Notes under the pieces: model-generated | Database searches by the model: none | What the model saw: the letters and a program-made list of their open reading frames with translations, nothing else | Told to the model about the DNA's origin: nothing | From: a virus | Direction: 5' to 3' (one strand) | Virus record (IMG/VR): IMGVR_UViG_3300013094_000007 | Location: 1-41,069 of that record | DNA: 41,069 nt | In this document: piece after piece, positions 1-41,069 of the stretch | Numbering within the stretch: the first letter of the stretch is position 1 | Layout: each line of letters starts with the position of its first letter | Made by a program: the position numbers and the translations under genes

Positions 1-123
1 ATCGGCCAGCTCAGGAATAGTTCGCTCTAACGAACGCCTAACTCGCATCAGGTTTCGCTTTGCTAGAGACATTGTAGCGGAACCAGTCAGCAAACGAACC
101 GAGCGGTTGCGACAGATAATCCA
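1..123. repeat. Direct terminal repeat (circular join), left copy
   Basis: Bases 1-123 are identical to 40947-41069. The terminase reading frame runs through both copies in the same phase, so the simplest reading is an assembly overlap of a circular or terminally redundant genome with 40,946 unique bases. Because it falls inside a gene it is not a natural attachment site. Read depth across the join would tell permuted from fixed ends. Confidence 0.95.
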
Positions 124-546
124 ACATGTCATGTCGTGAAGCAGGGTGGTCTTACCGGAACCAGGTGGCATATTCATTACCACGTATTCCTTTTGGTCCG
201 ACTCTAGGAGTTTTACCAGTTCAATACCGGCTTCTTCCTGCCACGGCGTAGCGATGCGACCAAAATACCGGCGACGGAAGTAAGCAAAATCTTCTAGAGA
301 ACGCTGTGCTTCGGCAGATAGTCGGTCATACGGCTTTGGTCCGTCTAACTTGGCTTCTGCTTTTAATTCTCGGTAGTTAGCCGCCGACGAGTCGATGCCC
401 TCATCCGCACGTAGATTCTGCGCGGCCTTCTCAACACGATATGCTGTGGCCTCAGAGAACTTCGCCTTGCGAGCGCTTTCGGCAATGGAGAAACCCGCTG
501 CGCGTGCTTCAAAGTACTTCTTCCGTTGGACGGGTGTAACGGCCAT
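1..546 (-). CDS. terL: Terminase large subunit, N-terminal part (gene continues across the circle join)
   Basis: This is the ATPase end of the packaging motor that pumps DNA into the procapsid. Translation from ATG 546-544 gives 182 residues before the window edge. A basic helical N-terminus (residues 1-45) is followed by the Walker A loop MPPGSGKTT at residues 126-134. The frame continues directly into 40946-39579, giving a 637-residue protein. The start overlaps the stop of the upstream gene as TAATG. Family known: phage TerL couples ATP hydrolysis to translocation and cuts concatemers with a C-terminal RNase H-fold nuclease. Confidence 0.95.
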   Translation of the reverse strand, partial: MAVTPVQRKKYFEARAAGFSIAESARKAKFSEATAYRVEKAAQNLRADEGIDSSAANYRELKAEAKLDGPKPYDRLSAEAQRSLEDFAYFRRRYFGRIATPWQEEAGIELVKLLESDQKEYVVMNMPPGSGKTTLLHDMTCWIICRNRSVRLLTGSATMSLAKRNLMRVRRSLERTIPELAD

Positions 547-794
547 TAACTATTTAATGCGGTTGTAAGCAGTCCGGTCACTCGGTACGCTGGCGTATTC
601 CCATAAATCGTAAAGACACCGCCACCGCCATCGCTGTAATCGCTCACAGCAACGACGAGGCAGTAGTCCTCAATGACCGGCATCTTCCACTCTTCTTCAT
701 CGAGAAGTTCGGAGTTGATGCTAGTTAGAAATTTGGGAAGATTCGTGTCAAGCCACTCACGGAGTGAACTGGCAATCGAATCTTCGTTAGCCAT
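546..794 (-). CDS. Small acidic protein upstream of terminase
   Basis: 82 residues, not recognised. It is acidic in the middle (LLDEEEW) with a Gly run (DGGGGVF) and no membrane segment. Its start overlaps the upstream stop and its stop overlaps the terL start, both as TAATG, so it is translated in a coupled chain. A position immediately before TerL is where a small terminase or a head-completion protein often sits. At 82 residues without a visible helix-turn-helix, a small-terminase role is only a guess. Confidence 0.8.
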   Translation of the reverse strand: MANEDSIASSLREWLDTNLPKFLTSINSELLDEEEWKMPVIEDYCLVVAVSDYSDGGGGVFTIYGNTPAYRVTGLLTTALNS

Positions 795-1081
795 TAGGCG
801 GCTGGCGTCGTAGGCGCAGGCGTGGCCGCAGGCTCAGTGGCTGGCGCAGCCTGAGCAGCAAGCAACTGCTGAACAACGTGGTTGGCGCCAATCAGGTCTG
901 CCTTGAGCGTGTGTTCCTTGACAAAGTGCAGGGCTTCAATGCCACCGGCAATCAAAGCTGGAACAGTAACAGCAAATGCCTGAACAACTGAGTTCAGTTC
1001 AAACCCTGGGTGAAGCAAAGCCAGGATTGACGATGCCGCAGAAATCACAGCAGTAACGTGAGTGTTAATGGTTTTGGTCAT
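794..1081 (-). CDS. Holin-like membrane protein, first gene of the late operon
   Basis: 95 residues from ATG 1081. Two hydrophobic stretches (about residues 8-25 and 33-52) are followed by an amphipathic region and an Ala/Pro/Thr-rich tail. This shape fits small phage holins, but no family match is recognised and lysis genes with better holin candidates lie at 16797-17413. A perfect TATAAT ends 6 nt before the ATG, so the mRNA probably starts at the A of the start codon. I prefer this start to an in-frame GTG at 1108, which would lie inside the promoter hairpin. Confidence 0.75.
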   Translation of the reverse strand: MTKTINTHVTAVISAASSILALLHPGFELNSVVQAFAVTVPALIAGGIEALHFVKEHTLKADLIGANHVVQQLLAAQAAPATEPAATPAPTTPAA

Positions 1082-1087
1082 ACCGTC

Positions 1088-1093
1088 ATTATA
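1088..1093 (-). promoter_or_regulatory. Predicted late promoter -10 box, leaderless
   Basis: A perfect TATAAT on the minus strand ends 6 nt before ATG 1081. No -35-like hexamer is present at the right distance; instead the arms of an inverted repeat (1096-1129) occupy that place. This would suit an activator-dependent late promoter driving the whole packaging and virion operon. No activator binding has been shown; WhiB proteins are only candidates. Confidence 0.6.
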
Positions 1094-1095
1094 CA

Positions 1096-1129
1096 CAAAG
1101 ACCCCCACCTGTTACGGCAGGGGTCTTTG
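1096..1129. terminator. 10-bp inverted repeat, terminator or activator site
   Basis: CAAAGACCCC (1096-1105) pairs perfectly with GGGGTCTTTG (1120-1129). Neither strand has a strong U-run after it, so a site for a regulator of the -10 box at 1088-1093 is as likely as an intrinsic terminator. Confidence 0.5.
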
Positions 1130-1229
1130 AGAAGCACGAGTGCTACTGAGTTGTGCGACTTGCACCCTCATACCTTAACACACTTTGCGGAGGTCCTAAA
1201 AAATTTCTGAAGCACCGAGGTGCATACGC

Positions 1230-1265
1230 ACAGGGACCCCCTGGCCTAAACCAAGGGGTCCCTGT
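1230..1265. terminator. Strong hairpin, likely bidirectional terminator
   Basis: ACAGGGACCCC (1230-1240) pairs perfectly with GGGGTCCCTGT (1255-1265). An inner TGG/CCA extends the stem around a CCTAAA loop. On the minus strand a second small hairpin (GCAC CGAG GTGC) and a run of six T follow, downstream of the 1355-1602 gene pair. It probably insulates that pair from the late operon. Confidence 0.65.
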
Positions 1266-1354
1266 CGCTTACCGCAGTTCGAACCGGATTTTCCGGTAAT
1301 CCGAGTATAGCAGAAAAAGGGGGTCAGCGCACCGCCGACCGCATACAATTCGGA

Positions 1355-1471
1355 CTAGTACTCGTCGGTCTTTGGCGGGTTGTCGCTAATAGGTTCGCTG
1401 GAGAACTTCTCGGCAAGAGCTGCGCATCCGGCGCAGTTACACATCTTGTCACAGCCACAGGTGATGCACAT
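1355..1471 (-). CDS. 38-residue cysteine-rich peptide
   Basis: Starts ATG 1471-1469, overlapping the upstream stop as TAATG, and stops at 1355-1357. The first 16 residues ([16 protein letters not shown]) contain six cysteines, enough to bind a metal; the tail is acidic and Pro-rich. No family is recognised. The overlap with 1471-1602 and the terminator downstream support a real two-gene transcript. Confidence 0.7.
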   Translation of the reverse strand: MCITCGCDKMCNCAGCAALAEKFSSEPISDNPPKTDEY

Positions 1472-1602
1472 TATTTTTTCCTCGCTTTTCCGGCCTTGGA
1501 CAGAGCAATGGCAACCGCCTGCTTCTGGGGCTTCCCCGCCTTCATCTCGGTCTTAATGTTGGCCGAGACTGTTTTGGCAGAGCTTCCGCGTTTTAAGGGC
1601 AC
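1471..1602 (-). CDS. Small basic [11 protein letters not shown]-family protein
   Basis: 43 residues from GTG 1602-1600. The C-terminal half has the [19 protein letters not shown] pattern seen widely in phages and proteobacterial or actinobacterial genomes (DUF6496-like, function unknown). I chose the GTG because a TACACT -10-like box (1608-1613) ends 5 nt before it, a leaderless arrangement also seen elsewhere in this genome. Longer in-frame starts would extend it over the divergent promoter at 1649-1676. Confidence 0.7.
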
Positions 1603-1648
1603 GTACAAGTGTATCAGCGGTGATACCAAAAAGTTACGCCGGAAGGAC

Positions 1649-1676
1649 TTGCGCCGCGCCGCGGATGGTGTATCAT
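1649..1676 (+). promoter_or_regulatory. Leaderless promoter of the 51-residue gene
   Basis: TTGCGC (1649-1654), 16-bp spacer, TATCAT (1671-1676), then 6 nt to ATG 1683. Transcription would start at or next to the A of the start codon. Confidence 0.65.
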
Positions 1677-1682
1677 GGGTAC

Positions 1683-1838
1683 ATGGGTTCCGTGAACACA
1701 CGCCGTTCCAACCGCCGCGCCTACAAGCGTAATAAGGCAGAGAAGGATTACATTGCGGCCATGAACGCCAGCAAGGGCGGTGTCACCGTTACGAAACTCT
1801 CCCCCGCCGAAGTATCGGCCATGATTAAGATTAACTAA
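1683..1838 (+). CDS. Small basic protein, hypothetical
   Basis: 51 residues: an Arg/Lys-rich first half ([19 protein letters not shown]) and a short C-terminal segment ending in [14 protein letters not shown]. No family is recognised. The highly basic N-terminus suggests nucleic-acid binding. ATG 1683 is chosen because it sits exactly at the expected transcription start of the promoter at 1649-1676. It stands alone, divergent from 1471-1602, and is followed by the non-coding region. Confidence 0.65.
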
Positions 1839-2162
1839 CAGCTGTACTCAGATATGTCTCCCACAGACTAGGTGGGCGTGGGTTGGAGTCCCGGCGGGGT
1901 GGTTGACCGTACTTAGCCGGTTAGAGCGGTATTAGGTTGGCGCACGTCTGAACACAGATGAAACGGCAAGAACTACCGACTTGGTTCACAGCCTCTCCTT
2001 GCGCCGTGCGGTGGTAGCAGCCTGTCGAGAATTACAAAAAGGTGAGGGAAAGTCGGGCGAGTTGTTTTTAAATGCTTTTAACCCTTGCTAAGAAAATGCG
2101 ATGAGGACAGACGGTTAGCAAGGACTACAGACCCGTGCGATGACCCTGGGCCATGAAGCCCG
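1839..2162 (+). other. Gene-free stretch with predicted RNA structure
   Basis: No convincing gene. Pairings visible by eye include CCCAC/GTGGG (1860-1876), CCGGC/GCCGG enclosing GGTTGACC, a 6-bp stem around AACA near 1945-1962, and a 9-bp perfect pair CCTTGCTAA (2083-2091) with TTAGCAAGG (2115-2123). The element TGCGATGA recurs inside and after that last loop. This density suggests a structured non-coding RNA or structured origin DNA. I could not match it to tRNA, tmRNA or RNase P. Confidence 0.4.
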
Positions 2163-2351
2163 TTGACAGTGGTTTTGCTAGTACAAATTAAAGCTGGTTT
2201 GACAGACGCCTTTGTCCCGAATCTGACGATTCGTGACGTGAGGAAAAAACAACATACATACAAAGGTTTTGTTTACAAAACTAGCCAAAAAGCCTGGTCT
2301 GTATGGGATTTGGCGATAATGACAGTTCTCCGTAGACGGGATAAACACTAG
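2163..2351 (+). CDS. Possible 62-residue protein, weak
   Basis: An open frame from TTG 2163 to TAG 2351, with a Lys/Arg-rich, Trp-containing C-terminal half (KTSQKAWSVWDLAIMTVLRR). There is no clear ribosome-binding site, the start is TTG, and the frame sits in a region otherwise free of genes, so it may be chance. A shorter start at one of the internal GTG codons is possible. Confidence 0.25.
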   Translation: MTVVLLVQIKAGLTDAFVPNLTIRDVRKKQHTYKGFVYKTSQKAWSVWDLAIMTVLRRRDKH

Positions 2352-2495
2352 CAAATAACACCCCCGCCTCGGCACACCCCCCCGTCATACATCTGCTTAC
2401 CAGATAGTAGGCGTGAAGGCATCTGTTATCAGGGAACGAGATGGGTTGGCTTTCACCATACCTAACCCATATACCCGACCTAAACAGTCAGGAAT
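2352..2495. other. C-rich tract and hairpin before the iterons
   Basis: Holds C-runs of five and seven (2361-2386), a first TATCAGG (2427-2433), and an inverted repeat ATGGGTT/AACCCAT spanning 2441-2470. No gene seen. Confidence 0.4.
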
Positions 2496-2564
2496 TAGCA
2501 CTCTCACCCCGTGACTGCTAGCACTCTCACCGACCGACCGCTAGCACTCTCACCCCGTGACTGC
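2496..2564 (+). repeat. Three 23-bp tandem direct repeats (iteron-like)
   Basis: Units at 2496-2518, 2519-2541 and 2542-2564. All begin TAGCACTCTCACC; units 1 and 3 are identical over all 23 bases and unit 2 differs only in its right half (GACCGACCGC). Units abut with no spacer. Iterons of about this length bind replication initiators in plasmids and phages. The AT-rich, palindrome-dense DNA just downstream fits an origin. No CRISPR-like spacers exist. Confidence 0.75.
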
Positions 2565-2789
2565 CAGACCGACACCCCGAAACACCTCATCTACTTACCT
2601 GATAGTAAATTAATCCCTATCACGTAGCTCGATATCGCCTCTATCAGGGCTGTAAGCCTCTCCAAGCCCTACAATTGGCAGGGGTAGGCAACCCTATTGC
2701 CAGACCAGTTACCGGCCGGTAGAACGAATCCCGACTAAATTAGTCATCTATTACCCCTAGCTATCTGTATACTAGATGTATTACACCTA
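2565..2789. promoter_or_regulatory. Palindrome-rich origin/operator region
   Basis: Contains CCTGATA (2598-2604) and TATCAGG (2642-2648), perfect palindromes TACCGGCCGGTA (2710-2721) and GACTAAATTAGTC (2733-2745), and the pair TGGCA/TGCCA flanking GGGT/ACCC near 2677-2702. A -10-like TATACT lies near 2769. No gene is seen. Together with the iterons this looks like a replication origin or a repressor-controlled switch region. Confidence 0.5.
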
Positions 2790-2820
2790 AAAAACAGAGA
2801 TAGCCGATATCTCTATTTTT
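2790..2820. terminator. Bidirectional rho-independent terminator
   Basis: AGAGATA (2796-2802), loop GCCGA, TATCTCT (2808-2814), flanked by an A-run before and TTTTT after. It ends four bases before the -35 of the first early promoter, so it isolates the early operon from transcription arising in the origin region. Confidence 0.75.
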
Positions 2821-2823
2821 GTG

Positions 2824-2880
2824 TTGCGTTCGTTGCCTATGGCGTGTAGTGTGTAGTTATCAGGTGATGGACACCTGATA
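2824..2880 (+). promoter_or_regulatory. First early promoter with 5'-terminal hairpin
   Basis: TTGCGT (2824-2829), 17-bp spacer, TAGTGT (2847-2852). The expected start, about 2859, coincides with a perfect 9-bp hairpin TATCAGGTG ATGGA CACCTGATA (2858-2880). Both arms carry the TATCAGG motif repeated upstream, so it may act as a DNA operator, a 5'-protective RNA hairpin or both. The ribosome-binding site GAAAGAGGGATA follows at 2886-2897. Confidence 0.65.
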
Positions 2881-2902
2881 GAGAAGAAAGAGGGATACCC
2901 CT

Positions 2903-3112
2903 ATGTCTAACGAGAATTTGCCAGAAACGATGCTCCCTGGTGGCAACGATGCCCACCAGGTGACCACATCACCAGAAGAGATGGTGACCATCTCCAAAGA
3001 AGATGCCGCGCGCCTAGCACACCTTGTTTTCATCTCCCACCGCGATATCAAAAACAATCCGGTTCGGGAAGAGATGTTGCTACTTGCGGCAAAAATTGGA
3101 TTTCGTTACTAA
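2903..3112 (+). CDS. First early protein, hypothetical
   Basis: 69 residues, acidic N-terminal half (SPEEMVTISKEDAARL) and a helical C-terminus. Not recognised. It is the first gene after the early promoter. Its ribosome-binding site, 2886-2897, is exactly complementary over 12 nt to the loop of the predicted RNA at 8803-8881, so its translation is the best candidate target of that RNA. A parS-like site follows its stop codon directly. Confidence 0.8.
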   Translation: MSNENLPETMLPGGNDAHQVTTSPEEMVTISKEDAARLAHLVFISHRDIKNNPVREEMLLLAAKIGFRY

Positions 3113-3113
3113 T

Positions 3114-3129
3114 TGTTTCACGTGAAACA
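3114..3129. promoter_or_regulatory. Perfect parS (chromosomal centromere) site
   Basis: TGTTTCACGTGAAACA, a 16-bp perfect palindrome matching the conserved bacterial parS consensus bound by chromosomal ParB. It lies in the gap between the first two early genes, about 550 bp from the iterons. No ParA gene and no stand-alone HTH-type ParB gene is visible, so a host ParB would be the binder. It could also fold as an RNA hairpin, but there is no U-run. Confidence 0.8.
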
Positions 3130-3150
3130 TCAGGAGAGAGGAATAGAAAG

Positions 3151-3297
3151 ATGATTAAGCTTATTACGTGTAAGGAGTGCGGGGCGCTTGTTCACCGCTT
3201 AGAGGTATTCCCTAAGGGAGTGTGCGTAGACTGTCACGCTAAGACTTTCACTATGCCGACAGCCGAAGAACTTACGAAGATGTGGGGAGGTAAGTGA
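3151..3297 (+). CDS. Small zinc-ribbon protein
   Basis: 48 residues with two CxxC pairs (TCKECG near residue 6, CVDCH near 27), the pattern of a zinc ribbon. Good ribosome-binding site AGAGAGGAAT before ATG 3151. The stop overlaps the next start as ATGA. The next gene is a paralogue: both have C-x2-C-G-x3-H-x-LE-[VI]-F followed by the second pair. Function unknown; many phage zinc ribbons bind host transcription or translation factors. Confidence 0.8.
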   Translation: MIKLITCKECGALVHRLEVFPKGVCVDCHAKTFTMPTAEELTKMWGGK

Positions 3298-3440
3298 TGA
3301 CATACATTACAACTAGGTTCTATCGGGAGCACGATGAAGAAATTACAACGTGCGTTCGATGCGGGAGCAGGGTTCACCCGCTAGAGATATTTAGCGCCCG
3401 TATCGGGTGCTATGAGTGCCACGAACAGACAGACAGCTAG
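3297..3440 (+). CDS. Small zinc-ribbon protein, tandem paralogue
   Basis: 47 residues. CVRCGSRVHPLEIF followed by GCYECH repeats the metal-binding layout of the preceding gene with a longer N-terminus. Start ATG 3297 overlaps the upstream stop. The pair looks like a tandem duplication that has diverged. Confidence 0.8.
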   Translation: MTYITTRFYREHDEEITTCVRCGSRVHPLEIFSARIGCYECHEQTDS

Positions 3441-3454
3441 AGAGGAATAGACTA

Positions 3455-3667
3455 ATGGCAAAGTGGGTAATTAAGGGTTGGACTGGCAACCGACTATGGA
3501 CGGAGTTTGGGAGCAACGACCCTAACCTATCGTTCAACAGTTTCTTAGAGGCTTGGGACTTCATCTACACAACTAAGCCGGAGCCGGAGCAGGGTTCGCC
3601 GGAGTGGGTAGATGGCTGGTATGATGATTACTACGTGGAAGAACTAGAGGAGCAGACAGACAACTAG
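3455..3667 (+). CDS. Acidic early protein, hypothetical
   Basis: 70 residues from ATG 3455, preceded by AGAGAGGAATAG. Trp/Tyr-rich and strongly acidic C-terminus (WYDDYYVEELEEQTDN). An upstream in-frame ATG at 3416 lies inside the zinc-ribbon gene and lacks a ribosome-binding site. Small acidic early proteins often mimic DNA or bind host enzymes; nothing more specific can be said. Confidence 0.8.
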   Translation: MAKWVIKGWTGNRLWTEFGSNDPNLSFNSFLEAWDFIYTTKPEPEQGSPEWVDGWYDDYYVEELEEQTDN

Positions 3668-3677
3668 AGAGGGACAA

Positions 3678-3734
3678 CCCGCCACCGATTAGGGACTAGG
3701 CAAGTGCGAGACTTGCGGCGGGTGCTACTGTAGC
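3678..3734 (+). promoter_or_regulatory. Stacked hairpins in the intergenic gap
   Basis: CCCGCC (3678-3683) pairs with GGCGGG (3717-3722). Inside, stacked directly on it, GCAAGT (3700-3705) pairs with ACTTGC (3711-3716) around GCGAG. A further palindrome GCTAC-T-GTAGC follows at 3724-3734. There is no U-run. It lies just upstream of the promoter at 3739 and could be a transcript end or a processing site. Confidence 0.5.
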
Positions 3735-3738
3735 GACG

Positions 3739-3776
3739 TGCTATAGTTAGAGAGGCTAGGCGTAGAGAGCGCATAG
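3739..3776 (+). promoter_or_regulatory. Early promoter 2 with TAGAGAG leader hairpin
   Basis: Extended -10 TGC-TATAGT (3739-3747) without a good -35. Expected start about 3754. Hairpin 3756-3776: CTAgGCG, heptaloop TAGAGAG (3763-3769), CGCaTAG, with one G/A mismatch. The same heptaloop closed by CG occurs on different stems at 4819-4837 and 5866-5888. Confidence 0.6.
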
Positions 3777-3798
3777 TCATAGAGAGAGGAATAACACA

Positions 3799-4110
3799 AT
3801 GGATAAGATTACTAGCGTTCACGTGGAGGTGCGTGAGTGGCGTGATAAGACTTATGGCTCCACGTATCAGAGCGCACGGGTTAGTGCTAATGGTGAGTGG
3901 GTATTTAGTCTGGGCTTCCAATACGGATACGGAGACCAAATTGTCTACACCGCCGTTAAGGAATTGGCTAAGCGTGGTCTAGTGGTGAACGAAGAACACC
4001 GAGCTCCCTCATACTCACTACGGGAGCAGGGTATCGCTCTGTATGTCTCTAAGTCATCAGGGCTTAAGCGTGAGATGTTTAAAACATCAGAGCCGGAGGG
4101 AGGCAACTAA
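3799..4110 (+). CDS. Early protein, hypothetical
   Basis: 103 residues, mixed alpha/beta composition with aromatic strands (EWVFSLGFQYGYGDQIVY). Not recognised. First gene of a four-gene TAATG-coupled chain (3799-4752) led by the promoter and hairpin at 3739-3776. Ribosome-binding site GAGAGAGGAATA. Confidence 0.8.
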   Translation: MDKITSVHVEVREWRDKTYGSTYQSARVSANGEWVFSLGFQYGYGDQIVYTAVKELAKRGLVVNEEHRAPSYSLREQGIALYVSKSSGLKREMFKTSEPEGGN

Positions 4111-4343
4111 TGTTAGTAGCGCAAGTATGTGTAGACTGTCTGGTGATTAGTCAAAACGGGACTAATGGACTGGACATTAGCCGTGAGGATATGGAGCGAA
4201 TTACAACAGCGCTGGAGGGCTGGACTATCTCGCTGGACGAAGATACAGAAACACACTTCGGGTGGCTACCCTGCGATGTCTGTAAGTCACCGCTAGGTGG
4301 AGACCGCTTCACAGTAATCGCAGAATATGAGGGAGACAACTAA
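4110..4343 (+). CDS. Early protein with two CxxC-like pairs, hypothetical
   Basis: 77 residues. VCVDCL near the N-terminus and PCDVCKSPLGG near the C-terminus form a likely zinc-binding site. The middle is acidic (DEDTETHFGW). Both ends overlap neighbours as TAATG. Function unknown. Confidence 0.8.
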   Translation: MLVAQVCVDCLVISQNGTNGLDISREDMERITTALEGWTISLDEDTETHFGWLPCDVCKSPLGGDRFTVIAEYEGDN

Positions 4344-4543
4344 TGGAATACACAATTACGCAAGGGTTCGACGGAGGATACGCCTTGTATAGAGATAAGT
4401 ATTGTAAATGTAGCCTTCACCTTATCGGAGTGTTTAGAGAGTTGGAGACAGCGCAACGGGTTGCGGAGTTCTTAAGCGATGACGATAACAGCGAGCAGGG
4501 ACTATGGCAGAAAGACAGCGCAGGGAATTGGGGGGCGCTGTAA
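4343..4543 (+). CDS. Early protein, YTI/DLIG paralogue family, copy 1
   Basis: 66 residues. It shares a pattern with the next gene: M-x-YTI at the start, a Y-x-LY turn, LIG-x-F-x-x-L-x-TA-x-x-VAE-[FL] in the middle and a C-terminal W. This identifies a tandem paralogous pair, family unknown. Coupled on both sides by TAATG. Confidence 0.8.
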   Translation: MEYTITQGFDGGYALYRDKYCKCSLHLIGVFRELETAQRVAEFLSDDDNSEQGLWQKDSAGNWGAL

Positions 4544-4752
4544 TGGCATACACGATTAAAAGAGCGCTAATGCCTGAAGGCGTGCGCTATTCGCTCTATA
4601 GCGGGAGCATCGACCTAATCGGAGACTTCACAAGTCTGGATACTGCTAAATATGTCGCTGAGCTTATGGAGTGGGGTCACGCTCAGGGAGAGGACTTCCT
4701 GATGGAAAAGTGGGAAGAGGACAGAGTAGGCACGTGGAGCATTATCTACTAA
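4543..4752 (+). CDS. Early protein, YTI/DLIG paralogue family, copy 2
   Basis: 69 residues from ATG 4543, which overlaps the upstream stop; an in-frame ATG at 4504 would overlap the previous gene by 40 nt. Clear paralogue of the preceding product (IDLIGDFTSLDTAKYVAEL). Its first codons also reappear as a remnant at 5227. Acidic C-terminus. Confidence 0.8.
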   Translation: MAYTIKRALMPEGVRYSLYSGSIDLIGDFTSLDTAKYVAELMEWGHAQGEDFLMEKWEEDRVGTWSIIY

Positions 4753-4780
4753 ACAGATAACCACTATCTGCTAAATATAT

Positions 4781-4839
4781 TTGACAACGCATTACCTATA
4801 GAATACAGTTAATACTGTTAGTCGTAGAGAGCGACTAGC
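4781..4839 (+). promoter_or_regulatory. Early promoter 3 with operator and TAGAGAG leader hairpin
   Basis: TTGACA (4781-4786), 17-bp spacer, TACAGT (4804-4809), the best sigma-70-type promoter in the window. The inverted repeat ACAGT-TAAT-ACTGT (4805-4818) overlaps the -10 and start site, as an operator would. The transcript would begin near 4816 with hairpin GTTAGTCG-TAGAGAG-CGACTAGC (4817-4839), an 8-bp stem with one G-U pair. Confidence 0.75.
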
Positions 4840-4864
4840 ACTAAAAAGAAAGAGGAATAGAAAA

Positions 4865-5227
4865 ATGGCAACAGAACTAAATGTGGACTTTAGCCTCACC
4901 TATATAGTTAGCGGTTATAAGGGTATCGCTTGGACAGCCCTGCGGTTTGCGGAGTCCGATAATTGCGCTCACGGGAGTGACCGAGATGAGTGGCAAGACT
5001 GCTCACGAGGACACGCCGACTGCTACCAAGCGGTGTGCGGAGCCTGCTCTAAGGTGACGTGGCGTGACTGCGACGGGCCAGACGTGCTCGTCGAAAGTGG
5101 CTACGACTACGATAGGGTCGAGTGCGTAATGGTGGGAGATAACCGCATCTTCACCTTCGACGTGAGCGACCTCACGCCGGTTAGCGACTACTGCGCTGGG
5201 TGCGGTCAGACTGGGTGCGGTCACTAA
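4865..5227 (+). CDS. Cysteine-rich early protein, hypothetical
   Basis: 120 residues with about ten cysteines in three groups (ESDNCAHG; DCSRGHADCYQAVCGACSKV; YCAGCGQTGCGH), typical of one or two zinc sites. Ribosome-binding site GAAAGAGGAATA, one base from a perfect match to the anti-RBS loop of the RNA at 8803-8881. First gene behind promoter 3. Not recognised. Confidence 0.8.
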   Translation: MATELNVDFSLTYIVSGYKGIAWTALRFAESDNCAHGSDRDEWQDCSRGHADCYQAVCGACSKVTWRDCDGPDVLVESGYDYDRVECVMVGDNRIFTFDVSDLTPVSDYCAGCGQTGCGH

Positions 5228-5262
5228 TGGCATACGCAATTAAGAAAGCGACTAGCACTAAA
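5227..5262 (+). pseudogene. Remnant of a YTI/DLIG-family gene start
   Basis: ATG 5227 overlaps the upstream stop and encodes MAYAIKKA, close to MAYTIKRA of the gene at 4543. The homology then breaks into a copy of the leader found before 4865: GCGACTAGCACTAAAA recurs at 4831 and 5248. It looks like a deletion that fused the start of a paralogue to a leader carrying a ribosome-binding site. Reading through would give an N-terminally extended ArdA-like protein, but ATG 5281 has its own strong site. Confidence 0.55.
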
Positions 5263-5280
5263 AGAAAGAGGGATAACACA

Positions 5281-5631
5281 ATGACAACTGGACTAATTGA
5301 GGCACTTCACGAGAGAGAAAAAACAGCTTTAGATGCGCTCCTAAAATACAATGAAAGTATGGATTACCCCGTGCCAGAGGGCGTGTTAGTAGCCTTTTAC
5401 GAAAATGATGCCTTTTACTGGGCTACCGAAGATGCCGACATCGTTATTCGAGCGTGCGAAGATGCTTATCAGGGCGAGTATTCTACCGGAGAGGAATACG
5501 CCGAGGAATACTTTAAGGCATCGTTTGATATCCCCGATTACGTGCGCTACTACATTGACTATGCGGCAGTGTGGCGGGACTTGGAAATTGACGGGTATTA
5601 CATTACTGACGGGTTTGTGTTCAATGCGTAA
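5281..5631 (+). CDS. ArdA-like antirestriction protein, C-terminal domain only
   Basis: 116 residues. The second half carries the ArdA signature: CEDAYQGEYSTGEEYAEEY, then IPDYVRYYIDYAAVWRDLE and a DGYYITDGFVF ending. ArdA proteins mimic bent B-DNA and block type I restriction-modification enzymes; full-length members have about 165 residues in three domains. Here only the last domain plus an unrelated N-terminal helix is present. The protein is very acidic, as expected of a DNA mimic. Its ribosome-binding site 5264-5275 is a perfect match to the loop of the RNA at 8803-8881. Confidence 0.75.
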   Translation: MTTGLIEALHEREKTALDALLKYNESMDYPVPEGVLVAFYENDAFYWATEDADIVIRACEDAYQGEYSTGEEYAEEYFKASFDIPDYVRYYIDYAAVWRDLEIDGYYITDGFVFNA

Positions 5632-5803
5632 TACGATTAACGACTACCTCATCGCCGTGTTGTGTGTGGTGAGCTTCTTCATCGCCTACTACGCCGCCCG
5701 CCTTGTGCCGGAGAGCCACCCTATCTGGGAGATATTCGTATTCCTGATGACACCTATCGTCTTAATCAATATCGTTCTGAAGGTCGGAGGTATGCGTAAG
5801 TAA
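5624..5803 (+). CDS. Small two-helix membrane protein
   Basis: 59 residues from ATG 5624, overlapping the upstream stop by 8 nt. Hydrophobic segments at about residues 9-25 and 34-51 separated by a short polar turn (RLVPESHPIW). Unknown function; early membrane proteins of phages can act in superinfection exclusion. Confidence 0.75.
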   Translation: MRNTINDYLIAVLCVVSFFIAYYAARLVPESHPIWEIFVFLMTPIVLINIVLKVGGMRK

Positions 5804-5828
5804 GATAGCGACTATCACTCAATTTAAT

Positions 5829-5888
5829 TTGCTTTACCTGTAGTGCCGTATTAATTTAACTAACTGTCAGCCGTAGAGAGCGACTGAC
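5829..5888 (+). promoter_or_regulatory. Early promoter 4 with TAGAGAG leader hairpin
   Basis: TTGCTT (5829-5834), 17-bp spacer, TAATTT (5852-5857). Expected start about 5864, two bases before hairpin GTCAGcCG (5866-5873), heptaloop TAGAGAG (5874-5880), CGaCTGAC (5881-5888), with a single C/A mismatch. Confidence 0.65.
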
Positions 5889-5910
5889 TTTAACCATAGA
5901 AAGAGATGTA

Positions 5911-6558
5911 ATGAATAAGAACCCGTTTACAATTCCACCGGCTCACGATGAGAGTGTGTCTGTGTTTATCAAACTGACTGACAGCACACGTAATGCGTTG
6001 CGATACTACTATCCTGACGTAAGCGTCTTATCAGTTGGTCACTATATCCCCGCTAATGAAATTGAAGAACTGAAGCAGAAGCTCGCTCTCCGTTCTATCA
6101 CTAGCGGTATTCGCTCCACCAAGACAGCCTGCACCAAGTTGGTGAACCTGCTTACCGAGGCGCAAAGCACAGTAGGCACAGTAGGCGTGGAGGCACGAAA
6201 CAGGGCTATCTCAAATGCTCGTGTAGCCCTAGAGCGTGTAGCAAAGGACTTCACACCAGTCTGGAGTGCTAAGGATTACAGCGACCACTACCTAAAACTA
6301 TTTGTAGGGTATGAATACAACTCACCCGTAGGGTCTGTAAAAATATCCATCAAGTTTGTGGTGGAAGATAACGTCCCAAGCGTCAAGTTCGGAGTTCGTC
6401 AGAATTGGGAGCTCGAAGAAATTGAGTGCGATACCTTCGAGCAGGTTAAGCAGACCGCTATGGATATGTTTAATCAGAGCATCGAGGCATACAAGTTGCG
6501 TGTTGAGACAGAGCGTGAGCAGGCACGTCAGGCACTTCAGGAAGCAGGTGAGCTGTAA
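5911..6558 (+). CDS. Largest early protein, hypothetical
   Basis: 215 residues, no recognised family. Residues about 50-115 are helical and polar (RSITSGIRSTKTACTKLVNL onward); a beta-rich part follows, and the last 40 residues are a charged helix likely to form a coiled coil. First gene behind promoter 4, and coupled to the next by TAATG. Confidence 0.85.
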   Translation: MNKNPFTIPPAHDESVSVFIKLTDSTRNALRYYYPDVSVLSVGHYIPANEIEELKQKLALRSITSGIRSTKTACTKLVNLLTEAQSTVGTVGVEARNRAISNARVALERVAKDFTPVWSAKDYSDHYLKLFVGYEYNSPVGSVKISIKFVVEDNVPSVKFGVRQNWELEEIECDTFEQVKQTAMDMFNQSIEAYKLRVETEREQARQALQEAGEL

Positions 6559-6725
6559 TGACTGTTAATTACGATACTGACGGGACACCATATATGACTG
6601 TCACATACACCTACACAGTTGATGTAATCGCATCAAACGAAGATGAGGCACGTATTTTTGCCCCGTTAGCCTTTAACGACCAGACGGGTGCTAATCCCGA
6701 CAACTTTATTGAGGAGGTGCTGTAA
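6558..6725 (+). CDS. Small acidic early protein
   Basis: 55 residues. Beta-strand-like start (MTVTYTYTVDVIAS) and acidic tail ending IEEVL. TAATG overlaps at both ends. Not recognised. Confidence 0.75.
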   Translation: MTVNYDTDGTPYMTVTYTYTVDVIASNEDEARIFAPLAFNDQTGANPDNFIEEVL

Positions 6726-7207
6726 TGCACGTATATCAGTTTGTAGCAGTGGTGGCAGATGACGGAGATGAGGCTCTAGGCATTGTCGACGAAGTTATCC
6801 ACGATAAGTATTCGCCCTTTAAGTGGTCAGACTGGTGCGAGGTAGGTGGACGTTGGCGTAATGAGTTTGGCGAGGTCATCTCATACGCAACCGACCCCGA
6901 TGCCTTCACCCAAGCCTTAGAGCGTGCCAAGACCGACCGAGCGAAGGAGGTGGAGGATAATCTCAGCTACATCAAGGATTTGGCTGGACTTATCAGCGAC
7001 CTAAAGACCTTTGACGGAGAGGTAGCGGACAGTAATAGCGATATGTATTGGCTAGAAAAAGCGATAGCGAGCGTTAGGGGTCACGGACAGCAGAACGCAT
7101 ACTTCTACGACCTAGATAAAAACACCGAGCGTTTTAACTACGTCCGAGGGCGCATCATAACAGCACCCAATAAGCAACACCTAATCGTAGTGGACTTCCA
7201 CTTCTAA
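6725..7207 (+). CDS. Early protein with WCEVGGRW motif, hypothetical
   Basis: 160 residues. Strand-rich N-terminus with SDWCEVGGRWRNEFG near residue 37, a motif that recurs in phage orphan families of unknown function, then a helical middle (residues 60-105) and a beta C-terminus. Fourth of the operon starting at 5911. No catalytic motif is visible. Confidence 0.8.
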   Translation: MHVYQFVAVVADDGDEALGIVDEVIHDKYSPFKWSDWCEVGGRWRNEFGEVISYATDPDAFTQALERAKTDRAKEVEDNLSYIKDLAGLISDLKTFDGEVADSNSDMYWLEKAIASVRGHGQQNAYFYDLDKNTERFNYVRGRIITAPNKQHLIVVDFHF

Positions 7208-7223
7208 AGAGAAAGAGATACAA

Positions 7224-7415
7224 ATGAGCATTAAAGAAATGAACAACGTAATCGGCAAGACTGGATACATCAAGGAGGGAGAGCTGGTGTTCGGTGTTCA
7301 CGTCACGGACGTTAAGCAGTCGTATGGCAACGTGCGATACCTAGTGAAGCCTGCTACCGGATACGGAGAAACGTGGGTGAACGCAAGCCGTGTGGACTTA
7401 AAGGAGACACTGTAA
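7224..7415 (+). CDS. Small beta-rich protein, hypothetical
   Basis: 63 residues, strand-rich with an SH3-like pattern (GKTGYIKEGELVFGVHVTDV, then VRYLVKP). Site GAAAGAGATACAAATG precedes the start. Coupled to the next gene by TAATG. Confidence 0.75.
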   Translation: MSIKEMNNVIGKTGYIKEGELVFGVHVTDVKQSYGNVRYLVKPATGYGETWVNASRVDLKETL

Positions 7416-7702
7416 TGGCTGAGAAATACACAACGCAAGAGATTACTATTCGGTGGCTGGATACCGGCGAGGAATACAACGTGACTGTTGGTATGGGTCG
7501 GGCTGGTGAGTGGTCGGACTGCGATAGACACCCTCACGTAGAGTGCTACCGCTACTACCGATACATTACCGACGAATACGAATACGAGTGCGAGCCTATT
7601 AGCGAAATGAAAGATGATGGCATCTTCTACTGGTTCTTCTACAATGAGAAGCCAGAGGTGGGGGCGATGCTTTGCGAAAACGCAATGGTGGTAGCTGTAT
7701 GA
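7415..7702 (+). CDS. Tyr-rich early protein, hypothetical
   Basis: 95 residues from ATG 7415 (TAATG overlap; the upstream in-frame start at 7373 lies inside the previous gene). Rich in Tyr and Glu (YRYYRYITDEYEYECE). Acidic, not recognised. Stop overlaps the next start as ATGA. Confidence 0.78.
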   Translation: MAEKYTTQEITIRWLDTGEEYNVTVGMGRAGEWSDCDRHPHVECYRYYRYITDEYEYECEPISEMKDDGIFYWFFYNEKPEVGAMLCENAMVVAV

Positions 7703-7869
7703 GCATCGTGGAGAAAGAGATGAAAGACCTATACGACCACATCAACCACTTGGGCGATGTCGTAGAGGAAGAGTATGGCTGGGGGCGTGGGCCGTTCGAG
7801 GAACTGGGGGCTGCCTGCGAAAGCCTGAAGTCAGAGATACTGTTTCTGCTGGAGAGTGGGCAAGCGTGA
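7699..7869 (+). CDS. Small acidic helical protein
   Basis: 56 residues from ATG 7699 (ATGA overlap). Two acidic helices around a GWGRGP turn. Not recognised. The next gene starts inside its stop (GTGA). Confidence 0.75.
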   Translation: MSIVEKEMKDLYDHINHLGDVVEEEYGWGRGPFEELGAACESLKSEILFLLESGQA

Positions 7870-8135
7870 TTAAGACCATACAGATTACTGAGGAAGAGTG
7901 GGAAGAACGCTACAAGCCCTTAGAACAACTCCTAGACGTATATGGCGAGGACTGGGAGCGTGTCAAGAGCTTTCAGCCATACAACGTCTGGACGCTCTAC
8001 GAGGGCGACTGGGGACTGTATATCTTTAATGGTATCCACTTCGTGAACCGCTTAGGATATTACATCTGCGAAGAGAAGTGGACAGAGGGTGAACTTATCG
8101 AGGTCTACATCAAGGGAGATGACATTTATGATTAG
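7866..8135 (+). CDS. Acidic aromatic early protein
   Basis: 89 residues from GTG 7866, overlapping the upstream stop as GTGA. Very acidic and Trp/Tyr-rich (EEEWEERY, DWERV, YEGDWGLYIF). Could be a DNA or RNA mimic; no family recognised. Confidence 0.75.
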   Translation: MIKTIQITEEEWEERYKPLEQLLDVYGEDWERVKSFQPYNVWTLYEGDWGLYIFNGIHFVNRLGYYICEEKWTEGELIEVYIKGDDIYD

Positions 8136-8304
8136 GGCAAATATGATTAGTGAGTTTGCGGTCAGGTTTGACGGAGAGAAGTGGCGTGTAGTTGAGCCTA
8201 TCGCCAGAAGCGTTGGCGGTGGCTACGCATCAGTTATGAGCTGGGGAGCGTTCACGCAGGAAAATATGGATAAATTAGAAGTTCTATTAGGAGATAAGGA
8301 ATAA
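8128..8304 (+). CDS. Small early protein, hypothetical
   Basis: 58 residues from ATG 8128, overlapping the upstream stop by 8 nt; ATG 8143 is an alternative start. Beta hairpin-like start (FAVRFDGEKWRVVEPI) and an acidic C-terminus. Not recognised. Confidence 0.7.
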   Translation: MIRANMISEFAVRFDGEKWRVVEPIARSVGGGYASVMSWGAFTQENMDKLEVLLGDKE

Positions 8305-8306
8305 AG

Positions 8307-8540
8307 ATGAGCGAGACTATTACAACGGACATTGTGGGCTACTTCAGTTTCGACTGTCAGCCGGACGGACTTTGCTCCTATGGCTGTGGCAAGCGACCAA
8401 ACACCATTTGCGCCGACTGCTACGACCACAATGCGTGGTTAGAGCCGGAGAGTATCCCAAGCAATATGCACCCGATTATGGCGCAGGAAGCCTACGAAGG
8501 TTGGGCTGACGTGTGCGACCTGTGTGGGGATTTCTTCTAA
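8307..8540 (+). CDS. Zinc-binding early protein
   Basis: 77 residues with cysteines arranged CQPDGLCSYGCGKRPNTICADC and a final CDLCG, enough for two zinc ions. Acidic overall. Coupled to the next gene by TAATG. Confidence 0.78.
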   Translation: MSETITTDIVGYFSFDCQPDGLCSYGCGKRPNTICADCYDHNAWLEPESIPSNMHPIMAQEAYEGWADVCDLCGDFF

Positions 8541-8620
8541 TGAACGAGGAAGAAACACCGGAGTTCTTGGAGTTGTATTACCGCTTAGCTGACGTTCTAG
8601 CGGGCGAGGGGTGCGACTAG
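8540..8620 (+). CDS. 26-residue acidic peptide
   Basis: Starts ATG 8540 in a TAATG overlap; a single acidic helix ending AGEGCD. Supported only by position and coupling. Confidence 0.5.
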   Translation: MNEEETPEFLELYYRLADVLAGEGCD

Positions 8621-8784
8621 CCCTGTATGCGCTATCTGTTGTCCTAGCGCACTATGTTGTAAGGTTTGTGGTTATACACTTCGGTAGCCACTTCACACCA
8701 GGCAACCATATTGCGTTCATCACGTTTATAGTGGTGGTAGGGCTGTGCGTATTTCTTATGAATATGTTTGCCAACAGACGATAG
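8611..8784 (+). CDS. Small two-helix membrane protein, last early gene
   Basis: 57 residues from GTG 8611, preceded by GCGAGGG inside the previous gene. Two hydrophobic helices (about 3-23 and 33-51) joined by a polar loop (HFGSHFTPGN) and a basic C-terminus. Holin- or exclusion-like shape. Its 3' end contains the -35 box of the RNA promoter at 8768. Confidence 0.65.
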   Translation: MRLALYALSVVLAHYVVRFVVIHFGSHFTPGNHIAFITFIVVVGLCVFLMNMFANRR

Positions 8785-8796
8785 TAGTGCTATAAT
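8768..8796 (+). promoter_or_regulatory. Promoter of the 79-nt RNA
   Basis: TTGCCA (8768-8773), exactly 17 bp, TATAAT (8791-8796). The expected start is G8803, the first base of the closing stem of the RNA. One of the two closest matches to consensus in the window. Confidence 0.8.
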
Positions 8797-8802
8797 AAGT
8801 TT

Positions 8803-8881
8803 GCTGGTTCGGGGGTAGGACTTCTCCACCTGTAATGAACGACTTGTATCCCTCTTTCCAAGTGCGTTCCCCCCGACCAGC
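8803..8881 (+). ncRNA. Predicted anti-RBS small RNA
   Basis: The 5' end GCTGGTtCGGG (8803-8813) pairs with CCCGACCAGC at the 3' end (8872-8881), closing a three-way junction. Arm 1 is GGTaGGA-CTTC-TCCACC (8814-8830). Arm 2 is ACTTG (8842-8846), 12-nt loop TATCCCTCTTTC (8847-8858), CAAGT (8859-8863). The whole loop is the exact reverse complement of GAAAGAGGGATA, the ribosome-binding site of the genes at 2903 and 5281, and near-complementary to those of 4865 and others. After the stem comes pyrimidine-rich CCCCTACTTCTTTCTC, a plausible but imperfect terminator. Role inferred: base-pairs with early mRNAs and blocks their translation. Alternative: a transcript end of the early operon with no action in trans. 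Confidence 0.65.
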
Positions 8882-8883
8882 CC

Positions 8884-9258
8884 CTACTTCTTTCTCTTAC
8901 GATAGCGAGCCACACGCACCTTAGAGGCAGCGTTGTAGGCATCTACACAGGGCTGGCAAAACTCGTGGTTGGGGTCTTTAAGCTTGCGCCTACGATGCCA
9001 AGCGTGACCGCTCTCTGTGCCGTGTTCGGGAGACTTCCGGTTCGGTGGCTCGTAGCCCAGAGACACAGCTACGATGCGTAATTCCTGATACGACAAACCG
9101 CCCCACACTCCCCACGCTTCCTGATGTTCGAGCGCCCAGTGTAGGCAATCAGTTTTAATGGGGCAGGTAGCGCAGATTTCGCTTGCCTGATGTGTGAGGC
9201 GGTCATCGAAGAAGAGGTCAGTCTGCCCGATACATCGAGCTTCAGACCAATTTGTCAT
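8884..9258 (-). CDS. WhiB-family transcription factor with C-terminal zinc-finger-like module
   Basis: 124 residues. WhiB core: Cys9, Cys29, Cys32 and Cys38 to hold a [4Fe-4S] cluster, then the G-V-W-G-G turn at 50-54. WhiB proteins are actinobacterial and bind the housekeeping sigma factor to redirect RNA polymerase; phage WhiBs can also repress host genes. The extra tail has HGTESGHAWHRRRK (79-92), FCQPC (100-104) and a basic end, resembling the HGT/GY-H-x-C-x-x-C module that follows WhiB domains in some actinophages and probably binds DNA or zinc. Last gene of the minus-strand middle operon, 4 nt after ssb. Confidence 0.88.
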   Translation of the reverse strand: MTNWSEARCIGQTDLFFDDRLTHQASEICATCPIKTDCLHWALEHQEAWGVWGGLSYQELRIVAVSLGYEPPNRKSPEHGTESGHAWHRRRKLKDPNHEFCQPCVDAYNAASKVRVARYRKRKK

Positions 9259-9261
9259 TGT

Positions 9262-9606
9262 TTACCAGTCTGACTCTGGGGTCGTAGGCTTAGCGTCCTT
9301 GCCAGCGAAACGAAGTTCGTTGCCTACAGCGTCGGCCACGAGGACAGTCTTGGAGACAGTCTTGCCTTCTTTGTTTTCGTAGCGGTCTTGGTTCAGGTAG
9401 CCGTGAACGATAACACGGTCGCCCTTCTTAAGAGTGTTCACACCGGCAGCGAGGTCGCCCCAAGCGATGCAGTCGAAGTATGAAACGTAATCCTCATCGC
9501 CCTTCTTGCGGTTCACAGCGATGCTGAAGTTGGTGACTGACGTTCCCTTGTTCGTGAACTTCAGCTCTGGGTCGGCAGTCAAGCGACCAATCAAGGTGGT
9601 ACTCAT
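9262..9606 (-). CDS. ssb: Single-stranded DNA-binding protein
   Basis: 114 residues, one OB fold (STTLIGRLTADPELKF start, NFSIAVNRK, YFDCIAWGDLA, GDRVIVHGYLNQDRYE). It coats single-stranded DNA during replication and recombination and works with the ERF annealase and nucleases of the same operon. The C-terminal tail is short and ends ESDW rather than the usual DDDIPF, so contact with host SSB partners may be weakened. Its own promoter (extended -10 at 9651-9659) lies just upstream. Confidence 0.95.
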   Translation of the reverse strand: MSTTLIGRLTADPELKFTNKGTSVTNFSIAVNRKKGDEDYVSYFDCIAWGDLAAGVNTLKKGDRVIVHGYLNQDRYENKEGKTVSKTVLVADAVGNELRFAGKDAKPTTPESDW

Positions 9607-9625
9607 TTCTATCTATGCTTTCTAT

Positions 9626-9659
9626 TCGTGTGCCAAGCGACACGATAGGAATTATATCA
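9626..9659 (-). promoter_or_regulatory. ssb promoter with 5'-terminal hairpin
   Basis: Extended -10 TGA-TATAAT (9659-9651, minus strand). The expected start, about 9644, falls at the top of a 6-bp hairpin, TCGTGT (9626-9631) with ACACGA (9640-9645), so this transcript too should begin with a stem-loop. Confidence 0.6.
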
Positions 9660-9661
9660 GA

Positions 9662-10003
9662 TTAGTATCCAGCTTGCTTGAGCAAGTAAATCATTTCTTC
9701 GAGTGTGACAACTGCGTAGCCCAGACGGGCTGGCTTGTTGCGTCGTTTGATAACTGCGATACCCAGTTCAGCCTTAGCGTTCTCACGCTCTTTGGCTGTT
9801 TCGTCCATAATGGTCGAGAGGGTAATGGTCTTTAGGTTCTTACACTCAATGATAATGGCGTGGGCAAAGCCGTTCAGGTCGCCCTTATCCACTGTGTTGC
9901 CTGCGCCGTAGCGACGTTCGACGTTGGGGTATCCCATATCGTTAAACACTTTGGCAACATCACGCTCCCATTGAGAGCCTTTAGCCTTTTCAGGCGTTGT
10001 CAC
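9662..10003 (-). CDS. PD-(D/E)XK nuclease, resolvase-like
   Basis: 113 residues from GTG 10003. The core shows an N-terminal Glu (QWERDVAKVF), then DKGDLNG and IIIECKN, the catalytic D-E-x-K set of the restriction-endonuclease fold found in archaeal-type Holliday junction resolvases and VRR-NUC-like phage nucleases. It probably trims or resolves replication intermediates. The GTG start overlaps the upstream stop by 14 nt; an upstream in-frame start at 10033 is less likely. Confidence 0.78.
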   Translation of the reverse strand: MTTPEKAKGSQWERDVAKVFNDMGYPNVERRYGAGNTVDKGDLNGFAHAIIIECKNLKTITLSTIMDETAKERENAKAELGIAVIKRRNKPARLGYAVVTLEEMIYLLKQAGY

Positions 10004-10157
10004 TTGTTCCCTTGATGCTGTCGAGAGCCTCACGCAGTTGCTTCTGGGTCACGCCAGCCTTAACGAGTGCGGGAACAAACTTGTTCATAAGCGCATCGAC
10101 TGCGGCTTCAGTTGCTAGAACTGCGGCCTCGGTGCTGATTGTAATGTTTTCAGTCAT
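9990..10157 (-). CDS. Small Ala-rich helical protein
   Basis: 55 residues from ATG 10157, overlapping the upstream stop as ATGA and the downstream start by 14 nt. Helical, with a VTQKQLREALDSIK segment near the end. Not recognised. Confidence 0.7.
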   Translation of the reverse strand: MTENITISTEAAVLATEAAVDALMNKFVPALVKAGVTQKQLREALDSIKGTSDNA

Positions 10158-10696
10158 GGCGCTAATTTTAGCACACGCTTGAAGTCTTTGGGCATAGGCA
10201 CAGCTTCCTCATGTTCCTTGCGCTTCTGCTCAAAAAAGTCCTGGTCAGCGACTGGAATACGAGGGGCAGACACCTCTGTGATTTGCGCCTTTTTTGCGCT
10301 CTCTTTCTTGCGGTTTTCCTCGACCCTGCGACCGTACATTGTGCCGTAGTGCTTGCGGAACTTGGCCGGAGACAAAATGACGCTACTCCAAAATTCGTGG
10401 CCGAGGCACCACTGGATAATCATCTGGGCGTCCTTCTCCCATACGTCATCAATCCGCAGGCACTTCTCCATGTGGGCGATGTTGGTGACGTTGAGCTTGA
10501 AGGGACGGTACGAGTTGGCCACAATGCCATCGTGTAGCATCTTGCACAGTCGCTCTGCTGCCACCCAGGTTGGCGTCTGACGGCTTCTTTCGATAGAGGT
10601 GGACTCTAGGTATGCCACCATCTCTTCCACCTCTGAGAGCGTCAATTTGCCCTGCTGTATGAACTGGCAAAGAGCTTCCTTGTAAATGTCAGTCAC
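10154..10696 (-). CDS. Replisome-organiser-like replication protein
   Basis: 180 residues from GTG 10696, which overlaps the upstream stop; GTG 10723 is the longer alternative. The C-terminal half contains LGHEFWSSVILSPAKFRKHYGTM, the pattern shared by DnaT/DnaD-like phage helicase loaders and replisome organisers (FW-x-x-x-ILSP-x-KFR). These bring the host replicative helicase to the phage origin. The tail is charged and disordered. As no phage helicase, primase or polymerase is visible, this is the likely link to the host replisome. Confidence 0.65.
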   Translation of the reverse strand: MTDIYKEALCQFIQQGKLTLSEVEEMVAYLESTSIERSRQTPTWVAAERLCKMLHDGIVANSYRPFKLNVTNIAHMEKCLRIDDVWEKDAQMIIQWCLGHEFWSSVILSPAKFRKHYGTMYGRRVEENRKKESAKKAQITEVSAPRIPVADQDFFEQKRKEHEEAVPMPKDFKRVLKLAP

Positions 10697-10856
10697 AATA
10701 CTCCAATGCTTTTGCTGCGTCACACGGCCACAGGTTGATGAGCGTGCCGTTGGGACCTTTACAACCGGCGCAGTAGTTCAGGTCGCCAGCTCTGCCGATG
10801 TTCTGAAACACGGGCTGGTGCTTCTCTCGTAGGGCTTTGATTTCGGTGGGGGTCAT
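10689..10856 (-). CDS. Small CxxC protein, hypothetical
   Basis: 55 residues from ATG 10856 (MTPTEIKALREKH), overlapping the stop of the 26-residue membrane peptide as ATGA. YCAGCKG and LWPC give three cysteines, and a fourth follows near the end (EYCD). An in-frame upstream start at 10922 would run over the membrane peptide. Confidence 0.7.
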   Translation of the reverse strand: MTPTEIKALREKHQPVFQNIGRAGDLNYCAGCKGPNGTLINLWPCDAAKALEYCD

Positions 10857-10933
10857 CGGTCTAGCCAGACGTAGAACGTAATCAGCGCCACGATAGGCAC
10901 GAGGAAGAGCCAGAGTTCCCATGCGTACTTCAT
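10853..10933 (-). CDS. 26-residue membrane peptide
   Basis: A single hydrophobic helix (LWLFLVPIVALITFYVWL) flanked by K/E and D/R. ATGA overlaps at both ends place it in a tight coupled chain. Function unknown; size and shape fit a membrane-protein modulator. Confidence 0.55.
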   Translation of the reverse strand: MKYAWELWLFLVPIVALITFYVWLDR

Positions 10934-11001
10934 CGCTTACCGTTAATCAGGTTTGATATTGCGCCAATAAGAACGAGCGTAGACATAATTGCTAACAGCA
11001 T
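10930..11001 (-). CDS. 23-residue membrane peptide
   Basis: Starts ATG 11001 in a TAATG overlap with the upstream stop, and ends in an ATGA overlap with the next. One hydrophobic helix (MLLAIMSTLVLIGAISNLI) then NGKR. Confidence 0.5.
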   Translation of the reverse strand: MLLAIMSTLVLIGAISNLINGKR

Positions 11002-11393
11002 TAAACACCAATCCCGTCTTTCTTACAGTCATGTAGGTCGGTCAGGTCGAGTAGGTGTTCCTGCGTGTCGGCACCGAACTGCTCACCACACTGGGCGCAC
11101 AGGCTGGCGAACTTGAAGTTCTTGTTCCGGTACTCATCAAGTGCGATAGTCAGGTAGGTAATCATGTCCAGCAGGCTGTCCTCTACACCCTCGTTGGCGA
11201 GAGTGCCACCGGCAGCGGCCATCTGAAGTCGGCGCATCTTATCGTTGGCACGCATAACCGCACCAATCCACGATGAGATACCGAAGTCCTCGGAGCCACG
11301 AATATTGAAGTAGGGGTCGCCTGGTCGCCCGTAGTCCCGTGACTTCTTATCGTGAAGTGCCTGTACTTCTTTGAGGATTAAATTAAAGTTCAT
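11001..11393 (-). CDS. DUF1599 / MazG-like nucleotide-metabolism protein
   Basis: 130 residues. Pattern HDKKSRDYGRPGDP, then IGAVMRANDKMRRLQ and EDSLLDMITYLTIAL matches the all-alpha pyrophosphatase-like family annotated DUF1599 (nucleotide modification associated domain 1) or MazG-like; E/D residues on the third and fourth helices would bind magnesium. A C-terminal CAQC and a final HDC may bind zinc. Likely acts on deoxynucleotide pools. Its first 12 residues (MNFNLILKEVQA) are repeated at the start of the adjacent HNH gene. Confidence 0.65.
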   Translation of the reverse strand: MNFNLILKEVQALHDKKSRDYGRPGDPYFNIRGSEDFGISSWIGAVMRANDKMRRLQMAAAGGTLANEGVEDSLLDMITYLTIALDEYRNKNFKFASLCAQCGEQFGADTQEHLLDLTDLHDCKKDGIGV

Positions 11394-11781
11394 TTTGCTT
11401 TCTCCATTTTCTTGTTGCTTCTAATTTACAGGTCTTGCACTTCTTGTACCCGTGATACAGGTATGTGTTTTTTTCGTCGTAGGGATGGCTTTGTGGGCAC
11501 GCAGTTCGGCGGTTCGCTTCGACCGCTCTACGGGTGTTCTCTTCTTGCGTCACCGGCTCTAGGTGTTTCGGGTTAATGCAGTTACGCACACGACACAGGT
11601 GGTCTAGTTGCATGCCCTCCGGTACCGGCCCGACCAATGTTTCATAAGCGAAACGGTGGGCATAGTTTTGTTTGCCATTGGCGTAGTAAGTTCCGTATCC
11701 ATCGGAGCGCACAGAACGGTTCCAAAGCCAACACTTTGTTTCGCCCGCCTGCACTTCTTTAAGAATAAGTTCAAAGCTCAT
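11383..11781 (-). CDS. HNH endonuclease, likely homing type
   Basis: 132 residues. GTYYANGKQNYAHRFAYE leads to the HNH core MQLDHLCRVRNCINPKHLE with Asp-His, Asn and His metal ligands, followed by TQEENTRRA and a C-terminal zinc pair (ACPQSH, KCKTC). This is the common free-standing phage HNH type that nicks DNA at homing sites. The first 12 residues, MSFELILKEVQA, copy the start of the downstream gene. Both flanking overlaps have the same form (NEL-stop inside M-[SN]-F), suggesting insertion at a gene junction with duplication of the junction. Confidence 0.88.
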   Translation of the reverse strand: MSFELILKEVQAGETKCWLWNRSVRSDGYGTYYANGKQNYAHRFAYETLVGPVPEGMQLDHLCRVRNCINPKHLEPVTQEENTRRAVEANRRTACPQSHPYDEKNTYLYHGYKKCKTCKLEATRKWRKQNEL

Positions 11782-12355
11782 TGTTGTCCTGTTCTACTAG
11801 TCTCTGGAAAATCCACTCTACTACTGGTACTGCGACAGCGTTGCCCATCTGCTTGTAGCGAGCGGAGTCTGCCTGCTCGATGAGCCCCTTCTTCTCGTCA
11901 ATGCGCTGAGCCGTCCAGCCGTCGGGGAAGCCCTGAAGTCGCTCGCACTCGGTGGGTGTTAAACGTCGAACTGTTGCAGGTGTTGCTACTCCGTGTCTAA
12001 CCATTTCCTTTGTCAAGGTGTATGAGGGGCCGTTCTCTGGGCCGAACCCCGTTCCGTTTGGGCCGTTGTGGTCTTGACGACCAATAATTCCTCCGTGCAT
12101 TGGATAGGCAATCATCGGCGTGTTATTGCCGCCAGTTCCCATGCGTGCGTTCATCGTCGGCACTATTTCATCACTCATGCGTATCCCATCTCCATGCGAG
12201 CCGGTATCAAAGATGATGACTGTTGCTCTTGATTCACCTGTGTTGTCCATGATGTTCAGAGTTGGAATAGTGGCATTTTCAGACCAGACTTCTGCTGGAA
12301 GACTGCCATCAGCAAATCTCTTCCCTGACCTCACTGTCTTGACCCACCACGACAC
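11771..12355 (-). pseudogene. C5-cytosine DNA methyltransferase, C-terminal part (frame-shifted)
   Basis: 194 codons if read from GTG 12355. It carries the end of the target-recognition region (PTLNIMDN, PTMNARMGTGGNN repeats), motif IX (RRLTPTECERLQGFPDGW) and motif X (GNAVAVPVVEWIFQRL). It is in the +1 frame relative to the N-terminal part. A single extra G in the GGG at 12343-12345 would explain the break, since removing one G joins ESVVV directly to KTVRSGKRFADG. It may be a real decay, a sequencing slip or a split enzyme that reassembles; there is no obvious slippery heptamer. Confidence 0.75.
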
Positions 12356-13070
12356 TCTCTGTTCCTCTCTTGTATTGAGTTGCGTTAAGAGTTTTCAGTT
12401 GTCCCTCTGTGTCTCTGGCAAATCCTGTTTCACCGAACACATGAGAGCCTGTTCCAGCATCGGTGGCAGTGTCTTTCCTCTTCGGCTTGCCCTCTGCAAG
12501 ATTCCCTTGCAGGCCTTCGCTGAGAGCGAGTATTTCTGCAGATGTGTCCCCTCTGTCTCCAGCACATCCGACAATGAAGACTCTACGCCTACGCTGTGGG
12601 ACTCCAAAGTATTGAGCGTCAAGCACACGCCAGCTGACACCGTACCCCCTGTCAGTAAGCGCCCCGATGACGACTCCCATATCCCGTCCTCCGTTTGATG
12701 ACAAAAGACCAGGAACGTTTTCGAGGACGAGGTACTTCGGCGAAAGCTCATCCACCAGTCGTACAATCTCCCAATATAGGCCGGAGCGTTGTCCGGCAAG
12801 ACCGGCACGTTTGCCAGCGACCGAGAGGTCTTGGCACGGGAAACCGCCGGTAATAATCCCTCTATCGGGAACGAATCCTGCTGCTCGGAGTTCATCTCCA
12901 CTCACTTTCGTCACGTCCTCGAAGTGTGTGGCTTCGGGGAACTGGTGCTGTAATACGCCTCTGGCGTTCTTGTCGATTTCTACTGTCGCTACTACGTTGA
13001 TGCCGTTGCGATGCATAGCCAGGTCAAACCCACCTACGCCCGCAAAAAGGGATACCGCTGTCAATGTCAT
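12309..13070 (-). CDS. C5-cytosine DNA methyltransferase, N-terminal part
   Basis: 253 residues. Motif I LFAGVGGFD (8-16) binds AdoMet, motif IV GGFPCQDLS with catalytic Cys79, motif VI ENVPG, motif VIII VPQRRRRVF. It methylates cytosine C5, in phages usually to hide from host restriction. The frame ends 11 residues after VVV; the missing motifs IX and X follow in the next frame (11771-12355). ATG 13070 overlaps the upstream membrane peptide as ATGA. Confidence 0.9.
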   Translation of the reverse strand: MTLTAVSLFAGVGGFDLAMHRNGINVVATVEIDKNARGVLQHQFPEATHFEDVTKVSGDELRAAGFVPDRGIITGGFPCQDLSVAGKRAGLAGQRSGLYWEIVRLVDELSPKYLVLENVPGLLSSNGGRDMGVVIGALTDRGYGVSWRVLDAQYFGVPQRRRRVFIVGCAGDRGDTSAEILALSEGLQGNLAEGKPKRKDTATDAGTGSHVFGETGFARDTEGQLKTLNATQYKRGTESVVVGQDSEVREEIC

Positions 13071-13132
13071 CGGTTAATCCCAAATACAAATGCAATCGCA
13101 GTCATGGTCGCAATAAAGGCTACGTTAATCAC
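13067..13132 (-). CDS. 21-residue membrane peptide
   Basis: GTG 13132 overlaps the upstream stop (GTGA) and its stop overlaps the methyltransferase start (ATGA). It is almost wholly one hydrophobic helix (NVAFIATMTAIAFVFGI). It resembles the peptides at 10853 and 10930 in size and setting. Confidence 0.5.
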   Translation of the reverse strand: MINVAFIATMTAIAFVFGINR

Positions 13133-13272
13133 TCCATCTCACAATCTTCTAGTTCCCTGAACGTCACAACCTTAGTCTTGTCGCTAGGGCAACGATGTGC
13201 AACCTCAATGGCGATTGCTTCCACCACGAGCAGGCACTTTGGGCATCGAAACGTCTTAAACTTTTTGGACAT
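13129..13272 (-). CDS. Small zinc-ribbon protein
   Basis: 47 residues from ATG 13272. FRCPKC near residue 10 and HRCPS near 28 give at least three zinc ligands, with a basic start and an acidic end (LEDCEME). An in-frame start at 13353 would read over the previous gene. Not recognised. Confidence 0.7.
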   Translation of the reverse strand: MSKKFKTFRCPKCLLVVEAIAIEVAHRCPSDKTKVVTFRELEDCEME

Positions 13273-13399
13273 ACTTCTCAGGTACTTTCCCTCTGTATGG
13301 TAGCTGCTGATTCTCCGGCTTGAACTGCGAGCCACACCCCTTGCAGAATACAAAGGGTGTGGCGCACAGCGTCAATAGCCACTCGTGGCGGTGGCTCAC
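13256..13399 (-). CDS. Small zinc-binding protein
   Basis: 47 residues from GTG 13399, overlapping the erf stop as GTGA. FCKGCGSQFK forms half of a zinc ribbon; Cys12 and His residues at the start may complete it. The end overlaps the next gene by 17 nt. Confidence 0.6.
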   Translation of the reverse strand: MSHRHEWLLTLCATPFVFCKGCGSQFKPENQQLPYRGKVPEKYVQKV

Positions 13400-14019
13400 T
13401 TCAACTCAAGCAGAACGCCAGCAATCTCGGCGTCGCTCAACTCGGACAGCTTGTTGATTTCCTTGCCGAGAATCTTCTCCACTGCTTCCTTGCCCTTGAT
13501 TGGCTCGCCGTACTTAGCGGTCAGGCGGTCACGCAACTGGGTCGTGAGGTCACGAGATTCCTGTGCGTGGTTCGGCGCTGGCTTGGGCTGGGTCTGAACC
13601 TTTGGTCGGCTGGCTGCGTTGCCATCGTCATCGTCATCGGCCACCAGGCCGAGGATAGCCATGTACGCATAACGTCGAGCGTAGGTGACTGCCGACCCCT
13701 GACCCTGTGGGTCTTGCTTAGGCAGGTGCAACGGCATCTCCGACTCAATCCACTGACCCGACTTGTGAATCAGGGAAGTGGTGAGCGTGTCGTGCAGAAC
13801 ATTAGCGTTATCGCTAAAGCCCTGCTGGAACGAGATGCCCTGAGTGACAGCAAGCCCATGCTTCGCCAGAACGGGGCTAGCCGAGGCCACCACGTCAGGC
13901 AAGGCTGCGTACTTGCTCTTGAAGAAGGGGTTGTTTGAACCCTTCGGGACTGCCGAAAACTCGGCCTGTGCTGCGACGAGGGCTGCTGCCAACTCGTTGA
14001 TTTCTTGGCTTCTAGCCAT
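13396..14019 (-). CDS. erf: ERF-family single-strand annealing recombinase
   Basis: 207 residues. Typical ERF core: PKGSNNPFFKSKYAALPDVV (25-44), a beta region ending in MPLHLP, then GQGSAVTYARRYAYMAILGLVADDDDDGN (about 106-134). The last third is a Pro/Gln linker and a helical tail. ERF proteins anneal complementary single strands and recombine phage genomes, helping to circularise or concatemerise DNA. It follows directly after the RecB-like exonuclease, its natural partner. Confidence 0.95.
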   Translation of the reverse strand: MARSQEINELAAALVAAQAEFSAVPKGSNNPFFKSKYAALPDVVASASPVLAKHGLAVTQGISFQQGFSDNANVLHDTLTTSLIHKSGQWIESEMPLHLPKQDPQGQGSAVTYARRYAYMAILGLVADDDDDGNAASRPKVQTQPKPAPNHAQESRDLTTQLRDRLTAKYGEPIKGKEAVEKILGKEINKLSELSDAEIAGVLLELK

Positions 14020-14924
14020 TATTGGTTTTCCTTTCTGGTTGTTAATTCAGAATCCATGATGCGAACCTGACCGGCACCGTCTTGTACGCACACTGTTTTA
14101 AAAGCACAGTAGTCGCACTGCCAAAACTTGCCGGAGTTGGGATTGAGTTCAATAGCCTTGCCATTGTCATCAATCGCAACACGGTCGGCCAAGTAGCCTT
14201 TGTCAATAGTCCACGCCAAGCCACGCATACGGTTCATCTCTTCGTGGGCGATAGGACTCCACTCTGACGAAGGTATGTAAAACTCGGCCAAGAAGCGGTT
14301 GGTGCCTTCTACGCCCATGTTCGCTGCCTTGTTCTTCGACAGCGCCTCGAACGTAATGGAACCCATAACCAGCCACTCAATAGTCACGTCAGGGTTTTCG
14401 GCCATGATGCCAATGGCGTTCATACCGGCCTGTGCGATTGCCTTAAGAGCTGGGCCTTCTCCTTCGCTGGCAACCCCACGCATACGGTTCCAGCCCACCT
14501 GCTTATCGAACGAGTAGGTTCCCATCGTCTTAAGTTCGTAGAGAACGTGCGTCCCCTGCTTGTGACTCCAGCCGTAGGTAATAAAAGGTTCCAGTTCGGC
14601 GTAGGCGATGAGTGCGTCACACGAGCCAGAAGTTTGCTCAATCTTTGATGCCACCTCAAACTGCGCCGAGGGGAACTTACGACTGATGCAGTCTTGAAGT
14701 GCCTCGTGGATAATGGTGCCGAGGCCGGTAGCCCAAGCGCCTGCTTCGTCCATTGGCTCGGTTGGTTCAGCGCCGAGGGCTGCGTATCCCTGCTGTCGGC
14801 CACAGCCAAAAGCAGATGAGTAGCGCAATGGTGTGCCCATTGCCGTTGGCTTTGGGATTGCTGATTTGACGTGCAACTCTTCAACAAGCGCACTTGTAAT
14901 TAACGGAGTTTCCGCTTTATACAT
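14019..14924 (-). CDS. RecB/Cas4-like PD-(D/E)XK exonuclease with Fe-S cysteines
   Basis: 301 residues. LGTIIHEALQD, GSCDALIAY and LYELKT give the His, Asp and E-x-K of the nuclease core; FGCGRQ near the start and CDYCAFKTVC at the end supply four cysteines for a [4Fe-4S] cluster, as in AddB and Cas4. It would resect DNA ends to give single strands for the ERF annealase encoded next. Ribosome-binding site AGAAAGAGGAA. A promoter lies just upstream at 14953-14982. Confidence 0.88.
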   Translation of the reverse strand: MYKAETPLITSALVEELHVKSAIPKPTAMGTPLRYSSAFGCGRQQGYAALGAEPTEPMDEAGAWATGLGTIIHEALQDCISRKFPSAQFEVASKIEQTSGSCDALIAYAELEPFITYGWSHKQGTHVLYELKTMGTYSFDKQVGWNRMRGVASEGEGPALKAIAQAGMNAIGIMAENPDVTIEWLVMGSITFEALSKNKAANMGVEGTNRFLAEFYIPSSEWSPIAHEEMNRMRGLAWTIDKGYLADRVAIDDNGKAIELNPNSGKFWQCDYCAFKTVCVQDGAGQVRIMDSELTTRKENQ

Positions 14925-14952
14925 TTGTTCCTCTTTCTGTAGAGATGTTTAT

Positions 14953-14982
14953 ACGGTACAGCAGGGGTGTCACACGAGTCAA
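14953..14982 (-). promoter_or_regulatory. Promoter for the exonuclease-erf operon
   Basis: Minus-strand TTGACT (14982-14977), 18-bp spacer, TACCGT (14958-14953). It lies in the only real gap of this operon, just after the stop at 14986. Confidence 0.55.
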
Positions 14983-14985
14983 GGA

Positions 14986-15132
14986 TTAATTTTCAAACGT
15001 GTCGATGATGTGCTTCTTAAGCACCTTCAGCCGTTCCAAAACAGCTGGGTCCTTCAACGTCACCTCGGTGTAAGCAATAGCAACCATGAGGGTCGAGTAC
15101 TGCGATGCATCAAGCGTTATTTTGAATTTCAT
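14986..15132 (-). CDS. Small protein, hypothetical
   Basis: 48 residues from ATG 15132 (MKFKITLDASQYSTLM), overlapping the whiB stop by 22 nt. Beta start, then two helices. Not recognised. A longer in-frame start at 15174 lies inside whiB. Confidence 0.72.
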   Translation of the reverse strand: MKFKITLDASQYSTLMVAIAYTEVTLKDPAVLERLKVLKKHIIDTFEN

Positions 15133-15385
15133 TTTGTTCCTTTCTCCATTTGTTTTTGAACTTACGACGGCCACGAACAGTCAGCCCACCATACACCCCG
15201 TGTTGGATGTTGTTGTCGTAAGCATAGGCTAGGCAGTTTTCTTTCACCTGGCAAATGTTGCAGTACGACAACGCCAACGCAATTACATCGGGGGCGTATT
15301 GGTTTTGCTGATTGACTTTGGGGTGGAAAATTCTTGAGTCCACACCGCTACAAGCAGCTTGTTTCATCCATTTGGTATTTTGCAT
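15110..15385 (-). CDS. WhiB-family transcription factor
   Basis: 91 residues from ATG 15385. Cys12, Cys42, Cys45 and Cys51 match the four WhiB cluster ligands; HGVYGG (62-67) replaces the usual GVWGG, and a basic tail (RGRRKFKNKWRK) follows to bind DNA. Start chosen because a consensus promoter puts +1 at this ATG, making a leaderless mRNA; the in-frame ATG 15403 would lie inside the promoter. It could steer the host sigma factor to middle or late phage promoters. Confidence 0.88.
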   Translation of the reverse strand: MQNTKWMKQAACSGVDSRIFHPKVNQQNQYAPDVIALALSYCNICQVKENCLAYAYDNNIQHGVYGGLTVRGRRKFKNKWRKEQNEIQNNA

Positions 15386-15392
15386 GGCACCG

Positions 15393-15421
15393 AAGATACA
15401 CACTCCGGTGGGTCATGTCAA
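15393..15421 (-). promoter_or_regulatory. Leaderless promoter of whiB
   Basis: Minus-strand TTGACA (15421-15416), 17-bp spacer, TATCTT (15398-15393), then 7 nt to ATG 15385. The -35 begins directly after the stop codon of the phosphoesterase gene. Confidence 0.75.
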
Positions 15422-15422
15422 A

Positions 15423-16265
15423 TTAGCCTTGCCAGGTGATGCCGTACTTCTTCTTCATGAAGGTTTCTAGGCGCACGCCTTCATAACGGCGACACAGATA
15501 ATCAAGAGAGATAAACATTGGACAGTACGCGCCACCCTCGACTTCGTGCTTAACGACGAGTCCTCGGAAGTGGGCGTTTCCTTGTGGACCTTTGTAATCC
15601 TCATCGTGTAGATAGCACGCTCCCGCAACCAGTCCGTGTTGTGACTTGCCTGCCACAAAGCGGAGCGAATAGCCGAGCGTTTGCTGGTGCCCCATCGAGA
15701 ACGAGTGTCCGATGCTTTTGAGTCGCGAGTCAATGGTGCCTCCTAACGGCTTGCCGGTCATAGGGTTGTAGAAGTAATGCGAGTAGGCCACGCCATCAAG
15801 CCAGAGGATGTCCAAAAACGGCACCGGCTTCCAGCCCAGCGCCACGTCATTGAACTGCCAGTCACCGACCACACCCTCTAACTGGGCGTCGGCGTTCACG
15901 GCTCGGTTGATGCGGTCCTCATGGTTGCCACGCAGGATGTAGCGTTCTGGCTTCCAGCTGGCGTGCTTGGTTGCCTTACGGGTCTTGTTCAGGTCAATCA
16001 GGGCTTGATTCAGGACAGTAAAGGCTTCGTTGCCCGCCTCAATGTCGGCCACGTAGCGTCGGCCTTCCATTGCTTTCTTGCCCTTGTCGTACATAGACAG
16101 AGAGGGCATATCCCAGTGGTCGCCTAGGTGGATAATCTTGATAGGCTGGTCTTTAAAGTGGTCAACGATATACTGACCAATCCAGCGCAAGTGGTCTGTT
16201 GGGGCACCAGGCTTAGCCTGAGTGTCGGGGATAACAACGTGTGTAGCAGGGATAGGTAAAGCCAT
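15423..16265 (-). CDS. Calcineurin-like metallophosphoesterase
   Basis: 280 residues. Motifs in order: VVIPDTQ, HLGDHWDMPS, LRGNHEDR, SHYFYNP and KHEVEGG, the two-metal site of the calcineurin/Mre11 fold. Phage members act as nucleases or phosphatases and often sit next to recombination genes, as here. It has a perfect Shine-Dalgarno AAGGAGGT and a strongly regulated promoter with a palindromic operator (16290-16318). It heads the middle operon. Confidence 0.85.
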   Translation of the reverse strand: MALPIPATHVVIPDTQAKPGAPTDHLRWIGQYIVDHFKDQPIKIIHLGDHWDMPSLSMYDKGKKAMEGRRYVADIEAGNEAFTVLNQALIDLNKTRKATKHASWKPERYILRGNHEDRINRAVNADAQLEGVVGDWQFNDVALGWKPVPFLDILWLDGVAYSHYFYNPMTGKPLGGTIDSRLKSIGHSFSMGHQQTLGYSLRFVAGKSQHGLVAGACYLHDEDYKGPQGNAHFRGLVVKHEVEGGAYCPMFISLDYLCRRYEGVRLETFMKKKYGITWQG

Positions 16266-16318
16266 AGCAAGACCTCCTTGGTCATGCTGAGTTTAGCATT
16301 ACAACGTTGTAATTACAA
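16266..16318 (-). promoter_or_regulatory. Promoter with palindromic operator in its spacer
   Basis: Minus-strand TTGTAA (16318-16313), 17-bp spacer, TAAACT (16295-16290). The spacer and -35 hold the perfect 16-bp palindrome ATTACAACGTTGTAAT (16298-16313), and an overlapping palindrome GTTGTAATTACAAC extends it to three half-sites. A repressor here would block the middle operon. Downstream, GACC-AAGGA-GGTC (16271-16283) forms a short hairpin at the expected 5' end, with part of the Shine-Dalgarno in its loop. Confidence 0.75.
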
Positions 16319-16810
16319 CCCTTGCGTACAAAATTGTGCTATCTCGGCGGGGGTGCAGGTATACACATCGTTCAGGTGTACCAGCTTCTCAAAGCCACCA
16401 AACCACAAAGCGGCGGCGGCCAGCCCTGAGCAAATCCACGTGTCGCCACGCCGGAAACAGATTGCCTGCGGGAGCCACATATCAAACGCACAGGACAGAA
16501 TCGACAGCCACGAATAGGCATCGCCCACTTGAGCGCGAGCAAAGGTCAGCACCTTATCAACGTCGACGCCAGCGGGCAGGGTGATGACTTCGTATCGGCC
16601 ACCAGGTGCGACCGAGGACAACTTCTTATCGTTGGTCACGCCGTGGGCTTCTGCTTGGATAACGTACCACTCGCCATCTACCTCTCGGTCAAGGATAGCG
16701 ATATGGTTCCACTCGGAGAACTGACTATTCTGTAGTCGCTTCTCGGCAATGCGGATAGCCCGACCGAGGATACCCGTTGAGTGGCACAGGACCAAATCAC
16801 CGGCCTTCAT
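16313..16810 (-). CDS. YiiX/NlpC-P60-like cysteine amidase or peptidase
   Basis: 165 residues. GDLVLCHS start, His36 in WNHIAIL, GDAYSWLSI, then Cys127 in WICSGLAAAAL. The order His before Cys marks the circularly permuted papain-like (YiiX/LRAT) group. At the end of the lysis block it may cleave peptidoglycan stem peptides or lipid-linked bonds of the actinobacterial envelope. The stop overlaps the operator at 16298-16313. Confidence 0.78.
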   Translation of the reverse strand: MKAGDLVLCHSTGILGRAIRIAEKRLQNSQFSEWNHIAILDREVDGEWYVIQAEAHGVTNDKKLSSVAPGGRYEVITLPAGVDVDKVLTFARAQVGDAYSWLSILSCAFDMWLPQAICFRRGDTWICSGLAAAALWFGGFEKLVHLNDVYTCTPAEIAQFCTQGL

Positions 16811-17150
16811 GAAATTCCTCTAAATCTTCCTCGACCTTTTCAATGAGGCGCTTCAGCTCAGAGAACTGGTGGTCCTCCATCGCCAGAATCTTACGGATTA
16901 CTTTGGCGTCGGCTTTCGTCTGCTGGTACATGGCAATACCCACGACCAATTCAATCAGTACCGCCATGTATGACGCCGTGAAGTTCCACCACTGAAGTAC
17001 ACCCGCCGTTCCAATGCCCCAGCAAACCACCGTAGCAAGAGTCACGACTCCCACAAACTCCCAGCGCCGAATCGCGTTCTGTGCTGTCCATGACAGGTGT
17101 TCCCCCAACGTGATGTTCTCGCCCGTAATCGGGTGCTTCCAACGCTTCAT
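16797..17150 (-). CDS. Two-helix membrane protein, holin candidate
   Basis: 117 residues. Two hydrophobic helices (about 32-52 and 58-76) with a short loop, then a long charged C-terminal coiled coil (residues 80-115). Placed between endolysin and amidase and coupled on both sides (TAATG before; 14-nt overlap after). Holin or holin partner by shape and position. Confidence 0.7.
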   Translation of the reverse strand: MKRWKHPITGENITLGEHLSWTAQNAIRRWEFVGVVTLATVVCWGIGTAGVLQWWNFTASYMAVLIELVVGIAMYQQTKADAKVIRKILAMEDHQFSELKRLIEKVEEDLEEFHEGR

Positions 17151-17413
17151 TACAGTCCTTCGTGTGCGCCCAAGTGTCGAGCCAGTTCCAGTTTTACTTC
17201 GTCTAGGCTGCGCTCAATGCGGTCAATCGCATCTCGCATAGATGAGCCGTGATTGGGCTTCAGTTCTGCCTGTAGTTCGTGGAGTCGCTCAGTGACCGAA
17301 CGGGCCAAAGCATTGTGAATCACACGCCATACACCGACAAATGCGCCTGCCACCACAACGATTGCTTCAGTGATGTACCAGAAGTTCGCTGAGGTGAACA
17401 TGGCCGCCATCAT
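17150..17413 (-). CDS. DUF2746-like one-helix membrane protein, holin candidate
   Basis: 87 residues. One helix (FWYITEAIVVVAGAFVGVWRV) followed by a coiled-coil region with LKPNHGSSMRDAIDRIE, a pattern typical of the small actinophage membrane protein annotated DUF2746. Encoded directly after the endolysin with an ATGA overlap. Likely second holin-type component. Confidence 0.75.
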   Translation of the reverse strand: MMAAMFTSANFWYITEAIVVVAGAFVGVWRVIHNALARSVTERLHELQAELKPNHGSSMRDAIDRIERSLDEVKLELARHLGAHEGL

Positions 17414-17886
17414 GCTTTCGGAAGGCGTGGGGTGCCTTGAGTGTTGAAGCGGAGGTAACGCTGGGGCTGGCGCCCGTCCTGCGATACGTGGACAAACGAG
17501 GGGTCGCCCTGCTGACCCATGCTGACAGTCAAGGGGTCTGGGCCAGCCTCGACAACCAGAGCCGTGTGCCAGCCGGTGCCAGGACCATAAACAATGGCGT
17601 CACCAGGCTGAACCTGTGCGAGTGGAATCTCGGTGCCTGCCGACAACTCGGTGCCGGTATAGCCCTCGTGCGTAGCAAAACCTGCCTTGTTGGTGGGGTC
17701 GGTCGCACAACCAGCAATCCAGTAGCACCACGTCACAAACATTGAGCAGTCCATGAACATTGGGAACTTAGGTGGGTACACGCCAATTGCTTCGGCGCGG
17801 TTAGGGCCTTCCGAATAGTTGAAGTGTGCTTTGTTAGCCACGGCCCACTTAGCCCAGGCCACGATAGCGTTACGGGTATCTGTCAT
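17410..17886 (-). CDS. Endolysin, CHAP/NlpC-P60 peptidase
   Basis: 158 residues. Cys47 in FMDCSMFVTWCYW, a GDAIVYG strand and His107 in GWHTALVV form the cysteine-histidine pair of the NlpC/P60-CHAP fold. It cuts peptide cross-links in peptidoglycan. No separate wall-binding domain and no signal peptide, so release depends on a holin. Good site AAAGGAC before ATG 17886. First gene of the lysis block, right after the nozzle gene. Confidence 0.85.
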   Translation of the reverse strand: MTDTRNAIVAWAKWAVANKAHFNYSEGPNRAEAIGVYPPKFPMFMDCSMFVTWCYWIAGCATDPTNKAGFATHEGYTGTELSAGTEIPLAQVQPGDAIVYGPGTGWHTALVVEAGPDPLTVSMGQQGDPSFVHVSQDGRQPQRYLRFNTQGTPRLPKA

Positions 17887-17895
17887 GTTTGTCCT

Positions 17896-20811
17896 TTAGT
17901 TTGTGTTTGGCTTGTTGTAGGAGTATGGTCCAAGGGTCTTGATAGTGACAACGCAGTCACCCTCATACCCGTTTTCGTAGTTGTCTCGGCGCTTGTGAGG
18001 AATCCAGTCCAGTGATTCGATAATGGCAATACTGGCGCTTAGCGGGCCTTCCTGATACGTCACAAGGTTTTGCGATTGGCGTAGCGATTCCAGCCAGTAG
18101 AAGTTGTCGTAGGGGTCCATGTACACTTCCACGCCATCTACAACGTCGACGGAGAACAACTGTAGGACCACGCTGATGTTGGTACCAGACACTACGTTCG
18201 GGAACGATTTAAGCGTCCAGCGGTACAGCGTTGGCGTTGTAAGGCCAGATGTACCGGCGTTCAGGTTGATAACAACTTGGAACTGTGATGACTTTGGACT
18301 CTGCACACCCGTTCCAGCAACGCCAAGACTGTATTCCTTAATTGCGGTACCAATTACGGTTGGCGATGAGAAAGCAACTTGGTTGTATGGAAAAACAGGA
18401 TTAATCGTTGTAAGGGTTTTGGCAATAGCCGGTTCAAGCGGTTCGCAGATGACGTTAGCCTGAAGCGTTGAGCTATCGGGCGTGACACCGCCGTACTCAA
18501 AGTACACGGGTGCCTTCTGGTCGGGGATGCCGTAGTCAAAAATAGACGTGGTGATGTTGCCGGTAGGAACATACTGGGTGGCCGTAATGCGACCATTGGT
18601 GTTTGTGGCGTAGGGAGTGTAAACGCCTAATCCGCTAACGGCAATAACCGGCAAGTTGGTTACTGGGTTCCACGCCAACGAGTTAATCGTGCCCTGGCCA
18701 GTCACCATAAGGTCGGAGGCATACACTGGGGCAAGTGGGTCGCCGTTGATGAACGTGGTCAAGTCCATCTTGCCGAGGCCGGTGCTGGATGAGTCGTAGT
18801 TGTTCCACGTAAACCAGACGAAGCGACCATCGCCAATGATTGCCGTGACGGGGTTGTTCAACGGCTGAAGGATGTTAGGAATCAGCGGTCCTGATTTGAG
18901 GTCGCCGGTAGCCGTGGCGGTCGGGTCGTACACGCTCAACGTCTGAGCCATACGGATGCCTCGGTTGGTGCCGATGAAGATGAAGTTTAGGTAGGACTGA
19001 ACGCAGACTGGGTACTCGTCCGGTGACATTGGCAATGCCTGAACTGGCGATACCAACTGGAACGGCTGGGCCACAGTTGCCGTTGATACCGTTGCGGTAC
19101 CGCTTGGGCTGGTGGTGCTGGCGCCGAGAAGGTCAGAGCGATAGATACAGCCGTTACCCTTTGAGTTGTTGCGGTTGCTGTATCCCGCAAAGTAAATCTG
19201 GGTTTCGCCACCGACTGCGCTAGACCAGACCCAGTTGGGGTCTTGGTGCGTCATCAGCAAGTCAGGCGTAGTCCCGTTGCCGATTGAACCACCGATAGTG
19301 TATGAACCATAAACACTTGGGTCTGGGGTTGTACCGCCAGCAAGCTGCAGGGTTAATGTGTTGGCACCGCCTTGACCAACGTATTCAACGGTGTATGTAC
19401 CGTTGTAAAGGCTTGTTGAGGCAAGCGCCGTACCGCTACTAAAACCACTAGTGCTAGAAATTCCCGTAGTTGTAATCCAAGAGAACTGATATGAACCAGC
19501 ATTTATAGAAGAAATTGTAACCGTTTCGGTGTAATGGGTAGTACCAATAACAAAACTTACGTTAATGCTATTGCCCACGTTTAAACCATGTGGCTTTGAG
19601 CCAAAAGACGTGGCAGTAAGTGTGTTGCCAGAAATGCTTAACGAACCAATAGTCACCTGCGTTTGCGTATTGTTAATGGTTACACTTTGACCAACAATAA
19701 AGTTTGCAGTTGCTTCGGCAACAGCTACTCGAAAACCAGAACCTATGTTTGAAGTAGAAGCAATAGATTGTGTTACAACCGATGTAGTAGGGCCAGAGCC
19801 ATAGATAGGCGCGGTAGTACTGCTTCGTGGCTGGAAGGCATACAAGTTTGGGCCTGATGCGGCAATGAGTTGGTCGTTTGCCCACGCGACCATGTTGTAC
19901 GAACCAGTCGTAAAGTTGGACCACGTTGAACTGAGGTTGGGCTGGCAATACCAAATGCCCGTGTCAGTAGCAATGTAGAGATATGAGTTGGCCGCCGCCA
20001 TGCCGTACAGGGTGCCAGGTGCGTATGAAGCAACGCCACCGTCGCCAGTCGTGTTGCCGTACCAAGCGGCACCAATGGTGCTGATGCCAGAAAACGTCTT
20101 AATCGTTGTCATGCTGGCATATCCAACGAGAGATGCGGTGCCAGGGTTGCCAGACTGCGTAACAGTAAACTGCGTAGTGGATGATGTTGCCACCGTCCAC
20201 GTGCCGTTGTATGCGGTTGGAGTACAGCCCGTAATGTTGATTAACTGGCCAACGACAGGGGCGGTGCCGTTGTTAAAAATGGTGAACGTCCACGTTGTCG
20301 AGTTTGACGTAATAGCAGAAATAGACCACTTGGTGCTGGAACCAGTTACCATGTAACCATTGCACGAAGCAGTCATAATGTTGGTTGCCGTATTATTTAC
20401 TGCCCTGTACGTGTCGGGCAGAAGCGTGGCTTGGTAGGGGTAGTTGAATACGTCAACGCCCTTGCTGGAGTAGAAGCGAGCTGCGCTGTCCTCTTGGCGG
20501 TGGTCGAGGTACTGCTGACCAGCACCATCGTTCCAGTCACGTTGCTCTCGACGCCACAGACCCTCTGTGTTGACTGTTCCCTCACCCATGATGTTCGTCA
20601 TCTGGATTGCTTCACGCTGACCAGGGATAGAACGGTGACGGAAAGCCTCACGACGATACGGCTCAAACGAAGTGTCGGCGGGGAACGTGCGTGTTTGTGG
20701 CGCGTAGTTTCCCGTCCCGTCTGCGTAGGGGGCACCGATTGTATCCGTAATGGATACGCTGTATGCGCCTAAGCCCGCAAGCCCTGTAGTCGGCGTGTAG
20801 TTGATAGTCAT
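17896..20811 (-). CDS. Tail nozzle-like protein (tubular B analogue)
   Basis: 971 residues. N-terminus with FRHRSIPGQREAIQMTNIMGEG, then repeated blade-like segments (SYLYIATDTGIWYCQP, NFIFIGTNRGIRMAQ, RFVWFTWNNYD) consistent with a beta-propeller, as in the T7 gp12 nozzle. Two YNGT[WY]TV insert domains (about 200-225 and 460-475) may bind sugars. Residues about 355-455 are encoded by DNA of about 40% G+C, clearly lower than the flanks, suggesting a later insertion. The preceding 443-residue gene fits the adaptor. Function inferred from order and fold pattern. Confidence 0.7.
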   Translation of the reverse strand: MTINYTPTTGLAGLGAYSVSITDTIGAPYADGTGNYAPQTRTFPADTSFEPYRREAFRHRSIPGQREAIQMTNIMGEGTVNTEGLWRREQRDWNDGAGQQYLDHRQEDSAARFYSSKGVDVFNYPYQATLLPDTYRAVNNTATNIMTASCNGYMVTGSSTKWSISAITSNSTTWTFTIFNNGTAPVVGQLINITGCTPTAYNGTWTVATSSTTQFTVTQSGNPGTASLVGYASMTTIKTFSGISTIGAAWYGNTTGDGGVASYAPGTLYGMAAANSYLYIATDTGIWYCQPNLSSTWSNFTTGSYNMVAWANDQLIAASGPNLYAFQPRSSTTAPIYGSGPTTSVVTQSIASTSNIGSGFRVAVAEATANFIVGQSVTINNTQTQVTIGSLSISGNTLTATSFGSKPHGLNVGNSINVSFVIGTTHYTETVTISSINAGSYQFSWITTTGISSTSGFSSGTALASTSLYNGTYTVEYVGQGGANTLTLQLAGGTTPDPSVYGSYTIGGSIGNGTTPDLLMTHQDPNWVWSSAVGGETQIYFAGYSNRNNSKGNGCIYRSDLLGASTTSPSGTATVSTATVAQPFQLVSPVQALPMSPDEYPVCVQSYLNFIFIGTNRGIRMAQTLSVYDPTATATGDLKSGPLIPNILQPLNNPVTAIIGDGRFVWFTWNNYDSSSTGLGKMDLTTFINGDPLAPVYASDLMVTGQGTINSLAWNPVTNLPVIAVSGLGVYTPYATNTNGRITATQYVPTGNITTSIFDYGIPDQKAPVYFEYGGVTPDSSTLQANVICEPLEPAIAKTLTTINPVFPYNQVAFSSPTVIGTAIKEYSLGVAGTGVQSPKSSQFQVVINLNAGTSGLTTPTLYRWTLKSFPNVVSGTNISVVLQLFSVDVVDGVEVYMDPYDNFYWLESLRQSQNLVTYQEGPLSASIAIIESLDWIPHKRRDNYENGYEGDCVVTIKTLGPYSYNKPNTN

Positions 20812-22142
20812 TAGAGCGGGCTAACCCTCGTGTACTGGCGCTGTAGTCGGTCTGCTTCTTCGCTGATTCGCTGGGCACGACGCATGATAAGCGCATTGAC
20901 TGAACTGGCCACGGCACCAGGTGCGACTTCCTGCGCCTTACGTGGGTCGGGCTGTGACTCCATGAAGTTGCGACTGATTTCACGGGGAATAGTCAGGTCA
21001 ATCTCGGCACCGAGTGGTGGCAAGTCGGCCATGGTTGGTACCATGTTTGGTACAACAGAGGTGCTGTAGCCGTTGTAAGGTGGTGCCTCGTCGTTGATAG
21101 CAGGCGTGTTGATAATCGAGTCGGTAGTGTTTACCAGCTTGATGAACGGGGCCGTGTAGGTCACGTAGATAGGCAGACCTGGCCAACCTGGTTCGTATAG
21201 CACCAGTCCGTTGCCCGATGGGAACGCAGCGTCGGTCGTGCCTTGATTCCAGCGAATCACCTTCCAACGGCGAATAGGTGGGAACGTGCGGTATGGCGGA
21301 GCAATGCGGTAGCGAACTTCAATAACGTCGATGAAGTTGGCAGGCAGGGCGCCGAGGTCATAACCGGCAAAGACAGGGTTGTATGTCAGTTCGGCCACGC
21401 CCACGCGGAACAAGCCGTTGGTGGGGCTGGACAGCGAACGCAGGTCATCGTTGATGGCCACGCCAATGTCGTAGCGCGAGTAACGAGGGTTGATGTAGGC
21501 AAGCGTGTTGGCGTTGTGCGGGGCGGTAGCCGAGCCGTTGTAGCCACGCTGGACAGTCACGGTGCCGTAGGGAACGCCCGTGTATCCGCTCGATACGTAT
21601 GGCGTCCAGTTCAGAACGTACATAACTTCCATGTCCACAGCCAGCAAGACACCAGGCATGATGCTGGTGGTCTGCGAGCCGGTCAAGACAAAGCTGGTAG
21701 CACCTGAAGTAATGGGCGACGTTGACGGGGCGGCAGGGGTACCAGAGGCAATAACCTGTACGGCACGCTCACGGATGCCACCCATTGTACGGCGATACAC
21801 CTTTTCGATAAGGTCGCCAAAGGTATTAACGCTAGAGATGCTGTTGCCGACTGAGATAGTGTCGGTCACGCTGGCCTGGTGCGAACCAGTGGCGGTCCAC
21901 GTCAGGGTAATAACGCCGTTGATGCCGGTAGTGTCCAGCCAGAACTCGTAGTTACCAGCCGACAAACGTGCCACAACGCCGACTGAGGGGGTCGAGGCGC
22001 TGGTGTAGGCGATTGGGCCTACAGTTGAGCCGTTGTTAATCGTGTACGTTACCGATACGGCAGAGGGGTCTACCGCACCACCCGTTGACGAATCTGTGAA
22101 AGATACGTCAAACTTAACAATGTTACCAGACTGGTAGGCCAT
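20811..22142 (-). CDS. Head-tail adaptor-like protein (tubular A analogue)
   Basis: 443 residues. An N-terminal Ig-like domain (1-100, VKFDVSFTDSSTG start) is followed by a helical and beta core (FGDLIEKVYRR, AINDDLRSL, LPANFIDVIEVRYR) and a C-terminal helix rich in Arg (IMRRAQRISEEADRLQRQY). This kind of protein joins the portal to the nozzle in podoviruses. The Ig domain is an addition seen in many surface-exposed phage proteins. The stop abuts the nozzle start. Confidence 0.65.
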   Translation of the reverse strand: MAYQSGNIVKFDVSFTDSSTGGAVDPSAVSVTYTINNGSTVGPIAYTSASTPSVGVVARLSAGNYEFWLDTTGINGVITLTWTATGSHQASVTDTISVGNSISSVNTFGDLIEKVYRRTMGGIRERAVQVIASGTPAAPSTSPITSGATSFVLTGSQTTSIMPGVLLAVDMEVMYVLNWTPYVSSGYTGVPYGTVTVQRGYNGSATAPHNANTLAYINPRYSRYDIGVAINDDLRSLSSPTNGLFRVGVAELTYNPVFAGYDLGALPANFIDVIEVRYRIAPPYRTFPPIRRWKVIRWNQGTTDAAFPSGNGLVLYEPGWPGLPIYVTYTAPFIKLVNTTDSIINTPAINDEAPPYNGYSTSVVPNMVPTMADLPPLGAEIDLTIPREISRNFMESQPDPRKAQEVAPGAVASSVNALIMRRAQRISEEADRLQRQYTRVSPL

Positions 22143-22166
22143 GGGGTCCTTTCGGGTACCTAATAA

Positions 22167-22859
22167 TTATACAACCGTTGCCAGCGTATTTACTGAATCT
22201 GTCGTAACGGCAAGGGTTGTAGCGTTGTCGGAAGTTGTAGCAATGGTGTAAGAATTCTCTAAAGCATCTGAAGCGACAGTGGCCGTGACCACCGAATCGT
22301 TGGAAACGCTGGCGGTGACTGGTTGCCAGCTGATTGTGGCGATTACGACCGAGCCTGCCGACCCCAGCCCTGTGCTGGTGAACGTGTAGTTTCCGGCGCC
22401 TGTTGAGGCCAGTTTTGCCGTAGCCGAGCCGGAGAACGAATAGACCTCAACTGCCTTGTATGTTGGGTAGCCTACGCCCGACCCCGTATAGGTGAACGTG
22501 CCTGCGCCGGTAGCCCTTACGTTGCTTACTGAAGTGCCCGCAAAGGCCCCTGTAAGGCTTCCTGACGCCTTTAGAACGGATGTGCCTGAACCAGCAAAGG
22601 TACCCGTAAGTGAGCCGGTAGAGGACAACGTAGCGGTGGCGGAACCGGAGAACGAGTAGGGCCCAGAATCGGCGGCAACGATGTAGTCTGCCGATGAGCC
22701 ATTGAACGAATACGAACCCGTAGCCGTAGCCGGATAGACAACTGTGCCGGTAGCTGAACCGCTAAACGTGCCAGTGGCCGAGCCGGTGGGGGAGTATTGC
22801 GTTAGCCCTGCGTAGGCTTGGCCTAGGTAGGGCGCACCTAGATAGTTAGCGCCAAGCAT
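22167..22859 (-). CDS. Gly/Ser/Thr-rich repetitive virion protein
   Basis: 230 residues built of short repeats of the type G-[ST]-x-T-G-[TA]-F-[AS]-G-[ST], probably a beta-helical or fibrous structure. No enzymatic motif. Between adaptor and fibre genes, it is probably a fibre or surface decoration protein. Confidence 0.65.
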   Translation of the reverse strand: MLGANYLGAPYLGQAYAGLTQYSPTGSATGTFSGSATGTVVYPATATGSYSFNGSSADYIVAADSGPYSFSGSATATLSSTGSLTGTFAGSGTSVLKASGSLTGAFAGTSVSNVRATGAGTFTYTGSGVGYPTYKAVEVYSFSGSATAKLASTGAGNYTFTSTGLGSAGSVVIATISWQPVTASVSNDSVVTATVASDALENSYTIATTSDNATTLAVTTDSVNTLATVV

Positions 22860-22868
22860 CTAGTCTCT

Positions 22869-24653
22869 TTAACTAAGGCCGACCCACCACGGGTAAGCAG
22901 CAGGCGTGATGGACGTTGATGTGTAACTACTTGTAAGCGTTGCGGAAGAAGCGGTGCCGAAACGTAGGCCCTTCTGGAAGCCATTGTTAATGTTTCCCTG
23001 AATCAACGGGCTGACGTAAAGAGCGCTTGAGTTTGCGCTTCGCACCAGGGTGCCGCCACCAGTTGATGAGAAGCCAATGAAGTAAACGCCCGTGGCAGGG
23101 ATAGTCACTGCCGAGCCGAGCGTGAACTGGCCCAGCGTAGTTCCAACAAATGACCCCGTAGCGGAGTAGTTCGTTCCTGTGACAAGTCCGTTAGGCGTTG
23201 AACCGCTTGCGCTGTAGTAAAGGCCAAACGAGATTGTTCCGGACGAACCCGCAGAAGAGCAGAGCATGTTGTAAGTTTGGAACGTCTGCCCAGCGATGAG
23301 ATACACGGCGTGGAAATAGGATGTTAAAGTAGAAACCGCAGAGACGTTGGTGGTTGCCGCAGCGATGTCATACGTTTCGGCGGCAAAGCCCATAACAATT
23401 GAACTGGCGTTCTGGTTGTTTTGCAGTCCAAGGTTGGCTCCGTAGCCGGTACCGCCGTTAGTTACCGGCAGGGTTCCGATGACCGCGGAATTGAGTGATA
23501 CGTCGCTGATTGTGTTCGTTATGCCGGAGATTGACTTGTTTGTCAGCGTGTCCGTAGTGGCACGTCCGACCAAAGTGTCTGATGAGGCTGGCATGGCCAT
23601 CGTTACTGAAGTAGTGGCACTAGGGCTGACAGTTGTATTTCCAGTTGCGCCGCCAATGCTTCCATTGTATAGCGATAACTGCCCTGGAAACCCAGAGCCA
23701 CCAATATTTGTAAAGAGTGGTCCGGAAATGGTGGGGCCTGTTGATAGGACTAATGAATTGCCGCCTGTGGATGTTGTCGTGCCAGTACCGCCATTGGCCA
23801 CAGGAAGAACGTTTGCCATCTGCGCAAGGTCGGTGGTAACGAAGCAGAACCAGACGCCACCAGTAAAGACAAACGAGTAGGCGGCGTTGAGGGGGATGGT
23901 GTATGAGGTCGAAGCACCGTAAACGGTTCCCGAGACAGAGATTGAGTTGGTGCCGCCCTTGATGTTCACGGTGTAGGGCGACAGGTTCTTAATCTGATAC
24001 AGCGCACCGTTCTGGGGGCTTGCTGGCAAGGTGATGGTCTGGCCTGATGTGCCCGTGGTCCCAAAGATAGTGAACTCGCCAATGCCAGCCGTGGCAGTAG
24101 CGGAACGGTTTACGAGGGAGTTCGGAACTTCGTTCGTCCAAGTGCCAGGAGTGCCGCCGGTAATACAGACCCAGAACGTGCCGGTCTGGTCGGCCACGAT
24201 GTCGCCAGCCGTGAACGTGCCGGTGGTGGGTGGGCCAGAGGTGGTCGTTCCAACGAGGCGTGACGAACTGGCAGTCGCACCCGTGAGGCCAGTCACCTTG
24301 ATGTCGGGAACCGAGACTTCGCCGGTGAACGTAGCGCCGGAGAGGGGTGCCAGCTGGCTCAGCAAGTTAGCGTCAATCGTCTGGGCAATCTGATAGCCAG
24401 CCGTGATGCTCTGGGCTGTGGTTCCATACTGAGCTCGGGTAATCGTGAAGGTGTCGGTGCTGACCGCCGTGACACGGACGATTTCGGCGTTTGTCGTAAG
24501 GGGCTGAACGCCAGCAGGCCAGATAGTTGCGTCGAACGGGGCAGTAGGAAACAAAGAACCTTGCCCAGCCGTGACCACCAGCGACGTACCGGACGTGGCC
24601 GGTGAGGGTGCTGTGGCTACCAGGCTGTAGGCAAAATTCTTTAACGAATCCAT
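22869..24653 (-). CDS. Tail fibre / receptor-binding protein
   Basis: 594 residues. The N-terminal 100 residues (VTAGQGSLFPTAPFDATIWP, IVRVTAVSTDTFTITRAQYGT) match the attachment domain found at the start of many phage fibres. A repetitive shaft (VANGGTGTTTSTGG and TNGGTGYGANLG) with NGGTG turns follows, then a C-terminal beta domain (TISFGLYYSASGS to the end) as receptor-binding tip. Confidence 0.75.
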   Translation of the reverse strand: MDSLKNFAYSLVATAPSPATSGTSLVVTAGQGSLFPTAPFDATIWPAGVQPLTTNAEIVRVTAVSTDTFTITRAQYGTTAQSITAGYQIAQTIDANLLSQLAPLSGATFTGEVSVPDIKVTGLTGATASSSRLVGTTTSGPPTTGTFTAGDIVADQTGTFWVCITGGTPGTWTNEVPNSLVNRSATATAGIGEFTIFGTTGTSGQTITLPASPQNGALYQIKNLSPYTVNIKGGTNSISVSGTVYGASTSYTIPLNAAYSFVFTGGVWFCFVTTDLAQMANVLPVANGGTGTTTSTGGNSLVLSTGPTISGPLFTNIGGSGFPGQLSLYNGSIGGATGNTTVSPSATTSVTMAMPASSDTLVGRATTDTLTNKSISGITNTISDVSLNSAVIGTLPVTNGGTGYGANLGLQNNQNASSIVMGFAAETYDIAAATTNVSAVSTLTSYFHAVYLIAGQTFQTYNMLCSSAGSSGTISFGLYYSASGSTPNGLVTGTNYSATGSFVGTTLGQFTLGSAVTIPATGVYFIGFSSTGGGTLVRSANSSALYVSPLIQGNINNGFQKGLRFGTASSATLTSSYTSTSITPAAYPWWVGLS

Positions 24654-24728
24654 TTATTCCTCGTCGTTCGTTTCGGGCAGGGTGTAAGTTGCTACGGCAG
24701 TAGCGTTGAAGGTCTGCTCGTCAGGCAT
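24654..24728 (-). CDS. 24-residue peptide between structural genes
   Basis: ATG 24728 overlaps the upstream stop as TAATG and the TAA lies directly before the fibre start. Polar, ending in PETNDEE. Supported only by coupling. Confidence 0.5.
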   Translation of the reverse strand: MPDEQTFNATAVATYTLPETNDEE

Positions 24729-25099
24729 TAGGAAATCGACAGCGTGACCGCGCCAGTGGCGAAATTGACTGAGATACCGCTAGGAAGCGAGCCAGTCAGA
24801 CCAGTGGTGGTACCACCGCCGAGGTAGGTACCAGAGGTAGAGGCAGTCCACACGCCAAAGTAGCCAAGACCACCCGCAGCGGCAGGCAGGCTGGTGAACG
24901 TAATGGATGCCGTGTTGGACTCCGAGCCAGCAGAGGCAGAGGTGAACACGATGGCCTGACGTGCGTATGAGCCACCAGAGATTTCGTTCGCGCCGTTCTG
25001 GGCGGGGTCGCCTGAGTGCAGGGAGAGGTAGTAAGTGGTACCTGGTACAAAGACACTAGAAAGTGCTGTGTTCTCTGATGCTACCGATAGACGTGCCAT
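24728..25099 (-). CDS. Phage tail fibre/knob-family protein
   Basis: 123 residues. TYYLSLHSGDPAQNGANEISGGSYARQAI and GYFGVWTASTSGTYLGGG follow a family common in phages of many hosts (YLSLH-x-x-DP-x-x-x-G-x-NE-x-x-GG-x-YAR), annotated as tail fibre or head-decoration protein. Good site AAGGAG before the ATG. Confidence 0.78.
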   Translation of the reverse strand: MARLSVASENTALSSVFVPGTTYYLSLHSGDPAQNGANEISGGSYARQAIVFTSASAGSESNTASITFTSLPAAAGGLGYFGVWTASTSGTYLGGGTTTGLTGSLPSGISVNFATGAVTLSIS

Positions 25100-25108
25100 G
25101 ATTGCTCC

Positions 25109-25447
25109 TTAAAGGACGGATTCGCCCTTGCTAATAGCGCCTTGAATTTCATCAAGTTGCTTACCGAGTTTTGTGTCGCCACGGAGAGTGGTGTTCGTTT
25201 CCACTTCCCATTTAGAGTCAGCGCGGGCTTCAAGCCGAGCTGCGCCCTTGACGGACTTGGGCTGTAATCCGTTCTTGCGTAGGCGCCGGTAGGCTTCCAC
25301 GTCTTTGTGCATTACCGCAGTATCCTTCTCGATACGTGCGGCTTCTGAGCGGGTAGGCATTGCCGAAGAAGCAAAGCCAACTGATGCGACCTTGCACCCG
25401 AAGCAGTCGGGGATACAAAGTCCTATTCCGTGAGGGATTGCGGTCAT
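25109..25447 (-). CDS. Virion-region protein with CxxDCxGC motif
   Basis: 112 residues from ATG 25447 (ATGA overlap). GLCIPDCFGCK near residue 9 binds a metal; then a basic helix with AYRRLRKNGLQPKSVKGAARLE. I recall similar proteins in structural regions of actinophages, but no function is known. Could be a head-tail joining or DNA-binding virion protein. Confidence 0.75.
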   Translation of the reverse strand: MTAIPHGIGLCIPDCFGCKVASVGFASSAMPTRSEAARIEKDTAVMHKDVEAYRRLRKNGLQPKSVKGAARLEARADSKWEVETNTTLRGDTKLGKQLDEIQGAISKGESVL

Positions 25448-25863
25448 GCTATACAAGCTCCATATCCAGCAGCCGTAAGCGCATTGGCTTCAGGCTGAGA
25501 AACCACTGTTGGTCCTAAGTACACTTTAGTAACGTAAGGGTTCTGAGATACGGTGGTCTTTACTTGCTCAAATGGGTATTTGGTGTAGTCCACGTAGTAC
25601 GAGGTAGAGTACGGCGCAGACGGGTCGTAGGGGTTGTACGGATACGGGATGTTCGTATTCGTGTTGGCAATAACGCCACCGCTGGGGTCAAGGCCATTGG
25701 GCGTGTCCTGTACAAACGTACCGTCGCTCAACGCAAAGACAGTGATGTACCGTTTGCGATTGGGGAAGTACCTAAACAAACGATTCCCCAGCCCACCTGC
25801 GAAGGGCAGGATGGGTGGGTTATCGTATGCAACTGGTGGGGTGAACGTCTGTAGCGTTGTCAC
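25444..25863 (-). CDS. Structural-region protein, hypothetical
   Basis: 139 residues from GTG 25863. Pro/Tyr-rich (PYPYNPYDPSAPYSTSYYVD), mostly beta. Not recognised; likely a minor virion component. Its stop overlaps the next start. Confidence 0.75.
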   Translation of the reverse strand: MTTLQTFTPPVAYDNPPILPFAGGLGNRLFRYFPNRKRYITVFALSDGTFVQDTPNGLDPSGGVIANTNTNIPYPYNPYDPSAPYSTSYYVDYTKYPFEQVKTTVSQNPYVTKVYLGPTVVSQPEANALTAAGYGACIA

Positions 25864-25869
25864 CCAGGA

Positions 25870-26097
25870 CTACTTTCGGCCTTGTGCCCCTAGGCGCAGA
25901 GCTGATTCAGAGTCCGTAAGTCCACGACCACCAGTGGTCTGAACTTCTGGGCGTGGCGCAGTAGCATTGCCGACAGGCTTGTTCACGCGGTCAACGCCCA
26001 TCTGCATCTGCTCAAGCAGAGTAGTAGGGCGCATATCCACGACAAAACCATCGCGGTTGGCGTCAACGCTGTAAACGGGGTCAAAACGGCTTGGCAT
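25870..26097 (-). CDS. Small structural-region protein
   Basis: 75 residues, basic and disordered, with ANRDGFVVDMRP at the start. The next gene upstream contains the similar NTNRDGFMAPMI. TAATG overlap at the start. Confidence 0.7.
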   Translation of the reverse strand: MPSRFDPVYSVDANRDGFVVDMRPTTLLEQMQMGVDRVNKPVGNATAPRPEVQTTGGRGLTDSESALRLGAQGRK

Positions 26098-26354
26098 TAG
26101 ATGTCCTCTCGAACCTTGAAGGGCATCACTTCTGGCTGAATAGTCGCAGGTGCGTACTGAATCTCAGTGATGCCGGTAATCATTGGGGCCATGAAGCCAT
26201 CGCGGTTTGTGTTTGCTTCCATGCCACGGTTGGACGGACCAGTCGTGGTGGTGGATGTCACAGGCGTTGGGATGATGCCAGTGTCAATGGTGTTAGGCGC
26301 GGTGCTACGAAGGTCGTATTCCGAAATCTGCTTAAAGGCAGCGCGTGATTCCAT
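26097..26354 (-). CDS. Small structural-region protein
   Basis: 85 residues from ATG 26354 (TAATG overlap with the previous stop). Pro/Thr-rich, with NRDGF shared with its neighbour, suggesting distant duplication. No family recognised. Confidence 0.7.
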   Translation of the reverse strand: MESRAAFKQISEYDLRSTAPNTIDTGIIPTPVTSTTTTGPSNRGMEANTNRDGFMAPMITGITEIQYAPATIQPEVMPFKVREDI

Positions 26355-26533
26355 TACATCCACCTCGCATCGGTCATGTCGCAGTTCCCGCAGTAGCAGG
26401 GGTCTGAGGTTTCGCCCTTAACGGCTGATGCGTTGTTTGCCTTAGCAGCAGCAACGCGGTCAAACGAGCGACCTGGGATTTGTCCCGCAGAGTCAAGGCC
26501 ACGAGTGAGGCCGAGGCCAGTAGGTACAGTCAT
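26354..26533 (-). CDS. Small structural-region protein with CYCGNC
   Basis: 59 residues. Starts MTVPTGLGLTRGLDSAGQI and ends with CYCGNCDMTDARWM, a three-cysteine cluster. TAATG overlap with the next gene. Unknown role. Confidence 0.7.
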   Translation of the reverse strand: MTVPTGLGLTRGLDSAGQIPGRSFDRVAAAKANNASAVKGETSDPCYCGNCDMTDARWM

Positions 26534-26541
26534 TGGTACTC

Positions 26542-26700
26542 CTAGTTTTTAGGTAATTCTTCCGATGTGAATTGGTCGGAGATGGGGACGAGTACACCAT
26601 TACGGTCAGTCAGTCGACCACATACAAGACAGTGAATTTCATCAATCCCTGCCTGTACGTCGCGTGAGCGACAGGCGGCGCAACTAAAAGGCCATGGCAT
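26542..26700 (-). CDS. Small zinc-ribbon protein
   Basis: 52 residues. CAAC (7-10) and CLVC (24-27) make a complete zinc ribbon; the tail is acidic. It sits directly after the capsid gene, an unusual place for a regulator. Confidence 0.72.
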   Translation of the reverse strand: MPWPFSCAACRSRDVQAGIDEIHCLVCGRLTDRNGVLVPISDQFTSEELPKN

Positions 26701-26718
26701 ACTCGTCCCCTACCCTAA

Positions 26719-28041
26719 CTAGTTGATGACACCAGACGAGTTGATGTTCTCGCCAAGGTCAACAGCAGGAGTGAACGTTGAGGCTGCGTTCAGCGTGTAG
26801 CTAACGTCAGTGTCCAGCAACGAGGCCGACTCAATGCGGATGATTGATGCCTGACGGAAGATGCTGTACGCACCCAGCCAGTACCAACCCAGCGGCACGT
26901 AGCGGCGCAGGCGGTCGGTGATGGGACCAGGAACAACGTGTGGGAACGCGCCGTTTCCGTCAATCATCGAGTACGCCTTAGCAAGAGCCTGGCGACCGAG
27001 AATCATCGTACCGTAGACGTTAGGCGAACCAACGAAGTTGGACATCAGAACCGTACCCGTGGTCACAGTACCCGTACCAGTCGTGGTGAACGTGCTGGCT
27101 CCGGTGTTAACCGAAGCGACAGTCACAGCGTTAGTAACGGTAGCACCGCTTGACGAGAGGACAGCGCCGACCTGCGGAGCAGCACCCGTGTACGAGCCAA
27201 CACCCGTGACCGATGAGGTCTGAGCCGTGGTGATGGTGTAGGTACCAGCTGACGTGGTGCCACCTGAACCCTGGAAGATTGGAGCGCGAGGCGTTTCAAT
27301 CCAACGGACACCTTCGAAGGCACCCAGTTCACCAGTCCAGATTTCACCTGGCTGAGCGTACACGTGTGGGGCACGCCAACCCTGGATGTTCGAGCCGGAG
27401 ATGGACTCGCCCTGAAGGTCAGCAACGATGTCGGGGTGGACGTAACCAACGTACATACCGCCGAACGTAGGCACGTTCTGGGCACGCAGGCGGGCACGAG
27501 CAACGCGGATGTCGAGAGCCGAGATGGTGTTGTTAGCCTTGGTGATACCGGCACGAGTCGTCACTGAGGGGTTGAGCGTCGTAGCACCCAAGCCGGATGC
27601 GTACATCACGTTGGTGCCCTGGTCAAGTGCGGAACGAGCAATCGTGTCCAACGAAACACCAGCGTTGTAACCAACCACGTTGGCAACTACTGGGTCAATG
27701 TCCACGAACGAGGTGCCACGCAACTTGGCGGTGGTGAGTACGGCGTTACCGTATTCGGCCAAGGTCAGAGTTACCTGTGAGTCGGAGAGTGCAACGGTAG
27801 CCACGTCGCTGTTCTCGGACAGGGCCGAGGACGAGATGGGCAGGTCGTTAACAATCGTGAACGTTACTGAAGAACCAGGCATCGACTGTGCGGTGGGCTG
27901 GACGTCAGCAGCGGCGTCAAAGTACAGCTCAGGACGAAGGGCGAAGTACGCCAGTCGGTCGTATGCTGCCTTTGAGAAATCAAGCGTGCCTGAGCCGGTG
28001 TAGGCGTCAGTACCCGCTACGTTGCCAAATTCATTGGCCAT
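26719..28041 (-). CDS. Major capsid protein
   Basis: 440 residues, HK97 fold of the N4-gp56/P22-like type: LDFSKAAYDRLAYFALRPELYFDAAADVQP start, a strand region SSVTFTIVNDLPISSSALSENSDV, then SLDTIARSALDQGTNV and PNVYGTMILGRQALAKAYSM. An inserted Ser/Thr/Gly-rich domain (about 255-335) is probably exposed. It follows its scaffold gene. Its ribosome-binding site lies in the arm of a hairpin (28050-28072). Confidence 0.88.
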   Translation of the reverse strand: MANEFGNVAGTDAYTGSGTLDFSKAAYDRLAYFALRPELYFDAAADVQPTAQSMPGSSVTFTIVNDLPISSSALSENSDVATVALSDSQVTLTLAEYGNAVLTTAKLRGTSFVDIDPVVANVVGYNAGVSLDTIARSALDQGTNVMYASGLGATTLNPSVTTRAGITKANNTISALDIRVARARLRAQNVPTFGGMYVGYVHPDIVADLQGESISGSNIQGWRAPHVYAQPGEIWTGELGAFEGVRWIETPRAPIFQGSGGTTSAGTYTITTAQTSSVTGVGSYTGAAPQVGAVLSSSGATVTNAVTVASVNTGASTFTTTGTGTVTTGTVLMSNFVGSPNVYGTMILGRQALAKAYSMIDGNGAFPHVVPGPITDRLRRYVPLGWYWLGAYSIFRQASIIRIESASLLDTDVSYTLNAASTFTPAVDLGENINSSGVIN

Positions 28042-28049
28042 GGTGGGTT

Positions 28050-28072
28050 CCTTTCAAGGAGATTGTGAAAGG
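28050..28072 (-). promoter_or_regulatory. Hairpin holding the capsid ribosome-binding site
   Basis: CCTTTCA (28050-28056) pairs perfectly with TGAAAGG (28066-28072). On the mRNA the 3' arm contains the GAAAGG used to start the capsid gene 9 nt later. It lies directly after the scaffold stop, so ribosomes finishing scaffold could open it and set the capsid to scaffold ratio. Confidence 0.5.
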
Positions 28073-28073
28073 C

Positions 28074-28553
28074 TTAGAACATACCCGTTGTGGTGACGCC
28101 GACCTTACGGCCTACTTCACCAGATGCGATTCGCATGACTTCTTCGACGCTTGATGCGTTGGCCAAAGCAGCGTAGTACTCCTGAGTCGGGTCTGGTGTA
28201 GCACCAACCGAACCAATAGTCGCACCCTGCGCTCGACGCAATGCTTCGAGTTCGATGTCACTCGATGGTGTTGCCTGCTGAGCGGGAACATCCAAAATGC
28301 CGTACTCACGGGCCTTTTCGCGGATTGCGTCTAGGTCTGCTTCGCCACGGTACGCGTCACGGAAAAGATTTCCGAGAGGCGAGTCTGGGATTCCTGCCTT
28401 CGCCAGCAATACTTCACGCTTCTGATTCTCAAGTTCCTGGCGCATCTGCTCCAGTTCCTTACGAGCCTTTTCTGCTTCTCGCAACTGCTTCCGAATATTC
28501 GGGTCTAGCGGCTGGTTCTGCGGCTCTTCATCAAATTCGTCATCGTATGCCAT
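28074..28553 (-). CDS. Scaffold protein
   Basis: 159 residues. Very acidic N-terminus (YDDEFDEEPQNQ), a long coiled coil (residues 17-50), and a short C-terminal domain with basic residues (SGEVGRKVG), the usual plan of podoviral scaffolds. Immediately before the capsid gene. Site AAGGAGCG before ATG 28553. Confidence 0.82.
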   Translation of the reverse strand: MAYDDEFDEEPQNQPLDPNIRKQLREAEKARKELEQMRQELENQKREVLLAKAGIPDSPLGNLFRDAYRGEADLDAIREKAREYGILDVPAQQATPSSDIELEALRRAQGATIGSVGATPDPTQEYYAALANASSVEEVMRIASGEVGRKVGVTTTGMF

Positions 28554-28735
28554 GCAATCGCTCCTTGCGGGTACGCACTTTGCCAGAGGTTAACAAAGCG
28601 GAAATTCGGTTAATGCACGCTGGTACGCACCAAGGTTGTGCAACCCTTGGCGGGTTAGGGACCAGCGCGCCTGCGGCCAGACAGGGCCAATCACCTACGT
28701 TAATTGTACATTGCAATTAGGTATATGTTACGCTA
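28554..28735 (-). promoter_or_regulatory. Intergenic gap upstream of scaffold-capsid genes
   Basis: 182 bp, the longest gap in the late operon. It holds a hairpin CCAAGG-TTG / CAA-C-CCTTGG (28630-28650) and a TAATTG/CAATTA inverted repeat near 28700-28720, inside which a minus-strand TACAAT could be a -10 box. Probably an internal promoter or attenuator raising scaffold and capsid expression. Confidence 0.45.
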
Positions 28736-30184
28736 CTAGGTTCGGGCTGAACCAAGACCGACAACACCCTTAGCGCTTTCGGCGTAGCCACCACCCTTTT
28801 CAAACGGGGCAACCTTGGCTTGTTCGGCGCGGGCCACCTGTGTCTGGGCGGCAATTTGGTTCACCCCACCAAAGCCAGCGAGTTGCGCGGCGATAAGGGT
28901 CTGAGTGTTAACAGTTGGGTTGGTCTGGCCGGGCAGGTTTTGAGTCAGGGCAACATCACGAGCTGCGTTCTGAACACTCCCCTCAATCTGGCTAACGCCA
29001 TATCCAAGACCCTGATTTCCTGTCGTACCGGCCAACTTAGCCATTTGAGCCAACTGGTTGTAGTTGTCCGAAGTAAGACCGCCGAGGCCAACACGCTGGG
29101 TGTAGTCCTGAATATCAGCATTTGCGATGGCACGTTGCATACCAGGCAAGCCTTGATTGCCTTGGCCCTTGGCGTTGGGCATAACACCAGTAATCATGTA
29201 GTTCATAATGTTGCCTTGCGTCAGGCCGTACTGGTTCTGGAGGATATTAATAACGTTCTGGTCAGCGTTTTGGTAAGCAGACCAGAAATCCTGAACGCGC
29301 TGCTGGTACTCAGATGCCGACACGTTGTTATTTAGCAACTGTCCAATCTGGGCGCCCGTTGGCATAGGCGCACCGTATTGGGTGGCCTCGTCTTGGATTC
29401 GAGCGGCGTAGGATTGGTACTGCCCTTCGGTCAAGCGAACATTGCCGGTTGAGGCGGCGTTCTTGTTGTACGAAGCCAGACCAGGGAACGCTGCGTTGTA
29501 TGAGTCCTGAAACTGCTTTTGCCAGCCAGCCGTAGACTTACCGCCAATGGTGGGGGGTGGGGCAATGTTGCCACGGACAATCTCAAGAAGTTCGTCGGTG
29601 TTAGTCACTTGGTCGCCGTAGTTGGTAATGATTGCCAAAACCTTGTTGGCGTCTACGTTGCCAAGACCCCAGTTTTCAAGGTATTGCGAAACAACGCCAT
29701 ATGAACTTTCAACCTGTGAAGCGGTGGCCGCCCCAAGACCAGCTGTGGCCAATCCACCACCATTGATGCTTACGACAGCCTTTGTAATTGGTGGCTTGTA
29801 AAACTCTGCGTAGTTGGCGAGGTTGCCACCCGTTGAGTCAAGCGCAGCCGTAACTGCCTTGTCAATGACCCCAGCATCCTTTGAGCCTGGCTGGTAGTCA
29901 GGGGTAAAGAACGTAGATACAAGTGCGTTGTACTGGGCTTCGTCAATCTGCCCAGCCGAACGTGCGTTACCAATAGCCGCATACAGTTCAGCCGCATTGT
30001 GAGGTGGCAGTTCCGTGGGGACTGGCGTGGTGGACGATGCTGCTGTCTTGTACGAGAGCTTCAGACCAGGGCGAATACCGAAGCGTGATGTAATGCTTGC
30101 TGGGAGCGTTAGCGAGCCGGACTGAATAGCGCCTCCGCTACCGCCTCCGCCTCCGGCACTTGGGTTAAATGTAGGACCACTCAT
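28736..30184 (-). CDS. Internal virion (ejection) protein, third of the block
   Basis: 482 residues. Gly-rich start, then an alpha-helical Gln/Asn/Ala-rich protein (AARIQDEATQYGAPMPTGAQ; NVINILQNQYGLTQGNIMNY). Composition and order (portal, internal proteins, scaffold, capsid) fit a podoviral core protein injected with the DNA. The start overlaps the upstream stop as TAATG. Confidence 0.65.
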   Translation of the reverse strand: MSGPTFNPSAGGGGGSGGAIQSGSLTLPASITSRFGIRPGLKLSYKTAASSTTPVPTELPPHNAAELYAAIGNARSAGQIDEAQYNALVSTFFTPDYQPGSKDAGVIDKAVTAALDSTGGNLANYAEFYKPPITKAVVSINGGGLATAGLGAATASQVESSYGVVSQYLENWGLGNVDANKVLAIITNYGDQVTNTDELLEIVRGNIAPPPTIGGKSTAGWQKQFQDSYNAAFPGLASYNKNAASTGNVRLTEGQYQSYAARIQDEATQYGAPMPTGAQIGQLLNNNVSASEYQQRVQDFWSAYQNADQNVINILQNQYGLTQGNIMNYMITGVMPNAKGQGNQGLPGMQRAIANADIQDYTQRVGLGGLTSDNYNQLAQMAKLAGTTGNQGLGYGVSQIEGSVQNAARDVALTQNLPGQTNPTVNTQTLIAAQLAGFGGVNQIAAQTQVARAEQAKVAPFEKGGGYAESAKGVVGLGSART

Positions 30185-30687
30185 TACTGGTTGCCTCCTG
30201 GGTTCGAGAAGTGGGTGTTCATTTCTTGCATAACTTTTGAAACCCTGTCAATGGCTTCTGTGGTGTTGTGGTAGCCAAAGCCAGGTTCGTTCATAATGTG
30301 TTGCTTCCACTCGTCTAGCGACATGGGCGCAGGGCGACCCGTCTGTGGGTCAACGCCACCAGTAAGGGCGCGTGTGGCCTTGGGGTCAGACTGGAAGTTA
30401 GGCTCGAAGTCCTCACCGAGTTTCTGCTTGGCAACCTGACGGTAGGGGTCAAGGAGATAGGCGGTGGGGATACCGGAAGCAATCTGTTTGGCTAGGGTCG
30501 GGTAAAGTCCCTGTGCCGTGGTCTTGATGTATTCCTCAAATGCCTTTGCCTTTTCCGGCGTCACGTTGTCGCCAGCAATTTGTTCAAGCGTTCCCTTTGA
30601 CATTGGAACGTGGTAAAGCTCTGCCATGTCGGACAGGTCCTTTACCGTCATTGGCTTTGTTTCTTCTGGTGCTTTTTCGTCTGCCAT
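30184..30687 (-). CDS. Internal virion (ejection) protein, second of the block
   Basis: 167 residues, helical. Contains AKQIASGIPTAYLLDPYRQVAKQKLG and LDEWKQHIMNEPGFGYHNT, a pattern I recall from the same position in actinophage genomes. No enzyme motif. Likely a small core component between the giant protein and the 482-residue one. Confidence 0.65.
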   Translation of the reverse strand: MADEKAPEETKPMTVKDLSDMAELYHVPMSKGTLEQIAGDNVTPEKAKAFEEYIKTTAQGLYPTLAKQIASGIPTAYLLDPYRQVAKQKLGEDFEPNFQSDPKATRALTGGVDPQTGRPAPMSLDEWKQHIMNEPGFGYHNTTEAIDRVSKVMQEMNTHFSNPGGNQ

Positions 30688-30690
30688 TAT

Positions 30691-33600
30691 TTATCCTTGC
30701 GAGTTGAACGAGTTTTTGGTTGGGAATTCAGACATGATTTTTAGGACGTTCGAGATGCTGGCGTTGTTGAGGTCATCAGCGTTTGCCTTCAGCACCTGCG
30801 TGTATTCGCTGTTGTACACCGCTGTGTTACTCATCTGCATAATCGTTGGCAAGGCGTTCTTGTAGTAGGTGTACGCACCAACCAAAGTGCTAACCTGCGC
30901 TTGCGTTAACAGCCCCTTGCTGACAACTTCTTTCTGCATGCTGGTTGACGAAACAAACTTTTCAAGGTCGTTCATTACGGCAATCTTGCGAGGCAGGGCG
31001 GTAGAGCCAAACGGACTGCCGTTGGTCAACCACGTTGGGTTGTAGTTGTCACCAAACGCTTCTGCTTCTTTCTTAAGCGCCTGCGAACCGGCGTAGTCAA
31101 TGGTGCTGGTTGTGATGTCGCCAGTCCACTTACCGCCGTACATGGGGTTGGAGTAGTACGCAGGGGCAAGCAGGTTGTAGTAAATGTTGTCGCCCATTGA
31201 CGTAAGCACAGCGTCCATGTATTCCTTTGGCGTGTCCGTAGAGCGCAATCCCAAAGAAATCTGCGACTGATGCGCTGGGGCAATCCATGAGCCATTGGAA
31301 GGAATAAGGTCGGCGGCGAGGAACGGGATGCCATCCTTGCTCAAAAGGTTAGGTGCTTTTTGTGCCCAGCTCATGTATGCCTGGTTCTGTGGAAAAGCGC
31401 CAAAAGGTGTCTGTGACGTTGATACCGTGTCAAGCGCACCCATTGGGTCCTTAATGGCAAACTCTTGGTACGCGGCGTTCAGCGGGATTTGGCTACCGTC
31501 TGGCAACTTCTGCTGCATAATGGCGTTCAGTTGTGCGGAACTACCAAATTTTTCGATAAGCGACGTTGGCACCGGCAAAGCAAAACTTGTAAGAATCTTA
31601 CCAACGAACAAAGCCTGAGCCGCCGTGTTTGCTTGGTCTAAGAACTGCTGACGATTGGCGATACCTTGTTCGCTATTCTTGTCAAAGTTGTAAGACATCT
31701 GCATTTCAGAGGTGCCCACAGCCCAATTAGTCAACTGGTCGCCACTAAGCTTGTAAGGATTTTCCTTCATGTTTTGCTTAATAAGGTCGGTAATCATGCT
31801 GTCAAACATGCTGTGCATCGCCTTGACCTTAAGCGCCACAATGGTTCCTGCTTCTGGGTCCATGCCAGCACGCTTAGCAATTTCATACAGACCAAGCGTT
31901 TCGGCATTGCGATACGTTGATGATGGGTCGAGGTCGCTCCAGATGCCTTCTTGTGAACCAATAGGTCCAAGGACATGAGCCATAAGTCCTTGGTAGAACG
32001 GCACGTTGGCCATACCCGCGGATGACAAGAACTTCATTGGAATACTGACAAGGGCGCTCGCGCCTGGGTTAAGTGCGTTCTCCAACATTGGCCAACCTGT
32101 GCGGTCGCCCGTGAGGAACACCGAGTTAAGAGAACTGATGTTTGCGCTAAGGCCAAAGTTAATTCCCTTAGTCGATGGCCCGCCAGTAAGGATGTCAGTC
32201 AAGAAATTACCCAGCCACTCCGAGTGAGGGATAGTCAAAATAGTCTGACCGTTTTGGCTGTGCGTTTGGAAATAGTTAGTAGCCGCCAAGTTAACCTTGA
32301 GGTACTGCATAAACGCCTGTGGGTTTTCTTCAAGTAGACGGAACGCACGCTTGTACGCCTGGTTTTTAGCAAACCAGAACGGGGAGTAAATGCGAGAGTT
32401 GCGCTCAAAGGCGGCTCGGTCCATCGGGTTGTGGATGAACTTGGTCATCTTTTGCAATGAAGAATTCATCGCCTGAATTTCAGCTTGGTCTTGGCTTACT
32501 ACGCCCGCAATAATACGGGGACGCAATTCTTCCATTGCCAAGTGGTATTCCAACATGTAAATAGGCTCACGGCTAATCCATGAAACAAGTCGGCCAAAGG
32601 TTTTGTCAAGAACTGCGTTTGTGACACTACCGCGTAGTTTCATCAACTTGTTAAAGTTGCTCACACCGTCTTGCCACGAGAACTGAACTCGCTGATGCGT
32701 AATCAAGTTCTTGGGAGCGCCATCAAGTTTGCCGTATTCCTTTGCCAAATCAGGTGCGCTCTTAATGTTGCCCGACAATGCCTGGTCAATGAAACTTGGG
32801 TGGAAAACAAATTCGCCGTTGTCCTTAAGGCCACCCACAATGTTCATTACGTTGTAGGCACTTGACTTGGACAAGTCCTTCAAGGGCACACCTGTGCTGA
32901 TGCTGGGGTTAGACAGAACCATCTTAGACGCAGGAAATTGGCTAAGTTCTGAGTCGCTCAGAAGCAGTTTGCGGCTAAAGTCCAATTCGGTAAGTTCGCT
33001 AAGCAACTTTTCAAACTCTGCGTTATTACCCACAACTGGGCCGTTCTTCTCAACCCAATCCTTAATGTCGCGCAAGATGACATTAAGCTTCTGGTCCATG
33101 TGAGCCAGACGCAAGTTCTGTTGCAAAGCCGTGACAATTTCCTTGCGCTCGGCAAACTTGAACTTCGACGTTGGGATGCCCTTTTTTGAAACAGTCATGC
33201 TTCCAGCATCGTCAACGCCACTGGTGCGACTCCTAACGCCCTTCTTGACAGAGTTGCCATCAAGGGCTTTTGAAGCACCGTGGCCCACGTCAGGGATAGC
33301 GCCATTGGTGACTGACAGCAAGTTAACGAAGTCATCAAGCATGCGGTAGAACTGGTCGCCCGTCATGGTCTTAAGAATTCCACGCTGAGTACCAGTGATT
33401 GCACCGCTAAGGAAGTCGCCAGGGTGGTGTAATACTTCAGCCGTGTCAAGAACAAAACGCTTAATAACGCTTGCCTCTGAAACCTTCATAGTTGCGCGTG
33501 CGCCACTAGAAGCCATGTTTACAATGTTATTTTCAGATGGAAGTTCTGGAGCCTTTACACCTTCACCAAGCAATTCGGTCGGCTTCATTTGGCCAGGAAC

Positions 33601-36600
33601 ATAACCAAAATCGTCGGGTATGATTCGCTCCATACCGCCTTCAACCACGCGAGGCAGAAACCCACCTCTGCCGCCTTCTATCCCGCTATTACGAACAACG
33701 AGGACGGGAACGCTTTTCAAACCTAATTGCTCGGCGGCGATAAGACGATGATTTCCTTCACCAAGACGTGCCAATCCGTTTTTGGGATTGTACTCTATTT
33801 GCAATTCTGTTTTGAAACCGTTTTCCTTGATGTCTTGCTTCAATTCATCAATGTATTTTTGAGCTGCTCCTTCGCTTCTTAATTGAGCGTGTCCGCCAAG
33901 TCGGTCATACTCACGGTATTTAGCAACCTCATTAATGTCAATCCATTCAGTTCTTTCATCACGCGCACGCAAAGCGTTTTCAGACTTGCGACGAATATAG
34001 TTCGTAAGCCCTTCTGGCGTTTCAGAAGCCATGTTTGCAGAACTACCACGGCTGACAACGCCACCCTTTTCAGGCGCCAAGCCAACATGTTCAACCTTGC
34101 CATCCGGGTGCAAAATTGCTGCTTCCCACTCAGGGTCCTTGCCAGCAGGTCCTAGGTCAATAGTGGCCTCTGCCAATGGTCGGATGTTCTGCATGCGCTT
34201 AGCAATAGAAACGCCCAGGCGTGACTCAATAAGAGCAAGCGGGTCAAAGCGCAAAATGTTGGGGATTGCTTCAGCGCCAGCAATACGCCAAACGTAGCCA
34301 CCAGTTGAAAGCATGGCAGGGACAAAGTAATCAGTTACAAGTCGATTAATGTTGTCCACGACAAGATTGCCACGGTTCAAGTATGAGGTGTAGTCAATTT
34401 GCTTGCGTAGGAACTTGGCAGCCAGTCGGTCACGTTCTTGGATTTGCTTGTTTAGACCAGACTTAATTGCCTTGCGAACCTCGGCGGTAAGTTGTTGCTT
34501 CTCGTCGGTGTGAACAGCAAGTTGTTCGACCCACTCGCGGAAGTCGGCCATTTTGACGCTGGGGTCGCGCAACTTATTAAGCAGTTGCCTTTCTGCATCG
34601 GCAAGTGCTTGAACACGGCCCTCTTGCGTAGCAACGGCTTTGGCGTCTGCGGTAGCGGTAGCCTTGAGTGTTGCCAACTCGCTTTGAGCAAGGTCTGATT
34701 CCTGGAAAATCTTTTGTGCTGTTACCACAAACTTTTCAGTGACGTTAAGACCGCCTTGGGTCCGACCAGCTGCGATAAGGTCCTTGACAGCACGCACAGC
34801 ATTGTTGTATCCGTAGGTGCGCTCAGCACCGTGCATGGCCGAAGTGTAGGCACCGCTTCGACGTGTGGTAATTTTATCTAGGTCTGCGGTCAAGCCCTCA
34901 AGGGTGGCGCTCTTGTATTCGGCAGCGGCCAACATTGCGGCTTGGTCTAGGTATCGCAAACGCTGGCCAGACTCAATGATTGATGAATCAAGACCCCTAA
35001 GTACCGCTGACATTTTCTGGGTCAAACCAATAAGTTGCCGTGGGTCAATAAAGTTTGCCTGCGATACGTGCAAGTCACCGTGGCCAAAGGTGCCGCCGAT
35101 AGAGCGGTCGCCAGGTGCGTTGAACGTAGAGTACAACTGCCCCATGTCACCGTTTACATACAAACCACCGTCGCCACCACCGCCACCTGCGTCGTACAGA
35201 TTTACAACGGCATCATTAATGGTTTGTAGAAATTCTGCGGCTACAGCATCGTGCGTCGTTTTGGGGACTGCTGCTGCTGCTGCTTGGTCCACCATGCGAC
35301 CTGTCAGGTTAAACAACGTGTGCATGAAGTCCTGTGGGTCTGGAGTTGAATCAAGGATTTCACCAATCTTTTCAACTTCAGCGCGGCTTACGGTGCCGGT
35401 AGCCAACAGCATGTTCTGCAACGCAGGGATTGCCTCTTTGCGTCCAGCCTTAAAAGTCGCGCTTTTAACGTCTGGAATAATCCCTTTCTCAACCGCATCT
35501 TCTTGGTACCAAGGTGCGGATACAAACTTCTTGCCAGCCCAGCGACGTGCCCAAGCAAAACTACGCTTTTCTAACGTAGAAGTTGCTTCGTCAACGCTCT
35601 TAGCACTTGCGTCAACGCCTTCCTTGTCAAGCGTTTCTACAGCCTTTTCAAACGACATGCCACTACGCAAAGCACGACCAATGGTGCGCCAAATCTTCAT
35701 AGATGGCATAACGCCACGAGTGATGTAGTTGGAGTCGGCCAACTTAGCAAAAACTTCAACCACTTGCTCAGGCGTTTTGGCCCTAGCAACCTCTTGAACA
35801 ATCTTGTCCATTTCTGCGGGCGTAAGACCACTAAGAACTTTATTCAAAGCCTTACGAACCGCTGGTGCCTTTGAGTCGGCAAGATATTTTAGGAAGCGTG
35901 CGCTACGTGGAGTAGTGCCAGCGACACGGAAAACGTCAGCGCCAGTCTCAACACCCAGGCCCTTCCAAGCTCCGCTGAACAAACCCTTAGCGCCAAGTGC
36001 GCTGTTTTCGACTTCTTTAGCGTGTGCAATAAAACCAATGGGGTCGCCCGCCATTGCCGTTGTAGCGTCAATAGCACCGGAGATGAGTCCGTTCTGCTTT
36101 ACGCCGAGCGCCTCAAGCAAACCTTGACCAGAACTGGTGTGAACCAAAGTACGACCAAACTTGTCTACTGGGTTTCCACCCTGCGTAAGATTCCAAAGCT
36201 GGCGGGTTTCTGGATTTGCTTGCGCCTGAATACCCGTAAGAACATACGTCGCAAATGGCTTAGGGCCAAAATTGATTTTAAGCAAAGTTTTCAATGCGGC
36301 CAAAGGTACGCCGGGCAAACGGCCAGCGGCTTCTCCAACCCTTACGCCCGCCCGCTTTGCTCCCGATAAACCGCTTAGGCGTTCTTCGTCAGCTGCTTTT
36401 GCGGCAGCGGTTGCTTCCTCCCTTGCCGTTTCACGAGCCTTCGCTGCTTTGGCGACAAGGTTGCGAGAAACATCTTCTGCGGTGCCAAGGCCCGAATTAA
36501 TGCGTGCTTCGGTTGAAGCGATTACATCATCCGAAGTTGCAGCCTTTGGAATAAGTCCGGCCTCATCGCCCGCCATTGCCGCAATAAAATTTGGCAAAAT

Positions 36601-37236
36601 ATTTGCTGCGGCGGCTGCCATGCCATGTCGTGCGGCGTAACTGTCGTAATAAGCCAACAAGTTTTGTATTGGCCGCAGGTCAAAATTGTTTGATGGCATT
36701 GGCGTAATGCCATTGGCAAGATTATTGAGCGTAGTAAGTGCATCTGAAACATTATGGCCAGATGCCAATTCAGCCCCAGTTATTACTGTGCGATTAGTTG
36801 CGTTAAGAAGTCCTCCGGCAAGGGCACCCGTACCCTCCACAAAACCGCCAACAATGTCGCCAAAACCAATGCGTTCAATTGGATTTTTACTTTGACGTAC
36901 TGTTTGGATACCTTGTTCAACTTTTGTTGGAAAACTGTTAAGCCAAGCCGCGGTATCGTCATACGCGTTTACAACGCTCCCCCACCAACCGCGTCCATTG
37001 CTAACGTGGTCTGCGTGTTGAGATACAACATCTTGAACACCACTAGAGATAGAGGCAAAGCGCGATAGGGAGCCCAACGCCGGTCCATCAATACCGTCCA
37101 ACGAAGCAAGCGTTTGAACCGCAGTTGGGTCAGACTTAAGGTTAGGGTTAGCTTTAATTAAGTCTGCGACTTTATTTTCGTATGGGTTTGGGGGCGTAAA
37201 AAATGCCTCGCTAGTTGGTGAAGTCTGGTCAGACAT
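30691..37236 (-). CDS. Giant internal virion protein with an inserted ParB/Srx-fold domain
   Basis: 2181 residues, 16% of the genome. Mostly alpha-helical with Ala-rich stretches, as in podoviral ejection proteins that form a channel for DNA entry. Residues about 1098-1190 form a ParB/sulfiredoxin-like domain: EWIDINEVAKYREYDR, then IKENGFKTELQIEYNP and the signature LGEGNHRLIAAEQLGLKSVPV. This domain lies within a 172-codon block bounded by 13-bp direct repeats. No lytic transglycosylase motif is seen. A C-terminal RIYSPFWFAKNQAYKRAFRL region probably contacts membrane or portal. It resembles phage polyvalent proteins, which carry effector domains into the host with the DNA. Start overlaps the upstream stop as TAATG. 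Confidence 0.75.
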   Translation of the reverse strand: MSDQTSPTSEAFFTPPNPYENKVADLIKANPNLKSDPTAVQTLASLDGIDGPALGSLSRFASISSGVQDVVSQHADHVSNGRGWWGSVVNAYDDTAAWLNSFPTKVEQGIQTVRQSKNPIERIGFGDIVGGFVEGTGALAGGLLNATNRTVITGAELASGHNVSDALTTLNNLANGITPMPSNNFDLRPIQNLLAYYDSYAARHGMAAAAANILPNFIAAMAGDEAGLIPKAATSDDVIASTEARINSGLGTAEDVSRNLVAKAAKARETAREEATAAAKAADEERLSGLSGAKRAGVRVGEAAGRLPGVPLAALKTLLKINFGPKPFATYVLTGIQAQANPETRQLWNLTQGGNPVDKFGRTLVHTSSGQGLLEALGVKQNGLISGAIDATTAMAGDPIGFIAHAKEVENSALGAKGLFSGAWKGLGVETGADVFRVAGTTPRSARFLKYLADSKAPAVRKALNKVLSGLTPAEMDKIVQEVARAKTPEQVVEVFAKLADSNYITRGVMPSMKIWRTIGRALRSGMSFEKAVETLDKEGVDASAKSVDEATSTLEKRSFAWARRWAGKKFVSAPWYQEDAVEKGIIPDVKSATFKAGRKEAIPALQNMLLATGTVSRAEVEKIGEILDSTPDPQDFMHTLFNLTGRMVDQAAAAAVPKTTHDAVAAEFLQTINDAVVNLYDAGGGGGDGGLYVNGDMGQLYSTFNAPGDRSIGGTFGHGDLHVSQANFIDPRQLIGLTQKMSAVLRGLDSSIIESGQRLRYLDQAAMLAAAEYKSATLEGLTADLDKITTRRSGAYTSAMHGAERTYGYNNAVRAVKDLIAAGRTQGGLNVTEKFVVTAQKIFQESDLAQSELATLKATATADAKAVATQEGRVQALADAERQLLNKLRDPSVKMADFREWVEQLAVHTDEKQQLTAEVRKAIKSGLNKQIQERDRLAAKFLRKQIDYTSYLNRGNLVVDNINRLVTDYFVPAMLSTGGYVWRIAGAEAIPNILRFDPLALIESRLGVSIAKRMQNIRPLAEATIDLGPAGKDPEWEAAILHPDGKVEHVGLAPEKGGVVSRGSSANMASETPEGLTNYIRRKSENALRARDERTEWIDINEVAKYREYDRLGGHAQLRSEGAAQKYIDELKQDIKENGFKTELQIEYNPKNGLARLGEGNHRLIAAEQLGLKSVPVLVVRNSGIEGGRGGFLPRVVEGGMERIIPDDFGYVPGQMKPTELLGEGVKAPELPSENNIVNMASSGARATMKVSEASVIKRFVLDTAEVLHHPGDFLSGAITGTQRGILKTMTGDQFYRMLDDFVNLLSVTNGAIPDVGHGASKALDGNSVKKGVRSRTSGVDDAGSMTVSKKGIPTSKFKFAERKEIVTALQQNLRLAHMDQKLNVILRDIKDWVEKNGPVVGNNAEFEKLLSELTELDFSRKLLLSDSELSQFPASKMVLSNPSISTGVPLKDLSKSSAYNVMNIVGGLKDNGEFVFHPSFIDQALSGNIKSAPDLAKEYGKLDGAPKNLITHQRVQFSWQDGVSNFNKLMKLRGSVTNAVLDKTFGRLVSWISREPIYMLEYHLAMEELRPRIIAGVVSQDQAEIQAMNSSLQKMTKFIHNPMDRAAFERNSRIYSPFWFAKNQAYKRAFRLLEENPQAFMQYLKVNLAATNYFQTHSQNGQTILTIPHSEWLGNFLTDILTGGPSTKGINFGLSANISSLNSVFLTGDRTGWPMLENALNPGASALVSIPMKFLSSAGMANVPFYQGLMAHVLGPIGSQEGIWSDLDPSSTYRNAETLGLYEIAKRAGMDPEAGTIVALKVKAMHSMFDSMITDLIKQNMKENPYKLSGDQLTNWAVGTSEMQMSYNFDKNSEQGIANRQQFLDQANTAAQALFVGKILTSFALPVPTSLIEKFGSSAQLNAIMQQKLPDGSQIPLNAAYQEFAIKDPMGALDTVSTSQTPFGAFPQNQAYMSWAQKAPNLLSKDGIPFLAADLIPSNGSWIAPAHQSQISLGLRSTDTPKEYMDAVLTSMGDNIYYNLLAPAYYSNPMYGGKWTGDITTSTIDYAGSQALKKEAEAFGDNYNPTWLTNGSPFGSTALPRKIAVMNDLEKFVSSTSMQKEVVSKGLLTQAQVSTLVGAYTYYKNALPTIMQMSNTAVYNSEYTQVLKANADDLNNASISNVLKIMSEFPTKNSFNSQG
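33508..34036. repeat. 13-bp direct repeats bounding the ParB-domain block
   Basis: AGAAGCCATGTTT occurs at 33508-33520 and 34024-34036. Both encode N-M-A-S in the same frame. One copy plus the DNA between them is 516 bp (172 codons); removing it would join SSANMAS to SGARATMKVSEAS without a frame change. Parts of the block, such as 33781-33960, are about 38-45% G+C, lower than the surrounding gene. Confidence 0.7.
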
Positions 37237-37670
37237 TAAGCTCCCATTGATGAGGCAAGGGCACCAAGTTCAGCCAATATTGGCGATGTGGTGCCACGTG
37301 ATGCGGATGCGATTCGTTGCATAATTGGCACAGTGTTTTGACGCATGGCTTCTGAGCCAGGTCCAGGGCCAAAGTCAAGACCTGCAGTTACAGGTTCGCT
37401 TGGTCGATTGGTTTGCTCAAGGTAGGGCAGCTGGCCTGGTCGTGGCAATGGCTGTGCTGCGGCCTGCGCGGGGGCGGCTGGCATGCTCTGTGGTGCTGCG
37501 CTGACTGGAGATGCTCCCATAGGTATCGCTCGCTGTGCCTCTCGCTGTGCGGTTGCTTTGCCGTATTCTTGGTTTGGTACCGTTGAGATTGGCTGGTTCA
37601 GGTCGGTGCGATTCGTGTACACCGTACCTGTCGTGCCTTGGCGTGCGCCGCCCCTACCCTTACGTGGCAT
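37236..37670 (-). CDS. Small virion-region protein, MPRKGRGGARQG family
   Basis: 144 residues. Begins MPRKGRGGARQGTTGTVYTN then RTDLN, a start I recall in actinophage genes next to the portal. Pro/Ala/Gln-rich and disordered in the middle, short helices at the end. Possibly binds DNA or the portal. Unknown function. Confidence 0.72.
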   Translation of the reverse strand: MPRKGRGGARQGTTGTVYTNRTDLNQPISTVPNQEYGKATAQREAQRAIPMGASPVSAAPQSMPAAPAQAAAQPLPRPGQLPYLEQTNRPSEPVTAGLDFGPGPGSEAMRQNTVPIMQRIASASRGTTSPILAELGALASSMGA

Positions 37671-37673
37671 TTA

Positions 37674-39575
37674 TTACACTCCTGCTGGTGCTGGTGCTGG
37701 TGCCTGTGCGACCGCTGGCGCCATCTGTGCGCCACCCATAGGTGCGCCACCGCCAGAGTGCAGTTGCTCAAGCAAGTCCTGTAGGCTTGGCTGTCCTTGT
37801 GGCCCCTGAGGTGTTGCGCCCTGGATGGGGTTCTCTGGGCTTACGCCAAGACCAGGCTGCTGGTCAGGCGTAGGTGCCTGCTGCTGTGCCTGCATCTGTG
37901 CCTGCTCGTGTTGCTTCTCTTGCTCTTCCTTGTGAATCTGAGCAACGGCATCTTCCAGCGTGGTGTGACGCTGTGACTTAGCCTGAGCGATACGGGCGAT
38001 GATGCTAGGGTCTAGTTGGCCCTGAGCAGCCTGCTGCTCAAGACCCGTAAGCAATGCTTTACGCAGACCTTCAATTTCCACAAGGTCAGCCTCACGAGCT
38101 GGGTCCTTGATAGCTGGGTCCATGGTACGGGCCGTTTCGTTGGACATGATGCCCATCCCCACGCGCTGACCAATAGACACCACCATAGAATTGATGTCAC
38201 TTCCCGGCATTGGGTAAACAACCTTTGACATATCTGTTTCAAAGGTTTCGTTTGGTACATAATCGGGGCGCGTGACCTTTCCATCGGTGCCAAAGAAGAA
38301 CATACTTGGCTTGTTGCCGTAGTACGCCTTCATCATCTTCACCGCACGAGTATTCTCCAACTCCATTGAGTTAGCCAGAATCTCCTGGTATTCCTGAAGT
38401 GGCATGTCGATAGCCGAACCAAGAACGGTGGCACCACGGCGGGCTGTGCGGATGTTTGAGCCGGACTCGCCATTGAGTTCCTGCGGGATGTTACCCGTCA
38501 TACGCTGGGCACGCTCAAGGTTGCTGATAGCAATCTGTGCGTCCTGCGTCTGCTGCGGGTGGATTATTTGGATTTGTCCCTTATCCAGAATTCCTCGGAT
38601 ACCCATCTTGCCATCGGCCTCTTGGATAATTCGGGGACTCGTGGGTGAGTTGGCGGGGGAAACCACCCACTCATCGGGGAACACGTTGCGGAAAACGGCG
38701 ATGGTGTTGAGTGCGTCAAGTTTGGCCTCTCGTTGGTACATACCGAGCATCTGGTCAAACTGACCCTGCAAGCGGTCTAGGGTGATGCGACCGGCAATAA
38801 CGACAGGGCAAACCTCTGCGCGGTTGGGGATACGTTCAAGGATGATGTTTGACGCCGACCCCTTGCCGACTTCTTGGCCGTAAGGGTTCTGGGCGGGACG
38901 TTCAGCGCCGACTGCGACCATAACGGTTTCGTCAGCGTCCATGTACTCAAGAATCTGAAACAAGTCAGACTTGCCCTTGTCACCACGATACAGAACTGAC
39001 ATCTGCTGGGGGTAGTTCTCTTGAAGCCAACCAAGCGGGCGTCGGTCGGCAAAGATGCAGTCCGTAGGCTCCATGTTGTCTGGGTCAATCATTGGCGACG
39101 GGTACGTGGCCAATGGGTTACGTACACGCCAGAACGGAATCTGTCGGCGGTCGCTGGGGTCAAGGGCAACGGGGGAAATTGAGATGGCCGACATACCATA
39201 GGCAGTCAAGTGGCGGGCGCGGCGACGAACCTTGGTGGTCATCTTGTTCATGTCCCACCAACCGAGGTTGGCCATACGGCGGTCGTGCGCCTTGTTCTCA
39301 GATGCCTGGATGCCGTTGCGAAGCGCAGGGTACTGGATGTCAGGCAGAACTGACGCTACTCGCATGGAGAACTGGTCAATACCCTGAGCAATAAGGTTTG
39401 GAATAGCGGGACGCTCTGCCTCGTCAAGCTCTGGCAGGGGAACGATAACGTCACCGTTGTAGTGGTCACGGACTTCAGCCATGCGCTTGAAGATACCCGA
39501 ACGGCTCATACGCCGCTCTTGGTACATCATTACAATTTGACCAGCAGCCTTATCGTTGTCGGGAGACAATCCCAT
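37674..39575 (-). CDS. Portal protein
   Basis: 633 residues. The N-terminal region MSRSGIFKRMAEVRDHYNGD, a central core (FWRVRNPLATYPSPM, AVFRNVFPDEWVV) and the helix RMTGNIPQELNGESGSNIRTARRG match podovirus-type portals, the dodecameric DNA gate. The last 120 residues are Gln/Pro/Ala-rich and probably project inside the capsid. Encoded 3 nt after terL, the standard order. Confidence 0.88.
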   Translation of the reverse strand: MGLSPDNDKAAGQIVMMYQERRMSRSGIFKRMAEVRDHYNGDVIVPLPELDEAERPAIPNLIAQGIDQFSMRVASVLPDIQYPALRNGIQASENKAHDRRMANLGWWDMNKMTTKVRRRARHLTAYGMSAISISPVALDPSDRRQIPFWRVRNPLATYPSPMIDPDNMEPTDCIFADRRPLGWLQENYPQQMSVLYRGDKGKSDLFQILEYMDADETVMVAVGAERPAQNPYGQEVGKGSASNIILERIPNRAEVCPVVIAGRITLDRLQGQFDQMLGMYQREAKLDALNTIAVFRNVFPDEWVVSPANSPTSPRIIQEADGKMGIRGILDKGQIQIIHPQQTQDAQIAISNLERAQRMTGNIPQELNGESGSNIRTARRGATVLGSAIDMPLQEYQEILANSMELENTRAVKMMKAYYGNKPSMFFFGTDGKVTRPDYVPNETFETDMSKVVYPMPGSDINSMVVSIGQRVGMGIMSNETARTMDPAIKDPAREADLVEIEGLRKALLTGLEQQAAQGQLDPSIIARIAQAKSQRHTTLEDAVAQIHKEEQEKQHEQAQMQAQQQAPTPDQQPGLGVSPENPIQGATPQGPQGQPSLQDLLEQLHSGGGAPMGGAQMAPAVAQAPAPAPAGV

Positions 39576-39578
39576 GCA

Positions 39579-41069
39579 TTACCTCAAGTTCGCTAGTTGC
39601 GTGCTACGTACCCATTTGGGTCGCCACGCCTGTACCTGTCGTGTCTTAGGCTGGTAGAGGTTGGGGATGTTCCACTCAAAGAACCACTCAGCCATTACAC
39701 AGTCATCTGTACGTCCGTGAGGGTATTTAGTAACCTCGTCAATCAAATGCATTGACCGAGTTTTACCTTCACCCTTACCCATCAATCTTACACGACCAAA
39801 GCGCCAATGCTGAGAAATCGTCGTAACACCGTAGTTGGCGTCACTTTTGTTGGTGTTGGTGTTGTGGGGGATTACTTCAACGCCGTTGAGTTGTCGCCAG
39901 CGTTTGAAGTGGTCATATTGGAGCATGAATCGCTGAGCGGCGTTTTGCTCAATGACCCATGTTTGTATCGGGAAACCGAGACTGGTCGATAAACGCTGCC
40001 ACTCTTCCATGACCCCAGTGAATTCACCGAGATTGTAATTAAACTCAAGGAATTCGGGCGCTTCCATCTTTTTGCGAATAAGGTCAAGCAGAAACCGTTG
40101 CTGGCTCTCAGGGTGATATAGCCAGCATTGAATTGACCAATAGTTAGTTGGCGACGGGTCTGCCGTGGCGACAACCATGCAATCGGCAGGGTTGATGCCC
40201 GGTGGTATTTCCCATCGGTCGCGTTCCTTATCAATGCAGCCAGGCGAAGTTCCGTGTCCATAGACCCACTCGTTTCGTACCAAAGTTTCATCTAGCGCGA
40301 TGTCCTCTTGCTGATAAACGACCGCAAAGCGTTCGCCACGGTTGGACATAAGGTTTGAGATTTCCCGCCAGGGTAGGCGCCGAGGGTCAAGTAGGCAACC
40401 TTTCGGGTACGCTTCGGCGTTTCGCTTATGACTGTCTGGAGCGCATTTTTCTTCGTAATGTGCGCGGTACAGCAAGTGTTTGTATTTCTTGTCTCGTCGC
40501 AGATTGGCGATTTCATCATCGGTAAGCTCATCTAAGGTATCTTCATCTTCTAGTGGTTGGGTCATGTCAAGTGCAAAACGGTACAAATCATCAGGAGCCA
40601 GGCGCTGACCAATGAGAGCAAGCATCCCAGCAGGTTCAAGGCGGGTTTCGGCCACGTCCTGATACCAGTCCTCCATCGCCTCGCGCTGCTCCGCCGAGCG
40701 CACCTTTCGAGGGTCCACGAGGTCGTCCCAAAAACAACCATCAAAACGGCCACCAATAAAACCAGAGTCCATACCGTAAGCACTTAGCGTTGGTTCCTTT
40801 TCTGAGATAGCCCCGTTTTCTTCGGGCTGCATAACAATGAACGCTTCATTGGTCCACAGTTCTTTTTCCAAAGGCTTAAAGCGCCCAAAGTCAATGGCTA
40901 GGGTTGATTCAGCATCTACCGCTTGGCCACGGGTTTTGAGCGTGTCATCGGCCAGCTCAGGAATAGTTCGCTCTAACGAACGCCTAACTCGCATCAGGTT
41001 TCGCTTTGCTAGAGACATTGTAGCGGAACCAGTCAGCAAACGAACCGAGCGGTTGCGACAGATAATCCA
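39579..41069 (-). CDS. terL: Terminase large subunit, C-terminal part (continues at base 546)
   Basis: In frame with 1-546 through the duplicated 123 bp. Walker B CFWDDLVD at residues 253-260 of the joined protein. The RNase H-fold nuclease follows, with ADPS (444-447), Glu515 in WVIEQNAAQ and Asp596-Asp597 in HGRTDDCVMAE as metal ligands. All three acidic positions are present, so the enzyme should be active. A TTG at 41039 is not a real start. Confidence 0.95.
   Translation of the reverse strand, partial: WIICRNRSVRLLTGSATMSLAKRNLMRVRRSLERTIPELADDTLKTRGQAVDAESTLAIDFGRFKPLEKELWTNEAFIVMQPEENGAISEKEPTLSAYGMDSGFIGGRFDGCFWDDLVDPRKVRSAEQREAMEDWYQDVAETRLEPAGMLALIGQRLAPDDLYRFALDMTQPLEDEDTLDELTDDEIANLRRDKKYKHLLYRAHYEEKCAPDSHKRNAEAYPKGCLLDPRRLPWREISNLMSNRGERFAVVYQQEDIALDETLVRNEWVYGHGTSPGCIDKERDRWEIPPGINPADCMVVATADPSPTNYWSIQCWLYHPESQQRFLLDLIRKKMEAPEFLEFNYNLGEFTGVMEEWQRLSTSLGFPIQTWVIEQNAAQRFMLQYDHFKRWRQLNGVEVIPHNTNTNKSDANYGVTTISQHWRFGRVRLMGKGEGKTRSMHLIDEVTKYPHGRTDDCVMAEWFFEWNIPNLYQPKTRQVQAWRPKWVRSTQLANLR
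40947..41069. repeat. Direct terminal repeat, right copy
   Basis: Exact copy of 1-123; see the left copy. To avoid double counting, the unique circle ends at 40946. Confidence 0.95.

Follow-up and report, generated by a model that had tools for sequence, protein, structure and literature searches.

The c4 RNA of phages P1 and P7 (RF01695) contains complementary stretches, likely in loops, that pair around the ribosome-binding site (RBS) of ant and block its translation (PMC12197685); it has been described in Proteobacteria and in phages of that group (PMC2864571). The staphylococcal RNAIII and Rsa RNAs use C-rich (UCCC) hairpin loops to pair with the Shine-Dalgarno (SD) sequences of several mRNAs (PMC3861533). 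Lambda PreS, P22 sar and lambda OOP are further phage small RNAs that act on mRNAs, PreS on that of host dnaN (PMC12197685). Mycobacteriophages and the Rhodococcus phage WC1 produce highly expressed non-coding RNAs whose function is unknown (PMC10986025).

We analyzed the full 41,069 bases of the virus record IMGVR_UViG_3300013094_000007, called the window here. An earlier note on this DNA had predicted a small RNA with a hairpin loop antisense to early RBSs. The RNAs of mycobacteriophages and WC1 come from actinobacterial phages, but they sit mainly at genome ends, and a search of the phage collection gave no sequence match between them and the RNA described here. No description of this RNA was found in open-access papers on such phage RNAs.

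Fold, promoter and distribution of the RNA

Segment 8803-8881 of the window folds at -32.6 kcal/mol (z = -4.3), and none of 200 shuffled sequences was equally stable. The earlier note had described a 79-nt RNA with its ends joined by a stem of 10-12 bp and a 12-nt loop on a 5-bp stem. The terminal stem, P1, was found to have 12 pairs with a single bulged U, and the loop stem was confirmed, with 5 further pairs and a one-base bulge beneath it. The promoter that the note had proposed, with transcription starting at G8803, was also found in place, and P1 begins at that base. TTGCCA (8768-8773) and TATAAT (8791-8796) are separated by a spacer of 17 nt and score 11/12 against the consensus with TG before the -10; among 13 sigma70-like sites identified in the first 16 kb, this one ranks highest. 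The extended -10 (TGN-TAnnnT) lies exactly 6 nt ahead of the first paired base in 11/11 distinct RNAs of the family described below. Just upstream of the RNA promoter, several relatives (e.g. L019, L021, L028 and L031) have a GC hairpin followed by a T-run, so that the early transcript would stop before the RNA start. As judged from these sequences, 8803-8881 is presumably transcribed. The 3' end of the RNA core is predicted at 8881; there was no clear intrinsic terminator 3' of P1 in the window, and the length of the RNA is therefore uncertain.

Table 1. Coordinates in the window of the predicted RNA, its parts, its putative target sites and its neighboring gene.
Feature	Position	Strand	Basis or detail
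RNA promoter TTGCCA-17-TATAAT with TG extension (predicted)	8768-8796	+	consensus and conservation
Conserved structured small RNA, UAAUGA invariant	8803-8881	+	fold, alignment, covariance models R1 and R2
P1, 5' strand	8803-8815	+	pairs with 8870-8881, one U bulged
P2 hairpin, AGG-loop-CCU	8817-8831	+	loop untied to early RBSs (control)
Linker GUAAU	8832-8836	+	with the next GA gives the (almost) invariant GUAAUGA
P3 hairpin	8837-8869	+	GAACG/CGUUC lower stem, one-base 3' bulge, 5-bp upper stem, antisense loop
Antisense loop UAUCCCUCUUUC	8847-8858	+	12 nt
P1, 3' strand, predicted end of RNA core	8870-8881	+	
RBS of first early gene (2903-3112), putative target	2886-2897	+	12-nt exact match, 13 with next base
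RBS of ArdA-like gene (5281-5631), putative target	5264-5275	+	12-nt exact match
Third target RBS, likely (gene 4865-5227)	4848-4859	+	11/12
Weaker target RBS, possible (gene 3799-4110)	3782-3793	+	10/12, duplex -11.8 kcal/mol; sister site 3134-3145
WhiB-like gene, convergent neighbor of the RNA in all members	8884-9258	-	PF02467, E 5e-16

The RNA had been placed where the operons converge, and the opposite-strand gene beside it proved to be WhiB-like; an SSB gene (PF00436) adjoins that gene on the same strand. Because the phage carries whiB, its host is probably an actinobacterium. Relatives were collected by a WhiB protein search (27 loci) and a WhiB profile (41). Covariance model R1, built from six sequences, matched 18 contigs including the window, which carry 11 distinct RNAs (E 0.005 to 9e-12), directly downstream of whiB on the opposite strand. 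The matches outside the R1 seed were L016, L017, L020, L024-L026, L028 and L030-L033, every one convergent to whiB, and they account for 5/11 distinct RNA sequences (L016, L020, L024, L028, L031). The RNA-bearing phages are uncultured and probably infect actinobacteria.

Other whiB-bearing loci (L034-L042, L049-L062 and others) differed in arrangement after whiB and gave no convincing RNA match; in the place of the RNA, the whiB strand of L034-L042 and L049-L062 has what looks like a promoter, together with GGAGGGT-type RBSs. An exact 16-mer scan of viral contigs gave about the chance number of matches, and R1 found no RNA among them. A motif scan added no contigs to those known, and scans for the SSB, the small early protein, the clamp and the portal yielded zero extra RNA-bearing contigs. 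Possible hosts were searched as well, namely 2 actinobacterial genomes that encode WhiB relatives and 297 genomes from the class to which one of the two belongs; neither set gave a match, which is weak evidence. Positions 8600-9000 had a similar stretch in none of the annotated phages of the phage collection, and no Rfam 15 family matched the window RNA at gathering score. A tRNA or tmRNA identity was dropped after ARAGORN gave no match. Two observations concern the records themselves. The window has a 2181-aa open reading frame at 30691-37236 (-), whose homologues in relatives range from 1675 to 3033 aa. IMGVR_UViG_3300025400_000015 (64,966 bases; L067 and L071) contains two differing structural gene sets (portal, capsid, giant protein) in one record, and is either a chimeric assembly or two joined phages.

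All members share a three-way-junction fold in which P1 and P3 are continuous and P2 is a side arm. P1 spans 10-14 positions and is followed by one U and then by P2 (3-4 pairs, loop of 7-10 nt); G (A in L031) and then an invariant UAAU stand between P2 and P3. The lower part of P3, with 4-6 pairs and GA/UC first, runs straight on from P1. Its one-base 3' bulge is kept except in L020, and the upper part is always five pairs long and is capped by a loop rich in pyrimidines (6-13 nt). MAFFT misaligned the stems, and a padded alignment was therefore used for the first model. In model alignment A5, which was fitted to the structure and so has some bias in favor of pairing counts, standard pairs occupied 97.5% of 284 pair cells, and double changes occurred at 20/28 pairs, a value matched by 0/500 shuffles. 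When partners in A5 were slid by 1-3 columns the pairing collapsed, one column being enough to halve it, and most raw member sequences adopted the same fold unaided. There were 15 G-U cells versus 3 A-C cells, which indicates that the plus strand is the RNA. Covariation in the aligned sequences confirms 8803-8881 as a conserved structured RNA. A resemblance between P1 and the ends of human Y RNAs was dropped, since the pairing of P1 is conserved and its sequence is not.

Early RBSs complementary to the loop

The earlier note had called the loop an exact antisense of two early RBSs, with a third matching at 11 of 12 positions; for the loop complement, GAAAGAGGGATA, all of these coordinates hold (Table 1), and the gene that it had named ArdA-like does encode such a product (PF07275, E 2.7e-8). 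The first early gene encodes 69 aa without a Pfam match. The window has 12 sites with at most 2 mismatches to the loop complement versus 1.97 expected (sd 1.29), and 0/100 shuffles reached 12. Net pairing energy was taken as the duplex energy plus the cost of opening the mRNA. The duplex and net values were -18.3 and -12.3 kcal/mol for the RBS at 2886 and -18.6 and -17.1 kcal/mol for that at 5264, and the RNA lies 5.9 kb from the former of these exact target RBSs and 3.5 kb from the latter. The matched RBSs of the window are themselves interrelated through repeat families D1, D2 and D6 and so are not fully independent; the comparison between phages is what decides.

Leader segments like TAGAGAGCGACTAGCACTAAAA recur ahead of several early genes, at 3752-3774, 4814-4846, 5243-5263 and 5803-5885 (families D5 and D6), as if early gene leaders had spread via duplication. 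Directly 5' of the first target RBS, an inverted repeat (ATCAGGTGATGGACACCTGAT) at 2861-2881 may affect the accessibility of that RBS. Directly after the first early gene, 3114-3129 form a perfect 16-bp palindrome, TGTTTCACGTGAAACA, for which the chance expectation is none and whose 12-bp core was present in 0/166 fetched loci. We take it to be the chromosomal parS (ParB-binding) consensus, and it may serve to recruit ParB of the host or to help the phage DNA segregate like a plasmid.

In L019, the loop UUUAUCUUUC faces the RBS GAAAGATAA at three genes, and in L020 the loop UUUUGUCAUUUUC faces the RBS of a sliding-clamp-like gene. The RBSs of this gene (PF02767) are GAAAGAGG in L018, GAAAGATAAG in L019 and GAAAGUGACAA in L020, and with their own loops they form 8, 10 (one G-U) and 11 (one G-U) pairs, respectively. 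The loops of other phages fitted the clamp-like RBSs of L019 and L020 clearly worse; the exception was L016, where the clamp gene RBS is not best fitted by its own loop. A 55-aa gene of L016, L018 and L019 is preceded by AAGAAGGG, GAAAGAGG and GAAAGATA, each with 8 pairs to its own loop, although for L016 and L018 this score is equaled by some of the other loops. The homologue of this gene in L124 is preceded by AATAGGGAATAA; if loop tracks RBS, the loop of that phage should be near UUAUUCCCUAUU. Net energies at the best sites were -14.1 (L018), -8.3 (L019) and -7.2 kcal/mol (L020), beside -17.1 and -12.3 kcal/mol in the window. At these five RBSs the loop duplex was stronger than that with the 16S tail, the sequence of which was assumed. 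The modeled loop-RBS energies support occlusion of the RBSs.

Co-variation of loop and RBSs

Each loop was compared with the RBSs of each phage by best contiguous pairing scores (Watson-Crick 1, G-U 0.5); row and column means were removed, and the diagonal (own loop) was compared with permutations. The set comprised only 11 distinct RNAs, with short early sides in L021 and L031, and some partial match is given by default, since SDs are purine-rich and the loop is pyrimidine. A first matrix with both strands and all genes showed partial specificity, and the signal emerged on separating the strands. Loop variants resemble the RBS variants of the same phage, and early-strand RBSs are fitted better by the loop of their own phage than by loops swapped in from others (p about 0.0003; 0.00015-0.0012 for top-1 to top-5 scores). 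RBS windows from all possible starts, regardless of SD strength, gave p 0.00065 (top 1) and 0.00025 (top 2), and for the top 3 the observed value was reached in 0/20,000 permutations (p < 0.00005). There was no tracking for opposite-strand RBSs (p 0.60-0.84), inner coding windows (p 0.18-0.84), the early strand outside RBS windows (p 0.35-0.43), the antisense of the early strand (p 0.21-0.30), or the P2 loop versus early RBSs (p 0.17).

Leave-one-out p was always <= 0.0018, and the result is thus not due to any single phage; the window, L019 and L020 carry most of the signal, and p = 0.044 without them. The 6-nt loops of L028 and L031 have little specificity, and the target genes vary among phages. 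In the stretch of at most 7 kb that precedes the RNA, 13/16 exact matches of at least 8 nt to the own loop fell inside RBS windows, which make up 8-18% of positions. The earlier note had held that independent change of loop and early RBS in related phages would overturn its reading; the two were found to change together. Tracking on the early strand, beside controls with no signal, supports the trans-acting antisense reading. At the level of sequence, the fold, the promoter position and the tracking of early RBSs by the loop are shown.

Discussion

These data make it likely that the RNA acts in trans as an antisense RNA, occluding the RBSs of several early genes of the same phage. From a dedicated promoter where the early operon ends, transcription would begin at the first base of P1, and the three-way-junction scaffold would steady the molecule and display the loop. 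In several early mRNAs of that phage, the loop would pair with SD regions and so close the RBSs to 30S subunits, with less early protein as the outcome. Loop and target RBSs would then co-evolve as a matched address. The binding, repression as the direction of its effect, and the timing are what we infer. An own predicted promoter, a location apart from the putative targets and complementarity kept by co-variation, which are traits of the trans-acting antisense class, were found. We also suggest tentatively, as possible rather than probable, an early-to-middle switch in which one loop addresses a whole set of the phage's early RBSs and both drift together, giving a lineage-private translational code that could also silence the early genes of only those co-infecting phages that share it.

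A general anti-SD decoy, with a loop that imitates the tail of 16S rRNA and blocks strong SDs in general, for host shut-off and not for selected phage genes, would explain why most loops are CCCUCUUUC-like, near CCUCCUUUCU, and why many of the early SDs each match several loops. We consider it unlikely: the L019 and L020 loops are poor anti-SD sequences yet fit their own early RBSs past the SD core, and genes on the opposite strand also have SDs yet show no tracking. Because these two loops are poor anti-SDs, present-day selection seems to act on the match to the own RBSs and not on 16S rRNA mimicry. Pairing could instead activate or protect early mRNAs, by stabilization or by unmasking of the RBS. 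Anatomy and tracking would look identical, and some target RBSs cost 4.8-6.7 kcal/mol to open, so that some target leaders are structured. However, the loop covers the SD itself, and pairing over the SD normally blocks 30S binding; activation appears distinctly unlikely. Little weight also falls on action through a protein or the conserved core (UAAUGA, three-way junction), with the loop-RBS likeness as a by-product of purine SDs and pyrimidine loops. Such a likeness should be neither specific to the own phage nor limited to early-strand RBSs, and both were observed, although GUAAUGA is conserved above the loop and tracking weakens to the p value given above without the three best phages.

It is very improbable that a short coding gene begins at UAAUGA, read as overlapping stop and start codons. 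The AUG is invariant and TAATG is common at early gene starts, but the stretch between this AUG and the end of P1 varies in length among members, with remainders of 0, 1 and 2 modulo 3, the peptides diverge after a few residues, no SD is evident ahead of the AUG, and paired changes predominate; UAAUGA was rejected as a coding start on the frames and the peptides. We would hardly expect the element to be merely a bidirectional terminator or DNA hairpin between convergent operons either, since its promoter has a fixed spacing, several relatives have separate terminator-like hairpins upstream, and the two-arm fold covaries with a G-U asymmetry, whatever the convergent site and the stable GC-rich stem might suggest.

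If occlusion of early RBSs is the true reading, early shut-off is brought about by a small RNA at the translation level; shut-off of phage early genes is usually thought to be transcriptional. With loops and target sites drifting in step, the relatives form a natural series of compensatory changes, in which pairing is testable via loop and leader swaps among existing phages. The RNA also adds a structured family from uncultured phages that current Rfam does not recognize.

Like PreS, which acts on dnaN, the RNA has a clamp gene, here the sliding-clamp-like gene of the phage, among its best predicted targets in three relatives; PreS, however, is Hfq-dependent and targets a host gene, and sar pairs with ant mRNA. 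Like c4, it is a phage-encoded structured RNA with a loop complementary to the RBS of a phage mRNA. The c4 covariance model (RF01695) gave no match up to E 5 in the window and L018 RNAs. Whereas c4 regulates one gene, ant, the predicted targets here are several early genes and not ant; unlike c4, the RNA has its own predicted promoter; and c4 belongs to Proteobacteria and their phages, the present RNA to WhiB-carrying phages. RNAIII and the Rsa RNAs are host-encoded and have another fold and other targets, whereas co-variation of loop and RBS between related phages is found here. The RNA family is new, and the mechanism class is already known. By analogy, the RNA appears to resemble c4 and the C-rich loops of the RNAIII type in mechanism while belonging to neither.
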